This document shows positions 1 through 64,000 of a stretch of DNA of 64,000 bases, in pieces. Position 1 is the stretch's first letter; each line of letters starts with the position of its first letter. The notes under the pieces are model-generated. The model had not been told where the DNA came from, did no database searches, and saw only the letters and a program-made list of their open reading frames with translations. The stretch comes from an uncultured Oxalobacteraceae bacterium. GTDB taxonomy: Bacteria; Pseudomonadota; Gammaproteobacteria; Burkholderiales; Burkholderiaceae_D. Where the stretch lies: contig CAIOYD010000010.1 in the NCBI GenBank assembly GCA_903862415.1, positions 37,209-101,208 of the forward strand, in the 5' to 3' direction. Made by a program: the position numbers and the translations under genes.

Positions 1-2832
1 CGGGTATTGGAATATCTGAATCAGGTACAGTCGCGCCTGCCGCCGCAAGCCAAAACCGCACTCGGGCCAGATGCCACCGGAGTCGGTTGGATTTATGAAT
101 ATGCCTTGGTGGATCGCAGTGGCAGTATGGATTTGTCGCAACTGCGCAGCTATCAGGACTGGTTTCTCAAGTACGAATTAAAAACCGTGCTCAATGTGGC
201 TGAAGTCGCCAGCATCGGCGGCATGGTACGTCAATATCAGATCGTGCTCGATCCGGACAAACTGCGCGCCTTCAATATCGCGCACAGCAAAGTGATCGCC
301 GCCATTCAACAGGCCAATCAGGAAACTGGCGGTTCAGTGCTGGAGCTAAGCGAAGCCGAATATATGGTGCGGGTGTCCGGCTTTTTGCATTCGCTGGAGG
401 ATTTTCGTCAGATACCGCTCGTCACCAATGCCGCTGGCGTGTCGGTGCGGCTCGGTGATGTGGCACGCGTGCAGGTTGGCCCGGAAATGCGTCGCGGGAT
501 TGCTGATCTGAATGGCGAAGGGGAAGTTGCCGGTGGCGTGATCATTATGCGTTCCGGCAAAAATGCGCTGGAAACGATTAACGCGGTCAAAGCCAAACTG
601 GCGCAACTCAAAAGCAGTTTGCCAGCGGGCGTGGACATTGTCACCACTTATGACCGCTCAGGTCTGATTAATCGTGCCACCGCCAATCTGGAACAAAAAC
701 TGCTGGAAGAATTTGTGGTGGTGGCGCTTGTGTGCGCCCTGTTTCTGTTTCATGTGCGTTCGGCACTGGTGGCCATTATTTCGCTGCCGCTGGGAATACT
801 GGCGGCCTATATCGTGATGTATTATCAGGGCGTGAATGCGAATATCATGTCGCTCGGCGGCATCGCCATTGCCATCGGCGCGATGGTCGATGCAGCAGTG
901 GTGATGATAGAAAATGCCCACAAACATATCGAACGCTGGCATCACACTCATCCACAACAAACCCTGCGCGGTCAGGAACACTGGCAGGTGATCGGCAATG
1001 CCGCTGCCGAAGTCGGTCCGGCGCTGTTTATTTCACTGTTGATTATCGTGTTGTCCTTCATTCCGGTGTTCACGCTGGAAGCGCAGGAAGGCAAACTGTT
1101 TGCACCGCTGGCATTTACCAAAACCTATGCTATGGCGGCCGCGGCATTGCTGGCGGTGACACTGATTCCGATACTCATGGGGTACCTGATACGAGGCCGG
1201 ATACCGACTGAACAGCGCAATCCGCTGAATCGTTTTTTTATTGCCATCTACCGTCCGGCGCTGGAATGGGTGTTGCTCTTCCCCAAAACCACCCTGACAG
1301 CGGCAGCGCTGATCGCACTGGTCACCCTATGGCCGATGTCGCAGCTGGGAGGTGAATTTATGCCACCGCTCGATGAAGGTGATCTGCTGTATATGCCCTC
1401 CGCCCTACCGGGCATCAGTGCCGCCAAAGTCACACAGTTACTGCAACAGACTGACCGGCTGATCAAATCCGTGCCGGAAGTGGCCACCGTGTTTGGCAAA
1501 GCCGGACGGGCAGAAACAGCCACCGATCCGGCACCACTGGAGATGCTGGAAACCATTATCCAGTTCAAACCACGTGAGCAGTGGCGCGCTGGCATGACCA
1601 GCGACAAGCTCATCAGTGAACTCGACCGTATCGTGCAGGTACCGGGCGTATCGAATGTCTGGGTGCCACCGATCCGCAACCGGATTGATATGCTGGCCAC
1701 CGGCATCAAAAGTCCGGTAGGCATCAAGGTGTCGGGAAGCCAGCTGCAGGAAATTGACCGCCTGACGGCGCAAATCGAGCAGGCAGTCAGACAGGTTCCG
1801 GGCGTGAGTTCTGCTCTGGCTGAACGGATTAATGGCGGGCGCTATATTGATGTGCAGATCGATCGCGATGCCGCTGCCCGCTATGGATTGAATATCGCCG
1901 AGGTGCAAAGCATTATTTCGGCTGCCGTTGGAGGCGACAATATCGGCGAAACGGTCGAAGGCTTGCAGCGCTTCCCCATCAATGTGCGCTATCCGCGCGA
2001 ACAGCGCGATTCGATAGAAAAATTGCGCCAGTTGCCGATCCTGACTGCGGGTGGTGCGCAAATCAGCCTGGGAGATATCACCCGCATCCAGATCACCGAT
2101 GGCCCGGCCATGATCAAAAGTGAAAATGCCCGCCTCTCAGGCTGGGTGTATGTCGATATCCGCGGCCGTGATCTGACTACCGTGGTGCAGGCCATGCAAC
2201 AACGGGTGGCGCAGGAAGTTCAGTTACCCGCAGGGTATGCAATTTCCTGGGCCGGTCAGTTTGAATATCTGCAGCGCGCCAGCCAGAAACTGCAACTGGT
2301 GGTGCCTGTCACCCTGCTCATTATCTTTGCCCTGCTGCTGGTGATTTTCCGGCGCATGGATGAAGCACTGCTGATCATGCTCACCATGCCGCTGGCACTG
2401 GCTGGCGGATTCTGGTTATTATTTTTACTCAACCATCATCTGTCGGTTGCCAGCGGTATCGGCTTTATTGCCCTCGCCGGTGTGGCAGCCGAATTTGGCG
2501 TGGTGATGCTGCTGTATCTGAAACATGCCTGGGAACAGCGTCTGATGGAGGGTAAAACCAGTGAGGCCGATTTGCTGGCCGCCATCCGCGAAGGTGCGGT
2601 GTTGCGCGTGCGCCCCAAAGCCATGACGGTAGCGGTGATTCTGGGTGGATTGATTCCGATTATGCTCGGCCATGGGACCGGTTCGGATGTGATGCAGCGT
2701 ATCGCTGCACCTATGCTCGGCGGCATGATCAGCGCGCCGCTGCTATCCATGTTTGTGGTGCCGGCACTGTTTTTACTGTTGCGCCGACGATCACTTGACC
2801 AGCGCCTTGATGGTGGGCCAGGCGCGGCGTGA
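1..2832 (+). CDS. cusA: CusA/CzcA-family heavy-metal efflux RND transporter (5' end outside window)
   Basis: Inner-membrane proton-driven pump of a tripartite Cu/Ag (or other divalent metal) efflux system. The frame is open to base 1, so the gene begins upstream; the track's TTG at base 7 is only the first possible start inside the window. About 943 residues are visible against roughly 1040-1050 for the family, so about 100 N-terminal residues are missing. Seen: the TM4 motif [16 protein letters not shown] with the acidic residue used for proton relay, the CusA-like stretch [16 protein letters not shown], and the C-terminal [11 protein letters not shown] segment. These favour CusA (monovalent metals) over CzcA, but specificity is inferred. 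The adaptor and outer-membrane genes would lie upstream. The 3' end overlaps the convergent response regulator gene by 42 bp. Confidence 0.93.
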
Positions 2833-3585
2833 AATTGGCAAGGGGGCTTTACAGTCGCGCAAAATGGCTTGCCAGGCTTCGGTCATTTTGCCGCTCTGTT
2901 CATCAAGTTCCATGCCACGCTCGACACCCGTCAAGGCCAGACGGGCAATGAGGGTGTTGCGGTGGATACGCACAAACACGGCCGGCATTTCCGACTCAAT
3001 CGCCTGCAGGGCTTCTTCAATCAGATAGCTTTGGTTGACGGTGTACAGCGTGAGGTATTTTTGTTCCGCCTTGATGTAGATAACATCTTTGACCGGCACG
3101 AGTAAAATCCGCCCGCGCTCGAGCACGGAAAAATACTGGCGTTGACTTGCGTTCAACTGTACTGAAAGCTGGTGTGTCAATTCCGCCGTGCTGTCTGTGT
3201 TTAGTTTTTCCCGCACACTGACGGCACGCAACAGCGCTTCCTGCAGTCGCTGTGCACGCACCGGTTTGAGCAGATAATCAAACGCCTGCACTTCAAACGC
3301 CTGCAGCGCATACATATCGTGTGCGGACACAAAAATCACCATTGGTGGCAGCGGCATATTCTGCAACAGATGACGGGCAAATTCGATTCCACCTAGTCCG
3401 GGCATCTGCACATCGAGCAAAACAATATCCGGACTGCAGGCCATGATTGCATCAAGCGCATCCTGAGCCCCCGCCGCTTCACCGACGATCTCATTGGGAC
3501 AGGTGGCGGCAATATCCGAGAGCAGCATGCGCATACGCGCGCGCGCCGGGGTTTCATCATCGAGTAAGAAAATTTTCGCTGTCAT
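2791..3585 (-). CDS. LytTR-family response regulator (AlgR-like)
   Basis: Two-component response regulator of 264 residues. The N-terminal receiver domain has the acidic pocket LLDDE, the phospho-acceptor Asp58 in VLLDVQMP and the conserved Lys107 in YLLKPVRA. The C-terminal domain (about 150-255) is a LytTR DNA-binding domain with [12 protein letters not shown] and the [10 protein letters not shown] segment typical of AlgR/LytR. It lies 33 bp downstream of a LytS/AlgZ-type kinase gene on the same strand, so the two form a cognate pair. In many betaproteobacteria this pair sits next to argH as here, and its targets are poorly known. The family assignment is firm; an AlgR-like role in surface or virulence functions is inference. 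Confidence 0.92.
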
Positions 3586-3618
3586 GGCGCGTCAACTGAA
3601 GTCATCGAAAGGAGTGAA

Positions 3619-4740
3619 TTAATCATGGCGGCGCTGAAACTGACGTCGTTCCATTTGCGGATTGAAGGGCTGCGCGGCGGGATTTTTTTGGAACGGAAAA
3701 CTGAGTTTAACCTGAAACAGCCCACCCACCACGGCCGCATCAAAACTGGCTTCCACATCGTACAGCAGTGAGAGCCGTTCACGGATATTATCGAGCGCCA
3801 TATGATTACCCTTGGATTGATGATCGCCGTGATACGGATTTTCAATCACGATATCAATATGCTCCGAATGGCGCGCCAACTGAATCGTAATCAGCGCCGT
3901 CTCCTGCGATGGTTCGACACCATGGTGCACGGCATTTTCTATCAACGGCTGCAACAACAGACTGGCGATCTGGGTTTCGCGGATCTGGGTTTCAGTGAAG
4001 TTGGTGATTTCCCATTCGACCTTCATGCGCTCACCCAGTCGGATTTTTTCTATCGACAAATACTGACGGCACAGACTGATTTCTTCCGCCAGAGTCGACA
4101 TATCACGGGTGTCGCGCATCAAAACCCGGAACAGGTCAGCCAGATCTTCGAGCGCGGTTTCGGCCCGCAGGGGCTCGGTGCGGATCAGTGACAGCACCGC
4201 ATTCATGCTGTTAAACAAAAAATGCGGCCGGATTCGTGCCTGCAGTGCTTGCAATTTGGCGGCATTGAGCGCCGGAGAAAAGGCGCGGCTGCGAAGTTCA
4301 AAATAATGCTGGAACAGTAAGCCAAACATGGCCGACAGGATCGCCATCTGCAGCGACGTGGTCGGTAAAACCAAGCCGTCGAACCATTCCTGGGTAAGAA
4401 CAAACTCGGCTAAGGCCATGGAAATCAGTGCTGGCATCAAGCCGCACAGGGAACGTTGCCAAATTCGCGGAAAACTCTGCACCAGAGCTACTTTTCTCAT
4501 GCCACAGAGCAGTAATAACGATAGAATACTGATCGATTCAATTAACATCGCCGAATCAATAAATTCGACGATGGCACCGGTGGTATCTTTGCTTTTCATC
4601 CAGAAGCCAAAAAAGACCGCCAGGTTGGTCGTCAGCAACACGCGATAAATGACCCCGATATTGCAGCAATCCGGGATGACAGAAGCTACCGCCGAGGGCG
4701 AAGCAGTCACTATGGCTGACCTCAGGTGCTTTATAATCAT
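3619..4740 (-). CDS. AlgZ/LytS-type sensor histidine kinase
   Basis: Membrane sensor kinase of 373 residues, partner of the LytTR regulator just downstream. The N-terminal half has about four hydrophobic segments (roughly 28-150) with little periplasmic sequence and no PAS or HAMP domain. The kinase core is the His_kinase type (PF06580): phospho-acceptor His173 in RPHFLFNSMN, then the ATPase N-box LLLQPLIENAVHHG and a glycine-rich GNHMALDNIRERL region. The start is uncertain: family resemblance begins around VIPDCCNIGVIYR (about residue 21), so a later start is possible. It is divergent from argH with only 32 bp between start codons, so their promoters must overlap the coding ends. Confidence 0.88.
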   Translation of the reverse strand: MIIKHLRSAIVTASPSAVASVIPDCCNIGVIYRVLLTTNLAVFFGFWMKSKDTTGAIVEFIDSAMLIESISILSLLLLCGMRKVALVQSFPRIWQRSLCGLMPALISMALAEFVLTQEWFDGLVLPTTSLQMAILSAMFGLLFQHYFELRSRAFSPALNAAKLQALQARIRPHFLFNSMNAVLSLIRTEPLRAETALEDLADLFRVLMRDTRDMSTLAEEISLCRQYLSIEKIRLGERMKVEWEITNFTETQIRETQIASLLLQPLIENAVHHGVEPSQETALITIQLARHSEHIDIVIENPYHGDHQSKGNHMALDNIRERLSLLYDVEASFDAAVVGGLFQVKLSFPFQKNPAAQPFNPQMERRQFQRRHD

Positions 4741-4772
4741 TCCAATTCCATAAAAATACTTAGGTTTTCAAG

Positions 4773-6164
4773 ATGACATCACAATTTTCCAAAAAGGACC
4801 AGGCCTGGTCAGCGCGCTTCTCTGAACCGGTGTCCGATCTGGTCAAACGCTATACCGCTTCGGTCTTTTTTGACAAACGTCTGGCTCAGGTGGATATTCA
4901 GGGTTCGCTGGCCCATGCTGAAATGCTTTGCTTTAAAGAAATCATTACTCAGACAGATTATGCCGAAATTGTGCGCGGGATGGCACAAATTTCATCCGAG
5001 ATCGCCGCCGGCAGCTTTATCTGGCAGCTTGATCTGGAAGATGTACACCTCAATATTGAAAAACGCCTGACCGAAATCGTCGGCGATGCCGGCAAACGTT
5101 TGCATACCGGCCGTTCGCGCAATGATCAGGTCGCCACCGATATCCGCCTGTATCTGCGCGGTGCCATCGATGACATTCTGGGTCTGCTGAGCGAATTCCG
5201 CCTGGCGCTGCTGAATCTGGCCGAACAGCAGGCCGACACCATCATGCCGGGTTTCACCCACATGCAGGTGGCGCAACCGATCACTTTTGGGCATCACATG
5301 CTGGCGTATGTGGAAATGTTTGGCCGCGACGCCGAACGCATGCTTGATTGCCGCAAGCGTGTCAACCGCCTGCCTCTGGGCGCAGCAGCGCTGGCAGGCA
5401 CCACCTTCCCTATTGACCGTGAACGCGTGGCCGCCGCACTAGGTTTTGACGGCGTATGCCGCAATTCGCTCGATGCCGTTTCGGACCGCGATTTTGCAAT
5501 TGAATTCTGCGCCGCTGCCGCCCTGATCATGACGCATATTTCGCGCATGTCAGAAGAACTGGTGATCTGGATGAGCCCGCGCATCGGTTTTATCGACATC
5601 GCTGACCGCTTTTGCACCGGTTCTTCGATCATGCCGCAAAAGAAAAATCCCGACGTACCGGAACTGGCGCGCGGCAAAACCGGTCGCGTCAACGGCCATT
5701 TAATCGCCCTGCTGACCTTAATGAAAGGCCAGCCGCTGGCCTACAACAAAGACAATCAGGAAGACAAGGAACCGTTGTTTGACACCGTCGACACCCTCAC
5801 CGACACCCTGCGCATTTTTGCCGACATGGCCACCGGCATCAGCGTCAAACCTGCCGCCATGCGCGCCGCAGCTCTGCAGGGTTATGCCACCGCCACCGAT
5901 CTGGCTGACTATCTGGTCAAAAAAGGCTTACCCTTCCGCGACGCCCACGAAGCCGTTGCCCATGCCGTCAAAACCTGCGTCCGGCGCGAATGCGATCTGA
6001 GCGACCTGACACTGGATGAATTGCGCAGCTTTTCCAGCCTGATCGAGGATGATATTTATGAAGTCTTAACCCTGGAAGGCTCCGTGGCCGCCCGCGACCA
6101 TATCGGCGGTACGGCACCAAATCAGGTGCGGGCAGCGATTGCTCGGTTGCGGGGGGATATCTAG
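4773..6164 (+). CDS. argH: Argininosuccinate lyase
   Basis: Last step of arginine biosynthesis: splits argininosuccinate into arginine and fumarate in the cytoplasm. The 463-residue length is normal. Seen: the fumarase/aspartase superfamily signature [12 protein letters not shown] with its catalytic serine near residue 283, the [13 protein letters not shown] substrate-binding motif and the TAPNQV C-terminal segment. The TrpSW-type N-terminus ([10 protein letters not shown]) is typical for ArgH and supports the start. Upstream and divergent is the AlgZ-like kinase; downstream, 7 bp away and convergent, is the ODP-like gene. It supplies arginine, the side-chain residue of the cyanophycin made by the nearby CphA proteins. 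Confidence 0.98.
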
Positions 6165-6171
6165 GCCGCTG

Positions 6172-6915
6172 TTAGGATTTAATCCCCGAGCCCACCGGCA
6201 ATTCAGCAAACCAGTTGATAAACCGTTCCACATTGGCGCCCTGATAAATCGCACCATGCTGGGGGCAAAGCATGTCGATTTTCATTTTGCTCGCTCGCGC
6301 ACACCAGTCGAGTTTGGCTTCGTTCGAACCCATCCAGCGACGGTGAAAACCTTCGGCATAATGAATGTGACGATCAAAATCGGTGACGATTAATTCATCC
6401 TCGCCCGCTGGCAGCAATGCGGCGCCGATGTCGCCGGAAAACAGGATCGCGGCGCTGGCATCATATAAATTGAAATTGCCGGAAGAATGTAAATAGTGCG
6501 CTGGCATGGCGAACAGCTTGAGATTGCCGAGAAAAATATCCGCGCCTTCATCGGGTATCGACATAAAAGTATCGGCCTTGCCGCCGAAATGCGGAATAAA
6601 CGACGCCCACAACCAGCTCAGATGACAGCGCAATTCCGGATTAAAATCCAGCCACAGCGCCAGCGATGAAATGATGTCCGGGTCCTGATGCGAAGCGAAT
6701 AAGGCGGTGATGTTGCGTGGATCGTATTTGGCGCTGATGGCAGAAAACACGGCGGCAAAAATTTCCATTCCGCCGGGATCGGTTAATAAGGATTGTTCGC
6801 CATTACTGATGAGATATTCGTTGGTGTCGATCAGATACTCCGGCTTGTCCGGATCGCGTGTCACCACCGCCCATTGATGGGGACCGTGTTGGTAAATGAT
6901 TTCGATTTTTTTCAT
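6172..6915 (-). CDS. ODP-type metallo-beta-lactamase fold protein (putative oxygen-binding di-iron protein)
   Basis: Soluble 247-residue protein of the flavodiiron-like metallo-beta-lactamase group, without a flavodoxin or rubredoxin domain. All expected di-iron ligands are visible: His76, Asp78 and Asp80 in SHQDPDI, His143 in HYLHSSGNF, Asp162 in FSGDIG and His220 in CPQHG. Asp78 replaces the Glu of true flavodiiron proteins, and Ile81 stands where the fourth residue of HxExDH is His. ODP proteins of this type bind oxygen and have been linked to chemotaxis signalling in spirochaetes. The start codon follows the stop of the receptor-tip-like gene after one base (TAA-C-ATG), so the two are translationally coupled. 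A sensing rather than enzymatic role is inferred from that partner. Confidence 0.8.
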   Translation of the reverse strand: MKKIEIIYQHGPHQWAVVTRDPDKPEYLIDTNEYLISNGEQSLLTDPGGMEIFAAVFSAISAKYDPRNITALFASHQDPDIISSLALWLDFNPELRCHLSWLWASFIPHFGGKADTFMSIPDEGADIFLGNLKLFAMPAHYLHSSGNFNLYDASAAILFSGDIGAALLPAGEDELIVTDFDRHIHYAEGFHRRWMGSNEAKLDWCARASKMKIDMLCPQHGAIYQGANVERFINWFAELPVGSGIKS

Positions 6916-6916
6916 G

Positions 6917-7510
6917 TTATTGATTAAAGGTGTGATTAAGCGACTTTAAACCCGTCACGGTTTGACTCATGATTTCTTCAATGCTGACCACGATAGTGCG
7001 CATTTCTTCCAGCATGCTGGTGCCGTAAGCTGCTTCAATGCGGCCATTATTGGACAGCATCGCGCCGGTGCGACACAGGGTCAGTGCGCGGCGGATTTCA
7101 TGCGCCAGTGCATGCCGGTCAGCTTCAGCTTCGATCAGGGTTTGCTGGTACGCCAGACGTTTGGATTCCACTCTGGTGTGAATCAGACTGTGGGCCTGGT
7201 CGCTTTTTTTCTCAGTGGCTTCGAGCAGTCGCAGATTTCTGGCCAGTTTGAGTAACGCGGCGATGCGGTGTACAAAGCGATAAATCAACTTACCGAGGAT
7301 GGCCATTTCTTTTTCCACTTCCAGACCGAAAGTGCGCAACTCAAGCGCCACCACATGAAATCCGGCTGATTGGGTTCCAGCCCGCTTGGCCACGAGCACC
7401 GCATTCACCGCCACCAGATCAATCCGGCAGGCGGTATCAATGACTTGTTTGAGAATTTCATTGATGGAAATGGCCCCATCCAGATTGAAAGCAGGACTCG
7501 ATTCATTCAT
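6917..7510 (-). CDS. Short cytosolic protein with chemoreceptor signalling-tip similarity
   Basis: A 197-residue protein with no signal peptide or membrane segment. Residues about 28-66 (DLVAVNAVLVAKRAG...GFHVVALELRTF) match the hairpin tip of methyl-accepting chemotaxis proteins (LALNAAIEAARAGE.GRGFAVVA.EVR), the part that contacts CheA and CheW. The rest is predicted helical. Ligand-binding, HAMP and long methylation helices are missing, so this is a minimal cytosolic receptor or a decoy. It is first in a two-gene operon with the ODP protein and has a perfect FNR box with a matching -10 element upstream. Interpretation: the ODP partner senses oxygen or redox and this protein passes the signal to the Che system or another coiled-coil partner. 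Function is not established. Confidence 0.65.
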   Translation of the reverse strand: MNESSPAFNLDGAISINEILKQVIDTACRIDLVAVNAVLVAKRAGTQSAGFHVVALELRTFGLEVEKEMAILGKLIYRFVHRIAALLKLARNLRLLEATEKKSDQAHSLIHTRVESKRLAYQQTLIEAEADRHALAHEIRRALTLCRTGAMLSNNGRIEAAYGTSMLEEMRTIVVSIEEIMSQTVTGLKSLNHTFNQ

Positions 7511-7573
7511 GGCACATGCTCGCTTGAGTGAAAATACATACAGAACAGAATAGGGGAAAATTTCCCATATTCA

Positions 7574-7618
7574 AATATATGTAGTCAAACGGGAGGAAAT
7601 TGTTGATTCAGATCAACA
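7574..7618 (-). promoter_or_regulatory. FNR/Anr box and class II promoter of the receptor-tip/ODP operon
   Basis: The sequence TGTTGAT-TCAG-ATCAACA (7601-7618) contains a perfect TTGAT-N4-ATCAA FNR site with 7-bp arms. On the minus strand a TATATT -10 hexamer lies at 7579-7574, predicting a start near 7567. The FNR site centre (7609.5) is then about 41.5-42.5 bases upstream, the classic class II activation position. Transcription runs into the gene starting at 7510. Position and match are seen directly; binding by FNR is inferred. Confidence 0.75.
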
Positions 7619-7700
7619 TAAATGCAGTCATCGTGAAAAAATGGCATTTTCATTGCCGCGATTACACCTGAATCTGACAATGAAGGTACCCCCACTCCCC

Positions 7701-8828
7701 CTAATAACTACTCACCGCCTCAGGAACCCCGCCTTTAAAACGATAAATCGTCACCGCGGATTGTTGCAGATCGTGGTTGGCATCAAAGGCATAACTGCCG
7801 GCGACGCCTTTGTACTGGATTTTTTCCAGCACCGGCAGATACTTTGACGGCTCGATCGAATTTGCCGCCTTCATGGCTGCAGCCACCAGCATCATGCCGT
7901 CGTAGAAAGAAGCGGCATAGGTTTCGGCCGGACGGTTGTACTGTTTCTGATAGCTGTCGGCAAAACTCTTGCCTGAGGCCAGTTTATCTAACATGGCACC
8001 GCCCTGAGTGCAGACTACCTGATCGCTGATGGCATCCCCTGCCAGTCGGCCCATTTCAGGTGCGCAGATACCATCACCACCAAGCAGCATGACATTCAGA
8101 CCGAGTTGCTTCATCTGGCGCAACATCGGGCCGCCCTGAGGGGAATAACCACCGTAAAAAATGGCTTGCGGTTTTTTGGCTTTGATCGACGTCAGGATGG
8201 CATTGAAATCGGTGGCTTTGTCGTTGGTGTATTCGTTGGCCAGAATTTGCATGCCGTTGGCTTTGGCGAGTTTGGCGAATTCCAGCGCAAGTCCCTGACC
8301 GTAGGCAGTGCGGTCATCGATGATGGCCACTTTGGTTAATTTCAATTCTTTAGCTGCATACAGCGCCATTTTGCCACCGAGCTGGGTATCGCTGGCCGCT
8401 ACGCGGAAGACTGAACGAAAGCCCTGCAAAGTGATTTTCGGGTTCGAAGCTACGCTGGCCATGACGATGCTGGCATTGTTATAGATGCGCGAAGCAGGAA
8501 TAGTCACACCGGAATTGTAAGGACCGATCACAGCTTTGACATTCATGTCGACCAACTTTTGTGCAACGGCGACACCGGCGCGCGGATCACCCTGATCATC
8601 TTCCATGACGGCTTCAAACTGGATTTTTTTTCCGCCGATAACCAGATGTTGACTGTTGAGCTGGGAAATGGCCATGCTCAGCCCCCCCTGATTATCCCGC
8701 CCTGCTGCGGCCTGTGCACCAGTCAGCGGACTGCTGAAACCGATTTTAACCTGCTGAGTTTCTTCCGACTGGGACAACAGCGGATACGCTGCCAAGAATA
8801 ATAATGCGATTTTAATGTGAGTAAACAT
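7701..8828 (-). CDS. Branched-chain amino acid ABC transporter substrate-binding protein (LivK-like)
   Basis: Periplasmic binding protein of the Leu/Ile/Val type (type I periplasmic-binding fold), 375 residues. The start chosen is the ATG giving MFTHIKIALLFLAAYPLLSQS, a signal peptide, preceded by AAAGG six bases upstream; the track's longer ORF runs into repeat DNA and is unlikely. Seen: VKIGFSSPLTGAQAAAGRD after the signal, the PYNSGVTIPASRIY ligand pocket region and AVIGPYNSG. No permease or ATPase genes adjoin it, so it must use a distant Liv system or act as a stand-alone sensor. Substrate cannot be told from sequence. It is preceded by a dispersed palindromic repeat. Confidence 0.9.
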   Translation of the reverse strand: MFTHIKIALLFLAAYPLLSQSEETQQVKIGFSSPLTGAQAAAGRDNQGGLSMAISQLNSQHLVIGGKKIQFEAVMEDDQGDPRAGVAVAQKLVDMNVKAVIGPYNSGVTIPASRIYNNASIVMASVASNPKITLQGFRSVFRVAASDTQLGGKMALYAAKELKLTKVAIIDDRTAYGQGLALEFAKLAKANGMQILANEYTNDKATDFNAILTSIKAKKPQAIFYGGYSPQGGPMLRQMKQLGLNVMLLGGDGICAPEMGRLAGDAISDQVVCTQGGAMLDKLASGKSFADSYQKQYNRPAETYAASFYDGMMLVAAAMKAANSIEPSKYLPVLEKIQYKGVAGSYAFDANHDLQQSAVTIYRFKGGVPEAVSSY

Positions 8829-8841
8829 GATTGCCTTTGAT

Positions 8842-8919
8842 GTTAGCGCAGCGTAATACACCATTAACAGTGAATCCGCCACTTGGTGTATTACGCCCTG
8901 CGGGCTAATACACCCTACC
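8842..8919. repeat. Dispersed palindromic repeat (GGTGTATTA...TAATACACC), one complete copy and one half copy, inverted
   Basis: A complete element at 8885-8914 folds as GGTGTATTA-C-GCCC-TGC-GGGC-TAATACACC (9 plus 4 bp stem with one bulge) and continues into CCTACC. A half copy, GTTAGCGCAGCGTAATACACC, lies at 8842-8862 in the opposite orientation. The same unit occurs again at 40324-40353. Intergenic palindromes of this style are common in proteobacterial genomes. It fills the gap between livK-like and the YihY gene and may act as a bidirectional terminator or be a REP-like mobile relic. Confidence 0.8.
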
Positions 8920-8922
8920 TTT

Positions 8923-10200
8923 TCAAGAGTTCGCCAAAAAATAATCTTCGAGTGTATCCTGCAAGCCAAGTTCAATCGCTGCTTCGACTTTTTTCATTAG
9001 TCGCGCATCGGACTGGGATTCAAACAGAAATAGCCGGTAGACCTGAGAGAGTGGAATATAGCTCGGATTGACCAGCATGACCCACCACTCGGAACCGACC
9101 ACGGGGGTGGATTTTTTGCACACCACTTCATCGGACAGCAAGCGTCCAACCAGTCCGGCCTGTCCCATTTGTGTGAGCAGGGTTTCGATTTCATCAAACC
9201 CCAGACGGGTTTTTTGACGAATTTCCCAACTCGACACACCGGCCTGATTGGATTTCACCCGCGCCGCAAACAACACTTCGAGCAAACTCATGGCATCAAT
9301 AAAACGACTGCCGGGCTTGTGTTGATGCCACCAGCGCTCATATTTGACCACCGGCAAAGAAGCGGCAATCACCGCGCCGAGCAGGGTAATAAACCACGAG
9401 GTATAGATCCAGATCAGAAAAATCGGCACCACCGCCAGCGCGCCATACAACACCGTGTAAGTGGGAATATGCACCACAAAGGCGGCAAAAATGCGTTTGG
9501 CAATTTCAAACAGAATACCTGCTACCAACCCACCCCAGGCGGCATCGTGCCAGTCGATGCGGCGGTTGGGTACAGCCATATACAGCAAGCCAAAAGCACA
9601 GGTGGTAAAAATAATCGACGCCGCGGTATACAAGGCTTTACTGCCTGGGATGGCTCCGACCACATCCGAGGTGGCAGCAAACAAATACGAGGTGACCGAG
9701 AGCGAAATGCCGATGAGCAAAGGAGCCAGTGTCGTCAGCGCCCAATACACCATCATGCGCTTGATCAGCGGGCGTTTTTGCCTGACGTGCCAGATTTGAT
9801 TAAACACTCGTTCGATGGTGCCCAGCATGGCCACGGAAGTCACCACCAGCGCGACCGCTCCATAGGCAGATAATCGGGTTGCCTTGGAAGCGAACTGGGT
9901 CAGGTAACCAAGTATATTGCTGGCAATCGCCTTGGGCATGAGGCTTTGAATGAAATACGCTTCGAGCGAGGCCCGGAAGGTGGCAAACAAGGGGAACACG
10001 GTGAAAATGGCCAACGCAATGGTGAGCATCGGCACCAGTGCCAGAACCGTGGTAAAGGTCAGACTGCCGGCCACCTGAGCCAGTTGTCCATCAGCCAGAC
10101 GACGCAGCGCAAAGCGCAGCAGGCTGCGGATCTGGGTCAGACGCCAGCCAAACAGGCGGCGGTTTTTCAGGCTGTTTTTAAATTGCTGATAGCGCGTCAT
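8923..10200 (-). CDS. YihY/UPF0761 family inner membrane protein
   Basis: Integral membrane protein of the YihY/BrkB family (often wrongly named ribonuclease BN), about 425 residues. Seen: AGSLTFTTVLALVPMLTIAL with the family's first membrane helix, the VPNRRIDWHDAAWGGL signature and five or six membrane segments up to about residue 300, followed by a roughly 120-residue soluble C-terminal tail with a winged-helix-like region. The track start is a TTG overlapping the upstream stop (TTGA); the ATG giving MTRYQQFKN, five codons later, is preferred. It follows the DUF1854 gene closely and may be cotranscribed. No biochemical role is firmly known. Confidence 0.85.
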   Translation of the reverse strand: MTRYQQFKNSLKNRRLFGWRLTQIRSLLRFALRRLADGQLAQVAGSLTFTTVLALVPMLTIALAIFTVFPLFATFRASLEAYFIQSLMPKAIASNILGYLTQFASKATRLSAYGAVALVVTSVAMLGTIERVFNQIWHVRQKRPLIKRMMVYWALTTLAPLLIGISLSVTSYLFAATSDVVGAIPGSKALYTAASIIFTTCAFGLLYMAVPNRRIDWHDAAWGGLVAGILFEIAKRIFAAFVVHIPTYTVLYGALAVVPIFLIWIYTSWFITLLGAVIAASLPVVKYERWWHQHKPGSRFIDAMSLLEVLFAARVKSNQAGVSSWEIRQKTRLGFDEIETLLTQMGQAGLVGRLLSDEVVCKKSTPVVGSEWWVMLVNPSYIPLSQVYRLFLFESQSDARLMKKVEAAIELGLQDTLEDYFLANS

Positions 10201-10211
10201 CGCGTGAGGGA

Positions 10212-10679
10212 TCAAAGAAAACGATCCAGTATTTTACGTCCATGTTTGTTCAGTTTGGTTGGCTGGCGAATTAAAAAATTGATGCCGTGATTATCGGTGA
10301 TGAGCAAACTGTCACCGATGCGGCGGATATCTTCTTCGACCCGCAAGACAAACTCGGTCGCACCCCGGTCTGTGGTCACCGACCAGGTACAGGGGGTGGC
10401 AAAGCTGGAGACCCCGATAATCTGTTCAATTTCGGGTACAAATTCGCGCCCGGATAATTCATCGAGCACCAGTTCACGCACCGACGCCGGCAAATCCAGC
10501 AGACGCTCGATCCAGGCCACCTCGCGTCCATCCTGGCTCACCAGAGCAATGCCATTGTCGGGCGTCTGAATCGGAAACGCCCGCACCGGCATCACACCTT
10601 CGTAGGTTTCTCCAGCAGTGGTCAGGATCAGTTTGCCGAAGGCATTGCGACTGAGTTCAAAAGAAGTGGTTTGCATCAT
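10212..10679 (-). CDS. DUF1854 protein associated with cyanophycin metabolism
   Basis: Small 155-residue soluble protein of the DUF1854 family. Seen: the N-terminal FELSRNAFGKLILTTAGETYEGV and the DGREVAWIERLLDLPASVRELV segment typical of the family. It overlaps the end of the ABC transporter gene by 4 bp (ATGA), which points to coupled translation and joint function. From general knowledge, DUF1854 genes with this ABC transporter recur beside cphA in betaproteobacteria, hence the name; no activity is demonstrated. It is the second gene of a minus-strand unit divergent from the cyanophycin synthetases. Confidence 0.8.
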   Translation of the reverse strand: MMQTTSFELSRNAFGKLILTTAGETYEGVMPVRAFPIQTPDNGIALVSQDGREVAWIERLLDLPASVRELVLDELSGREFVPEIEQIIGVSSFATPCTWSVTTDRGATEFVLRVEEDIRRIGDSLLITDNHGINFLIRQPTKLNKHGRKILDRFL

Positions 10680-12946
10680 TCACCTTCACTGGATTCAATT
10701 AAGACGGCCGCATTCCGGGCTTGCGCCTGATACAGGCGATAGTAAGCGCCCTGCTGTGCCATGAGCACATCGTGCTTGCCTTCTTCCACCACCACGCCGC
10801 GATCCATGACCACGAGCCGGTCGGCTTTATTTAAGGTCGACAGTCGGTGGGCAATCGCGATTGTAGTCCGGCCTTTAACCAGATTATCCAGCGCTTTCTG
10901 AATTTCTTTTTCAGTTTCCGAATCCACCGAGGACGTGGCTTCATCCAGAATCAAAATCTTTGGATCGATCAGCAAGGCACGGGCAATCGAGATACGCTGG
11001 CGTTCACCACCAGACAAGCCCTGACCGCGTTCGCCGACCATGGAGTCGTAACCCTGAGGCAGGCGCAGAATAAATTCATGCGCATGTGCTGCACGGGCTG
11101 CATCCATGATTTCATCACGCGAGGCGTGTGGTTTTCCGTAGGCGATATTATCAGCAATGGTGCCAAAAAACAGGAACGGCTCTTGCAATACCAGACCGAT
11201 ATTGCGACGATAATCGGAGATGGCAAACGAACGGATATCGACGCCATCGAGCAAAATCGCACCCTCGGCAACATCGTAAAAACGGCAGATCAAATTCACC
11301 AGCGTGCTTTTACCGGAACCGCTGTGACCGACCAGACCGATCATTTCACCCGGTTTGATATTGATCGAAATGCCACGATTCACTGCACGATTGCCATAGC
11401 GGAAACCGACTTCACGCAATTCGATATGGCCTTCGACCTTGGTAATTTTGACCGGATTGGCAGGCTCAGGGACGCTCGAGACATGGTCGAGAATATCGAA
11501 CACCCGCTTGGCGGCCGAGGCCGATTTTTGCGTCACTGAAACGATACGACTCATGGAATCGAGTCGTCCATAAAAACGCCCCATCAACGCCACAAACGAT
11601 AACAGCATACCGGAAGTGATTACACCGCGGGAAATCTGCCAGATACCAAACGCCCAGACGATCAGCATACCGATATCGGTAAGCAGCGACACGGTCGGAG
11701 AAAACAGCGCCCAGACTTTATTCAGACGGTCGTTGACCACCAGATTGTGGCGGTTGGCTTCATAAAACCGATTGGCTTCGCGCTGTTCCTGGGCAAACGC
11801 CTTAACTACACGGATACCGGGAATGGTGTCGGCCAGCACGTTGGTGACTTCGCCCCAGACGCGGTCGATTTTTTCAAAACCGTTACGCAAACGGTCGCGC
11901 ACGATATGAATCATCCAGGCAATAAACGGCAGCGGTGCCAGTGTGACCAGTGCCAGCATGGCATTTTGGCGCACCAGAAACACGGAAATCATCACCAGCA
12001 TGATGACGTCAGTAGCAAAATCGAGCAGGTGCAGTGACAAAAACACACAGATCCGATCAGTGCCGCTGCCGATACGCGACATCAGATCGCCGGTGCGTTT
12101 ACCGCCAAAATATTCCAGTGACAGCCGCATTAAGTGTTCATACGTGGCCGTGCGCAAATCCGAACCGATACGCTCCGACACCAGCGCCAGAATATAGGTT
12201 TTGAGCCAGTTCAGCAGCCAGGCCAGCAGTGCCGAGCCCAGCAATCCACCCAGATACAGCGACACTACATACGGATCGATGTGTTTGGTGGTTTGATAAG
12301 GAATGAGTACATTATCCAAAATCGGGCCGGTCAGATACGGCGGCACCAGACCGGCGGCGGTTCCCAGCAGTGTCAGAATAAAGCCGATAAACAGCTGCAA
12401 CTGATACGGCCGGGCAAAACGCCACAGGCGAAACAGTGTACGCGTCGAAGGTGGGGTATGTATCACCTTGGCACAGATCGGGCACTCATCCTGATCCGGC
12501 TCCAGCGGCGCCTTGCAGCTCGGGCAAATCAGCTGATCGGGTTCAACTACCGGCAAACCGCTGAGCTGGCTGTTTTGAAACAGATTGAATTGATCCACAA
12601 ACCGGGTTGCCAGCAAATTCTGGTTCAGGGTAAACCGCCACGAGGCCAGCAAACCGGTAGCATCGACCAATTCCAGATGACCGATCCCGGCGTGATCATG
12701 ATGTTGCAACCGTAAATCCGTGCGGTAATCCCAGCTCTGCCATTGGGTTTCCCCCGGAGCCTGAGTCAACAAACGTGTTTCCGTCGCGACGATGATTCCC
12801 TTTCGGAAATTTAATCGCGCATCCAGGTCAACCTCCAGCACGGTCAGTGCGTTCTCACCTGCGGTGAGTTGTTTTGCAATGATGTCACGCCAACCGGAAG
12901 GCAGGCTGGTTAAGGCAAATTCATCAGCAACTTGTTTCATTGTCAT
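10676..12946 (-). CDS. ABC exporter-type half transporter with N-terminal zinc ribbon, cyanophycin-associated
   Basis: A 756-residue protein. Residues 1-135 form a soluble beta-rich N-terminal region; residues 141-158 are a zinc ribbon, CPSC-X10-CPIC (Cys141, 144, 155, 158). Residues about 180-470 are a six-helix exporter membrane domain and residues about 500-745 a nucleotide-binding domain with Walker A GHSGSGKST, signature LSGGERQR and Walker B ILILDEATSS. It must dimerise to be active. The extra cytosolic N-terminal module is unusual for an exporter. It sits back to back with the two cyanophycin synthetase genes and is coupled to DUF1854, so a role in cyanophycin or dipeptide handling is plausible. 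The substrate is unknown. Confidence 0.85.
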   Translation of the reverse strand: MTMKQVADEFALTSLPSGWRDIIAKQLTAGENALTVLEVDLDARLNFRKGIIVATETRLLTQAPGETQWQSWDYRTDLRLQHHDHAGIGHLELVDATGLLASWRFTLNQNLLATRFVDQFNLFQNSQLSGLPVVEPDQLICPSCKAPLEPDQDECPICAKVIHTPPSTRTLFRLWRFARPYQLQLFIGFILTLLGTAAGLVPPYLTGPILDNVLIPYQTTKHIDPYVVSLYLGGLLGSALLAWLLNWLKTYILALVSERIGSDLRTATYEHLMRLSLEYFGGKRTGDLMSRIGSGTDRICVFLSLHLLDFATDVIMLVMISVFLVRQNAMLALVTLAPLPFIAWMIHIVRDRLRNGFEKIDRVWGEVTNVLADTIPGIRVVKAFAQEQREANRFYEANRHNLVVNDRLNKVWALFSPTVSLLTDIGMLIVWAFGIWQISRGVITSGMLLSFVALMGRFYGRLDSMSRIVSVTQKSASAAKRVFDILDHVSSVPEPANPVKITKVEGHIELREVGFRYGNRAVNRGISINIKPGEMIGLVGHSGSGKSTLVNLICRFYDVAEGAILLDGVDIRSFAISDYRRNIGLVLQEPFLFFGTIADNIAYGKPHASRDEIMDAARAAHAHEFILRLPQGYDSMVGERGQGLSGGERQRISIARALLIDPKILILDEATSSVDSETEKEIQKALDNLVKGRTTIAIAHRLSTLNKADRLVVMDRGVVVEEGKHDVLMAQQGAYYRLYQAQARNAAVLIESSEGE

Positions 12947-13310
12947 TATTATGATTGCTCCGGAGTGTCAGCGTCAGATGTAGCTACGTAAGACGTGACG
13001 AATAAAAATCAGGCAGAAAATCCGTATTCATTGCGAGCAGTTTAGCTAGTAGCTCAATATCAGCAAGTTTAGAGGCTATAAACGTAGCGCTAAAGTAGCA
13101 ATTTACGGTATTCTATTGGATTAGATTACTCGGTGGAAAGTTACTTCAATGCTCGAAAGAATTTTTCGAGAGTATACAATAAGAGTCACGACAGAGATAC
13201 AAACAATGGATGACTGGTAAATTTATCCTTGTAACTGAATGAAACTTACCTGAAAAATTGAAATAACTAAAAACTGGGATATACCCCACATGTTGGTGAA
13301 AATAAAATAA
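12947..13310. other. Divergent intergenic region between the ABC transporter and cyanophycin synthetase genes
   Basis: 364 bp, clearly more AT-rich than the neighbouring genes and without a convincing ORF (the minus-strand 68-codon ORF 13146-13352 runs into cphA2 and has no family features). It must hold promoters for both directions. One candidate for the plus strand is listed separately. No repeat, tRNA or riboswitch was recognised. Confidence 0.6.
13258..13285 (+). promoter_or_regulatory. Candidate sigma-70 promoter for the cyanophycin synthetase genes
   Basis: TTGAAA (13258-13263), 16-bp spacer, TATACC (13280-13285). It would give a leader of only about 20 nt before the ATG at 13311, with GGTGA as a weak ribosome site. 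The match is moderate, so this is tentative. Confidence 0.3.
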
Positions 13311-15497
13311 ATGACGACTAAGAGAGATCTCAAATTTACCCGCGTGACCCATTTGCGCGGACCTAACATCTGGACTTATCGCCCGGTCATTGAAGTCTGG
13401 GTTGATATTGGTGATTTAGAACAGTTTCCCTCCAATACCCTGCCGGGATTGACTGACCGACTCACGAGCTGGCTCCCGAGCCTCATCGAACACCGATGCG
13501 GTGTCGGTGAGCGCGGCGGCTTTGTCGAGCGTCTGCATGAAGGTACCTGGGCAGCCCATATACTGGAACATATTGTACTGGAATTGCAAAATCTGGCCGG
13601 CATGCGTACCGGATTCGGCAAAACCCGTAAGGCTGCCGAGCCCAGTCTGTACAAAATGGCATTTCGCACCCGCCAGGAACAGGTTGGCCGTGCCGCCCTG
13701 GCTGCCGGACGTGAATTATTGCTCGCCGCCATAGAAAACACCCCCTACGACGTCAGCGCCACGGTGACTGAATTGCGCGAATTGTCCGATTCACTCTGTC
13801 TTGGCCCATCAACTGCCCACATAGTCGATGCTGGCACGAACCGGACTATTCCGTGGATGCGCCTGAATGACGGCAATCTGGTGCAACTCGGCTTTGGTAA
13901 AAACCAGCGTCGTATCTGGACGGCAGAAACCGATCAGACCAGCGCGATTGCCGAAGGCATCTCTTCGGATAAAGATTTAACCAAGTCACTGCTCAAATCC
14001 TGTGGCGTCCCGGTTCCGGAAGGCACACTGGTACACAGCGCCGAAGAAGCCTGGGAAGCCGCACAGGATATCGGCCTGCCAGTGGTACTCAAACCGTATG
14101 ACGGCAACCATGGCCGTGGCGTGTCGCTGGATTTGAAAACCGAAGCCGATGTTGTCGCCGCGTTCAAACTGGCAGACCGTAAAGGTGACGGCAGTGCCGT
14201 GATTGTGGAACAATTTATCGCCGGCAATGAACATCGGGTGCTGGTCGTGGGCAAAAAAGTCGTTGCAGTGGCTGCCGGTGAAGCTGCCTGGGTCACCGGT
14301 GACGGCAAATCCAACATTATTGAACTCGTAGACGACCAGATCAATTCCGATCCGCGTCGCGGCACTACCGAAGAATTCCCTCTGAATGCGCTCGGACCGC
14401 AAAATGGCGCCGAAATCATTCTGGAATTGGAACGTCAGGGTTTTACTGCCTATGACATTCCACCCAAGGGACATCCGGTGCTGATTCAGCGCAATGGCAA
14501 TGTCGCCTTTGATGTCACCGATGACATTCATCCCAGCATCGCTGCTATGGCCACACTGGCCGCACGCGTAGTAGGTCTGGATGTGGCCGGAGTCGATCTG
14601 GTGGTGGAAGATATTTCCAAACCACTGAGCTCGCAACGTGGCGCGGTCATTGAAGTCAATGCCGGTCCGGGCTTGCTGTCGCATCTAAAACCTGCCAGCG
14701 GCAAACCACGCGATATCGGTACTGCGATTATTGACCATTTATTCCCCAATCAAGTCAATGGCCGCATCCCCATCGTCGGTGTTGCCGGTTCCAGTGGATC
14801 AACCCTGATTTCCCGTCTGATCGCCCACCTGCTGCATGTCAGCGGTAAACATGTCGGTCTGGCCTGCAGCAATGGCCTGTTTCTGGATCAGCGTCAGATC
14901 GATGTCAAAAACGGCCTCAACTGGGATGCCGGACAACGGTTACTCATCAATCGCTCGATTGAAGCGGCCGTCTTTGAAACCAGCAACCGCATGATATTGA
15001 CCGAAGGTCTGGTGTACGATAAATGCGCTGTCGGCGTAGTCACGGAAATCGATGAAGCCGCCGCGATCAAAGAACTGGCCGAATTTTATATCACCGATGC
15101 CGACAAAGTTGTCAATGTCGTGCGCACTCAGGTCGATGTTATTTTACCCGGCGGTCATGCAGTGCTCAACGCCGACCATCCACGTATCATCGAACTCGCG
15201 GCTATGTGTGACGGCGAAGTCATTTTCTTCAGCGCCAATGCCAGCCTGCCAGCGATCACCACGCATCGTGCCCAAGGTGGGCGGGTAGTATTTTTGCGCA
15301 ATAACAGCATCGTACTGGCTGCCGGCGCCGAAGAATCCGCACTGTTACCACTGTCCTCACTGAAACCGACTAAAGCAGCACAACCGGTGAATGTCATGGC
15401 GGCCGTAGCAGCGGCCTGGGCCCTGAACATTTCGCCGGAATTAATTGAAGCAGGACTGAGGACTTTTGAATCAACGCCGAAAAAATCCCCTTATTAA
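13311..15497 (+). CDS. cphA2: CphA-like cyanophycin synthetase paralogue with degenerate Mur-ligase P-loop (CphA2-type)
   Basis: A 728-residue homologue of cyanophycin synthetase. The N-terminal domain and the ATP-grasp domain (about 215-480) look intact, with VVLKPYDGNHGRGVS and EVNAGPGLLSHL. The Mur-ligase-like domain, which in CphA1 adds arginine, carries GSSGSTL (493-499) where CphA1 has GTNGKTT, so the Walker A lysine is lost. The protein stops about 128 residues short of CphA1, lacking most of the C-terminal ligase lobe. A similar single-site enzyme, CphA2 of cyanobacteria, polymerises beta-aspartyl-arginine dipeptides; by analogy this protein may do so or may be a structural partner. 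It is first in the pair, 70 bp before cphA. The gene symbol is by analogy. Confidence 0.85.
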   Translation: MTTKRDLKFTRVTHLRGPNIWTYRPVIEVWVDIGDLEQFPSNTLPGLTDRLTSWLPSLIEHRCGVGERGGFVERLHEGTWAAHILEHIVLELQNLAGMRTGFGKTRKAAEPSLYKMAFRTRQEQVGRAALAAGRELLLAAIENTPYDVSATVTELRELSDSLCLGPSTAHIVDAGTNRTIPWMRLNDGNLVQLGFGKNQRRIWTAETDQTSAIAEGISSDKDLTKSLLKSCGVPVPEGTLVHSAEEAWEAAQDIGLPVVLKPYDGNHGRGVSLDLKTEADVVAAFKLADRKGDGSAVIVEQFIAGNEHRVLVVGKKVVAVAAGEAAWVTGDGKSNIIELVDDQINSDPRRGTTEEFPLNALGPQNGAEIILELERQGFTAYDIPPKGHPVLIQRNGNVAFDVTDDIHPSIAAMATLAARVVGLDVAGVDLVVEDISKPLSSQRGAVIEVNAGPGLLSHLKPASGKPRDIGTAIIDHLFPNQVNGRIPIVGVAGSSGSTLISRLIAHLLHVSGKHVGLACSNGLFLDQRQIDVKNGLNWDAGQRLLINRSIEAAVFETSNRMILTEGLVYDKCAVGVVTEIDEAAAIKELAEFYITDADKVVNVVRTQVDVILPGGHAVLNADHPRIIELAAMCDGEVIFFSANASLPAITTHRAQGGRVVFLRNNSIVLAAGAEESALLPLSSLKPTKAAQPVNVMAAVAAAWALNISPELIEAGLRTFESTPKKSPY

Positions 15498-15508
15498 AAT
15501 AATATAAC

Positions 15509-15536
15509 GATCCCGCCTCAATCGCGGGATCTGTTT
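15509..15536 (+). terminator. Hairpin between the two cyanophycin synthetase genes
   Basis: Perfect 8-bp stem GATCCCGC / GCGGGATC around a 7-nt loop, followed by TGTTTT. It lies 12 bp after the cphA2 stop and about 30 bp before cphA. The U-tract is short, so it is likely a partial terminator or a processing and stability element that sets the ratio of the two proteins. Confidence 0.55.
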
Positions 15537-15567
15537 TGCCAGATCAAAGACCTTAGGAAGCTATTTT

Positions 15568-18138
15568 ATGGAAGTTTCACGTATCAGAGCATTGCGCGGC
15601 CCGAATTTATGGAGCCATCACACTGCCATCGAAGCCATAGTCACATGCGGTAACAACGAATTAAATATCGTCAATCTTCCCGATTTTGAAACCCGTCTGC
15701 GGACACGGTTTCCGGCCTTAAGCGCCTTGCAGCCTACCGGTTATCATGACGCGATTCCGGTCGCCCATGTATTTGAACATGTCGCCCTCGGTCTGCAGGC
15801 CAGTGCCGGTTGTCCGGTGACCTTCAGCCGCAGCACCCAGACGCTTGAACCGGGCGTGTTTCAGGTGGTGGTGGAATATACCGAAGAAGCGGTTGGCCGA
15901 CTGGCCTTTGAACTGGCAGAAAAACTCTGCCTGTCCGCCATGCAGGACAGTTTTTTTGATCTCGACAGTGCACTCGATGACTTGCGTCAACTCGATGAAG
16001 ATGTGCGCTTAGGCCCGTCAACCGGCTCGATCGTACAGGCCGCCGTGGCCCGCAATATTCCCTTCCGACGCCTCACCGATGGCAGTCTGGTGATGTTTGG
16101 CTGGGGCAGTAAACAGCGCCGGATTCAGGCCGCCGAAATGGATTGCACCAGCGCGATTGCCGAAGCCATCGCTCAGGATAAAGAACTGACCAAAAAATTA
16201 CTCAACGCCGCCGGTGTGCCGGTTCCGATGGGACGTTCAGTTGACAGCGCCATCGATGGCTGGCTGGCAGCACTCGATGTTGGCCTGCCGGTGGTCGTCA
16301 AACCGAAAGATGGCAATCAGGGTAAAGGGGTGACGGTCAACATCACCACACGCGAACAACTCGAAGCCGCCTATGTATCGGCGAGCGAATTCAGCGACAA
16401 CGTACTGGTTGAACGTTATTTACCCGGCAGCGATTATCGCCTGCTCGTTATCGGCAATAAACTGATCGCCGCCGCCCGCCGTGATCCGCCACAAGTCGTC
16501 GGCGATGGTGTGAAAACCGTGCGCCAACTGGTTGACCAGGTCAATCTCGATCCCAAACGCGGCTCCGGCCATGCCACTTCACTGACTAAAATCCGCTTTG
16601 ACGATATCGCTCTGGCCAGTCTGGCTACGCAGGGCTTTAACGCCGAATCCGTTCCGACCAAAGGTCGTCGCGTGCATTTGCGCAATAACGCCAATCTGTC
16701 CACCGGCGGCTCGGCCACCGATGTCACCGATGATGTGCATCCGGAAGTCGCTTCACGCGCCGTGGCAGCCGCGCAAATGGTGGGTCTGGATATCTGCGGC
16801 GTCGATCTGGTGTGCGACAGCGTATTAAAACCGATAGAAGAACAAAACGGCGGCATCGTTGAAGTCAATGCCGCTCCGGGATTGCGCATGCATATCTCCC
16901 CTTCCTTCGGCAAAGGCCGTCAGGTTGGTGAAGCCATTGTGTCAACCATGTTTGAAGACGGCAATGATGGTCGCATTCCGATTGTGGCCGTCACCGGCAC
17001 CAACGGCAAAACCACCACTGTGCGCCTGATTGCGCACCTGCTGACCGCCTCCGGTCTGCGTACCGGCATGACCAATACCGACGGCGTATATATCGAAGGA
17101 CAGCGCATCGACAGCGGCGACTGCAGCGGACCGCGCAGCGCGCGCAATGTGTTGCTGCATCCGGATGTGGATGCCGCCGTGTTTGAAACTGCCCGTGGTG
17201 GCGTACTGCGTGAAGGTCTGGCGTTTGATCGCTGCCAGGTGGCCGTGATCACCAACATCGGCACCGGGGATCATCTCGGCCTGAACTACATCACCAGTCT
17301 GGAAGATCTGGCCGTATTGAAACGCGTGATCGTGCAGAATGTCGCCGACAGCGGCGTGGCCGTACTCAATGCTGCAGATCCTATCGTCGCCAGCATGGCG
17401 GCCAATTGTCTGGGTAAAGTAACCTTTTTTGCCGCTGACCGGCGTGAAGCCATCATGGCCACGCACCGCGCTCAGGGCAATCGGGTAGTGTATGTCGAGA
17501 ACAACATGGTCGTCGCAGAAGAAGGCGACTTCAAGCACAGCATCAGTCTTCAGAACGTACCGATTACCCACGGTGGCAAGATAGCCTTCCAGGTCGAAAA
17601 TGTCATGGCTTCGGTGGCTGCGGCCTGGGGCACAGGCATTCGCTGGGAAGCCATTGAAGCCGGTTTAAAAACCTTTGCCAATGACACCGACAATGCACCC
17701 GGCCGGTTTAATTTATTTTCTTATCGCGGCGCCACCCTGATCGCTGATTATGGCCACAATCCGGATGCGATTCTGGCGCTCGTGAATGCAGTGGAAACCA
17801 TGCCGGCCAAACGCCGCTCCGTCGTGATCAGTGGCGCAGGTGACCGGCGAGATCAGGATATCCGGCAGCAAACTGAAATTCTGGGTGCCGCTTTTGATGA
17901 AGTGATTCTGTATCAGGATCAATGTCAGCGTGGTCGTGCCGATGGCGAAGTGGTTGCCCTGCTGCGTTCCGGCCTGAAAAATGCCAAACGCACCAGTGCC
18001 ATCCAGGAAATTCAGGGTGAATTTGTCGCCATCGATACCGCACTCGGACTGCTTTCCGAAGGCGATTTATGCCTGATTCTGGTCGATCAGGTCGAAGAAG
18101 CCTTAGCACACATTGCCAAACGGGTACAGGAAGGCTAA
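15568..18138 (+). CDS. cphA: Cyanophycin synthetase
   Basis: Polymerises aspartate and arginine into cyanophycin, an insoluble nitrogen and carbon store in the cytoplasm, using two ATP sites. The 856-residue length is close to other CphA1 proteins. The ATP-grasp domain (about 215-470) has VVVKPKDGNQGKGV and GIVEVNAAPGLRMH and activates the backbone carboxylate for Asp addition. The MurE-like domain has the intact P-loop GTNGKTT (477-483), ARGGVLREGL, GTGDHLGLNY and the C-terminal lobe with DYGHNPDA, adding Arg to the Asp side chain. It follows the P-loop-defective paralogue and the intergenic hairpin. No cyanophycinase gene is in the window. Confidence 0.96.
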   Translation: MEVSRIRALRGPNLWSHHTAIEAIVTCGNNELNIVNLPDFETRLRTRFPALSALQPTGYHDAIPVAHVFEHVALGLQASAGCPVTFSRSTQTLEPGVFQVVVEYTEEAVGRLAFELAEKLCLSAMQDSFFDLDSALDDLRQLDEDVRLGPSTGSIVQAAVARNIPFRRLTDGSLVMFGWGSKQRRIQAAEMDCTSAIAEAIAQDKELTKKLLNAAGVPVPMGRSVDSAIDGWLAALDVGLPVVVKPKDGNQGKGVTVNITTREQLEAAYVSASEFSDNVLVERYLPGSDYRLLVIGNKLIAAARRDPPQVVGDGVKTVRQLVDQVNLDPKRGSGHATSLTKIRFDDIALASLATQGFNAESVPTKGRRVHLRNNANLSTGGSATDVTDDVHPEVASRAVAAAQMVGLDICGVDLVCDSVLKPIEEQNGGIVEVNAAPGLRMHISPSFGKGRQVGEAIVSTMFEDGNDGRIPIVAVTGTNGKTTTVRLIAHLLTASGLRTGMTNTDGVYIEGQRIDSGDCSGPRSARNVLLHPDVDAAVFETARGGVLREGLAFDRCQVAVITNIGTGDHLGLNYITSLEDLAVLKRVIVQNVADSGVAVLNAADPIVASMAANCLGKVTFFAADRREAIMATHRAQGNRVVYVENNMVVAEEGDFKHSISLQNVPITHGGKIAFQVENVMASVAAAWGTGIRWEAIEAGLKTFANDTDNAPGRFNLFSYRGATLIADYGHNPDAILALVNAVETMPAKRRSVVISGAGDRRDQDIRQQTEILGAAFDEVILYQDQCQRGRADGEVVALLRSGLKNAKRTSAIQEIQGEFVAIDTALGLLSEGDLCLILVDQVEEALAHIAKRVQEG

Positions 18139-18143
18139 AACAG

Positions 18144-18170
18144 CACCGGGTTGATTTCATCAACCCGGTG
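18144..18170 (+). terminator. Hairpin downstream of cphA
   Basis: Perfect 12-bp stem CACCGGGTTGAT / ATCAACCCGGTG with a TTC loop, 5 bp after the cphA stop. No U-tract follows, so it is either a weak intrinsic terminator or an mRNA 3'-end stabiliser. Confidence 0.6.
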
Positions 18171-18220
18171 GGTCGCATAAGACACGCTAAACTCCCCTCT
18201 TCTATTCAATGCCTGACAAA

Positions 18221-18261
18221 ATTACTCAAGTTTGTTATACTTGAGTAATTCAGTAGGTAAT
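18221..18261 (+). promoter_or_regulatory. IscR binding site (type 1-like) in the isc promoter region
   Basis: ATACTTGAGTAATTCAGTAGGTAAT (18237-18261) agrees with the type 1 IscR consensus ATASYYGACTRWWWYAGTCRRSTAT at about 20 of 25 positions. It overlaps a perfect 10-bp inverted repeat ATTACTCAAG / CTTGAGTAAT (18221-18249). It lies 60-85 bp before the iscR start, fitting autorepression by [2Fe-2S] IscR. Confidence 0.7.
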
Positions 18262-18321
18262 TACCACCATAGCGCAACATGTGGGAACCTGCTCAGACCT
18301 GTATCTCCACGGAGCCTAGCG

Positions 18322-18789
18322 ATGCGACTCACCACCAAAGGACGTTTTGCTGTAACAGCAATGATCGATCTGGCACTGCGCCAGGCCGATGGCCCGGTTA
18401 CGCTGGCCGGTATCAGTGCGCGGCAAGAAATATCGTTATCGTATTTAGAGCAATTATTCAGTAAATTACGTCGTCATGAAATCGTTGAATCCGTGCGCGG
18501 TCCCGGTGGCGGCTACAATTTAAGTCGTGCTGCCAAGAGCGTGAGCGTGGCACAAATTATCAAAGCGGTTGATGAACCCATCGATGCCACCCAGTGCGGC
18601 GGCAAAGAAAATTGCCATAGTAGCAATCATGCTGGTGGTGCCCGCTGTATGACGCATGAACTCTGGTCCACACTCAATGCTAAAATGGTGGATTATTTAG
18701 ACTCGGTCTCCCTGCAGGATTTAGTCAATCAACAAACCGTGTCAGCTGAAAAAGTCATCGTGCTACATCCGCAGTCACAGGTAGCTTAA
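18322..18789 (+). CDS. iscR: Fe-S cluster-sensing transcriptional regulator IscR (Rrf2 family)
   Basis: Rrf2-type repressor of the isc operon, 155 residues from the ATG giving [15 protein letters not shown] lies 8 bases upstream. The longer track ORF only adds upstream non-coding sequence. A winged helix occupies the N-terminal half ([15 protein letters not shown] as recognition region, [11 protein letters not shown] as wing). Cluster ligands are Cys92, Cys98 and Cys109 with His112; E. coli has the third Cys at 104, so the loop here is five residues longer. It heads iscR-iscS-iscU-iscA-hscB-hscA-fdx and is preceded by its own probable binding site. Confidence 0.95.
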
Positions 18790-18799
18790 CTGGAATTTT

Positions 18800-20053
18800 A
18801 TGAATAACCCGATCAAAACCAATTTACTCGACAGCGCCAACGCGCCCCACTTTCCGATTTACATGGATTATTCGGCCACCACGCCTATCGATCCGCGCGT
18901 CGCTGACAAAATGATTCCGTATTTGCGCGAGCAATTTGGCAATCCCTCTTCCCGCAGCCATGTGTATGGCTGGAATGCCGAGCAGGCGGTCGAAGAAGCC
19001 CGTGGACAGGTAGCCGCTCTGATCGGTGCTGATCCGCGTGAAATCGTCTGGACTTCAGGCACAACTGAAAGTAACAATCTGGCTCTCAAAGGTGCGGCAC
19101 AGTTTTATAAAACCCGCGGCAAACACATCATCACCGTCAAAACCGAACACAAAGCTGTGCTTGATACCGTGCGCGAACTGGAACGTCAGGGTTTTGAAGC
19201 AACCTATCTGCAACCGCAAGAAGATGGCTTGATCACAGTTGAACAATTAGCTGCTGCCGTGCGCCCGGACACGATTTTAGTTTCCGTGATGTGGGTCAAC
19301 AATGAAATCGGCGTGATTCAGCCAATCGCTGAAATCGGTGAATTCTGCCGCTCAAAAAACATTATTTTTCATTGCGATGCAGCCCAGGCTACCGGTCGGG
19401 TAGAGATCGACATGGAAACCGTCAAGGTCGATTTGCTCTCACTCACTGCCCATAAAACCTATGGTCCCAAAGGTGTCGGTGCGCTGTATGTGCGCCGCAA
19501 GCCACGCATTCGCATTGAAGCGCAGATGCACGGTGGCGGCCATGAACGCGGCATGCGTTCCGGCACACTGGCCACGCATCAGATCGTCGGCATGGGCGAA
19601 GCTTTCCGGATCGCCAAAGAAGAAATGGCCGCAGAAAATCAGCGCATCCTGGCGCTGCGTGACCGTCTGGCCAAAGGTTTGCAGGAAATCGAAGAAGTGT
19701 ATATCAATGGCGATCTGGCGCACCGCGTACCGCACAACCTGAATGTCAGCTTTAATTATGTCGAAGGCGAGTCGCTCATCATGGCGATCAAAGATATCGC
19801 GGTTTCGTCCGGTTCAGCCTGTACGTCGGCCAGTCTGGAGCCATCCTATGTATTGCGCGCTCTGGGTCGCAGTGACGAACTGGCCCACAGCTCGATCCGG
19901 TTTACCCTCGGCCGCTTTACCACAGAACAAGATATCGACTTCACCATCGCCCTCATGAAAGAAAAAGTCGCTAAACTGCGCGAACTCTCACCGTTGTGGG
20001 ACATGTACAAGGACGGCGTTGATATTTCATCCATCCAGTGGGCGGCGCACTAA
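18800..20053 (+). CDS. iscS: Cysteine desulfurase IscS
   Basis: PLP enzyme that takes sulfur from cysteine and hands it as persulfide to IscU and other acceptors. 417 residues, about 13 longer than E. coli IscS because of an N-terminal extension before YMDYSATTP. Seen: the PLP lysine Lys219 in [10 protein letters not shown], the catalytic Cys341 in the mobile loop [15 protein letters not shown], and the C-terminal [19 protein letters not shown] used for IscU contact. Second gene of the isc operon, 10 bp after iscR. Confidence 0.97.
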
Positions 20054-20104
20054 TCTCACCTTTATATTAAGCTCAGGAATACCTGAGCACACCGGAGAAA
20101 CATC

Positions 20105-20491
20105 ATGGCATATTCTGAAAAAGTAATGGATCACTACGAAAATCCGCGCAATGTCGGCGCGTTCGAAAAAGGTGATGACACTGTCGGTACCGGCATGGTC
20201 GGTGCACCCGCCTGCGGCGACGTCATGAAACTGCAGATCAAGGTCAACGCTGACGGCATTATCGAAGATGCCAAATTCAAAACCTACGGTTGCGGCTCGG
20301 CGATTGCGTCTTCTTCGCTGGTGACCGAATGGGTCAAAGGGAAAACCCTGGATCAGGCACTCGACATCAAAAATACCCAGATTGCCGAAGAACTGGCGCT
20401 ACCGCCAGTAAAAATTCACTGTTCGATTCTGGCTGAAGATGCCATCAAGGCTGCTGTGCTGGATTACAAAACCAAACACGCAGGCGTTTAA
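20105..20491 (+). CDS. iscU: Fe-S cluster scaffold protein IscU
   Basis: Scaffold on which [2Fe-2S] and [4Fe-4S] clusters are built before transfer. 128 residues, the usual length. The three ligand cysteines are Cys37 (APACGD), Cys63 (YGCGSA) and Cys106 (KIHCS), and the HscA recognition motif LPPVK precedes the last. Third gene of the operon with an AGGA-type site (GGAGAAACATC) before the ATG. Confidence 0.97.
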
Positions 20492-20493
20492 TC

Positions 20494-20817
20494 ATGGCCA
20501 TCACCCTGACTGAAAAAGCCGCCCGGCATGTTTCGCGCTACATGGAGCGCCGTGGCAAAGGAATCGGTCTGCGCTTTGGCGTGCGCACCACCGGCTGTTC
20601 TGGCATGGCTTACAAACTCGAATACGTCGATGAAGTCGCGCCCGATGACGAGGTGTTTGAATCGTTTGGCGTAAAAGTGTTTGTCGACCCGAAAAGTCTG
20701 ACTTACATCGATGGTACCGAGCTTGATTTTGCCCGCGAAGGTCTCAACGAAGGATTCAAGTTTCATAATCCTAACGTCAAAGATGAATGCGGCTGCGGTG
20801 AAAGCTTCCGGATTTAA
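20494..20817 (+). CDS. iscA: Iron-sulfur assembly protein IscA
   Basis: A-type carrier that passes clusters from IscU to apo-proteins. 107 residues with the three conserved cysteines: Cys35 in [13 protein letters not shown], and Cys99 and Cys101 in the C-terminal ECGCGESF. It begins two bases after the iscU stop, so translation is probably coupled. Residue pattern and position in isc distinguish it from ErpA or SufA. Confidence 0.95.
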
Positions 20818-20822
20818 AACGC

Positions 20823-21326
20823 ATGCAAAATCATTTTGATCTGTTCGGACTGACGCCGCAATTTGATCTCGATCTGGCGCAACTTGAGCGCGCCTTTCGG
20901 GAAGTGCAGACGCAGGTGCATCCCGACAAATTTGTCAGTGCCGGCAGTGCCGAACAGCGCGTAGCGATGCAATGGGCCACACGTGCCAACGAAGCCTATC
21001 AGACCTTAAAAAATCCGCTCAAACGTGCCAGTTATCTGTGTGAACTGCATGGCATCGGTCTGGAAGCCGAATCGAATACCGCCATGCCGACGGCATTTTT
21101 AATGCAACAAATGGAATGGCGCGAACAACTCGACGAGGCTCGTGGCGAGCATGCCGCCTTACTGCAACTGGAAGAACAAATCGACCGGGCCCGCGCGGCG
21201 CAGCTGCAGCAGATAGGCCAGCAATTCACCCTGACTGCTTATCCGCAGGCAGCGCAATTGATCCGGCAACTGATGTTTTTAGAAAAATTCGCTGACGATG
21301 TCGATCACGCACTCGACGCGCATTGA
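20823..21326 (+). CDS. hscB: Fe-S co-chaperone HscB
   Basis: J-domain protein that brings IscU to HscA and stimulates its ATPase. 167 residues, near the E. coli length of 171. The N-terminal J domain carries the HPD motif (residues 33-35, VHPDKF); the C-terminal half is the three-helix domain that binds IscU (FLMQQMEWREQLDEA). It follows iscA by 5 bp and precedes hscA. Confidence 0.95.
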   Translation: MQNHFDLFGLTPQFDLDLAQLERAFREVQTQVHPDKFVSAGSAEQRVAMQWATRANEAYQTLKNPLKRASYLCELHGIGLEAESNTAMPTAFLMQQMEWREQLDEARGEHAALLQLEEQIDRARAAQLQQIGQQFTLTAYPQAAQLIRQLMFLEKFADDVDHALDAH

Positions 21327-21358
21327 ACTTGGTTCACCCATAAATAAAGAAAATTTTC

Positions 21359-23221
21359 ATGGCATTATTGCAAATTTCAGAACCGGGCATGTCGACGGCT
21401 CCGCACCAACACCGTCTGGCCGTTGGCATTGATCTGGGCACCACCAATTCGCTGGTGGCCACGGTGCGCAACAGTGTTCCTGAAATTCTCAGCGACGATG
21501 AAGGCCATAGCCTGCTGCCATCGATCGTGCGCTATCTCGCCAATGGTCATGCCCATATCGGTTACAAGGCGCAGGCAGCACAAACCACCGACCCGAAAAA
21601 CACCATCCTGTCGGTCAAGCGTTTCATGGGGCGCGGCTTAAAAGATATCGCCTACGCTGAAAACCTGCCCTACGATTTTCTCGACACCCCCGGCATGGTA
21701 CAGATTCAGACGGTGGCCGGAATTAAAAGTCCGGTAGAAATTTCTGCCCAGATTCTCGCCACCCTGCGCCAGCGCGCCGAAGATTCACTGGGTGACGAAC
21801 TCGTTGGCGCGGTCATTACCGTACCCGCCTACTTTGATGATGCCCAGCGTCAGGCCACCAAGGATGCCGCCAAGCTGGCCGGTTTAAATGTCTTGCGGCT
21901 GTTGAATGAACCCACTGCGGCAGCGATTGCCTATGGCCTGGACAATGGCTCCGAAGGTATTTACGCCGTCTATGATCTGGGTGGCGGCACGTTTGATATT
22001 TCGATTTTAAAAATGAGTAAGGGTGTCTTTGAAGTGCTGGCCACTGGTGGCGATTCGGCGCTCGGTGGCGACGACTTTGATCACCGGCTGCTGTGCTGGA
22101 TCAGCGAACAGGCCAAACTGGCACCGCTGTCCGACGCGGACACGCGCATTCTGATGGTCAAGTCACGCGAAGTCAAAGAACTGCTGTCGAACAAGGCAGA
22201 AACCCGCATCGAAGCCGCACTCGGCTCCGGTGAACGGGTCAACCTGACCATCACAGCCGAACAGTTTGCTGACATGACTCAGCATCTGGTACACAAAACC
22301 ATACAGCCGTGCAAAAAAGCGCTGCGCGACGCCGCACTGCAAATCGAAGATATCGATGGCGTGGTGCTGGTTGGCGGCGCGACCCGCATGCCACAGATAC
22401 GCAAAGCCGTGGGCAATTTTTTCCAGTCGACCCCGCTGTCCAATCTGGACCCGGACAAAGTTGTCGCCTTAGGTGCGGCCATTCAGGCCAATCTGCTGGC
22501 CGGCAATCGCGCTTCCGGCGACGACTGGTTATTACTGGATGTAATTCCACTATCCCTGGGCATCGAAACCATGGGTGGGCTGGCCGAAAAAGTCATTCCA
22601 CGCAACTCCACCATTCCCTGCGCCCGGGCGCAGGAATTTACCACCTTTAAAGACGGTCAGACTGCACTGGCCATCCACGTGGTTCAGGGCGAGCGCGAAC
22701 TGGTCAGCGCCTGCCGTTCACTGGCCCGGTTTGAATTGCGCGGCATCCCGCCCATGGCCGCTGGTGCTGCCCGCATCCGCATTACTTATCAGGTCGATGC
22801 CGACGGTCTGCTATCGGTTTCTGCGCGCGAATTACGCTCGAATGTCGAAACCTCGATCACGGTCAAACCGTCTTATGGACTCGAAGACGCCGACATTACC
22901 CGCATGCTGCAGGAATCGAATGCCACCGCCGCAGCCGACATGCAGTTACGCGCCTTAAAAGAACAACAGGTTGAAGCGCAGCGCATTGTACTGGCCACGC
23001 AATCAGCACTCGCGGGCGACAGCGACTTACTCAGTGAAACTGAACGGACTGAGATTCTGTCACTCATTGCCAATGTTGAAGCCCGTGCGCTGGGCGAAGA
23101 TCGCGCTGCAGTGGAACAGGCGGTAGCGGCGCTGTCGGCCGGTACCGAAGAATTTGCTGCCCGCCGCATGGATAAAAATGTCCGCACTGCCCTGACCGGC
23201 AAAAAACTCGACCAAATTTAA
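21359..23221 (+). CDS. hscA: Fe-S chaperone HscA (Hsp70 family)
   Basis: Specialised Hsp70 that uses ATP to promote cluster release from IscU. 620 residues. The ATPase domain has [27 protein letters not shown] and [16 protein letters not shown]; the substrate domain follows from about residue 395 ([31 protein letters not shown]). A roughly 15-residue extension precedes the [10 protein letters not shown] core, so an internal start (MSTAPHQ, residue 10) is possible. Confidence 0.96.
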
Positions 23222-23251
23222 CGCCAAGCAGCCTAACTCAAAGAAGCCACC

Positions 23252-23590
23252 ATGTCCCAGATTATTGTTTTACCACACCAACAACTTTGCCCGGATGGTG
23301 CGGTGCTGGAAGCCGCCGAAGGCAGTTCCTTATGTGAAGTGCTGCTCGATAATAACATTGCCATCGAACACGCCTGTGAAATGTCTTGTGCCTGTACCAC
23401 TTGCCACGTGATCGTGCGTGAAGGCTTTGACAGTCTGAATCCATCGACAGAAAATGAAGAAGATTTACTTGATGCCGCCTGGGGGTTGGAAGCCACGTCG
23501 CGCCTGTCCTGTCAGGTAAAAATCAGCGCACAAAAAATAATCATTGAAATTCCTAAATACACCATTAACCATGCACGGGAAAATCACTGA
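23252..23590 (+). CDS. fdx: ISC-type [2Fe-2S] ferredoxin
   Basis: Adrenodoxin-like ferredoxin that supplies electrons for cluster assembly. 112 residues. Ligands Cys42, Cys48, Cys51 and Cys87 follow the C-X5-C-X2-C...C pattern (HACEMSCACTTCHV), with the extra Cys46 also found in E. coli Fdx. It is the last recognisable isc gene: no iscX follows within the 36 bp before the next, convergent gene. Confidence 0.95.
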   Translation: MSQIIVLPHQQLCPDGAVLEAAEGSSLCEVLLDNNIAIEHACEMSCACTTCHVIVREGFDSLNPSTENEEDLLDAAWGLEATSRLSCQVKISAQKIIIEIPKYTINHARENH

Positions 23591-23626
23591 ACAGGGAGCG
23601 AATTATGTCGACCATATGATCGAGGT

Positions 23627-25900
23627 TTATATATTTGTTTGTTCCTCCAAAACAGCCATTAATGATTCCATATCGCCTTTCATAATGAAAGTCAGATAAT
23701 CCGGAATGGCCGTCTGGTGTATGTTGTCCCCTGAGAGCAGGAACAAACTCTCAAAACCCAAGGCATGCAGTTGTTCAGCTATCTGGGTTCCTTTGAGGGC
23801 ATCCCAGGCGAAATGTTGATCGAGCATGATTTTGGCCTGCCTGGAATAGCGATGCGCTTTGGCCAGAAATTCATTCGGCTTGTGATAGAAATCTACCTGC
23901 TTTCCATAAGTCAGCATGCGAAAGCCATCGAGCAAGTCCTGATCATCATCTACAAAAACGATTTCCGTATTCAACAGTACGTCGTCCTGACTACCGCCAT
24001 CATTCAACGCACACACGTTTACCGCAACCTCAGTGGCTAATTGCTTGGGCAATACTTTTATGCCAGCCGCTCTGGCTTGCTGTTGCACCCGCTTATTGGC
24101 GTAATGACTGGTCACCAGAATCGCGCGCTGCATCTCGGTTTGCTGAATCACGTCCAGACCAGTCAGATTTTGTTTAAGTAATTCATAATCCGCCAGCAAA
24201 AACACCTGCTGTTTTTGCTCCGGACTGAGGCCGGAAATAAAATCAATTGCTTCCCGGCCCAGTTCCAGATGCTTAATGGTCAGCTGCGGATACACTTTGC
24301 AGATTTTTTCCAAACGCAAATCCCAGGCATGTTGTATGGAACTGTCGTCATCCAAAATCACTACCGTATCATGATCAAACAGTTCCACACTGTCAGCTAT
24401 CCAGTCGAGTGCAGGTGCGAGCGGGAAGGACAGCGTAATTTCCGCACCGGCATCCGGGCGGGAACGAATATCCAACTTGCCGTGATTATGCTTCAGCGTT
24501 TCCCGGACCTGAGTCATCTCTAAGCCATGCCCATCAGCTTTACCCTGAGTCACCACCAACTGATCAAGAATTTTTTGTCGCACTTCCGGACTCATGCCTT
24601 TGCCATCATCCATCACCTTAATGTGCACCTCATTGTTATCCGTATACAGGCACAGGGAAATATTTCCTTCCCGACTTTCAAGGGCGTCAACAGAATTATT
24701 AATCAGATTGGACAGCATGCGCCCAAACGCGCCCGGTTGAATAAGTATCCAGGAAAATTCACTGCCATGAACGAAAGCCGTGTCGAATTTGATCGGCAGA
24801 TCGGCGTACTGGTATTTTTTTTCCGTCAGCAATTCCAACAGCAGCGGTGCGACCAACAGAGTTTCTGGCACGTCAGCCACTGACGCAGGCTGCACTAATT
24901 TTTTGTAATCGTGCAGCAAATTATTGGCAATATCATTGATTCTGACAGCAGCTTCGCGGATGGCGATGCGCTGTTTTTCCGGGATGCCGTCGCATACTTT
25001 AGTCAAAATTGACAGCGTGGTCAGCGGGGAACGGATATCGTGGGCAACCTGATCAACACTGGCACGGAATTTTTCCTGCTCCTGAGCAAAGACTTGCTGG
25101 GTTTCAAATTCCAGCCGTAATTGTTGCGCTTCTTTTTCTGCGGTAATATCGAGTGAAGCACCGATGGTGCCGATAATCCTGCCATCATCATCGTATAAGG
25201 GTGCAATCACGGCCTTGAAATATTTCACTTCCCTGGTGGTGATATCTTCAATGGCTTCTTCACCAAAAAATGGCTGACCGCTGCGTACCACTTCGCTGTG
25301 ATGGCGCATGATGTTGCGTGCCATTGTTTCGGGATAAATATCCAGCGGTGTTTTTTTAAACAATTCATCTTTGCTAAATTGCGCTCCTATATTTCTCAAC
25401 GTGGGACTGTTAGCTCCGATAAATTTTTGACTTGTATCAAACCAATACACTGATATCGGCAAAAGCTCGGCCACCATTTTTAAATGGTTTAATACACGTT
25501 CATAATTTAAATATTCAACGGTAATTTTCTCACGTGTGATATCCGTGGAAATTCCAGCCGTGCCAATAATTTCACCACTATCATCGCGCAAAGGCCAAAT
25601 TGTGGCCGTGTAATATTGAACCGCGCCAGTGATCCTGTTTTTAATAGTTTCTTCAAAAGTCAACGTTGTGCCTTTAAGCATGACTTCTTTGTGATGCGAC
25701 AGAATCTCATGCGCAAAAGTATGGGGATATAAATCATAGCAAGTTTTCCCAATGACATCTGCCTGCGATTTGACGCCAATTTCAGCGAGTGTCAAATCAT
25801 TTGCACCCAACCAAATATGGTTAACATCCAACCAGTAAAAAGGCACAGCCACATTTCTTGCAGTGATGGCCAGCTCAGTTAATACAGATTTTGCAGTCAT
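23627..25900 (-). CDS. PAS-PAS hybrid histidine kinase with two C-terminal receiver domains
   Basis: A 757-residue cytosolic signalling protein. Two tandem PAS/PAC repeats (about 15-130 and 145-265) resemble each other closely (FYWLDVNHIWLGAN and VYWFDTSQKFIGAN; both end in an IIGT..I..DIT motif), so they arose by duplication. Then a HisKA-like dimerisation helix with the phospho-acceptor in VAHDIRSPLTT and a HATPase with N-box LINNSVDALE, DDGKGM and GHGLEM. Two receivers follow: VVILDDDSS with Asp in LLADYELL, and IVFVDDDQD with Asp in IMLDQHFA. No output domain or membrane segment. AAGGA precedes the ATG. The AHDIRSP kinase type resembles Legionella-style hybrid kinases. Its signal and target are unknown. 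Confidence 0.87.
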   Translation of the reverse strand: MTAKSVLTELAITARNVAVPFYWLDVNHIWLGANDLTLAEIGVKSQADVIGKTCYDLYPHTFAHEILSHHKEVMLKGTTLTFEETIKNRITGAVQYYTATIWPLRDDSGEIIGTAGISTDITREKITVEYLNYERVLNHLKMVAELLPISVYWFDTSQKFIGANSPTLRNIGAQFSKDELFKKTPLDIYPETMARNIMRHHSEVVRSGQPFFGEEAIEDITTREVKYFKAVIAPLYDDDGRIIGTIGASLDITAEKEAQQLRLEFETQQVFAQEQEKFRASVDQVAHDIRSPLTTLSILTKVCDGIPEKQRIAIREAAVRINDIANNLLHDYKKLVQPASVADVPETLLVAPLLLELLTEKKYQYADLPIKFDTAFVHGSEFSWILIQPGAFGRMLSNLINNSVDALESREGNISLCLYTDNNEVHIKVMDDGKGMSPEVRQKILDQLVVTQGKADGHGLEMTQVRETLKHNHGKLDIRSRPDAGAEITLSFPLAPALDWIADSVELFDHDTVVILDDDSSIQHAWDLRLEKICKVYPQLTIKHLELGREAIDFISGLSPEQKQQVFLLADYELLKQNLTGLDVIQQTEMQRAILVTSHYANKRVQQQARAAGIKVLPKQLATEVAVNVCALNDGGSQDDVLLNTEIVFVDDDQDLLDGFRMLTYGKQVDFYHKPNEFLAKAHRYSRQAKIMLDQHFAWDALKGTQIAEQLHALGFESLFLLSGDNIHQTAIPDYLTFIMKGDMESLMAVLEEQTNI

Positions 25901-26084
25901 GTTAATTTTCCTTTCTTTGTATTACTTAATATAAGCATTACCTGGTTGATCCGTAATTAATGGTCTGTAAAATTTCAATTACTGAAAATGGCCACTGATT
26001 TTCTTAGCCTCGTTTGGATAGCGATGACCGGTGAAAGTTCCGGATTTTTCAGCCAGATTTAATAAAGTAAAGTATGGTTATGCT

Positions 26085-28967
26085 TCATCCACGATAGCCA
26101 TAAACGATAACCTCGTCATCATTACGGGAAATATATTCCAGACTCCGGTCAGGCAAGCGACGCACCAGATCGCCGGTTCTGTACAGCGTGTGGTTGTAGC
26201 CGCGTTTTTTTTCTGAGCGTCGCTGAAAGGGATTGGGAATAAAACGTTCAGCGGTCAGCCCGGATTGGTTTAAATAGCCGCGCGCCAATCTGTCGCCACC
26301 GATGAGCAATTCGCCGACAGCTCCGTTGGGCAGCAGCGATAATTGGCTATCCACGATATAACTGCATTGTTGGGGCAACATTTGTCCGATACAGGAACAG
26401 TCGCCCAATGCCGCCGGATTTATTTTTTTAAATGTGGAAACTATCGTCACTTCGGTAATACCGAACATATTAATTAATTGCGGCTTATCTCGATAGTTAC
26501 TTGAAAACCAGGGATTAAGGAGCGCAAAATTGAGCTTTTCACCACCAAATATAATGTAACGTAACTGACTTAAGCGTTGGCTGTGGTTTTTTAAAATAAT
26601 TTCGCTTAACTGATAAAAAGCCGACGGCGTTTGATTCAGCACAGTCACCCCCGCGGTGTAACATAAACTCTGCAACTCTTCAAAATCCCTGAGCTGCTGT
26701 GCGTTGGGAATCACCAGCCTGCCGCCATACAATAACGCACCCCACATTTCCCAGACTGAAAAATCAAACACATAGGAATGAAATAACAACCACACATCCT
26801 GATCATTAAAATCATAAACAGCTTCGCTGGCCTTAAACAGGCTGGCCACGTTATGCTGGGTTTGCAGTACCCCCTTGGGCTGACCGGTGGTGCCACTGGT
26901 GTAAATCACATAGGCTAAATGATGACTCGCTGGCGGTGTGGTTAAATTGGTTTCCGCTTCGCGGCCGAGTTGTTCCAGCACCTGCGGACTGTCCAGACAC
27001 ACCAGCATAAGGTGTGCTAAAACGGGATTCAATCTGTGCTGATGAACTGCATGCAAAATCACCACTCTGACGGCGGTATCTTCCAGAATATAATGCAGCC
27101 GGTTGTCGGGACAGCGCGGATTGATAGGCACATAAGCTGCCGCACATTTGAGCACCGCCAGAATGGCAATCACCGTGTGCACGCTTTTATCGAGGCACAG
27201 TGCAATCAACTCGTCGGGCTGGATTGAACAAGTCCGGCTAAGGTAATGCGCCAGCTGGTTGGCCTGCTGGTTAATTTCGTGATAGCTCCAGGTGCGGTGT
27301 TCATCCACGATAGCGGTGTGATGGGGATTGTTTTCTACCTGTTGTTCAAATAACTGCGTTATCGATTTTTGGTGTAAGGGGGCGGCAACGGTGCTGTAAC
27401 GCGTCAGCAGATTTTTCCGTGTCCGTGCAGAGAACCAGTTAACGCTGCTGATGGTTGTGTCAGGCTGACGCAGCAATTGCGAAAATAAGTCAATGAATGG
27501 CTCAGGCAGTGGTGGAAATGCTTCATCGGGCTGATGAATTTGCGCATCCATGTCGAGCCGGAAGGCGCACAATTCTGGCGGCACGATCCTGGCCAGTTCG
27601 GGATAACGCAACCAGATATCATTGAGGTAACCCGGTTGTTGTGCCAGCTCGCGGCAATGGGCGCGCACCTGCTGAACCAGTTGAACAAAACTAATGTGTT
27701 CATGCAACGTAAAGGATGCGGGCAAGTCTGACGCCAACAACGGTGGCAGCGCACTTGACGAATGTCGCAGGCAGATCTGCAGCTGGGTCTGGCCTGTCAG
27801 ACGATACAGATACACCAGCCAGGCGCTCAACAACATCAGCGGCAACTGCGCATTGTTATGACACAATTTCAGGCAGCGCGCCTGCAATGCTTTGGGTAGT
27901 GCCTGTACGCTCAGCACGGGCTGTGATCCCGGCGCGGCCCCTGGCAAGGTGGTCGGTTGAAACTGCCGCAGTTTGTCCACCCAACCGGATTCACACAGCG
28001 CAATCTGATCGCTGATGGTTTGCAGTTGCTGCTGTTGTGCGTCGCTGGGCACAGGCAAGAGCACACCGGGTTGAATATGGTATTCCCTGGCCAAAGCAGT
28101 CAGTGTCACAGCCTGGGGAAAGTGGCGACTGAGTTTGGTCAGTAAAAGATTGCCGGTCGTGGTGCAGACTTTCCAGTGGCTGGCGCTGACTTCAATGACG
28201 GTACCCGCTGGGTACAACGAGGGTTCGGTACATTTCTTAAGACCAGCGACGATCAGCAAGTCGTTACCCAGCCCCATTTTTAACTGCGAAAATGGATTGC
28301 GATGCTCGCCATATTGGGTGGCGCGCCACAGCCTTTCGATATCGTCCGCACTGTTATGCCAATTCAGCCAGCCATTACCGGTTGGTTTTTGCGTACGCGA
28401 AAAAAAACTGCGTTGGGAACGATCCTGGGGAATGCGTTGGTAAGAATGATTGAGTAATTCCTCGGCCAGTTCAGTCAACGCCTCGAGGGCATGTTGGGTG
28501 CATTTGACATTCAGGCTGGATACGGTTTCGTCAGGCAAGACTGGAAATGTCACCTGTTTGACGATATCGCCACTATCCACGTTGGGAGCAATGCAGTGCC
28601 AGCTGATGCCATAGGTGGTTTCGTTTTGCAGAATGGCCCAGGCGGTGGAATTGCTGCCTGCATAGCGCGGCAAGGGTGCGTCGTGATAATGCAAGCTCAG
28701 ACAGCCGATGCGTTGCAGTACTTTTGCCGGAATAAGTTGGTCGTTGGAAATGCTGAATAAATAATCGGCCGGGTTATGGTCCCAATCAATATCAGACAAC
28801 GTAGCAACCCAGTTAATTTGCTGTTGCTGCGCCCAGGCCTCGATAGCGCTGGACGTGGAAATAATGGCGTTAATCTGAAAAGATTTAGTCTGTAAAATTT
28901 TGGCGCAGTTAAGTAACAACTGGCCTTGCCCTATCAGATAACAGGTGGGTGTTGTTGAGTTTTTCAT
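26085..28967 (-). CDS. Truncated NRPS: formyltransferase-like, relic condensation and adenylation domains
   Basis: A 960-residue product. Residues 1-290 are formyltransferase-like (HYHDAPLPRYAGSN, NVDSGDIV), with His where methionyl-tRNA formyltransferase has the catalytic Asn. Residues about 330-525 resemble a condensation domain remnant without HHxxxDG. From about 530 an adenylation domain shows A2 (CAAAYVPINP), A3 (YTSGTTGQPKG), A4 (FDFSVWEMWG), A5 (NMFGITE), A6 and A7 (YRTGDL), then stops inside A8 (DDEVIVYGYRG). The C-terminal subdomain with the A10 lysine, any carrier domain and any thioesterase are absent. The pocket reads DFWNIGM-I-V, close to the threonine code DFWNIGMVH. It is probably a decayed gene or half of a split system; no partner NRPS gene is in the window. 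Confidence 0.8.
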   Translation of the reverse strand: MKNSTTPTCYLIGQGQLLLNCAKILQTKSFQINAIISTSSAIEAWAQQQQINWVATLSDIDWDHNPADYLFSISNDQLIPAKVLQRIGCLSLHYHDAPLPRYAGSNSTAWAILQNETTYGISWHCIAPNVDSGDIVKQVTFPVLPDETVSSLNVKCTQHALEALTELAEELLNHSYQRIPQDRSQRSFFSRTQKPTGNGWLNWHNSADDIERLWRATQYGEHRNPFSQLKMGLGNDLLIVAGLKKCTEPSLYPAGTVIEVSASHWKVCTTTGNLLLTKLSRHFPQAVTLTALAREYHIQPGVLLPVPSDAQQQQLQTISDQIALCESGWVDKLRQFQPTTLPGAAPGSQPVLSVQALPKALQARCLKLCHNNAQLPLMLLSAWLVYLYRLTGQTQLQICLRHSSSALPPLLASDLPASFTLHEHISFVQLVQQVRAHCRELAQQPGYLNDIWLRYPELARIVPPELCAFRLDMDAQIHQPDEAFPPLPEPFIDLFSQLLRQPDTTISSVNWFSARTRKNLLTRYSTVAAPLHQKSITQLFEQQVENNPHHTAIVDEHRTWSYHEINQQANQLAHYLSRTCSIQPDELIALCLDKSVHTVIAILAVLKCAAAYVPINPRCPDNRLHYILEDTAVRVVILHAVHQHRLNPVLAHLMLVCLDSPQVLEQLGREAETNLTTPPASHHLAYVIYTSGTTGQPKGVLQTQHNVASLFKASEAVYDFNDQDVWLLFHSYVFDFSVWEMWGALLYGGRLVIPNAQQLRDFEELQSLCYTAGVTVLNQTPSAFYQLSEIILKNHSQRLSQLRYIIFGGEKLNFALLNPWFSSNYRDKPQLINMFGITEVTIVSTFKKINPAALGDCSCIGQMLPQQCSYIVDSQLSLLPNGAVGELLIGGDRLARGYLNQSGLTAERFIPNPFQRRSEKKRGYNHTLYRTGDLVRRLPDRSLEYISRNDDEVIVYGYRG

Positions 28968-28985
28968 GGCAGTAAAGATGGAGGG

Positions 28986-29032
28986 TTTAAAAGCGGATAA
29001 GGATGATTGTCAATGGTTAAATAAATAACCAT
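28986..29032 (-). promoter_or_regulatory. Candidate promoter and operator-like palindrome upstream of the NRPS gene
   Basis: On the minus strand a perfect TTGACA (29013-29008) is followed after 16 bp by TTTAAA (28991-28986). Touching the -35 is a 7-bp inverted repeat ATGGTTA-N6-TAACCAT (29013-29032). The leader would be very short and no Shine-Dalgarno is seen before the ATG at 28967, so this is tentative. Confidence 0.4.
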
Positions 29033-29043
29033 AGTTATACATA

Positions 29044-29078
29044 CGAGAACTTAGCGTAATGATAAGTTCCCGTTTTTT
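29044..29078 (+). terminator. Orphan plus-strand terminator-like hairpin
   Basis: CGAGAACTTA / TAAGTTCCCG stem (one mismatch) with a 9-nt loop, followed by TTTTTT. It has the form of a plus-strand intrinsic terminator, but the only genes for 5 kb upstream lie on the minus strand. Confidence 0.5.
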
Positions 29079-29411
29079 CTGTCAAATTTAAAAATTCAAA
29101 GCGGAAGGCAAAGACCAATAAAAAAACCGTAGTGATATCAGCAAGGCACCAAAATTTATTGACATAAAAACAGCTATTACTAATCCGTTATTACCCAGAC
29201 GCTCAAATTACAACACTCCGTTTTGCACCCGGCCAGAGCAAAGCCGCAGCGCCCTTATCACACCCGCCTGGCGGCGGAATAAATTTGATTTAACACAATC
29301 AAAGACCCCGGTTCGCGGGTATCATCATGCAGCTGATTAAAAAATCTGCGGCGCATTAAGCGGTGAAAAATCGCGTTTCATCGTTGATGCCCCATCACCC
29401 CCGACCAGGAC

Positions 29412-32393
29412 ATGAACACAATGAACACAACTAACGACGCTTTTCTTTCCAGTAAACATATGGCACCACAAGAAATAACCGCGATTATTCTGCAGGAAAA
29501 ATATTGCAAGAGCGATGAAAAAAGTCAGTTGGATGTGTTACAGCGCGTTGCCCGCGGCTTGGGAAAAGACCAGCAACAGCAAGCCGAATTTTTAGAAACC
29601 TTCCAGACCGGCTTTGTCGGCGGCGGACGGATTATGTCAGCCGGCGGCACCGATATCGGCGCCACCCTGATCAACTGTTTTGTGCAGGAAGTCAACGACT
29701 GCATCTCCAGTACCGACCCACTGGCTCCCGGCATTTATGACGCTCTTAAACAGGCTGCCGAAACCATGCGCCGTGGCGGTGGTGTCGGTTATGATTTTTC
29801 CCGCATTCGTCCTAAAGGTGCTTTAGTCAAAGGCACGCAATCGGTCGCCAGCGGTCCGCTGTCGTACATGTATGTGTTTGATCAATCCTGCTCCACTGTC
29901 GAATCCGCCGGTGCCCGCCGTGGAGCGCAGATGGGCGTGCTGCGTATTGATCATCCGGATATTGAAGCCTTCATTCATGCCAAAGATGGCCTGCAGGTCA
30001 GCGAATTGCCGCTCGACGACACGATGAAAAAATCGCTGCAGGATCTGATGATTAATAATTACAGTTTTGCCGATAAAATGCGTCAGGGCTTTACCAAACT
30101 GCGCAATTTCAATATCAGCGTCGCCGTTACCGATGCCTTTATGGCGGCGGTGGAAGCCGATGGCGACTGGGAACTGATCCATGCGGCCCAGCCGGATGCC
30201 AGTTTCAAACACGCGCGTCAGCGTGAAGATGGCCTGTGGGTCTATCACCAGATCAAAGCGCGTTACCTGTGGAATCAAATCATGGCCAGTACCTATGACC
30301 ATGCGGAACCAGGCGTGCTGTTCATCGACAAAATCAATAACGACAACAATCTGTCGTATTGCGAAAAAATTGAATCGACTAACCCCTGCGGTGAACAACC
30401 TCTGCCAGCCTATGGCTGCTGCGATCTGGGCTCCACCATTTTGCCGCGCTTTGTTAATGATCCATTCACCGACAAAGCCAGCTTTGAATGGGAAAAATTT
30501 GCCAAAGTCGTGCGCGGTGCCGTCCACATTCTGGACCGGGTGCTGGATGTGACTCTGTGGCCGTTGCCGGAACAACAGCATGAAGCCCAGCAAAAACGCC
30601 GTATCGGACTCGGCTACACCGGTCTGGGAGATACCCTGATCATGCTCGGACTGCGTTATGACAGCGATGCCGGACGCGCCATGGCGGCCAAAATTTCCGA
30701 AGCCATGTGCCACGCAGCTTACCGCGCCTCAATCGAACTGGCGCAGCAATTTGGTGCCTTCCCTAAATTTGATGCCGACCAGTATCTGGCCAGCCCGCGC
30801 TTCGCTTCGCGCCTGCCGGATGACATTCAGTCTGACATTCGCCAGTACGGTATCCGCAACAGCCATCTGCTGTCGATCGCACCGACCGGCACCATCAGCA
30901 TGGCCTTTGCCGACAATGCCTCCAACGGCATCGAACCACCGTTTTCCTGGACGTATAACCGTAAAAAACGCGAAAAAGATGGCACTGAAAAAACTATCCG
31001 TGTCGTCGACCATGCCCTGCGGGTATATGAACATCTGCACGGTCAAGTCACTGACTACAGCACCCTGCCGGATTATTTTGTCAGTGCGCTCGACATCTCC
31101 GCCCAGGATCACATGCAGATGTGTGCGGTGGTGGCGCCTTTCGTCGATACCGCGATTTCCAAAACCGTCAACGTTCCGGCAGATTATCCGTTCGATCAGT
31201 TCCAGAATTTGTACACCAGCGCCTGGAAAGCCGGTCTGAAAGGGATCGCCACATTCCGTCCCAACTTTGTGCTCGGCTCGGTGCTGTCGGTCGAGCCGCA
31301 GGTACAGGTCAACATCACTCCGAACGATTTGCAAATCAATGATCCGGATCGGCGCATCAGTTTAAAAGAAGTCCCGCAACCGGCGCTGGCAAGTTTGCGC
31401 TGGCCGGGTCGTCCGCGTATTCCGAGTGGCAATCCCAGCTGGACTTATCTGGTAGAACATCACAAGGGTGATTTTTCGGTCGTCATCGGTCAGGTGGAAA
31501 ATGGCAATGTGCATCCGTTTGAAGTCTGGGTGAATGGTAATGAGCAACCACGGGTATTGGGAGCGATTGCTAAAACGCTGTCGATGGACATGCGCACGGG
31601 CGACCCGCAATGGCTGAAAATGAAACTCGAATCGCTGGCCAAAACCAGTGGTGACGATGGCTTTGAACTCAATCTGGGTGATCAGACCATTTTTGCTCCC
31701 AGCTTAGTCGCCGGTCTGGCCAAAATCATCCAGCGCCGCCTGCAGGATCTGGGCGTGTATGAAACCACGGCCGCGAGCCCGATGATCGATGCACTGTTCT
31801 CCAAAAAAGAACCCAAATCCGGCACCGATGGCACCATGAGCTGGTCGGTTGACATTAAAAACCCCTCCACCGGCGACGATTTGCTGATGATCGTCAAAGA
31901 ATGCCGTCTGCCTAATGGGCGTCTGCAACCGTACTCGGTGTGGCTGGCTGGCGATTATCCCAAAGTCATGGATGGTCTGACTAAACTGCTGTCAATGGAT
32001 ATGCGCGTCATCGACCCGGCCTGGATCGGTGTCAAATTACGCAAACTGCTGACCTTCAGCGAACATCGCGGCGACTTTTTAGCCAAGGTTCCCGGCTCGG
32101 AAAAACAGCAATCCTATCCGTCGACCGTCGCCTACATTGCCACCCTGCTGCTGCACCGCTTCAAATTGCTCGGCATTCTGACTGACGAAGGCCTGCCAGT
32201 AGAACAAATGGGCGTTTTTGACCGAACCCATTTGCAGGAAGTCACGGCAGCACCAGTGGCCAGCGATAAAGTCGCCAAACCGGCCTATGTCAAAACCAAT
32301 AAAAAATGTCCCGAATGTCACACCTATGCCGTGATCAAACGCGACGGCTGTGACTTTTGCACCTTTTGTTCTGCCATCGGCTCCTGCGGTTAA
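29412..32393 (+). CDS. nrdJ: Adenosylcobalamin-dependent (class II) ribonucleoside-diphosphate reductase
   Basis: Makes deoxyribonucleotides with adenosylcobalamin as radical source, so it works with or without oxygen and needs no NrdB partner. 993 residues. Seen: [38 protein letters not shown] with an active-site cysteine, the [20 protein letters not shown] loop, and C-terminal redox cysteines in [15 protein letters not shown] and [11 protein letters not shown]. After the catalytic core (to about 620) the protein carries two copies of a roughly 130-residue module, both containing LSMDMR..DP.W and ending before a helical stretch. AGGA lies 2 bases before the ATG; a start at the second ATG, three codons on, is also possible. 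A strong terminator follows. Confidence 0.93.
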
Positions 32394-32414
32394 TTTCAGC
32401 TGTACTGGCTAAAG

Positions 32415-32465
32415 CCGGGAAAAGTTCGTTCTTTGTGCAAACTTTTCCCGGTTTTTTCTTTTTAT
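32415..32465 (+). terminator. Intrinsic terminator of nrdJ
   Basis: Perfect 12-bp stem CCGGGAAAAGTT / AACTTTTCCCGG with a 13-nt loop, followed by TTTTTTCTTTTTATTTTC. It begins 22 bp after the nrdJ stop. Confidence 0.93.
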
Positions 32466-32614
32466 TTTCACTCAAAAAACTCAGACAAACACCTTAAGAC
32501 ACATCTTGATCTGGTAAATATCGTCAAAGCGGATTACTATGCAAATTCTCAGTAGTAATTTTTCCACAATTCAATTGCTTTAGAGTAAGTTGACTTACGT
32601 TATTTATATTGCTG

Positions 32615-34234
32615 ATGTTAAACAAAACCGTCTTTTCACTCTATCATCGCATTGCCTTCCTGATCCGGGATATTTCCCTGCGCTCAGCGATTATTCTGGC
32701 GGTATTTTTGGGCCTGATCGGCTCAGCCATTTTCCTCATTCCTTACAATATCAACTCGATTGACGCCACCGCGCGCGACAAACAAGTAGATGATCTTCAG
32801 CGTCTGGGGAATATTCTGGCCGTGATTCAAAGTGAACCGTTATGGCAAATCACGCCGGAAATCGCCCGTATTTCCAGCGATGTGGTGTATTCCGACCCGC
32901 GCATTGCCTCCATCGAAGTATTCAGTTACCCGGACCACAAACAGTTTTTGTCGCTCTCACGCAGTGCAACCCAAAAAGGCCCGTTTACCACCATTGCCCG
33001 TTCTATTCATCATGATGAAAAAGTCATCGGTATCGTCGAACTTACCATGGCCGATGATTTACTGATTGCCGAAGAACACACTGCCTTTACCCGCTACGTC
33101 ATCACGGCAATTTTTTCGCTGTTTATCGCCGTGGTACTGATTATCTGGGTCTTGCAAAAACGTCTGGTCGAACCGATCAAACGTCTGCTCAAAGAATCTG
33201 AACGGCTCGCCAATGGACAGCTGACCTATCCGATTGTGCTCAATCGTAGTGATGAGATCGGTAACCTGGCCAAAAGTATGGAAGCTACCCGCCGCGCTCT
33301 GGGACAATTTTTTGCCGAACTCGAAGTCAAAAACAGCCAGCTGACCGATTATTCCAATACGCTTGAATCCAAAGTCAAATTACGCACCTCAGAGCTGGAA
33401 ACCGCGCTGCAAAACATCAATCAGGCGCATCAGGAATTAACTCGTATTGAACGTATGGCTTCGCTCGGATCGATGGTCGCCGGTGTGGCGCATGAACTCA
33501 ATACGCCGATAGGAAACTGTCTGCTGGTGGCCAGCACGCTGGAAGAAGAAGTCAGCAAATTCAATGAGCTGTTTGCGGCCGGGAATATGCGCCGCTCCGA
33601 ACTGTCACAATTTTTGAAATGCGCCACCGATTCCAGCACCCTGTTGCTGCGCGGCTTAAATCAGGCCGCGCATCTGGTGGGCGATTTCAAACAGGTGGCC
33701 GTGGATCAGTCGAGCGTGCACCGGCGTCAGTTTGATTTGCATACCATGCTGTTTGAACTGACTTCCCTGCTCATGCCGGGTTTATCCAAAACGCCATATC
33801 TGTTAGTGCTCGATATCCCGCTGGGAATCCAGCTCGACAGCTTTCCCGGACCGCTGGGACAGGTATTTACCAACCTGATCAATAATTCCGTCACCCACGG
33901 CTTCAATGACCGCGATCACGGCAATATGCGCATTGCCGCGGTGGTCGAAGGTGACCATGTCAACATTACCTTTACCGACGATGGCGTTGGCATTCCGAGT
34001 GAAATTCTGCACCGTATTTATGAGCCGTTTTTCACCACCCGCTTTGGTCGCGGTGGCAGTGGCCTGGGTCTGAGCATTACTTACAATATTGTCACCAATG
34101 TACTCGGTGGTGAAATTCAGGCCGTCAGCGAACCCAATAAGGGTTGCTGCTTTAACATCTCAATTCCACTGATCACACCGACCATGGATGAAAACACTAC
34201 CCAGTCACTGCTCAATTTTACTGTTCAGGATTAA
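32615..34234 (+). CDS. Membrane sensor histidine kinase with HAMP domain
   Basis: About 539 residues from the ATG (the track's TTG is two codons earlier). A first membrane helix (about 22-46), a periplasmic sensor of about 110 residues, a second helix (about 158-180), a HAMP domain (RLVEPIKRLLKESERLANGQL), a coiled coil (SNTLESKVKLRTSELETALQNI), then a kinase with phospho-acceptor His in VAGVAHELNTPIGN, N-box FTNLINNSVTHGF, G1 DDGVGIP, F-box YEPFFTTR and G2 GGSGLGLSI. No response regulator gene adjoins it, so it is an orphan; no clear ribosome site was seen. Its signal is unknown. Confidence 0.9.
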   Translation: MLNKTVFSLYHRIAFLIRDISLRSAIILAVFLGLIGSAIFLIPYNINSIDATARDKQVDDLQRLGNILAVIQSEPLWQITPEIARISSDVVYSDPRIASIEVFSYPDHKQFLSLSRSATQKGPFTTIARSIHHDEKVIGIVELTMADDLLIAEEHTAFTRYVITAIFSLFIAVVLIIWVLQKRLVEPIKRLLKESERLANGQLTYPIVLNRSDEIGNLAKSMEATRRALGQFFAELEVKNSQLTDYSNTLESKVKLRTSELETALQNINQAHQELTRIERMASLGSMVAGVAHELNTPIGNCLLVASTLEEEVSKFNELFAAGNMRRSELSQFLKCATDSSTLLLRGLNQAAHLVGDFKQVAVDQSSVHRRQFDLHTMLFELTSLLMPGLSKTPYLLVLDIPLGIQLDSFPGPLGQVFTNLINNSVTHGFNDRDHGNMRIAAVVEGDHVNITFTDDGVGIPSEILHRIYEPFFTTRFGRGGSGLGLSITYNIVTNVLGGEIQAVSEPNKGCCFNISIPLITPTMDENTTQSLLNFTVQD

Positions 34235-34410
34235 ATCCCTCCCTTCTCACCGAACAAATAAATTCTTTCACCTCAAAATCAGAACAATTGAACGCTTGAA
34301 CGACAAGATTGTCGCTGTACTTGTGCAGGGACATCGTTGCAGTGCAAAGCAGCTCACTCTTCACCTTGTTAATTGTTAATTTTTAATTTTGATTCATAAA
34401 AACGTAATTC

Positions 34411-34440
34411 TTGACAGGAATTCGTTTATAAACGAAAATA
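34411..34440 (+). promoter_or_regulatory. Promoter and palindromic operator of the toxin-antitoxin operon
   Basis: A perfect TTGACA -35 (34411-34416) precedes the 16-bp perfect palindrome TTCGTTTATAAACGAA (34421-34436), which fills the spacer up to a weak AT-rich -10 around 34434-34440. The palindrome ends 8 bp before the toxin ATG. Placement fits autorepression by the antitoxin helix-turn-helix protein. Confidence 0.6.
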
Positions 34441-34444
34441 ATCA

Positions 34445-34777
34445 ATGTACGAAATTCGCCACTATTTAACTGCGAACGAGAAGGATGTCTACCTTGACTG
34501 GCTTGGCAAATTACGTGATGTAAAAACAAAAATTGCGATCCATCGACGCGTAACCCGCATTGAGCTTGGTAATTTTGGTGATCATCAATTTTGTCGCGAT
34601 GGAGTATGGGAGTTACGCATTGAGACCGGTGCTGGCTATCGGGTATATTACGCGATCAGTGGTAAAGAAATTATCTTGCTTCTGTGTGGCGGCGACAAGC
34701 GAACACAAAACGCAGATATCGACAAAGCCTGTGGATATTGGCAAGACTGGCAAAGGAGAACAAATAATGAAAGATAG
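34445..34777 (+). CDS. HigB/RelE-like addiction module killer protein
   Basis: A 110-residue toxin of the phage Gp49-like/HigB group within the RelE superfamily (the addiction module killer family). Seen: IAIHRRVTRIELGNFGDHQF, DGVWELRIETGAGYRVYYAI and IILLLCGGDKRTQNADIDKA, the core strand and helix pattern with basic residues proposed for mRNA cleavage on ribosomes. The toxin gene comes first and overlaps the antitoxin gene by 11 bp, the HigBA order. It sits between a kinase and thyA, a typical spot for a small acquired module. Confidence 0.85.
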   Translation: MYEIRHYLTANEKDVYLDWLGKLRDVKTKIAIHRRVTRIELGNFGDHQFCRDGVWELRIETGAGYRVYYAISGKEIILLLCGGDKRTQNADIDKACGYWQDWQRRTNNER

Positions 34778-35078
34778 AGCCCATGATGAAGCAATGGCGG
34801 ACATGTTCCGGAATGATCCTGCTTACGCAATTCAATTAATTAACAGCATTCTTGAAGACGGTGATCAGAGCGAGCTTCTGATCACATTACGTCAAATGAC
34901 GAAAGCCTTTGGGGGTGTGCAAAGCATTGCGCAAACTGCCAACTTGAGTACAACACAGCTATACCGCACCTTATCACCGGAAGGTAATCCTGTACTCAGC
35001 AGCCTGTCTGCCATTCTCAAAGCAATGGGATTGCGCCTCGCTGTACAGTCTGTTCAGGCTACACATGTCCATGCCTGA
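34767..35078 (+). CDS. Addiction module antidote protein (helix-turn-helix)
   Basis: Antitoxin of 103 residues, starting at the ATG preceded by AAGGAG (34753-34758), not at the longer track ORF, which only reads through the toxin gene in another frame. Its C-terminal half is a helix-turn-helix (FGGVQSIAQTANLSTTQLYRTLS..GNPVLSSLSAILKAMGLRL) as in the probable addiction module antidote family. It would bind the toxin and repress the operon through the upstream palindrome. Confidence 0.85.
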   Translation: MKDRAHDEAMADMFRNDPAYAIQLINSILEDGDQSELLITLRQMTKAFGGVQSIAQTANLSTTQLYRTLSPEGNPVLSSLSAILKAMGLRLAVQSVQATHVHA

Positions 35079-35249
35079 AATGCAAAAAAATCCGGCACTC
35101 AGCGCCTTTCGGCGTAGCATTTTACCATCACCAATATCCGCACTGTCATTCACTCTATCCTTAATTTAAAGTGATGCTGTACAATCGCGCATGCTCTGCC
35201 TGATCTGAGCAACACGGTCATTTTACTCAACCTGTTTACCTATCTCCTC

Positions 35250-36044
35250 ATGCAACAATATCTCGACTTAATGCGCCACGTACAGGAACACGGTACAGTA
35301 AAAACCGATCGAACCGGCACCGGTACACGTTCGGTGTTTGGCCATCAGATGCGCTTTGATTTGTCCCAGGGGTTTCCGCTGGTAACCACCAAAAAAGTGC
35401 ACTTGAAATCGATTATTCATGAATTGATCTGGTTTTTGCAGGGTTCGACCAATATCGCTTACCTCAAAGAGCATGGCGTCTCGATCTGGGATGACTGGGC
35501 CGATGCCAATGGCAATCTGGGTCCGGTTTATGGTTACCAGTGGCGCAGTTGGCCGGCACCGGATGGTAGCCATATCGACCAGATCAGCCAGGTGATGGAA
35601 CAAATTAAACACACGCCGGATTCGCGCCGCATGATCGTCTCGGCCTGGAATGTGGCAGACATCCCCAACATGAAACTGCCGCCCTGCCATGCGTTTTTCC
35701 AGTTCTATGTCGCCGATGGCAAACTGTCCTGCCAGCTGTATCAGCGCAGTGCGGACATTTTTCTGGGTGTGCCCTTCAATATCGCCTCTTACGCGCTGCT
35801 GACCCACATGATGGCGCAGCAGGCCGGTTTGCAGGTGGGGGATTTTATCTGGAGCGGTGGTGATTGCCATTTGTATGCCAATCATCTCGAGCAGGTCACT
35901 CTGCAACTCGCACGCGAGCCGTTACCGTTACCTCAACTGCACATCAAACGGCAACCGGCGTCGATTTTTGATTATCAGTTTGATGACTTTGAAGTCCTCA
36001 ACTACCAGTCACATGCTCACATCAAAGCACCTGTGGCCGTTTAA
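35250..36044 (+). CDS. thyA: Thymidylate synthase
   Basis: Converts dUMP to dTMP using methylene-tetrahydrofolate, yielding dihydrofolate. 264 residues, identical to E. coli ThyA in length. The nucleophile is Cys146 in [12 protein letters not shown]; also seen are [36 protein letters not shown] and [13 protein letters not shown]. No good Shine-Dalgarno is visible before the ATG. It is followed by folA, the enzyme that recycles its dihydrofolate product, 26 bp downstream. Confidence 0.98.
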
Positions 36045-36070
36045 CTTTATCTCCCGGAAAAACAACCCGC

Positions 36071-36574
36071 ATGTCTGAACTGACCATTATCGTCGCCTTT
36101 GATGCCAAACGCGGCATCGGCATAAACAACACCCTGCCCTGGCGGCTGCCGGAGGATCTGGCACGTTTTAAACGCATCACCACCGGACACGCGATTATCA
36201 TGGGACGCAAAACCTATGAATCCATCGGCCGGCCCTTACCCAACCGCCGCAACATTGTGCTCACCCGCAATGCAGAATGGCAGCAGGACGGGGTTGAAAT
36301 TGTACATTCACTCCAACAGGCGCAGCAATTATTGCAGCAACAACAGGGTTTCATCATCGGCGGTGCTGACATTTACGCTCAGGCACTGCCTTTATGTCAG
36401 CAATTGCTGGTGACAGAAATTCATCAGGATGTCGCCTGTGATGCTTTTTTTCCAGAAATCAGCAAAATTGACTGGAAAGAAACCGAAAGGACGCAGTATC
36501 ATTCCGCTCAAAATGCGTTTGACTACGCATTTGTGACTTACCAAAAAACCACTCCAGGGGAAAACAATGGCTGA
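36071..36574 (+). CDS. folA: Dihydrofolate reductase
   Basis: Reduces dihydrofolate to tetrahydrofolate with NADPH, closing the cycle opened by ThyA. 167 residues. Seen: IVAFDAKRGIGINNTLPWRLPEDLARFK with the substrate-binding acidic residue after PWRLPED, MGRKTYESIGRPLPNRRNIV for NADPH binding, FIIGGADIYAQAL and TEIHQDVACDAFFP. Its last codons overlap the start of the DUF4337 gene by 8 bp. Confidence 0.97.
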   Translation: MSELTIIVAFDAKRGIGINNTLPWRLPEDLARFKRITTGHAIIMGRKTYESIGRPLPNRRNIVLTRNAEWQQDGVEIVHSLQQAQQLLQQQQGFIIGGADIYAQALPLCQQLLVTEIHQDVACDAFFPEISKIDWKETERTQYHSAQNAFDYAFVTYQKTTPGENNG

Positions 36575-37133
36575 AGAATTTGAAGTCCACGGTCCGCACG
36601 ACCACGAATTAGAGCATGCTGCCCATGGCGGCGACAATTTCTCCAGCAAAATCGCGGTAATGACTGCCATCATGGCCACCGCTGGCGCGATCTTTGGTTT
36701 TCAGGCAGGCTCAACTCAGAACGATGCCGCCATGTTTAAAAATGAAGCAGCCATCGTCAAGACCGAAGCGTCTGATCAATGGAATTTTTATCAGTCCAAA
36801 TCCGGCAAACAAAATCTGGCTGAGCTGGCGCTGTATTTACCCGGTGTGAATGTCGAAAAATACCAGGCCGATATCGCGCGCTACAAAACCGAAAAAGAAG
36901 ACATCAAGAAAAAAGCTGAAGAACTCGATGCCGCGTCCAAAGAATGGGAAGAAAAATCCGAGCACATTCTGCATCAACATCATCGCTGGGCACAAGCCAT
37001 GACAGCCTTGCAGGTCGCCATTTCCCTGGCTGCGATCACACTGCTGACGCGCAAAAAATGGATGCAGATTGCTTCCTATTTTGTCGCCGGTATCGGCCTG
37101 ATTTTAGCCAGCTGCGCCTGGTTCCAGATTTAA
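36567..37133 (+). CDS. DUF4337 family membrane protein
   Basis: Protein of 188 residues. It starts with a His/Glu-rich acidic stretch (EFEVHGPHDHELEHAAHGGD), followed by one membrane helix (about 27-50), a long soluble helical segment with coiled-coil character (ARYKTEKEDIKKKAEELDAASKEWEEKSE) and two closely spaced C-terminal helices (about 145-187). This layout is that of DUF4337, whose function is unknown. The start overlaps folA by 8 bp with CAGGGGA just upstream, so it is in the same transcript. The His-rich N-terminus could bind metal, but that is a guess. Confidence 0.8.
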   Translation: MAEEFEVHGPHDHELEHAAHGGDNFSSKIAVMTAIMATAGAIFGFQAGSTQNDAAMFKNEAAIVKTEASDQWNFYQSKSGKQNLAELALYLPGVNVEKYQADIARYKTEKEDIKKKAEELDAASKEWEEKSEHILHQHHRWAQAMTALQVAISLAAITLLTRKKWMQIASYFVAGIGLILASCAWFQI

Positions 37134-37157
37134 ATTAACTCCATTGCTTAGCGAATT

Positions 37158-37955
37158 ATGAAAAAATTTTTCTCCCTGCTGGTGTTACTGACCTGTAGCT
37201 TTCAGGCACAGGCACAAACATCTGATTTTGCCGAACTGACTCCGGCACCGTATCTGCAAAAAGACCTGACCGCCGCCCTGGGAATGGGATTAGCTTCACT
37301 TCCGGAATATGCTGACGGCAGCAAGCAATACCTCAAAGCCTTTCCGTTGGTCGACCTGCAATGGAAAAGCGGCGTATTTTTCAGCACCGTGTCCGGTTTT
37401 GGTTACAATTTCTCCAGCAATCCTGCGTGGCAGTATGGCGTGCGTCTGGGAGCCATCACCAATCAGGAACAGTCCAGCCACAATAAAGACGCCGGTCCTG
37501 GCAACACCCCTACCGATCTGGCTCCGGGCATGTTTGCCAACTACTTCTATGATCAGCACATCACCTTGCTGTCTTCAGTCGAAGCCGGTGGCGGTCTCAA
37601 TAAACAACATGACGGCTTTCTGGCCAGTGTCGGCGCACGTTACGTGCATCCGATCGACGCCGGCAACCGCGTGTACGGCATTCTCGGCACCACCTGGGCC
37701 AGCCTGCACTACATGCAAGACTATTACGGCGTCACACCCGCCCAGTCTGCCAGCTACAACTTCCCGGTATACAATGGCCAGGCCGGTCTGCAGAAAGTCA
37801 AACTGACGCTGGGCTGGGATCATGCTATTAACCTGCGCTGGTCTGTCATTACCGGTGTCGCTCTGACCCAACCTCTGGGCGACGCCAAAAACAGCCCGCT
37901 GGTTTCCGGAAAAATACAACACGCCATCTATTCAGCAGCGTACTATCGCTTCTGA
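37158..37955 (+). CDS. MipA/OmpV family outer membrane protein
   Basis: A 265-residue outer-membrane beta-barrel of the MipA/OmpV family, which scaffolds murein enzymes in E. coli and is an outer-membrane protein of unclear role elsewhere. Signal peptide MKKFFSLLVLLTCSFQAQA, then alternating amphipathic strands and the C-terminal aromatic residue (AAYYRF) expected for barrel assembly. Motifs include PAWQYGVRLGA and AVGGGLN-like turns. It follows DUF4337 by 24 bp. A hairpin lies 30 bp downstream. Confidence 0.85.
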   Translation: MKKFFSLLVLLTCSFQAQAQTSDFAELTPAPYLQKDLTAALGMGLASLPEYADGSKQYLKAFPLVDLQWKSGVFFSTVSGFGYNFSSNPAWQYGVRLGAITNQEQSSHNKDAGPGNTPTDLAPGMFANYFYDQHITLLSSVEAGGGLNKQHDGFLASVGARYVHPIDAGNRVYGILGTTWASLHYMQDYYGVTPAQSASYNFPVYNGQAGLQKVKLTLGWDHAINLRWSVITGVALTQPLGDAKNSPLVSGKIQHAIYSAAYYRF

Positions 37956-37984
37956 GTCTGCTCTGATTTCTCTTTACTGTTTAC

Positions 37985-38023
37985 GTGTTGTCGTTCCACA
38001 AGAACGGCAACGCCAGCATTTTT
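37985..38023 (+). terminator. Terminator-like hairpin between the MipA-family gene and the decarboxylase
   Basis: Stem GTTGTCGTTC / GAACGGCAAC (10 bp, one G-U pair in RNA, plus two outer pairs) with loop CACAA, then CAGCATTTTT. It lies 30 bp after the MipA-family stop and 31 bp before the decarboxylase ATG, so it could end the first transcript or attenuate the second. Confidence 0.5.
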
Positions 38024-38053
38024 AGCTTAACTCTCTCAATTCTGGAGATCGCC

Positions 38054-40327
38054 ATGAAATTCCGTTTCCCTATCGTTATCATCGATGAAGACTTCCGTTC
38101 AGAAAATTCCTCTGGATTAGGCATACGTGCACTGGCTCATGCCATGGAAGCGGAAGGAATGGAAATTTTAGGCGTCACCAGCTATGGCGACCTGTCGCAA
38201 TTCGCACAGCAACAGTCGCGCGCCTCCGCCTTTATTTTGTCGATCGACGATGAAGAATTCGGTGGCGGCAGCAGCGAAGAAATTGATTTTGCGCTGACTT
38301 CGCTGCGCGCCTTTGTCGAAGAAATTCGCTACAAAAATGCCGATATCCCAATTTATCTGTACGGTGAAACCCGCACTTCACGTCACATTCCGAATGATAT
38401 TCTGCGCGAATTGCATGGCTTCATCCACATGTTTGAAGATACCCCGGAATTTGTCGCGCGCCATATCATCCGCGAAGCCAAAGCCTATCTGGATGGACTG
38501 GCACCGCCGTTTTTTCGCGCACTGGTTCATTACGCCAACGATGGCTCTTATTCCTGGCATTGCCCGGGACATTCCGGCGGCGTGGCCTTTTTAAAGTCAC
38601 CGATAGGCCAGATGTTCCATCAGTTTTTTGGTGAAAACATGTTGCGGGCCGATGTCTGCAATGCGGTGGAAGAACTCGGACAACTGCTCGACCATACCGG
38701 CCCGGTAGCCGCCTCAGAACGCAATGCTGCACGTATTTTCAATGCCGACCACTGCTACTTCGTCACCAATGGCACTTCGACCTCGAACAAAATGGTCTGG
38801 CACTCGACCGTGGCACCCGGCGACATCGTCGTGGTTGATCGCAACTGCCATAAATCGATTCTGCATTCCATCATCATGACGGGTGCGATTCCGGTTTTCC
38901 TGATGCCAACGCGTAATCACCTCGGCATTATCGGTCCGATCCCGCTGTCCGAATTTACCATGGAAAATATCCAGAAAAAAATTCAGGCCAACCCGTTTGC
39001 CCGCGCCGCCAAAAATCAACAGCCACGTATTCTGACCATCACCCAGTCCACTTACGATGGCGTGATCTACAACGTCGAAACGCTCAAAGAAATGCTCGAT
39101 GGTAAAATTGACACGCTGCATTTTGATGAAGCCTGGCTGCCGCATGCCACTTTCCATCCCTTTTATGAAGACATGCATGCCATCGGCCCGAACCGCCCGC
39201 GCGCCAAAGAATCAATGATCTTCTCGACCCAGTCGACCCACAAACTGCTGGCCGGCCTGTCACAGGCTTCGCAGATTCTGGTGCGCGAATCCGAGAACAA
39301 CAAACTCGACCGCGACCGCTTCAATGAAGCCTATCTGATGCACACCTCAACCTCGCCGCAATATTCGATTATTGCCTCCTGCGATGTCGCTGCCGCCATG
39401 ATGGAAGCTCCCGGGGGCACGGCGCTGGTGGAAGAATCGATTTTTGAAGCACTCGACTTCCGTCGCGCCATGCGCAAGATTGATCAGGAATGGGGACAGG
39501 ACTGGTGGTTCCAGGTCTGGGGACCGGATGATTTATGTGAAGATGGCATTGGCTCGCGAGAAGACTGGATCATCCGTGCCGAAGATAACTGGCATGGTTT
39601 TGGCAATCTTGCGCCCAACTTCAACATGCTCGATCCGATCAAGGCCACCATTATCACTCCCGGCCTGTCACTCGAAGGTCAGTTTGGCGAGACCGGCATT
39701 CCGGCGTCCATCGTCACCAAATACCTGGCTGAGCACGGTGTGATCATTGAAAAATGCGGCCTGTATTCGTTCTTCATCATGTTTACCATCGGTATTACCA
39801 AAGGCCGCTGGAATACCCTGCTGACCGCCCTGCAGCAATTCAAAGACGATTACGATAAAAACCAGCCGATGTGGCGTGTACTGCCGGAGTTTGTCGGCCA
39901 CAACCCGCGTTATGAAAGTGTCGGCCTGCGCGACCTGTGCCAGCAAATCCATCTGGCCTATCAGTCACATGATGTGGCACGCTTAACGACGGAAATGTAT
40001 TTATCCGACATGCAGCCAGCCATGAAGCCTTCCGATGCGTTTGCCAAGATGGCACACCGCGAGATTGAGCGCGTATCAATTGATGAACTTGAAGGCCGCA
40101 TCACCGCCATCCTGCTCACACCTTACCCACCGGGCATCCCGCTGCTCATTCCGGGCGAATGTTTCAACAAAACTATCGTCGATTATCTGAAATTTGCACG
40201 CGATTTCAATCACCGCTTCCCCGGCTTTGATACCGATGTGCATGGACTGGTAACGCGGGTGGAAAATGGCGTGAAAAACTATTACGTTGACTGCGTGCGC
40301 ACAGATTGCAGCGGCGTAGCGTCGTAG
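38054..40327 (+). CDS. Arginine/lysine/ornithine decarboxylase (fold type I PLP enzyme)
   Basis: PLP-dependent basic amino acid decarboxylase of the large bacterial class (AdiA/CadA/SpeF-like), 757 residues. The start is the ATG giving MKFRFPIVIIDEDF with GGAG seven bases upstream; the track's longer form has no support. Seen: an N-terminal receiver-like wing domain (to about 130), PLP lysine Lys397 in STQSTHKLLAGLSQAS, HFDEAWLPHATFHP, and GPVAASERNAARIF. Sequence alone does not settle arginine versus lysine; next to cyanophycin genes arginine is attractive. The product serves acid resistance or polyamine synthesis. Its stop codon TAG lies in a palindromic repeat copy. Confidence 0.88.
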   Translation: MKFRFPIVIIDEDFRSENSSGLGIRALAHAMEAEGMEILGVTSYGDLSQFAQQQSRASAFILSIDDEEFGGGSSEEIDFALTSLRAFVEEIRYKNADIPIYLYGETRTSRHIPNDILRELHGFIHMFEDTPEFVARHIIREAKAYLDGLAPPFFRALVHYANDGSYSWHCPGHSGGVAFLKSPIGQMFHQFFGENMLRADVCNAVEELGQLLDHTGPVAASERNAARIFNADHCYFVTNGTSTSNKMVWHSTVAPGDIVVVDRNCHKSILHSIIMTGAIPVFLMPTRNHLGIIGPIPLSEFTMENIQKKIQANPFARAAKNQQPRILTITQSTYDGVIYNVETLKEMLDGKIDTLHFDEAWLPHATFHPFYEDMHAIGPNRPRAKESMIFSTQSTHKLLAGLSQASQILVRESENNKLDRDRFNEAYLMHTSTSPQYSIIASCDVAAAMMEAPGGTALVEESIFEALDFRRAMRKIDQEWGQDWWFQVWGPDDLCEDGIGSREDWIIRAEDNWHGFGNLAPNFNMLDPIKATIITPGLSLEGQFGETGIPASIVTKYLAEHGVIIEKCGLYSFFIMFTIGITKGRWNTLLTALQQFKDDYDKNQPMWRVLPEFVGHNPRYESVGLRDLCQQIHLAYQSHDVARLTTEMYLSDMQPAMKPSDAFAKMAHREIERVSIDELEGRITAILLTPYPPGIPLLIPGECFNKTIVDYLKFARDFNHRFPGFDTDVHGLVTRVENGVKNYYVDCVRTDCSGVAS

Positions 40328-40353
40328 GGTGTATTAACGTAGCGTAATACACC
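40324..40353. repeat. Second locus of the GGTGTATTA...TAATACACC palindromic repeat
   Basis: GTAGGGTGTATTA-ACGTAGCG-TAATACACC has 9-bp arms (40328-40336 and 40345-40353), the same unit as at 8842-8919. It overlaps the TAG stop of the decarboxylase gene (40325-40327) and separates it from the convergent HD-GYP gene. Confidence 0.8.
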
Positions 40354-40405
40354 AAATGTCGATGTGTGTGGCACCCAACCCTTAACGAGTCCGCCAACAA
40401 CTGAG

Positions 40406-41683
40406 CTAAGCGGCCGCCACCGGACGGAAGAAATAAGCCGCACGTTTTCCCGGCGATAAAAACTCTACAATCTCCGGCGCCAGTTGGTGCGGGTTAAGCG
40501 TTTTCGTCACCGTCACCGAACTATCCTGCTCAAGATCGATCAGTATCGCTTCATTTTTCGGTGTCGCCGGATCGTACACCAGCACGGTTGGCTTTAATGG
40601 CCGTTTGGGATTGACTGCAATCACCATACCGATGATGCCGTTCGAGAGCAGCACTATCGTCCCAGGTGGATATACACCCAGAGAATGCACCAGCGCAGTG
40701 AGCGCCTTGCCATCAAACTTGCTGCGCTGCTGGGCATAAATCAGTGACAGGGCTTCATGCGGGGTATGGGCGCCCACCCCATTGAGCGGATTACAGATTT
40801 CATCAAACGCATCCGCTACAGCGACGACACTGGCCAGTGGCGAAATCTGATTGCCAGATAATTTGGCCGGATAACCAGAACCATCGCTGCGTTCATGATG
40901 CTGCCAGACGACCAGCATGGCTTCGTAAGGCAACTCCAGGCGTTGGCAGATATCAATTCCGTTTTTGCAGTGCTGATGCATGATGATCGCTTCAGCCGCT
41001 GTCAGCGGTTCAACTTTTTCCTTGATGCGGCGTGGAATATCGGTACAGCCGACATCATGGAACACAGCACCCAGACCAATGAGCTTGATTTCTTCGGCAA
41101 AAAATCCCATTTCCTTAGCCAGAATCATCGATAGAATCGCCACATTCAGTGCGTGGGTATAGGCATCACTGCCATTTTTACTGTCGATCATCAGATGTAT
41201 GGCAATCTCGGCTTCCATCATGGCAGAATCGGCGATATCGCCCACCATCTTGCCTGCCTGCTCAGATACTCCGGCAGGGTCAGCAAACATGTTTTGCCAC
41301 ATCAGCTTCAAGGCCCGTAAGGCCATGGCAAACTCGCGCTCACAAGCAAGAATTTTTTCTCCCTGCAACGCCATGCGATCCATCATCTGCAACTTGGCAT
41401 CATTGACTGGCGGACCATCAGTAGCAACGGTAGCGTTAATTTCCAGCGGGGCAGGTGTTGCAAGTGTCACTTCCTCTATGGGGGTGCAATCGCTTTTGTT
41501 TGGGGTATAGCGAATACGCTGCAGACCCAATCCCTGAATTGTGGCAATTTGATCTACTTTTTCGATTTTGAAACTGGAAAACGAAAATGGATGTTTGGTC
41601 CAGTTAAGGTCGAGATGGACATAAATTCCAACCCGCAGCTGATCCGGCTTGATGTAAGCGTCGCGAATTGAGTTGTTTTGCAA
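40406..41683 (-). CDS. HD-GYP domain cyclic-di-GMP phosphodiesterase
   Basis: 425-residue cytosolic protein. The N-terminal DUF3391 region (IKPDQLRVGIYVHLDLNWTKHPF) is followed by an HD-GYP domain with His177 (THALNVAILS), the HD pair at 209-210 (FHDVGC) and HHERSDGSGYP (262-272), then a C-terminal beta-rich tail. All metal and GYP residues are present, so hydrolysis of cyclic-di-GMP is expected. The start codon is TTG: GGGGGA lies four bases before it and the conserved domain begins only ten residues in, leaving no other start. It is convergent with the decarboxylase. Confidence 0.92.
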   Translation of the reverse strand: MQNNSIRDAYIKPDQLRVGIYVHLDLNWTKHPFSFSSFKIEKVDQIATIQGLGLQRIRYTPNKSDCTPIEEVTLATPAPLEINATVATDGPPVNDAKLQMMDRMALQGEKILACEREFAMALRALKLMWQNMFADPAGVSEQAGKMVGDIADSAMMEAEIAIHLMIDSKNGSDAYTHALNVAILSMILAKEMGFFAEEIKLIGLGAVFHDVGCTDIPRRIKEKVEPLTAAEAIIMHQHCKNGIDICQRLELPYEAMLVVWQHHERSDGSGYPAKLSGNQISPLASVVAVADAFDEICNPLNGVGAHTPHEALSLIYAQQRSKFDGKALTALVHSLGVYPPGTIVLLSNGIIGMVIAVNPKRPLKPTVLVYDPATPKNEAILIDLEQDSSVTVTKTLNPHQLAPEIVEFLSPGKRAAYFFRPVAAA

Positions 41684-41994
41684 TTGATCCCCCGTATTCA
41701 GTTATTGGTATCCAGCAGGCTGCACCCGCCAGACACATCCCCTGTCTACCATCGTAGTGCACGTTTGCTGTTTTCAACAGGCAAACACGGCGATTCATAG
41801 CAAAAAAGTCATCCACCTTGAGGGCGACTTTGCTTCCGTTCTCTACATCATGGTTTATTTACGGCAGATTTCTATACCCTAAATAGGGCATTTTGCTGCA
41901 AACAGTAAAAAAAACAGGATGACACCAACCAAACCGTCGAATTCAGCCAACATCACCCTGCAAATCCTTCACAACAAATACATTAAAAGATTAA
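41684..41994. other. Intergenic region before the HD-GYP gene
   Basis: 311 bp, AT-rich, without a convincing ORF. It contains two small inverted repeats: GTTTGCTGTT-TTC-AACAGGCAAAC (41763-41786, one bulge) and CCCTA-AA-TAGGG (41877-41888). It should include the HD-GYP promoter; no strong promoter hexamers were identified. Confidence 0.5.
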
Positions 41995-42420
41995 CTAATA
42001 GCTATAAACAATCTTCACACTGCTATCCACCGCCGATTTTTCTATATACCCGATCGCATTCGGGTTTTTGGCTAAAAAATCTTTCACTTCTTTCGACGAC
42101 GCCATTTCTTTTAATGGCTTACCTTTACCGGTAAACACCATTTTGGACCAATAAGCGTGCAATTGCGTGGGCGTTTTTCCCAGTACCTTGGCATCAAACT
42201 CGGTACGCTGCGGTGAGCTTTCTGTCAGATCTATGGCCGTCGCTGGCGACCCACCAGGGAAAAATTCAGACTGTCCCATAAAGAGCTGAGAAACCTCATC
42301 AGAGGACATTTTCGTCACCGGATTTTTTACATTCACCACCACCACCATGGAATCCTCAGCCCAACTCGCCGTTGCAAACAACTGGGTTGAGAGCATCATC
42401 GCCAAAATCATTTTTTTCAT
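41995..42420 (-). CDS. Small PstS-like periplasmic substrate-binding protein
   Basis: 141 residues with a clear signal peptide (MKKMILAMMLSTQLFATASWA). The rest resembles one lobe of phosphate-type binding proteins: VVVNVKNPVTKMSSDEVSQLFMGQ, HAYWSKMVFTGKGKPL and IGYIEKSAVDSSVKIVY. Full PstS proteins are about 320-350 residues, so this is a short variant annotated in many genomes as a phosphate ABC transporter substrate-binding protein. It is downstream of the porin-like gene on the same strand with no transporter genes nearby, so the pair may form a sensing or uptake unit rather than a Pst system. Confidence 0.75.
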   Translation of the reverse strand: MKKMILAMMLSTQLFATASWAEDSMVVVVNVKNPVTKMSSDEVSQLFMGQSEFFPGGSPATAIDLTESSPQRTEFDAKVLGKTPTQLHAYWSKMVFTGKGKPLKEMASSKEVKDFLAKNPNAIGYIEKSAVDSSVKIVYSY

Positions 42421-42486
42421 TTTTAAACTCCGTCGTTATTTTGATAACTATTTAAGTGCGCATATCCGTTTGCAAAAGTATCACTT

Positions 42487-43662
42487 TTAAAAAACGACGT
42501 CATAGCTGGCACGTAAAATTTTGGCATTTCCGGAAAAGAACGAACCATTGGATAAATCCTGAAATTTATCATATTGAATTTTGAAATCGCTTTTTGTATT
42601 AATGTCATAACGTAAGGTCACACCCCACCCACCGTTAGGAAAATCAATTTGTGGAAAGGCACTGGCGGACTGATAAGTATAATGATCAACAAACTTGGCA
42701 TAATTAACCAGCGGAGTCCAGGCACCATAACGCATCCCTACCCCAACCGAATACGACGGGCTTTTTTCTGTGTATCCATACAAATAATTATTGCGGGTAA
42801 ACTGACCGGCTTCGGATACCACAAACCAATCCTCAAAATCCAGATTGGCGGCTAAACCGACGATAGTAATGCGTTGTGTGGCCAGATTGTCACCGGCATA
42901 ATTTGACCAGGTTGACAGTGTCGTCATGTAATTCGTGTGGATGGTCCAGAAGTCATGCGACATTTCCGCGGCGACTCCGATAATATCCTTCCAGTGGGCA
43001 TTGCCATGCTGTGGGGGATAAGTAATAAACGAAACCTCACCGGCATTTTTAACCCGTTCATCACCGGCATACACTTCGGCATTGGTACTCACACCACCAA
43101 AGACACCTTTGTAATGCAGACTGGCGCCATTATAGTTAGTGACTTCCCAGCCATACACTTCAGCCGGAGTGGAAATCCACGGATACGACACCCCGATATC
43201 CTGAAATTCAGAATAGTAATACAGCGGCAGCCGTTCACGACCGACATGCAAATCCCAGTGGCCATCGATTTTATAATCCATGAACGCATACTGAAATTCC
43301 GGCTTCGGTCCGGTGGCATGGGAAGCCACCTGAACGGTAAACGAAATCGCCTTGTTTAAGGTGTAATCAAGCTGAATGCCGGCATGAGATTCCGGTTCAA
43401 ACGACGCGGTTTTCCGGTACACACCCCCGTTAGCCCAATCGGCAATATAGCAGGGGCAGGGATAATTATCCGGCCCCAGCGTGCCCTCATAAGAGCCGCC
43501 CATGACACGACCACCAATGACAGACAGAAAGCCCTGAATTTTGTAACTGGATTCATTCTCGTCAGACCAGGCAGAACTGGAAACAAACCCCAGCATTAAT
43601 AAGATAAGCAAATATAGCGAACCGGAAAAACCAGTCCGTGTTTGATCAAAAAAAGTGCGCAT
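42487..43662 (-). CDS. Outer-membrane porin-like beta-barrel protein
   Basis: 391 residues from the ATG giving MRTFFDQTRTGF; the track's start 22 codons earlier has no support. A signal peptide with a long hydrophobic core (SLYLLILLMLGFVSSSAWS) is followed by a mature barrel with alternating strands, high aromatic content and terminal Phe (RASYDVVF). Near the N-terminus a Cys-rich loop (NYPCPCYIADW) is unusual. It pairs with the PstS-like protein 66 bp downstream. Similar porin plus short PstS-like pairs occur in other proteobacteria; the permeating substrate is unknown. Confidence 0.75.
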   Translation of the reverse strand: MRTFFDQTRTGFSGSLYLLILLMLGFVSSSAWSDENESSYKIQGFLSVIGGRVMGGSYEGTLGPDNYPCPCYIADWANGGVYRKTASFEPESHAGIQLDYTLNKAISFTVQVASHATGPKPEFQYAFMDYKIDGHWDLHVGRERLPLYYYSEFQDIGVSYPWISTPAEVYGWEVTNYNGASLHYKGVFGGVSTNAEVYAGDERVKNAGEVSFITYPPQHGNAHWKDIIGVAAEMSHDFWTIHTNYMTTLSTWSNYAGDNLATQRITIVGLAANLDFEDWFVVSEAGQFTRNNYLYGYTEKSPSYSVGVGMRYGAWTPLVNYAKFVDHYTYQSASAFPQIDFPNGGWGVTLRYDINTKSDFKIQYDKFQDLSNGSFFSGNAKILRASYDVVF

Positions 43663-43875
43663 AGTAGTCTCGCTTATAAACAATGTATGGGAGGATGCCC
43701 GGTAACAAATACAGCTTAGCTTTTTCATTCAATACCATGGCAAATCATTGTTCAAATTTTTTTATACGGTTTTGTCCTACAAGATACTTTTTTTAGCAAA
43801 AGAAAAAGGGAATTATCGTTAGCCGATTATTTTTACCATCATTGCGACAGCTGGCCAGAAGCAGGAAAGATCGGA

Positions 43876-43899
43876 TTCAGGCTGGGATGCCAGCCTGAA
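43876..43899 (-). terminator. Hairpin downstream of the small unknown gene
   Basis: Perfect 10-bp stem TTCAGGCTGG / CCAGCCTGAA with a 4-nt loop, 12 bp beyond the minus-strand stop at 43912. No strong U-tract follows, so it is a weak terminator or 3'-end protector. Confidence 0.5.
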
Positions 43900-43911
43900 A
43901 TACCACAGTTG

Positions 43912-44286
43912 TTATTTTTTTGCCGCAGCCAGACGCTGGGCATCGATATCGGCCAGACATTCCAGACCTCGTGCGGTGATATGCAAACCATCTGTTTCCT
44001 GAGTCAGGTAGCTTTTTTTACTTAAAAAAGCCAGCACTTCACCAGTCAATGGCATCAAAGGCTGGTTCGATATGGCGCGCAAACCATCAATACATTGCTT
44101 GGAAAACAACGCTGCACGGCCTTCATCGGTTAATTCCAGCTGACCATCTTTGCGATAACTGGCTAATTTAATCCCGCACAGGCGTTTGGCATTGCGATTC
44201 ACACAGGCACTGGGCTTGACCATTTTGCTCAAACGGCTGATTTGTTCCAGCGCGTCAAATTCATCAATACTTAAATCTTTATTCAT
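43912..44286 (-). CDS. Hypothetical protein, possibly winged-helix-like
   Basis: 124-residue soluble protein that I do not recognise. It has no signal peptide. The sequence alternates helices and short strands with repeated similar segments (KDGQLELTDEGRAALF and TQETDGLHITARGLECLA), each reading like a winged-helix end (target strand then LT/ITxxGR/L). That suggests two degenerate winged-helix units. Three cysteines (CVNRNAKRLC and KQC) lie between. It is flanked on both sides by secreted-protein genes on the same strand and ends before a hairpin. Function unknown. Confidence 0.6.
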   Translation of the reverse strand: MNKDLSIDEFDALEQISRLSKMVKPSACVNRNAKRLCGIKLASYRKDGQLELTDEGRAALFSKQCIDGLRAISNQPLMPLTGEVLAFLSKKSYLTQETDGLHITARGLECLADIDAQRLAAAKK

Positions 44287-44362
44287 TCACATTCCTCTGA
44301 AGGTACCAGACATTCCGTCCGGAAAACGGCAACCTGCCGCACTTAGGCAGCAGACCAGTTTA

Positions 44363-45697
44363 TTAATTGGTGGCGGTCAGCAGAGCTGCCGGAGCATACC
44401 CGACCTGCGTTACGACGGCAGGCATCACCAGCACTCCAGTGCCAGGGGTAATCAGGTACGCAGAAATACTGTTATCGGTTTTATTGGCCACCAACAGCAC
44501 CGTTCCGGAAGGATCAACGCTGACCGCCGCAGGTGCATTGCCTGTTGCCACGACACCAACACTGCTAAGCACAGCACCATTAACAGTAAATGCAGCCACC
44601 GTATTGCTGCCAGAATTGATCGCATAGATCAAATTACTTGCTGGGGAAATCGCCAGTGCAACCGGAGTAATTCCGGCAGTCGATATATCTGTTCCGCTAT
44701 GCGTTAGCGTTCCATTGGCCGGATTAACCGCATAAGCGGAAATTGTGGCAGTCGTGGTATTGAGCACATAAACAAACTGACCATTCGGTGCCGCCACCAT
44801 TGCCCCAGGTGTGCCTGGGGTGCTCGCCGGTGCGCCTGTGCTATTAAGCGCGCCGCTGCTGGCAATGACCGCATAAGAAGAAATCGTATTATCACCACCA
44901 TTGGCAACATACACGTATTCAACCCCGGAATTGGTGAGGGTTGCCATGGCCGCAGGACTATTGCCAGTCTGATAGCTGCCAACCGCGTTGAGGGAGCCCA
45001 ATACTCCGGAGGTATTAATAGAGTAAGCCGCCAGCGAATTATTACCTGCATTGACTACATACACATATTTACTCAAACCATCCACAACAACGGCGACAGG
45101 AGCATTAATATTCGTTGTCACCGCCGGACCGGCAACCGCCAGCAAACCGGTCGTGACGTTACCCAGATAGGCAGAAACACTGTTACTGCCCGCATTGATA
45201 GCATAGGCATAGCGACCCGTAGGTGCGAGCGCCAACGCCACTGGTGTACTGCCAGTGACAGTCAGACTGGCTTCATAGCTCAAGGCACCTGTGGCTTGAT
45301 TGATGGCCAGAGTGGAAATCGTATTCCCTCCCGAATTGGCCACATAGGCAAACTCTGGCGCAGCACAGACCAGAGTAATATTATTCACATTGGCACCTGC
45401 CACCAACCCGGTGCCGTTGCTCAGGGTACAATTTTGCACCGGCATGGATGGTGGAGTCAGTATTGTAACGGCATAACTGGCGTTATTTCCCAGCTGGGAA
45501 GTAAATGTGGCGACACCATTTTTACTCAGGCTCAAGCTGTCAATATTATTGTTTTGCAAAACCAGACCGCTGCCCACCATACCGCTCACCGTGACACTGA
45601 TGCTGTAATACGGTGTGGATTTACCTTTGCACCCGCTGATCAGCAGTACACCGCAGCATGCCACTAACACCAGAGCATTTTTCATACTTAAATTCAT
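44363..45697 (-). CDS. Lipoprotein with seven-bladed beta-propeller (lactonase-like)
   Basis: 444 residues from the ATG preceded by AAAGG; the track start 24 codons upstream is less likely. A lipoprotein signal ends at LLISGC (lipid-modified Cys23). After a roughly 100-residue beta domain, seven repeats follow, each with a xAYVxNxGxNTISAYxI strand pattern (for example YVANSGGNTIST, YVVNAGNNSLAAY, YVANGGDNTISSY). This is the YncE/lactonase-type propeller seen in surface proteins. The N-terminal part has a Cys pair (VQNCTLS and LVCAAPE). Enzyme activity is not evident; a structural or ligand-binding surface role is more likely. Confidence 0.8.
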   Translation of the reverse strand: MNLSMKNALVLVACCGVLLISGCKGKSTPYYSISVTVSGMVGSGLVLQNNNIDSLSLSKNGVATFTSQLGNNASYAVTILTPPSMPVQNCTLSNGTGLVAGANVNNITLVCAAPEFAYVANSGGNTISTLAINQATGALSYEASLTVTGSTPVALALAPTGRYAYAINAGSNSVSAYLGNVTTGLLAVAGPAVTTNINAPVAVVVDGLSKYVYVVNAGNNSLAAYSINTSGVLGSLNAVGSYQTGNSPAAMATLTNSGVEYVYVANGGDNTISSYAVIASSGALNSTGAPASTPGTPGAMVAAPNGQFVYVLNTTTATISAYAVNPANGTLTHSGTDISTAGITPVALAISPASNLIYAINSGSNTVAAFTVNGAVLSSVGVVATGNAPAAVSVDPSGTVLLVANKTDNSISAYLITPGTGVLVMPAVVTQVGYAPAALLTATN

Positions 45698-45973
45698 TGC
45701 CAACCTTTGTTTTGTGTGAGTTTCGTTCTGGACGAGGATTTTAGCTGATATTTGCCACTGGAAATACAAATGACCAGAGTTTTTGTCAACAAACCAACCT
45801 TAACGAGCAATAATAACGAATTAACTCCTTCAGAGCACCGCAAAACCCCAAAAACGACAATCTGAAACAAAATAACCCTGAAAAAGTTTTTTTATAAGCA
45901 ATATTCTTAAAATTTAGCCTTACACTACAGTTTTGGCCACCTTCTCCCGCACCTCTTTTTTACTGACGACACG

Positions 45974-47548
45974 ATGAGACATGAACTACGCATAGGCTTA
46001 CGCGGAAAAATTATTGGCTTGTTTTTTGTTTGCTTCAGTTTAATGACCATGATCGCGGTAACTCTGCTGCAAAGCAATTTGCATCAAAGCTTTAAAGCGA
46101 TCGAAAGCGAAGAAGCCTTAAAGCAAATCAATCAGGTGGCCAACAACTTCACCAATGAATTTGAACGTCTGAATCAAATCAACAGCGACTGGAGCAACTG
46201 GAATGACATGTACAATTTTGTACAGCATCCCACGAGCGCGTTTGCTCAATACCAGCTCAACGCACAGGCCATGCGTACCGTGGGCTTAAAATTCATTACC
46301 GTCGTCAACGCCCGCAATCAAACAATTTTTTTTGATGCCGCCAATTTAAACTCAGGCAAATCCGAGAATGCCCACGCCTTTGAACAAGTAATCGAGCATG
46401 TCAAACAGCGTATACTCCAGCCTATTGCCAATTCCAACACCAATTGCGGCCTCGACAATTCCGACGCCGGCGCGGTCATCGTCTGCTGGCAGGCGATTCA
46501 CAACACCGATCATTCCGGTGAATTTATTGGCACCCTGATTGTCGGTGAAATGCTCGAAGGTGCCGCACTGCAGCGCATTCATGCGCAAAGCAGCATCAAC
46601 TTTAATCTGCTGCCTGTCGGCCATATCAGTACCTACACGCCCAATATCGCCAACTCACCTCTCGACAGCAAAACCATCCAGTTTGAAAGCGAACAGAGCA
46701 ACATCCTCAACGCGCAACTTTCCAGCATAGCAGGACGTCCAATCTTTAATTTACAGGTACATTTTTCGCAAAGCGTCAGTCAGCGTGGCGAAGCCATTAC
46801 CTGGAAAGTCATCTGGGTATTGATGCTGGTAGCCGCACTGACCGGCATTACTCTGCTGATCAGTCTGCATTATCTGCTGATCCGACGGTTGCGCAAACTC
46901 GACATGGATTTAAACAATATCTGGCGCAATGGCCGCTGGGCAGAACGCTTACCCATCAGCCAAAAACGCGATGAACTGTATTATCTGGCCCGCACCATCA
47001 ACCGCATGTTAGCTCTGATCCGCAAACAAATCATCGTGCTGGAATCACTTGCCCATACCGATTCACTGACCAACATCGCTAACCGTCGCGCCTTTGACCA
47101 ACGTCTGGCGCTGGAAATTGCGCAGCACCAGCGCACCCAAAATCCGTTGGCATTAGTACTTATCGACGTGGATTATTTTAAACGCTACAACGATTATTAT
47201 GGCCATCCGGCCGGTGACAAGGTATTGATCGCGATTGCCCGACTACTCAGCGAAGTAGCCAGCCGCCCAACCGATCTGGCCGCCAGAATTGGTGGTGAAG
47301 AATTTGCCATTATCCTGCCCAACACCACGCTCGATGGCAGTCGACACGTGGCAGAAAATATCCGTCAAAAATTAGCTGCGCTCCATCTCGAGCATGCCGA
47401 TTCACCGTTGACCGAATTCATTACCTTAAGTATTGGCATCACCGAAGCCGTCAATACCGATGATCCTTCAGCACTGATACAGCGTGCCGACAAAGCCACC
47501 TATGAAGCCAAACAGGTCGGCAGAAATACCGTGTGCTCGCTGCCGTAA
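45974..47548 (+). CDS. Diguanylate cyclase with periplasmic CHASE4-like sensor
   Basis: 524 residues. Two membrane helices (about 12-32 and 275-300) bracket a periplasmic CHASE4-like sensor (NQINSDWSNWNDMYNFV is the typical WxNWND signature). A HAMP-like linker follows (LRKLDMDLNNIWRNGRWAERLPI), then a GGDEF domain from about 355 with the active site GGEEF (440-444) and the allosteric I-site RPTD (431-434) exactly five residues upstream. It should make cyclic-di-GMP under product inhibition. It abuts the convergent HExxH membrane protein gene with no gap. Confidence 0.92.
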   Translation: MRHELRIGLRGKIIGLFFVCFSLMTMIAVTLLQSNLHQSFKAIESEEALKQINQVANNFTNEFERLNQINSDWSNWNDMYNFVQHPTSAFAQYQLNAQAMRTVGLKFITVVNARNQTIFFDAANLNSGKSENAHAFEQVIEHVKQRILQPIANSNTNCGLDNSDAGAVIVCWQAIHNTDHSGEFIGTLIVGEMLEGAALQRIHAQSSINFNLLPVGHISTYTPNIANSPLDSKTIQFESEQSNILNAQLSSIAGRPIFNLQVHFSQSVSQRGEAITWKVIWVLMLVAALTGITLLISLHYLLIRRLRKLDMDLNNIWRNGRWAERLPISQKRDELYYLARTINRMLALIRKQIIVLESLAHTDSLTNIANRRAFDQRLALEIAQHQRTQNPLALVLIDVDYFKRYNDYYGHPAGDKVLIAIARLLSEVASRPTDLAARIGGEEFAIILPNTTLDGSRHVAENIRQKLAALHLEHADSPLTEFITLSIGITEAVNTDDPSALIQRADKATYEAKQVGRNTVCSLP

Positions 47549-48115
47549 TCAACTCGCATCCTGATCGGCCTGCCACCAGTTCCACAGCATCACAAAACAG
47601 ACCAGCATCAGCAGCCAGCACAACAGCGACAACAATGCTCCGATAGCATGATCGGCATTCAGGCTGTTCCAGCGGGTGAGGATTTCATTCCAGTCATGGA
47701 TACGGTCACCATTGCCAACCAGCGGCAATTCCTGTGCGCGGGCATCAGCCACATAGCGTCCCAGATTGTGTAACGAAGACGCTTCCCAGGCCAGTGCAAA
47801 ACAATAGCCCAGCGCCTGATCGTGACGGGCAAAATGCCAGACAAATACCGGAGGAAACAGGATCTGAAACAGACTGCCGCCATACACCATCATCTGCTCA
47901 CCCAGGAGCATACCGAAGATGGGATGACCGGCTTCATGGATAGTCAGCGTCGCCCAATCCAGCAACGGCACCCAACCATAACTGAGCATGCAATAACTCA
48001 TCCACAACAACAGCAAAGCCAGGGCAGCAATTTCCTGCCTGGCCGGCAGTTTTTCCCAGCAGGCACAGGTCAGGGTACTGCGTAGTGTCTGCCAACGGCC
48101 GCTATCGCTGTTCAT
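47549..48115 (-). CDS. Membrane protein with HExxH motif (M50-like)
   Basis: 188 residues with four or five hydrophobic segments. An HEAGH motif (60-64) occurs in the second membrane-near segment (ATLTIHEAGHPIFGMLLGE), the zinc motif arrangement of intramembrane M50-like peptidases; a third ligand could come from HDWNEIL, but that is not certain. Family members of this size are usually called hypothetical. It follows hom by 14 bp on the same strand, where thrC is usual in related bacteria. Zinc-protease activity is inference. Confidence 0.6.
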   Translation of the reverse strand: MNSDSGRWQTLRSTLTCACWEKLPARQEIAALALLLLWMSYCMLSYGWVPLLDWATLTIHEAGHPIFGMLLGEQMMVYGGSLFQILFPPVFVWHFARHDQALGYCFALAWEASSLHNLGRYVADARAQELPLVGNGDRIHDWNEILTRWNSLNADHAIGALLSLLCWLLMLVCFVMLWNWWQADQDAS

Positions 48116-48129
48116 CGTTGACCAAATGG

Positions 48130-49440
48130 TTAGCTTAACTGTTCCAGCCGTATTTTGGTGACCTGACCATAGACCGAACTGAGCTGTTCGATTTTTTCGA
48201 TCGCCGCCAGCACATTTTTTTCCTGTGTCTGATGGGTCAGCATAATAATGTCGGTTTTGGTTTCATCCTGCGCCGGTTCTTTTTGCAGCATTGCATCGAT
48301 CGAGATCGTAAAATCAGCCATGATGCGCGTGACATCGGCGAGCACGCCAGTCTGATCTGCCACACTCAGTCGCAAATAATAACTGGTGGTGATTTCCGCC
48401 ATCGGCAGCACCACTTCCTGGCGGATCGAATCTGGCTGGAATGCCATATGGGGCACCCGGTGTTCCGGATCAGCGGTCGCCAGGCGGGTAATGTCGACCA
48501 GATCGGCAATCACTGCTGAAGCTGTCGGTTCAGCACCTGCGCCGCGCCCGTAATACATTGAAGCACCAACCGCATCGCCCTGAACCAGCACCGCATTCAT
48601 CGCACCTTCAACATTGGCAATGAGGCGATTAGAAGGAATGAGCGTCGGATGCACGCGCAATTCAATCCCCTTGGTCGTACGTTTGGCAATGCCCAATAAT
48701 TTAATCCGGTAACCGAGTTGTTCAGCGTAGTTAATATCAATGGCCTGCAACGCGCTGATACCTTCCACATGGGCTTTGTCAAACTGCATCGGAATCCCAA
48801 ACGCAATCGCTGCCATGATGGTGGCCTTATGTGCCGCATCCACTCCTTCAATATCAAACGTCGGATCCGCTTCCGCATATCCCAGCTCCTGTGCCTGTTT
48901 GAGCACAGTGGCAAAATCCAGACCTTTATCGCGCATTTCCGATAAAATAAAATTCGTGGTGCCATTAATGATGCCAGCGACCCACTCAATCCTGTTCGCC
49001 GTCAAGCCTTCACGCAACGCTTTAATGATGGGAATACCACCGGCCACGGCGGCTTCAAACGCCACCATCACACCCTTGTCCTGAGCGGCCCGGAAAATTT
49101 CATTCCCGTGGATCGCCAGCAGCGCCTTGTTGGCCGTCACCACATGCTTGCCGTTGGCAATAGCTGTCAATACCAGCTCTTTGGTGAACTCGGTGCCGCC
49201 CATTAATTCGACCACAATATCGATATCGGGATGATTCACCACCTGCAGGCAATCGGTGACCACCTCGCAGGCACCTGCAACAATGGCCTGTGCCTTGGGC
49301 AGATCACGCACGGCAATCATACTTATTTCAATACCACGACCAGCGCGGCGAATAATTTCCTGCTGATTACGGCGCAATACACGAAAAGTTCCAGCACCCA
49401 CGGTGCCCAGTCCCAACAAGCCTATTTTGATCGGTTTCAT
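48130..49440 (-). CDS. hom: Homoserine dehydrogenase
   Basis: NAD(P)-dependent reduction of aspartate semialdehyde to homoserine, branch point to threonine and methionine. 436 residues: Rossmann motif KIGLLGLGTVGAGT at the N-terminus, the catalytic segment GIINGTTNFILSEM and EADPTFDIEGVDAAHK, and a C-terminal ACT domain (YYLRLSVADQTGVLADVTRIM) for threonine feedback. It follows the alaA-type aminotransferase gene by 104 bp. The usual thrC neighbour is not present in the window. Confidence 0.97.
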   Translation of the reverse strand: MKPIKIGLLGLGTVGAGTFRVLRRNQQEIIRRAGRGIEISMIAVRDLPKAQAIVAGACEVVTDCLQVVNHPDIDIVVELMGGTEFTKELVLTAIANGKHVVTANKALLAIHGNEIFRAAQDKGVMVAFEAAVAGGIPIIKALREGLTANRIEWVAGIINGTTNFILSEMRDKGLDFATVLKQAQELGYAEADPTFDIEGVDAAHKATIMAAIAFGIPMQFDKAHVEGISALQAIDINYAEQLGYRIKLLGIAKRTTKGIELRVHPTLIPSNRLIANVEGAMNAVLVQGDAVGASMYYGRGAGAEPTASAVIADLVDITRLATADPEHRVPHMAFQPDSIRQEVVLPMAEITTSYYLRLSVADQTGVLADVTRIMADFTISIDAMLQKEPAQDETKTDIIMLTHQTQEKNVLAAIEKIEQLSSVYGQVTKIRLEQLS

Positions 49441-49544
49441 AATTTAATTAAATCTGTTTTTTTAAAATGGTCTGGCTTTATAACATGAGAAAGACATCCG
49501 CATCACCTGGTAGCGACGGAATGTTATGCACAATTCTTATTAGC

Positions 49545-50780
49545 TTATTCTTTACTGTGCTGCCGACGATAGCCGCTTAAAAAGCGTGCAATCCGGCCTA
49601 TAGCATCGGTCAGCTGATCGGAATTGGGTAAAAACACCAGACGGAAATGATCCGGTGCGACCCAGTTAAAACCGCTGCCCTGGACAATCAGCACTTTTTC
49701 CTGATCGAGTAAATCATAGGCAAAATTCTGATCGTTCGCAATCGGATACATCAACGGGTCGAGCTTGGGAAACATATATAACGCCGCTTTTGGCTTAACG
49801 CAACTCACACCCGGTATAGCGGTGAGCAGCTCATACGCCAGATCGCGCTGCTTCAAAAGCCGACCGCCCGGACCAACGAGCTCCTGTATGCTTTGATAGC
49901 CGCCGAGCGCAGTCTGAATGGCAAACTGACCCGGAGTATTGGCACACAGCCGCATCGAGGCCAGCATATTGAGCCCTTCAATATAATCACGGGCATGACG
50001 CTTTTCACCCGACACCACCATCCAACCGGCGCGATAGCCACAGGAACGGTAGTTTTTCGACAAGCCATTGAGCGTAATGAATAGCACATCATCGGCCAGC
50101 GAAGCAATCGAAGTGTGACTGGCTTCGTCGTACAACATCTTGTCATAAATTTCATCAGCAAAAATAATCAGCTGATGCACCCGTGCGAGCTCGACTATCT
50201 GTTGCAATAACTCGACAGGATAGAGCGTGCCGGTCGGATTATTTGGATTAATAATCACAATCGCGCGTGTGTGCGGATTGATTTTGCGTTTGATATCCTC
50301 GATATCAGGCATCCACTCGGCCGCTTCATCACACAGATAATGCACCGGCGTTCCACCCGACAGACTCACCGCCGCCGTCCAGAGCGGATAATCCGGTGCC
50401 GGCACAAGCACCTCATCGCCTTCATTAAGCAACGCACTCATGCTCATGACGATCAATTCAGAAGCACCGTTACCAATATAAATATCTTCAATGGTCACGC
50501 CACGTATCTGTTTGCTCTGGGTGTAATGCATGATCGCCTTGCGCGGCGCAAACATGCCTTTGGAATCGGTATACCCGGCGGCGTGTGGCATGTTCAAAAT
50601 CATGTCGCGCACAATTTCATCCGGCGGATCAAAATCAAAGGCCGCCAGATTACCGATATTCAGTTTGATGATTTTATGACCATCTTCTTCCAATTGACGG
50701 GCGCGTTCAGGCACAGGTCCACGAATTTCATAACAAATATTGTCTAATTTCTTCGATTTTTGTATCAAACGCACAGCCAT
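49545..50780 (-). CDS. alaA: Alanine-synthesising aminotransferase (AlaA/YfbQ type)
   Basis: PLP aminotransferase of fold type I, 411 residues. Seen: YEIRGPVPERARQLEEDGHKIIKLNIGN at the N-terminus as in AlaA/YfbQ, NPNNPTGTLYPVELL, and the PLP lysine in LNGLSKNYRSCGYRAGW. It probably transfers amino groups between glutamate and pyruvate. It lies upstream of hom on the same strand, a common betaproteobacterial arrangement, and is divergent from the Mth938-like gene. Confidence 0.93.
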   Translation of the reverse strand: MAVRLIQKSKKLDNICYEIRGPVPERARQLEEDGHKIIKLNIGNLAAFDFDPPDEIVRDMILNMPHAAGYTDSKGMFAPRKAIMHYTQSKQIRGVTIEDIYIGNGASELIVMSMSALLNEGDEVLVPAPDYPLWTAAVSLSGGTPVHYLCDEAAEWMPDIEDIKRKINPHTRAIVIINPNNPTGTLYPVELLQQIVELARVHQLIIFADEIYDKMLYDEASHTSIASLADDVLFITLNGLSKNYRSCGYRAGWMVVSGEKRHARDYIEGLNMLASMRLCANTPGQFAIQTALGGYQSIQELVGPGGRLLKQRDLAYELLTAIPGVSCVKPKAALYMFPKLDPLMYPIANDQNFAYDLLDQEKVLIVQGSGFNWVAPDHFRLVFLPNSDQLTDAIGRIARFLSGYRRQHSKE

Positions 50781-50965
50781 TTCCTTTATTAATCAACATC
50801 AAACAGATCAGGACAGCAAATTGCTGCAATGCAAACGGGCTTTCAATTGTGAACGGGAGATGCCACTAAATCAAGTGATGAATGGAGCAAAACGCAATCT
50901 TTCATCAGAAAAACGCTACAATGCGCTTTTATTCGACCCGAACTGTCCGGTTGAATTGAAATTTC

Positions 50966-51364
50966 ATGGATAAGCCAGAAATGAAGTTACACACTACCCC
51001 AAACCAGCAATACCAGACCGTCACCGGTTATGACCAACACAGCGTGGAAATCAATGCCATCACCTTCAGACACAGTCTGCTGGTGTTGCCAGAATTAGCG
51101 CCCATGCTCTGGCCCGTGACTGACTTTGCCTCACTGAGCGCAGACCACTTTCAAACCATCGCCGCCCATGCGCCCGATGTGGTCATTTTAGGCACCGGCC
51201 ACAAACAGCGCTTTGCCCATCCCGGCCTGACCGCCTGCCTGATCAACCAGCGCATCGGTGTCGAATGCATGGATAGTCAGGCTGCCTGTCGCACCTATAA
51301 CATCCTCATGACCGAAGGCCGCAAAGTTGCCCTGGCCCTGATCATCGATACGGAAACTCCATGA
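50966..51364 (+). CDS. Mth938-like domain protein
   Basis: 132-residue soluble protein of the Mth938/DUF498 family (NDUFAF3-related fold), whose role in bacteria is not settled. Seen: ITFRHSLLVLPE, VVILGTGHKQRFAHP and IGVECMDSQAACRTYNILMTEGRKVALAL, the family core. A second ATG five codons later (MKLHTTPNQ) fits relatives as well as the first. It overlaps arnT by 4 bp (ATGA), so it is translated with the arn operon. Confidence 0.88.
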   Translation: MDKPEMKLHTTPNQQYQTVTGYDQHSVEINAITFRHSLLVLPELAPMLWPVTDFASLSADHFQTIAAHAPDVVILGTGHKQRFAHPGLTACLINQRIGVECMDSQAACRTYNILMTEGRKVALALIIDTETP

Positions 51365-53049
51365 CCCCAATTGGCAAAAGCAGTACAGATAAATTCCCCC
51401 TTTGGTTCTGGATCAGCCTGCTGATCTATCTGGGCATCTGGTTTTACATGATTGGCTCCAGAACACTGGTGCCAACCGATGAAGGCCGTTACGCCGAAAT
51501 GGCGCGTGAAATGGTCGCTACCGGTGACTGGGTGACGCCGCGCCTGAATGGTATCAAGTATTTTGAAAAACCGCCGCTGCAAACCTGGATGAACGCCCTC
51601 ACCTTCGAAGCCTTTGGACTGGGCGAATGGCAGGCACGCTTATGGACCGGACTCTCGGCCCTGTTTGGTATTTTTCTGGTCGGCTACACCGGCACACGCA
51701 TCGCCTCACGTCGCACCGGCATCAGCGCAGCACTGGTGCTGGCGTCGTCCTTCTGGTGGGCCGGGCTGGGCCATGTCAATTCACTCGATATGGGACTCTC
51801 GGGCATGATGACACTGGCACTGTGCGGACTGTTGCTGGCCCAGCGCGATCAGGCCAGCGCCACGGAACAACGCAACGGCATGCTGCTGTGCTGGCTGGGA
51901 ATGGCACTGGCCACACTTTCCAAAGGCCCCATGGGGATCATACTGCCCGGTGCCGTCTTGTTTATCTATACCTTTGCCGCGCGTGACTGGCGCATCTGGC
52001 AGCGTCTGCATCTTATCAAAGGATTGCTGCTGTACTTTGCCGTAACCACCCCCTGGTTTGTGCTGGTATCTCAGGCCAATAGCGAATTTCTCCATTTCTT
52101 CTTCATTCATGAACACTGGGAACGCTTCACCAGCAAAGTCCATCACCGCGATGGTCCGCTGTATTACTTTATCCCGCTGCTCATCGTCGGAATTTTTCCT
52201 TGGCTTGGGCTGCTGCTGCAAAGTCTGTGGCAGGGGGAAAAACAAACTGCGGGCAGCTTTCAACCGGGAAAACTACTGCTGATCTGGGCGCTGTTTATCT
52301 TTTTCTTTTTCAGCATTTCCAGCTCCAAATTACCTTCTTACATTCTGCCGATTTTTCCGGCACTGGCACTGCTCATTGCCATGCATCTGGAGCGCCCGGC
52401 CTATCGCGGCCTGCTGATCAGCAGTGCACTGCTGGGTTTATCCGGACTACTCGGATGCGGCGTATTTCTTTGGTCCGAGCAAATTCCGGCCTTAACCAAA
52501 AATACCTATGAACACGGTTATGTGCTGGCCTACCTGCCCTACATCCTCGCGGCTTCGCTGCTCATGGTGGCTGGCGCCGTAGCTGCCATACGCTATGCCC
52601 GTCAACACCAACAACGCGCCATCTGGATACTGGCATGGGCTGGCTTTATCAGCGGCCAGTTACTCATGCAAGGACACGAGCCCTGGGGACGCTATATCGC
52701 CGGCACTGAACACCTTGCCGCCATACAGTCTGAACTCACGCCCACCATGCCACTGTATGCCGTAGGCCGTTACGAGCAGGCGCTGCCGTTTTATTTGCGC
52801 CACACTACCATCCTGGTGGAACATCCCGACGAGATGGAATTTGGCCTGCAATATGAACCGCAACTTTGGATACCCAAACGCGAAGACTTTATTCAGCAAT
52901 GGCTGCAAGACCAGACCAACGGCGTCACCGCAATGGCCATTATTCATCCGGATATTTATACTGCCCTGGTACATGAAGCCATCCCCATGCGGGTCATCGC
53001 TCAGGATCCACGCCGGGTCATCGTTTCTTCCAATATGCATCCAAAATAA
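51361..53049 (+). CDS. arnT: ArnT/PMT family glycosyltransferase
   Basis: Polytopic transferase of the ArnT/GT83 group that moves 4-amino-4-deoxy-L-arabinose from undecaprenyl phosphate to lipid A on the periplasmic side. 562 residues with about 12 membrane helices. Seen: the first periplasmic loop DEGRYAEMAREMVATGDW with its acidic pair and LNGIKYFEKPPLQTW, both characteristic. The start overlaps the Mth938-like gene by 4 bp. It heads the arn cluster here, whereas in many bacteria arnT comes last. Confidence 0.9.
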   Translation: MTPIGKSSTDKFPLWFWISLLIYLGIWFYMIGSRTLVPTDEGRYAEMAREMVATGDWVTPRLNGIKYFEKPPLQTWMNALTFEAFGLGEWQARLWTGLSALFGIFLVGYTGTRIASRRTGISAALVLASSFWWAGLGHVNSLDMGLSGMMTLALCGLLLAQRDQASATEQRNGMLLCWLGMALATLSKGPMGIILPGAVLFIYTFAARDWRIWQRLHLIKGLLLYFAVTTPWFVLVSQANSEFLHFFFIHEHWERFTSKVHHRDGPLYYFIPLLIVGIFPWLGLLLQSLWQGEKQTAGSFQPGKLLLIWALFIFFFFSISSSKLPSYILPIFPALALLIAMHLERPAYRGLLISSALLGLSGLLGCGVFLWSEQIPALTKNTYEHGYVLAYLPYILAASLLMVAGAVAAIRYARQHQQRAIWILAWAGFISGQLLMQGHEPWGRYIAGTEHLAAIQSELTPTMPLYAVGRYEQALPFYLRHTTILVEHPDEMEFGLQYEPQLWIPKREDFIQQWLQDQTNGVTAMAIIHPDIYTALVHEAIPMRVIAQDPRRVIVSSNMHPK

Positions 53050-53077
53050 ACAATGTGAATTATTTCGAAAGTCATTC

Positions 53078-54211
53078 ATGAATACACCTGCTGCTTTTTT
53101 ACCCTTTTCCCGCCCCGACGTTTCGGAAGCCACCATCACCGAAGTCGGCAACGTCTTGCGTTCAGGCTGGCTGACTTCCGGCCCCAAAGTACAAGCCTTC
53201 GAAGCCGCTCTGTCCACCTATCTTGGCGGACGCATCGTGCGTACCTTTAACTCCGGCACCTGCACCATGGAAATCGCTCTGCGTATCGCCGGCATCGGCC
53301 CCGGCGATGAAGTCATCACCACCCCAATTTCCTGGGTCGCCACCGCCAACGTGATTATTGAAGTCGGTGCCACCCCAGTCTTTGCCGATATCGACCCGAT
53401 CACCCGCAATCTGGATCTGGACAAACTCGAAGCCGCCATCACACCACGCACCAAAGCCATTATTCCCGTTTATTTATCGGGACTACCTATGGATATGGAT
53501 CGTATGTATGCGATTGCCAAAAAATACAACCTGCGCGTCATTGAAGATGCCGCGCAGGCACTCGGCTCACGCTGGAATGGCAAACCCATAGGCTCCTTTG
53601 GTGATTTTGTTTCCTTCAGTTTTCAGGCCAACAAAAACCTCACCACCTCCGAAGGCGGATGCCTGGTCGTCAACAACCAGGAAGAAGCCAGACTGGCTGA
53701 AAAATACCGACTGCAGGGCGTCACCCGTAGCGGCATCGATGGCATCGACGTCGATGTCCTCGGCGGCAAATACAATATGACCGATATCGCCGCCACCCTG
53801 GGCTTGGGACAATTACCACAAATCGACGCCATTGCTGAGCACCGTCGCAGTCTGGCTCAACACTACTTTGACTGTTTTGGCCGTGACTTTGAAAACCTCA
53901 GTGGCGCACAGTTACCGGTGGCCGATATGCACAACAGCAACTGGCACCTGTTCCAGATTATCTTACCCAACACCGTATTGCGCGCCGACTTCATGAAGCA
54001 AATGCTCGAACAGCACAACATCGGCACCGGCTACCATTACTCACCGATCCATTTATTTACCCTGTACCGCGAACGCGGCTTTAAACCCGGCATGTTTCCG
54101 GTCGCCGAGCATATCGGCTACCAGACCGTCACCCTGCCGATGTTTAATACCCTGCAAAAGGAAAGTGTCGCAAGAGTCGTGACTGCGGTAAAATCCTGCC
54201 TTTATTTATAA
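53078..54211 (+). CDS. arnB: UDP-4-amino-4-deoxy-L-arabinose aminotransferase
   Basis: PLP enzyme of the DegT/DnrJ/EryC1 family that aminates UDP-4-ketopentose. 377 residues from MNTPAAFLPF; the track's longer ORF extends into the arnT tail. Seen: GWLTSGPKVQAFE, ISWVATANVIIEVGATPVFADID, EDAAQALGSR, the PLP lysine in SFQANKNLTTSEGG and YNMTDIAATLGLGQL. Order and family fit ArnB of the L-Ara4N pathway. Confidence 0.95.
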   Translation: MNTPAAFLPFSRPDVSEATITEVGNVLRSGWLTSGPKVQAFEAALSTYLGGRIVRTFNSGTCTMEIALRIAGIGPGDEVITTPISWVATANVIIEVGATPVFADIDPITRNLDLDKLEAAITPRTKAIIPVYLSGLPMDMDRMYAIAKKYNLRVIEDAAQALGSRWNGKPIGSFGDFVSFSFQANKNLTTSEGGCLVVNNQEEARLAEKYRLQGVTRSGIDGIDVDVLGGKYNMTDIAATLGLGQLPQIDAIAEHRRSLAQHYFDCFGRDFENLSGAQLPVADMHNSNWHLFQIILPNTVLRADFMKQMLEQHNIGTGYHYSPIHLFTLYRERGFKPGMFPVAEHIGYQTVTLPMFNTLQKESVARVVTAVKSCLYL

Positions 54212-54231
54212 AATAGTTCTTAAAAGGGTTG

Positions 54232-54254
54232 GTTGCGGTTTTCAGAACCGCAAC
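54232..54254 (+). repeat. Intercistronic hairpin in the arn operon (arnB-arnC)
   Basis: Perfect 9-bp inverted repeat GTTGCGGTT / AACCGCAAC with a TTCAG loop, about 20 bp after arnB and 43 bp before arnC. No U-tract follows, so it is more likely an mRNA processing or stability element than a terminator. Confidence 0.55.
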
Positions 54255-54297
54255 TATACTGACACAAAAGTCGACTTACTTCACAATACCGTCATCC

Positions 54298-55242
54298 ATG
54301 AATCCAGAACTTTCCGTTGTCATTCCTATTTATAACGAGCAGGCCGGTTTAGCCCAGTTGTTTGCCCGTCTGTATCCTGCGCTGGACAAACTGGCCACCG
54401 ATGGCATCAGCTATGAAATTATTTTCGTCAACGATGGCAGTCGTGATCAGTCGGCGGTGATCTTATCCGAACAATTCCGCCTGCGACCCGACGTCACCCG
54501 GGTAGTGCTGTTTAACGGTAATTATGGTCAGCACATGGCCATCCTGGCAGGCTTTCAGACATCTCGCGGACAAATTACCGTCACGCTGGACGCCGATCTG
54601 CAAAACCCACCCGAAGAAATTGGAGCCCTGGTTGCCAAAATGCGCGAAGGCTTTGACTATGTCGGCTCTATCCGGCGCAAGCGCCAGGACAGCCTCTGGC
54701 GTACCTGGGCATCCAAAGCCATGAACCGCTTCCGGGAAAAAATTACCGGCATCAAAATTACCGATCAGGGCAATATGCTGCGCGCTTACGGTCGCAATGT
54801 CATCGACCTGATCAATCAGTGCGTTGAAATGAACACCTTCGTTCCGGCGCTGGCCTACACTTTTTCACGTCACCCGACCGAAATCACTGTCGAACACGAA
54901 GAACGTGCCGCCGGCGAATCCAAATATTCCTTATACAGTCTGATCCGTCTCAATTTTGATCTGATGACCGGATTTTCTATCGTGCCACTGCAACTGTTTT
55001 CCATGTTTGGCATGATCCTCTCCGCCGGATCCGGTGCACTGGTTTTACTCCTTCTGGTCCGCCGCTTTATTCTGGGCGCCGAAGCCGAAGGCTTGTTTAC
55101 CCTGTTTGCGATTTCTTTTTTCCTGATGGGCACTATCCTGTTTGGTATTGGATTACTGGGCGAATACATCGGCCGCATCTATCAGCAAGTGCGCGGTCGG
55201 CCGCGTTTTGTGATTCAAACTGTACTGGAACAACATGACTGA
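54298..55242 (+). CDS. arnC: Undecaprenyl-phosphate 4-deoxy-4-formamido-L-arabinose transferase
   Basis: Family 2 glycosyltransferase that loads formyl-L-Ara4N on undecaprenyl phosphate. 314 residues from MNPELSVVIPIYNEQ; the longer track start is upstream noise. Seen: FVNDGSRDQS, TLDADLQNPPEE (DxD), the QXXRW-like region replaced as in ArnC, and two C-terminal membrane helices ending with GEYIGRIYQQVRGRPRF. The 3' end overlaps the formyltransferase gene by 8 bp. Confidence 0.94.
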   Translation: MNPELSVVIPIYNEQAGLAQLFARLYPALDKLATDGISYEIIFVNDGSRDQSAVILSEQFRLRPDVTRVVLFNGNYGQHMAILAGFQTSRGQITVTLDADLQNPPEEIGALVAKMREGFDYVGSIRRKRQDSLWRTWASKAMNRFREKITGIKITDQGNMLRAYGRNVIDLINQCVEMNTFVPALAYTFSRHPTEITVEHEERAAGESKYSLYSLIRLNFDLMTGFSIVPLQLFSMFGMILSAGSGALVLLLLVRRFILGAEAEGLFTLFAISFFLMGTILFGIGLLGEYIGRIYQQVRGRPRFVIQTVLEQHD

Positions 55243-56149
55243 CCCGACCCTGGCCAATCGTGCTGTGGTATTTGCTTATCACAGCGTCGGCGTGCACAGC
55301 ATCAAAGTCTTGCTGGCACGTGGCATTCACATCGAACTCGTCGTCACCCATCTGGATAACCCGAATGAAACCATCTGGTTTGATTCCGTCGCCGACCTGT
55401 GCGCCGAACACAACATTCCGACCCTGTTTGAACCGACAGCAGAAGAATTAATGACCGCAGTCACGCGCATAGCGCCGGATTTCATTTTCAGCTTTTACTA
55501 CCGCAACATGCTGCCCGTCGATCTGCTCGCACTGGCAACCCGTGGTGCCTACAACCTGCACGGCTCTCTGCTGCCAAAATACCGTGGCCGCGTCCCGGTC
55601 AACTGGGCCGTCCTGCATGGCGAAACCGAAACCGGCGTGACATTGCATGAAATGACCCTCAAACCGGATGCCGGCGCCATCATTGCTCAAACCAGCGTGC
55701 CGATTTTACCGGACGACACCGCCCATGACGTCTTCGGCAAGCTCACCGTCGCCTCCGAACAGACCCTGTGGCATGCCATTCCCCAGCTCTTAGCCGGCAC
55801 AGCAGCACGCCTGCCGAATGAATTAGCCCTGGGAAGTTACTTTGGCGGCCGCAAGCCCGAAGACGGCCGTATTAACTGGCAACTAAGCGGACAACAGGTC
55901 TACAACCTGCACCGCGCCGTTGCTCCGCCCTATCCCGGTGCATTTACTGATCAAAATAACCATCGTTTCATTATTAAAAAAGCATGTTTAGTAAATTCCC
56001 CTAAAGCAAATTTGCCGCAAGGCTTGTCAGTAGTGGATAATGTCGTTTTTGGCCAATGCGGAGATGGCCAGGCACTCAAAATCTATGAACTGCTATTCAA
56101 TGGCAATCTGATTACCGCACAACAGTTGCAACAATTAATCCTCCATTGA
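55235..56149 (+). CDS. arnA: ArnA formyltransferase (stand-alone)
   Basis: 304-residue enzyme equal to the N-terminal half of E. coli ArnA: formylates UDP-L-Ara4N with 10-formyl-tetrahydrofolate. Catalytic residues are visible: Asn107 and His109 in YNLHGSLLPKYRGR and Asp145 in LKPDAGAI. It overlaps arnC by 8 bp and precedes the separate dehydrogenase gene by 46 bp, so the bifunctional enzyme is split in two, as in other Burkholderiales. Confidence 0.92.
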   Translation: MTDPTLANRAVVFAYHSVGVHSIKVLLARGIHIELVVTHLDNPNETIWFDSVADLCAEHNIPTLFEPTAEELMTAVTRIAPDFIFSFYYRNMLPVDLLALATRGAYNLHGSLLPKYRGRVPVNWAVLHGETETGVTLHEMTLKPDAGAIIAQTSVPILPDDTAHDVFGKLTVASEQTLWHAIPQLLAGTAARLPNELALGSYFGGRKPEDGRINWQLSGQQVYNLHRAVAPPYPGAFTDQNNHRFIIKKACLVNSPKANLPQGLSVVDNVVFGQCGDGQALKIYELLFNGNLITAQQLQQLILH

Positions 56150-56195
56150 ATTACAGGTTCAGCCCGCAATTCACATTTTAAATAAAGAGTCTTCC

Positions 56196-57239
56196 ATGAA
56201 AAAAGTTCTCATTCTTGGTGTAAATGGTTTTATCGGTCACCATCTGTCCAAACGCATTTTAGAAACCACTGACTGGCACGTCTACGGCATGGACATGCAG
56301 ACTGATCGTATCGGTGACATTCTCAACCACGAACGCATGCACTTTTTTGAAGGCGATATCACCATCAATAAAGACTGGGTTGAATACCACGTTAAAAAAT
56401 GTGACGTCATCCTGCCCTTAGTCGCCATTGCCACACCATCCACTTACGTCAAAAAACCACTGCGCGTTTTTGAACTCGACTTTGAAGCCAACCTGCCTAT
56501 CGTGCGCTCGGCAGCCAAATACGGAAAACATCTGGTATTTCCATCAACCTCTGAAGTCTATGGCATGTGCCATGATGACGAATTTGATCCGGAAGAATCT
56601 GAACTGGTTTGCGGCCCGATCAACAAACCACGCTGGATTTATTCCTGTGCCAAACAATTGATGGATCGCGTGATCTGGGGTTACGGCATGGAAGACAATC
56701 TCAACTTCACCCTGTTCCGTCCATTCAACTGGATCGGTGCCGGACTCGATTCCATCCATACACCAAAAGAAGGCAGCTCACGCGTCGTGACGCAATTCTT
56801 TGGTCATATCGTGCGCGGCGAAAACATCTCCTTAGTTGATGGCGGCCATCAAAAACGTGCCTTCACTTACATCGATGACGGTATCGATGCGCTGATGAAA
56901 ATCATCGCCAATGAAGGCGGCGTAGCCACCGGTAAAATCTACAACATCGGCAACCCGCTGAACAACTTCTCAATCCGCGAATTAGCCACCATGATGCTCG
57001 AACTGGCTGCCCAATATCCGGAATATGCCGAGACAGCCAAACAGGTAAAAATCGTTGAAACCACCTCGGCAGCCTACTACGGCAAAGGTTATCAGGACGT
57101 GAAAAATCGGGTACCAAAAATCACCAATACCCAGGAAGAATTAAACTGGGCACCGCACACCACCATGCCTGACACCATGCGCAATATTTTCGATGCCTAC
57201 CGCAGCCAGGTAGCCGAAGCGCGCGCGCTGATGGATTAA
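56196..57239 (+). CDS. arnA: ArnA UDP-glucuronate oxidative decarboxylase (stand-alone)
   Basis: 347-residue short-chain-dehydrogenase-type enzyme equal to the C-terminal half of ArnA. It oxidises and decarboxylates UDP-glucuronate to the 4-ketopentose that ArnB aminates. Seen: VLILGVNGFIGHHLSKRI for NAD, Ser119 and Glu120 in PSTSEVYG, and Tyr149/Lys153 in YSCAKQLMDR, plus the KNRVPKI arginine segment. AAAGAG is a modest ribosome site before the ATG. Confidence 0.94.
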   Translation: MKKVLILGVNGFIGHHLSKRILETTDWHVYGMDMQTDRIGDILNHERMHFFEGDITINKDWVEYHVKKCDVILPLVAIATPSTYVKKPLRVFELDFEANLPIVRSAAKYGKHLVFPSTSEVYGMCHDDEFDPEESELVCGPINKPRWIYSCAKQLMDRVIWGYGMEDNLNFTLFRPFNWIGAGLDSIHTPKEGSSRVVTQFFGHIVRGENISLVDGGHQKRAFTYIDDGIDALMKIIANEGGVATGKIYNIGNPLNNFSIRELATMMLELAAQYPEYAETAKQVKIVETTSAAYYGKGYQDVKNRVPKITNTQEELNWAPHTTMPDTMRNIFDAYRSQVAEARALMD

Positions 57240-57258
57240 TTCGCACTCTGCTCCAAAG

Positions 57259-57285
57259 CAGCGGAAATACCTGCTATTTCCGCTG
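57259..57285 (+). repeat. Intercistronic hairpin in the arn operon (dehydrogenase-arnD)
   Basis: Perfect 11-bp inverted repeat CAGCGGAAATA / TATTTCCGCTG with a 5-nt loop, 19 bp after the dehydrogenase stop. No U-tract follows. It mirrors the hairpin before arnC. Confidence 0.6.
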
Positions 57286-57317
57286 ACGTCCTTTCACCCT
57301 GCCTGCTGCCGTCACCC

Positions 57318-58247
57318 ATGCCTACCATTACACTTAAAATTGATGTCGATACTTACCGCGGGAGCCGCGAAGGTACGCCCAATTTAGTGCGTATGCTGAC
57401 CCGCCATCAAGCCCATGCAACTTTTTTATTTTCTCTCGGACCCGACCATACCGGCTGGGCCCTGCGACGCGCCTTCCGGCCTGGCTTTTTTCAAAAAGTT
57501 TCACGCACATCCGTCCTCGAACACTACGGCCTGAAAACCCTGATGTACGGCGTGCTGCTGCCAGCACCTGATATCGGCACCACCTGCGCATCACAACTGC
57601 GCGCAGTTCTGGACGCCGGTTTTGAATGTGGCATACACACCTGGGATCACGTCCTCTGGCAAGACAATGTCAGACACCGTGGGGCTACCTGGACCAAAAA
57701 GCAAATGCAAAAATCAGCTCAGCGTTTCAAGGAAATTTTTGGTGTCGCACCAGCCACCCACGGTGCCGCCGGTTGGCAAATGAACTCTTGGGCCTTTGCC
57801 GAACTCGATCGCCTCGGCATTCGTTACGCATCAGACGGCCGTGCTCAACTCAACGACGATGGCAGCCTGGCCGATCCATCCATCGGCCCCTACTATCTGC
57901 CAGAAAGCAGCTGTATTCAGATGCCAACCACCTTACCGACGCTCGATGAACTGCTCGGCAGAACCATCAACGGCGTGGTGATCGACTTGGATAACATCGC
58001 CCAACACATCTTAAAGTTAACAGAACAACCACGCGACCACGTATTTACCTTGCATGCCGAACTTGAAGGACAAAAACTTGCCCCCATATTCGACAAGTTA
58101 CTCGCAGGTTGGCAGGCACAGGGATACCGCTGTACATCCATGGCCGACTATGCCCAGGCAATTACGCAACAACATACAACCATAGCAACCCGTGCGCTCC
58201 GATGGGCAGAAATACCAGGCCGGTCAGGCGAGCTGATCATGGCCTGA
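57318..58247 (+). CDS. arnD: 4-deoxy-4-formamido-L-arabinose-phosphoundecaprenol deformylase
   Basis: Polysaccharide-deacetylase-fold enzyme of 309 residues that removes the formyl group after lipid loading, making the transfer irreversible. Metal and catalytic motifs: LKIDVDT at the N-terminus, GIHTWDHVLW (HxxxH type) in the middle and FTLHAELEG near the C-terminus. It is the last arn gene; arnE and arnF, which flip the lipid-linked sugar, are not found here. Confidence 0.92.
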   Translation: MPTITLKIDVDTYRGSREGTPNLVRMLTRHQAHATFLFSLGPDHTGWALRRAFRPGFFQKVSRTSVLEHYGLKTLMYGVLLPAPDIGTTCASQLRAVLDAGFECGIHTWDHVLWQDNVRHRGATWTKKQMQKSAQRFKEIFGVAPATHGAAGWQMNSWAFAELDRLGIRYASDGRAQLNDDGSLADPSIGPYYLPESSCIQMPTTLPTLDELLGRTINGVVIDLDNIAQHILKLTEQPRDHVFTLHAELEGQKLAPIFDKLLAGWQAQGYRCTSMADYAQAITQQHTTIATRALRWAEIPGRSGELIMA

Positions 58248-58308
58248 GCCACTTCAAAAGGCAGCGGCAAGCGAATGACACATCATCCACTACCCATAGG
58301 AGATTACG

Positions 58309-58776
58309 GTGACAGTTAGCCTCAACCACAGCCTGACCAGTTTTTCCGCATCAATGACCGGTGAAAAATCCTTCAACCTGTCTGACTATGAAGGCAAAAC
58401 CCTGGTGCTTTATTTTTACCCCAAAGACAATACCCCCGGCTGTACAACAGAAAGCATCGCCTTCCGCGACTTATATCCACAATTTCAGGCGGCCAACTGC
58501 GTCATATTCGGTCTTAGCCGCGACAGCCTGCGCTCGCATGAAAACTTCAAACAAAAACTCGCTCTTCCCTTTGAACTGATTTCCGATCCGGACGAAACCC
58601 TGTGCCAACTGTTTGATGTCATGAAGATGAAAAATATGTATGGCAAACAGGTGCGCGGAATTGAACGCAGTACATTTGTGATTGACGGCAATAGTAAAAT
58701 AGTGAAAGAATGGCGTGCAGTCAAAGTAAATGGACATGTCAACGACGTACTGGAATTTGTCAGTAACTCACACTAA
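58309..58776 (+). CDS. bcp: Bcp/PrxQ-family peroxiredoxin
   Basis: Thiol peroxidase of 155 residues. The start is GTG with AGGAG six bases before it. The peroxidatic Cys45 lies in PKDNTPGCTTESIAFRD; the resolving cysteine that E. coli Bcp has at position 50 is Ile here, so the enzyme is 1-Cys-like or resolves through another thiol (Cys61 region, AANCVIFGLS). It lies between arnD and phoH on the same strand. Confidence 0.9.
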   Translation: MTVSLNHSLTSFSASMTGEKSFNLSDYEGKTLVLYFYPKDNTPGCTTESIAFRDLYPQFQAANCVIFGLSRDSLRSHENFKQKLALPFELISDPDETLCQLFDVMKMKNMYGKQVRGIERSTFVIDGNSKIVKEWRAVKVNGHVNDVLEFVSNSH

Positions 58777-58786
58777 TTGAAAATTA

Positions 58787-58848
58787 AAACCACCTACCGA
58801 AGGGCCGTTATTGGAACATCAGCTTCCAGGCGGTCTTTTTCATTTCCA
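58787..58848 (+). terminator. Possible terminator or leader structure before phoH
   Basis: An imperfect long stem can be drawn between ACCACCT (58790 region) and AGGCGGT, enclosing a small TGGAA / TTCCA stem, followed by TTTTTC. The pairing has a mismatch, so this is weak. Confidence 0.3.
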
Positions 58849-58869
58849 TCCGTGTAAATTGGGGTACTA

Positions 58870-60570
58870 ATGCCACTTCCTAAAATGCCAAGCAAACCAG
58901 CCGTAATTTTATCCAAAGAAGATTATCCAAAGGCGAGTGTTAAATCGGCAGCAAAACCCACGGCCAGTCAGGTTGCCAAAACCCCTGCGCGCTCCAAGCC
59001 CGCCGTGTTACTCAAACCAGCCCCGGCAGTCATCCCTGTGGTTGCAGAAAAATCTGCCCGAGCACCAGCAGTACAAGCAAAAGCCGCTGCACCTGCGGCC
59101 AACCCCGTCAGTTCAGCCATCACCCGACATAAATCCGGCACCAGTCGTGCGGCTGATAAAAGTGGCAAAACCAAATTATTTGTGCTCGATACCAACGTTT
59201 TAATGCACGATCCATCATGCCTGTTCCGTTTTGAAGAACATGACATCTATTTGCCGATGATCACCCTCGAAGAACTCGACAATCATAAAAAAGGCATGTC
59301 AGAGGTAGCGCGTAACGCCCGTCAAGTGTCACGCTCACTCGATGCTCTCGTTGGTGACGATGACAAACAGGATATCAGCACAGGCATTCTGTTATCCAAA
59401 CTGGGTAACAAAGAAGCCAAAGGGCATTTACTGTTTCAAACCAAACTGCAAAATATCGATTTACCCCAGGGATTACCAGTAGGTAAAGCCGACAACCAGA
59501 TTCTGGCCGTGGTACGCGCACTCGAACTCGAATACCCCAACCGTCCGGTGGTCTTGGTCTCCAAAGATATCAACATGCGCATTAAAGCGCGTGCTTTAGG
59601 CCTGCCAGCAGAAGATTATTTCAATGATCATGTCATGGAAGATTCAGATCTGCTCTATACCGGCCTGGTACAGCTGCCTCTGGACTTCTGGAACAAACAC
59701 GGCAAAGGGATGGAATCATGGCAGGAAAGCCGCAATGGCGTCAGCACCACCTTTTACCGCGTCACCGGCCCCTTCATTGCCACCCTGTTAGTCAATCAAT
59801 TTGTCTACCTTGAACCCAATAACGGCGAATCCTCGTTCTATGGACAGGTAAGACAAATCAATGGCAAAACCGCGGTGCTGCAAACCCTGCGCGACTTTGG
59901 CAATGCCAAACACAGCGTCTGGGGCGTCACCTCCCGCAACCGTGAACAAAACTTTGCCCTGAACTTATTAATGGATCCGGAATGCGACTTTGTCACCCTC
60001 TTAGGTCAGGCCGGCACAGGTAAGACCTTGCTCGCTCTGGCGGCAGGACTAGCTCAGGTACTCGAAACCAAAACCTACAACGAAATCATCGTCACCCGTG
60101 TCACCGTCCCCGTGGGCGAAGATATCGGCTTTTTACCTGGCACGGAGGAAGAAAAAATGTCGCCATGGATGGGTGCCTTTGACGACAACCTGGAAGTACT
60201 CAATAAGTCTGATAACGATGGCGGAGATTGGGGCCGGGCAGCCACCCAGGACCTGATCCGTTCCAAAATAAAAATCAAATCACTCAACTTTATGCGTGGA
60301 CGAACCTTCGTCAACAAATTCCTGATTATCGACGAAGCCCAGAACTTAACTCCAAAACAAGTTAAAACCCTGGTTACACGTGCCGGTCCCGGAACCAAAA
60401 TTCTTTGTCTGGGCAACATCGCTCAGATCGACACCCCTTACCTGACCGAAGGTTCCAGTGGGCTAACCTATGTAGTTGACCGTTTCAAAGGCTGGGCTCA
60501 CAGCGGCCACATCACACTCGCACGCGGTGAACGTTCACGCCTGGCAGATCACGCCAGCGAGGTTTTGTAA
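58870..60570 (+). CDS. PIN-PhoH fusion ATPase (PhoH2/YlaK type)
   Basis: 566-residue protein. The first about 100 residues are low-complexity, rich in Ala, Lys and Pro. Then a PIN ribonuclease domain (Asp107 in LDTNVLMHD, ITLEELDNHKKG, DNQILAVVRALE, VSKDINMRIKA) and a PhoH-type P-loop ATPase with Walker A GQAGTGKT (379-386), Walker B LIIDEAQNL (Asp488) and the TRAGPGTKILCLGN segment. PhoH2 proteins are described as RNA helicase/RNase enzymes in actinobacteria. A clear terminator follows. Confidence 0.93.
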   Translation: MPLPKMPSKPAVILSKEDYPKASVKSAAKPTASQVAKTPARSKPAVLLKPAPAVIPVVAEKSARAPAVQAKAAAPAANPVSSAITRHKSGTSRAADKSGKTKLFVLDTNVLMHDPSCLFRFEEHDIYLPMITLEELDNHKKGMSEVARNARQVSRSLDALVGDDDKQDISTGILLSKLGNKEAKGHLLFQTKLQNIDLPQGLPVGKADNQILAVVRALELEYPNRPVVLVSKDINMRIKARALGLPAEDYFNDHVMEDSDLLYTGLVQLPLDFWNKHGKGMESWQESRNGVSTTFYRVTGPFIATLLVNQFVYLEPNNGESSFYGQVRQINGKTAVLQTLRDFGNAKHSVWGVTSRNREQNFALNLLMDPECDFVTLLGQAGTGKTLLALAAGLAQVLETKTYNEIIVTRVTVPVGEDIGFLPGTEEEKMSPWMGAFDDNLEVLNKSDNDGGDWGRAATQDLIRSKIKIKSLNFMRGRTFVNKFLIIDEAQNLTPKQVKTLVTRAGPGTKILCLGNIAQIDTPYLTEGSSGLTYVVDRFKGWAHSGHITLARGERSRLADHASEVL

Positions 60571-60593
60571 TTTAACCCTTGCCCGCACTCATG

Positions 60594-60621
60594 AAAACCA
60601 CCGAAATGGTGGTTTTTTTTT
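60594..60621 (+). terminator. Intrinsic terminator of phoH
   Basis: 8-bp stem AAACCACC / GGTGGTTT with loop GAAAT and a run of nine T, 24 bp after the phoH stop. Confidence 0.9.
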
Positions 60622-60830
60622 GGGCATTACCCACAACAAAAAAGCAATCCCGGTAAAACTTTCTGCAACACTGCGGGATTTCCCTAGGGTGACAGTCGAT
60701 CCATTCTGCGTTTATCCTTATCAGCTCGCAGCCAAGCCAGACTGGCATATTTTTTTGCGTCCTTAAAACCATCACCCCCCCAGTCTGAAGTCATTTCTAC
60801 CTTAACTAGCAATATTAATATTGGAACAAA

Positions 60831-62237
60831 ATGAATACTTCCACCACTCCTGACGGAGAACTCAAACGCGGTCTCAGCGAACGTCATATACGCATGATGG
60901 CCATTGGTGCCTGTATCGGCGTTGGACTGTTTTTAGGCTCTGCCAAAGCCATAGAAATGGCCGGCCCAGCGATTTTGCTGGCCTATGTCCTTTGTGGCAT
61001 GGCCATTCTGGTTATTATGCGTGCCCTCGGCGAAATGGCTGTTCATACACCGGTTTCCGGTTCTTTTAGCCGTTACGCAGAAGACTATTTAGGACCGCTG
61101 GCAGGCTATTTAACCGGCTGGAGTTACTGGTTTATGTGGATAATCACCTGCACCACAGAAATTACCGCGGTCGCGATATATATGGGTTACTGGTTTCCCG
61201 ATATACCGCGCTGGATCTGGGCGCTGGCCGCACTAGCGAGCATGGGCAGCGTCAATCTAATTGCCGTCAAAACCTTTGGTGAATTTGAATTCTGGTTTTC
61301 ACTCATTAAAGTCATCAGTATTATTGCCATGATCATCGGCGGCATCGGCATCATTACGATGGGCTTGGGCAACCATGGTGTCGCCATAGGAATTTCCAAT
61401 TTATGGGAACACGGCGGCTTTATGCCCAATGGAATTACCGGCGTACTAATGTCGATGCAAATGGTGCTGTTTGCCTACCTCGGTGTTGAAATGATAGGTG
61501 TCACTGCCGGAGAAGCCGAGAATCCGGAAAAAACAATTCCTCAGGCCACCAATTCCGTATTTTGGCGCGTGGTTATTTTTTATGTTGGTGCCCTGTTCGT
61601 GATTTTGGCGATTTATCCATGGAATCAAATCGGCACACAGGGAAGTCCCTTCGTGATGACTTTTGAGCGTCTGGGCATTAAAACCGCTGCCGGCATTATC
61701 AATTTTGTGGTCATTACAGCCGCACTGTCATCCTGCAATGGCGGCATTTTCAGCACTGGCAGGATGCTCACCATGCTGTCAGTAAATGGCCATGCGCCAA
61801 AATATTTCAGCAAAATATCAAAAAACGGCGTCCCCCACCTCGCATTGCTATCAACGATGGTAATTTTACTATTCGGCGTATTTTTGAACTATTTAATTCC
61901 AGAAAACATCTTTACCCTGCTCACATCAATTGTTACCGTTTGTGGCATCTGGGCTTGGGTAATGATATTACTGGCACAACTTAAATTTAGAAAAAGTCTG
62001 ACGCCAGAAAAAAATGCTCTGCTCAAATACAGAATGAAATTATGGCCGATAAGTTCATATCTGACCTTAGCCTTCCTGACCTTCATTATTATTTTAATGG
62101 CATATCACGAAGAAAGCCGAATTGCTCTCTATGTGGGCGGGGGTTTTTTTTCCTTCCTTATCGCCATTTATTATCTGTATGGATTAACACCCCCAATACC
62201 CATATCAGAGAACAAATCTACAAAAGAAAACAACTGA
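60831..62237 (+). CDS. Amino acid permease (AAT family of APC superfamily)
   Basis: 468 residues with 12 predicted membrane helices. Seen: the N-terminal RGLSERHIRMMAIGACIGVGLFLGSAKAI motif of the AAT family, the FLGSAKAIEMAGPAILLAY helix 1 break and EMIGVTAGEAENPEKTIPQA after helix 6. It resembles the ProY/CycA/AroP group; the substrate cannot be fixed from sequence. GGA lies 7 bases before the ATG. A long hairpin follows at the 3' end. Confidence 0.92.
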   Translation: MNTSTTPDGELKRGLSERHIRMMAIGACIGVGLFLGSAKAIEMAGPAILLAYVLCGMAILVIMRALGEMAVHTPVSGSFSRYAEDYLGPLAGYLTGWSYWFMWIITCTTEITAVAIYMGYWFPDIPRWIWALAALASMGSVNLIAVKTFGEFEFWFSLIKVISIIAMIIGGIGIITMGLGNHGVAIGISNLWEHGGFMPNGITGVLMSMQMVLFAYLGVEMIGVTAGEAENPEKTIPQATNSVFWRVVIFYVGALFVILAIYPWNQIGTQGSPFVMTFERLGIKTAAGIINFVVITAALSSCNGGIFSTGRMLTMLSVNGHAPKYFSKISKNGVPHLALLSTMVILLFGVFLNYLIPENIFTLLTSIVTVCGIWAWVMILLAQLKFRKSLTPEKNALLKYRMKLWPISSYLTLAFLTFIIILMAYHEESRIALYVGGGFFSFLIAIYYLYGLTPPIPISENKSTKENN

Positions 62238-62241
62238 CCAA

Positions 62242-62275
62242 GAATAGTTTTCCATCGAGCGGTGGAAAACTATTC
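62242..62275. terminator. Bidirectional hairpin between the permease and DUF1415 genes
   Basis: Perfect 13-bp stem GAATAGTTTTCCA / TGGAAAACTATTC with an 8-nt loop, 5 bp after the permease stop. It overlaps the last two codons and stop of the convergent DUF1415 gene. Confidence 0.75.
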
Positions 62276-62839
62276 CTCCCGTGACGATGGCGGAAATAAA
62301 GCATTCCATCCCATCAAACCCAAACCAGTCAGGGTATCCATGTTTTTTTGAAAAATTTCATCGGTATCCGGATACGAATCAACAGCCCGGTCTATGCTTT
62401 CCTCGCGCAATAAATGCAAGGTTGGATAAGGCGAACGATTACTGTAATTTTCAATATCATCAGATTGACTACCGGCAAACTGATATTGCGGATGAAAGCT
62501 GGCGATTTGCAAAATACCATCTGCATTCAACTCTTCGAGCAAGCTATCGGCCACATCTAAAAAATCATTAAAATCCAAAAAATCTGATAACACATACGGA
62601 TGAATCAACAACGTCGTTTCCACCTCAGACATATCCGTTTTTAACAAGAATGAAATTTCACGCAAAAGTTCGGAATGTAATTCACGGGTTGTGCGCGCTT
62701 CACTGACAACATACCGAATTTGTTTTTTCACATGCACTGCTTTGGCAAATGGACACAAATTTAAACCAATAACAGCCTTTTCCAACCAATTCTGGGTTGA
62801 AGACAAAATCTCTGCAGATGAATTCACTGGCATGCTCAC
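62270..62839 (-). CDS. DUF1415 family protein
   Basis: 189-residue soluble protein. Seen: WLEKAVIGLNLCPFAKAVHVKKQIRYVVSEA, the DUF1415 N-terminal motif with its LCPFA cysteine, and ILQIASFHPQYQFAG and YTNRSPYPTLHLLRE-like segments typical of the family. Function unknown. It is convergent with the permease and shares a hairpin at its 3' end. Confidence 0.88.
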   Translation of the reverse strand: MSMPVNSSAEILSSTQNWLEKAVIGLNLCPFAKAVHVKKQIRYVVSEARTTRELHSELLREISFLLKTDMSEVETTLLIHPYVLSDFLDFNDFLDVADSLLEELNADGILQIASFHPQYQFAGSQSDDIENYSNRSPYPTLHLLREESIDRAVDSYPDTDEIFQKNMDTLTGLGLMGWNALFPPSSREE

Positions 62840-63038
62840 TCAATTAAAAAATCATGGCAGTAAGTGTACACCTCGATCCAGCTTAAAAAAATAATAAAAT
62901 TCAGTAAAAAAATCTTAAAAAAGAAATCCAACTGAAGCAAACACAGTGAGTCATTTCCCGACAATGTGGAAAGTCCCAATAGATAATTGAACAACAAATC
63001 TGGATACTGAAGATAATCCAACAAATTTTTTCAATTCA

Positions 63039-63605
63039 ATGTCAATTCTCACGACCCCACGTTTACGCCTCGAACCCTACACCGATGCACACCTAGAGGG
63101 ATTACATCTCATCAACAGTAACGAAGAAGTAATGCGGTATATAACAGGAAAACCCGTTTCATATGAAGAGACTAAAGCACACATCGAACTAACCAAAGAA
63201 CTTTGGCGAATCAATGGATACGCATCATGGTGTTTTATTGAAAAAATGACCAATCAAATCATTGGCACAGGAGGAATACAACACCTGGAATTTAATCAGG
63301 AAAATCCACTGGAAATCGGCTGGCGAATTTTACCTTCAAAATGGCATCAGGGATTTGCTACTGAAGCAGCACAATGCATGATGAAGTATGCATTTGATGC
63401 CCGCGGACTTGAAATTTTATATTCAGTATGCCATCCAGACAATATTGGCTCGGAAAAAATAATGCGCCGTCTTGACATGACGTTCAGGGGAATCGAAAAA
63501 TGGTACGATCTCGATACAAAAGCGTACCAGATAACCAAGGAACAATATCAAAAAAATCAGCCGAAACATGATGCAACACTAAAAATGACAGCTGTATCCA
63601 ATTAA
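63039..63605 (+). CDS. GNAT family N-acetyltransferase (RimJ/RimL-like)
   Basis: 188-residue acetyltransferase. Seen: the N-terminal TPRLRLEPYTDAHLEGL typical of the RimL-like subgroup, the acetyl-CoA-binding segment IGWRILPSKWHQGFATEAAQ (here WHQGFA fills the QxxGxG/A position) and VCHPDNIGSEKIMRRLDM. The substrate may be a ribosomal protein or a small molecule. Codons are more AT-rich than in the upstream genes, hinting at a less typical origin. It overlaps the convergent transglycosylase by 4 bp. Confidence 0.88.
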   Translation: MSILTTPRLRLEPYTDAHLEGLHLINSNEEVMRYITGKPVSYEETKAHIELTKELWRINGYASWCFIEKMTNQIIGTGGIQHLEFNQENPLEIGWRILPSKWHQGFATEAAQCMMKYAFDARGLEILYSVCHPDNIGSEKIMRRLDMTFRGIEKWYDLDTKAYQITKEQYQKNQPKHDATLKMTAVSN

Positions 63606-64000
63606 AAATGATCAACCAAAGCCATAACCCGTGAAACATAAGCCTGTGTTTCAGGATAAGGTGGGATGGTATTTTTATACTTCGCCACCGAACCCTCACC
63701 CGAGTTATAGGCAGCAAGGGTAAGCTCAAGATTATCATTAAACAAATCCAGCAATTGTTTAACATACAGTGCTCCAGCACGAACATTTTCCTCCGGCACA
63801 TATAACTGCGTGACACCAAATCGCATTGCCGTAGCAGGAACTAATTGCATCAACCCCAGAGCACCTTTGGCCGAAGTTGCTAAAGGATCATAGGCAGATT
63901 CAACTTGAATAATGGCATGAAGTAATTTCTCATCCACACCAACTTCATCTGCAATTGTTTTAATTAAATTGGAAAATCGGTAGGAATTATTTTTAACCAA
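63602..64000 (-). CDS. Lytic transglycosylase, SLT domain (5' end outside window)
   Basis: Peptidoglycan-cleaving lytic transglycosylase of the Slt/MltC type. 132 residues are visible and the frame remains open to base 64000, so the N-terminal part, probably with a signal peptide, is outside. Catalytic Glu in HAIIQVESAYDPLA, then GALGLMQLVPATAMRFGV, the AGALYVKQLL segment and LAAYNSGEGSVAKY, the full set of SLT motifs. The 3' end overlaps the GNAT gene by 4 bp. Confidence 0.92.
   Translation of the reverse strand: MVKNNSYRFSNLIKTIADEVGVDEKLLHAIIQVESAYDPLATSAKGALGLMQLVPATAMRFGVTQLYVPEENVRAGALYVKQLLDLFNDNLELTLAAYNSGEGSVAKYKNTIPPYPETQAYVSRVMALVDHF

Follow-up and report, generated by a model that had tools for sequence, protein, structure and literature searches.

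A cyanophycin synthetase paralogue with a retained N site beside a synthetase that has lost it: a possible natural division of the enzyme in Burkholderiales

The window analysed here, a 64,000-nucleotide stretch of contig CAIOYD010000010.1 from an uncultured Oxalobacteraceae bacterium, holds two cyanophycin synthetase genes, cphA' and cphA, 70 bases apart (Table 1). What does CphA', whose Mur-type ATP site is degenerate, do next to CphA? The preliminary description of the locus had offered as answers an enzyme resembling CphA2, a primer subunit or a scaffold for the neighbouring CphA. Side-by-side copies of cphA, an adjacent ABC gene, a missing cyanophycinase and the label cphA' itself are reportedly described in Krehenbrink 2002, Fuser 2007 and Adames 2013. 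CphA' scores above the NCBIfam subfamily model NF010623 (1012 vs 877) and below the equivalog cyanophycin synthetase model TIGR02068 (715 vs 850), which the neighbouring CphA passes. The PF18921 scores, 125 bits for CphA' and 52 bits for CphA, first led us to suspect that the two N domains differ.

Table 1. Features of the cphA'-cphA locus, in window positions; residue names at binding sites follow the published CphA1 enzymes or the protein indicated.
Feature	Position	Strand	Remarks
DUF1854 protein, NF052234 'cyanophycin metabolism-associated DUF1854 family protein'	10212..10679	-	216 bits, cut-off 150
ABC exporter, NF052233 'cyanophycin metabolism-associated ABC transporter'	10676..12946	-	1359 bits, cut-off 880
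Intergenic region, ABC gene / cphA'	12947..13310	.	364 bp, divergent
cphA'	13311..15497	+	728 aa, ATG start; N, G and Mcore modules; no Mur lid
Metallopeptidase motif Cx19HxxEH of CphA'	13497..13571	+	C63-x19-H83-xx-E86-H87; primer-making site of CphA1
ATP-grasp (G) domain of CphA'	13791..14756	+	K221, K261, H267, R309, D429, E448 kept (ATP/acyl-phosphate)
G323 replacing R323 in CphA'	14277..14279	+	G in 100/100 CphA'; R in 98/98 CphA and 18/18 canonical CphA1
Short aspartate loop of CphA', NGN for ANLSTGG	14490..14510	+	S396 deleted, in 100/100 CphA'
L456 replacing R458 in CphA'	14676..14678	+	L in 97/100 CphA'
Degenerate Mur P-loop GSSGSTL of CphA'	14787..14807	+	residues 493-499
cphA partner	15568..18138	+	856 aa; G and M sites, all Asp-binding residues; N site lost
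HVFEH remnant in CphA	15766..15780	+	Cys ligand and F67/R70 loop deleted
Q251 of CphA, position of catalytic H267	16318..16320	+	Q in 98/98; G371, a further CphA, has H
Intact Mur P-loop GTNGKTT of CphA	16996..17016	+	residues 477-483; GxxGK[ST] in 84/84 covering partners

Relatives of CphA' were drawn from related genomes and from 80 named genome records, and a CphA was located next to each wherever the contig extended far enough. Residues were tabulated on SuCphA1 numbering, first for 98 CphA' and 93 CphA and later for 100 and 98; these sequences are not independent, coming from loci of close relatives with a few genomes present twice. At the M site, the window CphA' has GSSGSTL for GTNGKTT, as had been pointed out before, and ETSNRM for ETARGG, and it has neither the DH motif nor the lid. 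Since the last residue of CphA' falls at SuCphA1 residue ~729 and the Mur lid module comprises residues 724-876 in TeCphA1 (PMC9427784), the shortfall of about 128 C-terminal residues noticed in the preliminary description is real and corresponds to the Mur lid module. With P-loop, ARGG, DH and lid all gone from the window copy, its further claim that CphA' cannot add arginine by the Mur mechanism also holds. The P-loop loss is not an isolated error but recurs in relatives: 80 of the 100 CphA' have neither Walker A nor lid, 12 (from Burkholderiaceae, Alcaligenaceae and unplaced ones) have both P-loop and lid, 8 have the P-loop only and none has the lid only, while ARGG is lost in all 100. Because no CphA' keeps the lid without the P-loop, the M domain must have decayed stepwise, losing ARGG, then the lid and then the P-loop.

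The ATP-grasp half of CphA' had been thought complete. This is true of its ATP side; most of the aspartate pocket is lost. In TeCphA1, ATP binding and acyl-phosphate chemistry depend on K220, K261, H267, R309, D431 and E450, and aspartate is bound by N394, by R323 (to its beta-carboxylate), by R458 (to its alpha-carboxylate) and in the space beside S396; alanine mutants of N394, R323 and R458 are impaired in activity (PMC9427784). CphA' keeps all six residues of the ATP side, H267 in 99 of 100 sequences. Of the aspartate side it keeps N394 only: R323 has become G, R458 has become L, and the S396 loop is deleted. The partner CphA retains all four aspartate-binding features. These losses surfaced in an unselected list of 13 changes among 111 positions that are fixed in canonical CphA1, with a hypergeometric P of 0.005, uncorrected for adjacency inside the deleted loop. 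The loss of R458 would weigh against a free alpha-amino acid or dipeptide being held in the manner of CphA1. The retained ATP and acyl-phosphate residues would argue for an ATP-dependent act on the chain end, or for chain-end sensing.

The N domains show the reciprocal pattern. In CphA1, the Cx19HxxEH motif of this domain forms a zinc endopeptidase site, where cyanophycin is cut to give primers (PMC9262961). The motif is kept in 100 of 100 CphA' (98 of 98 in the earlier table), where C59, H79, E82 and H83 (SuCphA1 numbering) and also H57, F67, R70 and E87 are invariant. It is intact in none of the partner CphA, all of which have the Cys, F67 and R70 deleted and the remaining N-site residues partly lost. 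Conservation across 76 matched pairs (2850 and 2775 comparisons) is 0.74 in CphA' vs 0.60 in CphA for the N core and 0.525 vs 0.73 for Mcore; for the G domain, the 76 pairs give 0.685 vs 0.749. In about 100 CphA' and about 98 adjacent CphA, then, the active sites are divided, the N site lying in CphA' and the Asp and M sites in CphA. This reciprocity of residue loss and retention is seen directly, as are the common origin of the two proteins and their fixed four-gene linkage described below. The earlier suggestion that CphA' is a primer subunit for the neighbouring CphA fits its invariant N site.

Based on these findings, we propose, leaning to this reading by a little, that CphA' and CphA together form a single split cyanophycin-synthetase system, its two subunits going back to a duplication; within it, CphA' most likely supplies the endopeptidase/primer site to CphA. 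CphA would perform the ligation, its G site adding the backbone residue and its M site the side chain, and CphA' would add neither Asp nor Arg. We infer catalysis at the N site of CphA' and its association with CphA: the zinc endopeptidase would act either in trans or as part of a mixed CphA'/CphA oligomer, cutting chains into primers or setting product length. The G domain of CphA' would still bind ATP and probably the C-terminus of the chain, so that it could be a docking or sensing module, or a ligase for another amine. Such a division can work: TmCphA1, which has no N site, regained primer independence when given the SuCphA1 N domain in trans (PMC9262961). Within one enzyme, synthesis and cutting cannot be balanced through expression (PMC9262961); the pair, if our model is true, is a natural separation of the two. 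With the peptidase in one protein and the polymerising sites in the other, an assay with a single gene or with the wrong substrate should therefore fail.

Three points stand against the split model. One, the lack of detectable cyanophycin from the R. eutropha H16 genes, is taken up below. Further, the G-domain conservation of CphA' exceeds what mere docking needs, and CphA has Q at the position of H267, whose alanine mutant serves as the G-site inactivating mutant of SuCphA1 (PMC9262961). We dropped the stronger argument, that H267Q marks a dead G site in CphA, because Q267 occurs in other CphA (in Chryseobacterium, in G222 and in two extra copies of G022) and the partner CphA of G371 has H. 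The two additional copies of G022 (L167) are divergent, have altered N sites and lie near a cyanophycinase, and the same genome also has the pair.

How the pair arose can be seen in outline from a quick tree of 70 proteins, made without bootstrap and without CphA2. CphA' forms one clade of 27 rows with the window copy inside (SH-aLRT 100), CphA forms another (SH-aLRT 96), and canonical single CphA1 stand apart (SH-aLRT 100); on this tree, the CphA' clade is sister to the CphA clade, and a single duplication gave rise to both. The CphA of G222, a genome of another class, is placed near the duplication. Its locus (L162 5441-7783) has the ABC and DUF1854 genes, and in the protein both the N site and the P-loop are intact, with Q267, R323 and the NLSTGG loop present. 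It falls outside the betaproteobacterial clade and is a possible pre-split form; the contig ends at the CphA gene, so that there may be a second copy. Of 250 Burkholderiales genomes, the family is present in 99: about 91 have the pair (one pair being cut by a contig end), and eight, from two genera, have a single CphA. The five of these eight that were inspected have an intact N motif, its spacer longer by two residues, as well as R323, the Asp loop, the P-loop and, where the pattern was readable, H267; in four of the five, a cyanophycinase lies next door.

Several further arrangements were noted in the same survey. In G032 (contig 67, 34257-36411; L014), the partner CphA lies in two frames, possibly from a frameshift or an assembly error. 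A Mur-related second gene ('Mur ligase family protein') lies beside canonical CphA1 in Ruegeria, Shinella and some Burkholderiales (L150 5817-7553, L192 5318-7123, L193 9686-11440, L194 8803-10539), and Legionella adelaidensis and Deinococcus plasmids have genes matching the N and M parts of CphA and not the G part. G008, a genome of the window's family, encodes six further ATP-grasp proteins of ~590-640 aa that are related to CphA-G and of CphA2 size (L174, L175, L176, L177).

The genes around the pair bear on the nature of its product. In all 64 loci with more than 4.5 kb of upstream sequence, cphA', cphA, the ABC gene and the DUF1854 gene occur together in the divergent layout; one pair (G477) lacks an ABC gene in the fetched stretch, and another (G371) has the ABC gene on the same strand. 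Among 299 Pseudomonadota genomes, all 15 that have the pair encode DUF1854, and G222 is the only other one to do so; the four remaining single-CphA genomes are without it. A search of the open-access literature found no papers on DUF1854. The ABC exporter of the window is extended at its N-terminus, and the extension includes a zinc-ribbon-like CxxC...CxxC stretch (CPSCKAPLEPDQDECPIC). Cyanophycinase was found in 0 of 80 pair loci, and a genome-wide TIGR02069 scan of the window's genome gave no match. It adjoins most single CphA1, including those of Deinococcus, Rhizobium, Mesorhizobium, Pelagibacterium, Sphingobium, Ruegeria and Shinella; none was found near the CphA on the Chryseobacterium plasmid. 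Strong TIGR02069 matches came from genomes in which CphA1 is single or a canonical cluster is present in addition, and weaker ones, of ~430 aa, from some pair genomes. The matches of 135-150 bits to the cyanophycinase model in G003, G007, G009, G015 and G022, in ORFs of ~410-450 aa, are perhaps secreted CphE-type or other S51 peptidases. A lack of cyanophycinase in betaproteobacteria has been noted before (PMC10206079, which calls it 'unanticipated'; PMC5178258; PMC10687191).

From this setting comes the rival that survives best, which we regard as possible though on the unlikely side: the pair would make another isopeptide, shorter or of other residues, which the ABC and DUF1854 proteins move or handle, and CphA' would trim it or, using its Asp-blind ATP-grasp site, cap it with another amine. 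The strict linkage with the ABC and DUF1854 genes and the missing cyanophycinase speak for it. So do the reports from R. eutropha, known to us through papers citing Adames 2013: strain H16 is stated to make no cyanophycin (PMC11362209), and its CphA homologues, overexpressed in the host or in E. coli, to give no detectable cyanophycin (PMC8560796). On these accounts, the N-site substrate may not be cyanophycin, and together with the linked exporter and the missing cyanophycinase they leave room for another product. E215, which in CphA1 holds the Arg side chain of the last cyanophycin unit, is missing from every CphA and from most CphA', and DDDKRGR of SuCphA1 reads DQCQRGR or DACQRGR in CphA; however, canonical enzymes also differ from one another at E215 and at the DDD positions. 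Moreover, the fixed-position scan found that CphA keeps nearly all M-domain positions fixed in canonical CphA1, so we keep a changed M-site amino acid in CphA as no more than a hint, and export is suggested by the linked gene only. A different or exported product in place of cyanophycin seems possible but rather unlikely to us. Slightly more doubtful is the full form of the idea, a divided-site machine making an exported non-storage isopeptide, with CphA' as both endopeptidase and ATP-grasp ligase for an amine other than aspartate; it would explain the missing cyanophycinase and why cyanophycin was not found.

A parallel CphA2, joining beta-Asp-Arg dipeptides with one ATP site, is improbable. 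Like CphA2, CphA' has lost the M P-loop and lid; it has kept the ATP residues of the ATP-grasp domain with H267, and its opened Asp pocket could take a larger acceptor. Yet the N-domain motif is absent from CphA2 (PMC9262961), and on that ground CphA' is most likely not a CphA2. Sequence scores (492 bits to CphA1 vs 181 bits to CphA2) and structure matches of the CphA' AlphaFold model (pLDDT 88.6; TM 0.83 to CphA1, then 0.61-0.65 to CphA2) also favour CphA1, which was always top-ranked in PDB searches with other ATP-grasp queries too; the CphA model was left out at pLDDT 69. The CphA2-style use of beta-Asp-Arg envisaged in the preliminary description is weakened as well, for CphA' has lost R458, which in CphA1 holds the Asp alpha-carboxylate, a group that is also present on this dipeptide. 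Most pair genomes lack a cyanophycinase to make the dipeptides, and M-site mutants of TeCphA1 gain no CphA2 activity (PMC9427784). We therefore rejected this as the best reading.

We give similarly little credence to the reading of CphA' as a scaffold or allosteric activator of CphA with no catalysis of its own. Its fold is kept despite the loss of the M and Asp sites, and dead paralogues that act as activators are known for other enzymes, but a scaffold would have no need of the N-site metal, general-base and support residues and the six ATP-site residues that persist in about 100 sequences. That cphA' is a decaying pseudogene, as the stepwise loss of M-domain elements might suggest, is hardly credible and was rejected, given its conservation beside CphA across many families, the even expression of both copies in Accumulibacter (PMC10687191) and a dN far below dS in every domain where both are estimable. 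Against congeners, dN of CphA' is 0.05-0.08 for G, 0.09-0.12 for N and 0.15-0.26 for M, two to three times that of G, and dS is ~1.2 or more, saturated, or not estimable in two comparisons; the cphA' reading frame is under purifying selection.

The neighbouring pair, the adjacent ABC gene and the lack of cyanophycinase are known already (PMC5178258, PMC10687191, PMC8560796). Within the open-access literature searched, four features are apparently new: the reciprocity of the N and M losses, the missing Asp pocket of CphA', the stepwise M decay and, at residue-level detail, the strict linkage with DUF1854. The pair is present in about a third of the Burkholderiales genomes sampled and is routinely annotated as making cyanophycin for nitrogen storage; its carriers mostly lack cyanophycinase, and R. 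eutropha, by the accounts cited above, made no cyanophycin. Caution is advisable where pair genes are counted as cyanophycin producers in wastewater or environmental surveys.

The split model can be set beside the known enzymes. Like SuCphA1 and TeCphA1 (36% and 34% identity in the structure match), CphA' has N, G and Mcore modules, Cx19HxxEH and the ATP residues of the ATP-grasp domain; unlike them, it lacks the Mur lid, the P-loop Lys and ARGG, together with R323, S396 and R458. It resembles CphA2 of Gloeothece (7ta5) and Stanieria (8fxh/8fxi) in having a G-domain ATP site and neither M ATP site nor lid, and differs from them in the N motif, in its low identity (20-22%), in its origin by a betaproteobacterial duplication and in the loss of R458. 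Very probably the same system are the cphA/cphA' genes of R. eutropha H16, as far as Adames 2013 is relayed in later papers, the 'Group 1' cluster with ABC of PMC10687191 and the 'CphA1/CphA2' of PMC5178258. The closest likeness in organisation is to TmCphA1 combined with the N domain of SuCphA1 in trans (PMC9262961), where the polymerase has no N site and a second protein provides one; that split was built in the laboratory, whereas CphA' and CphA are two natural genes fixed in the split state.
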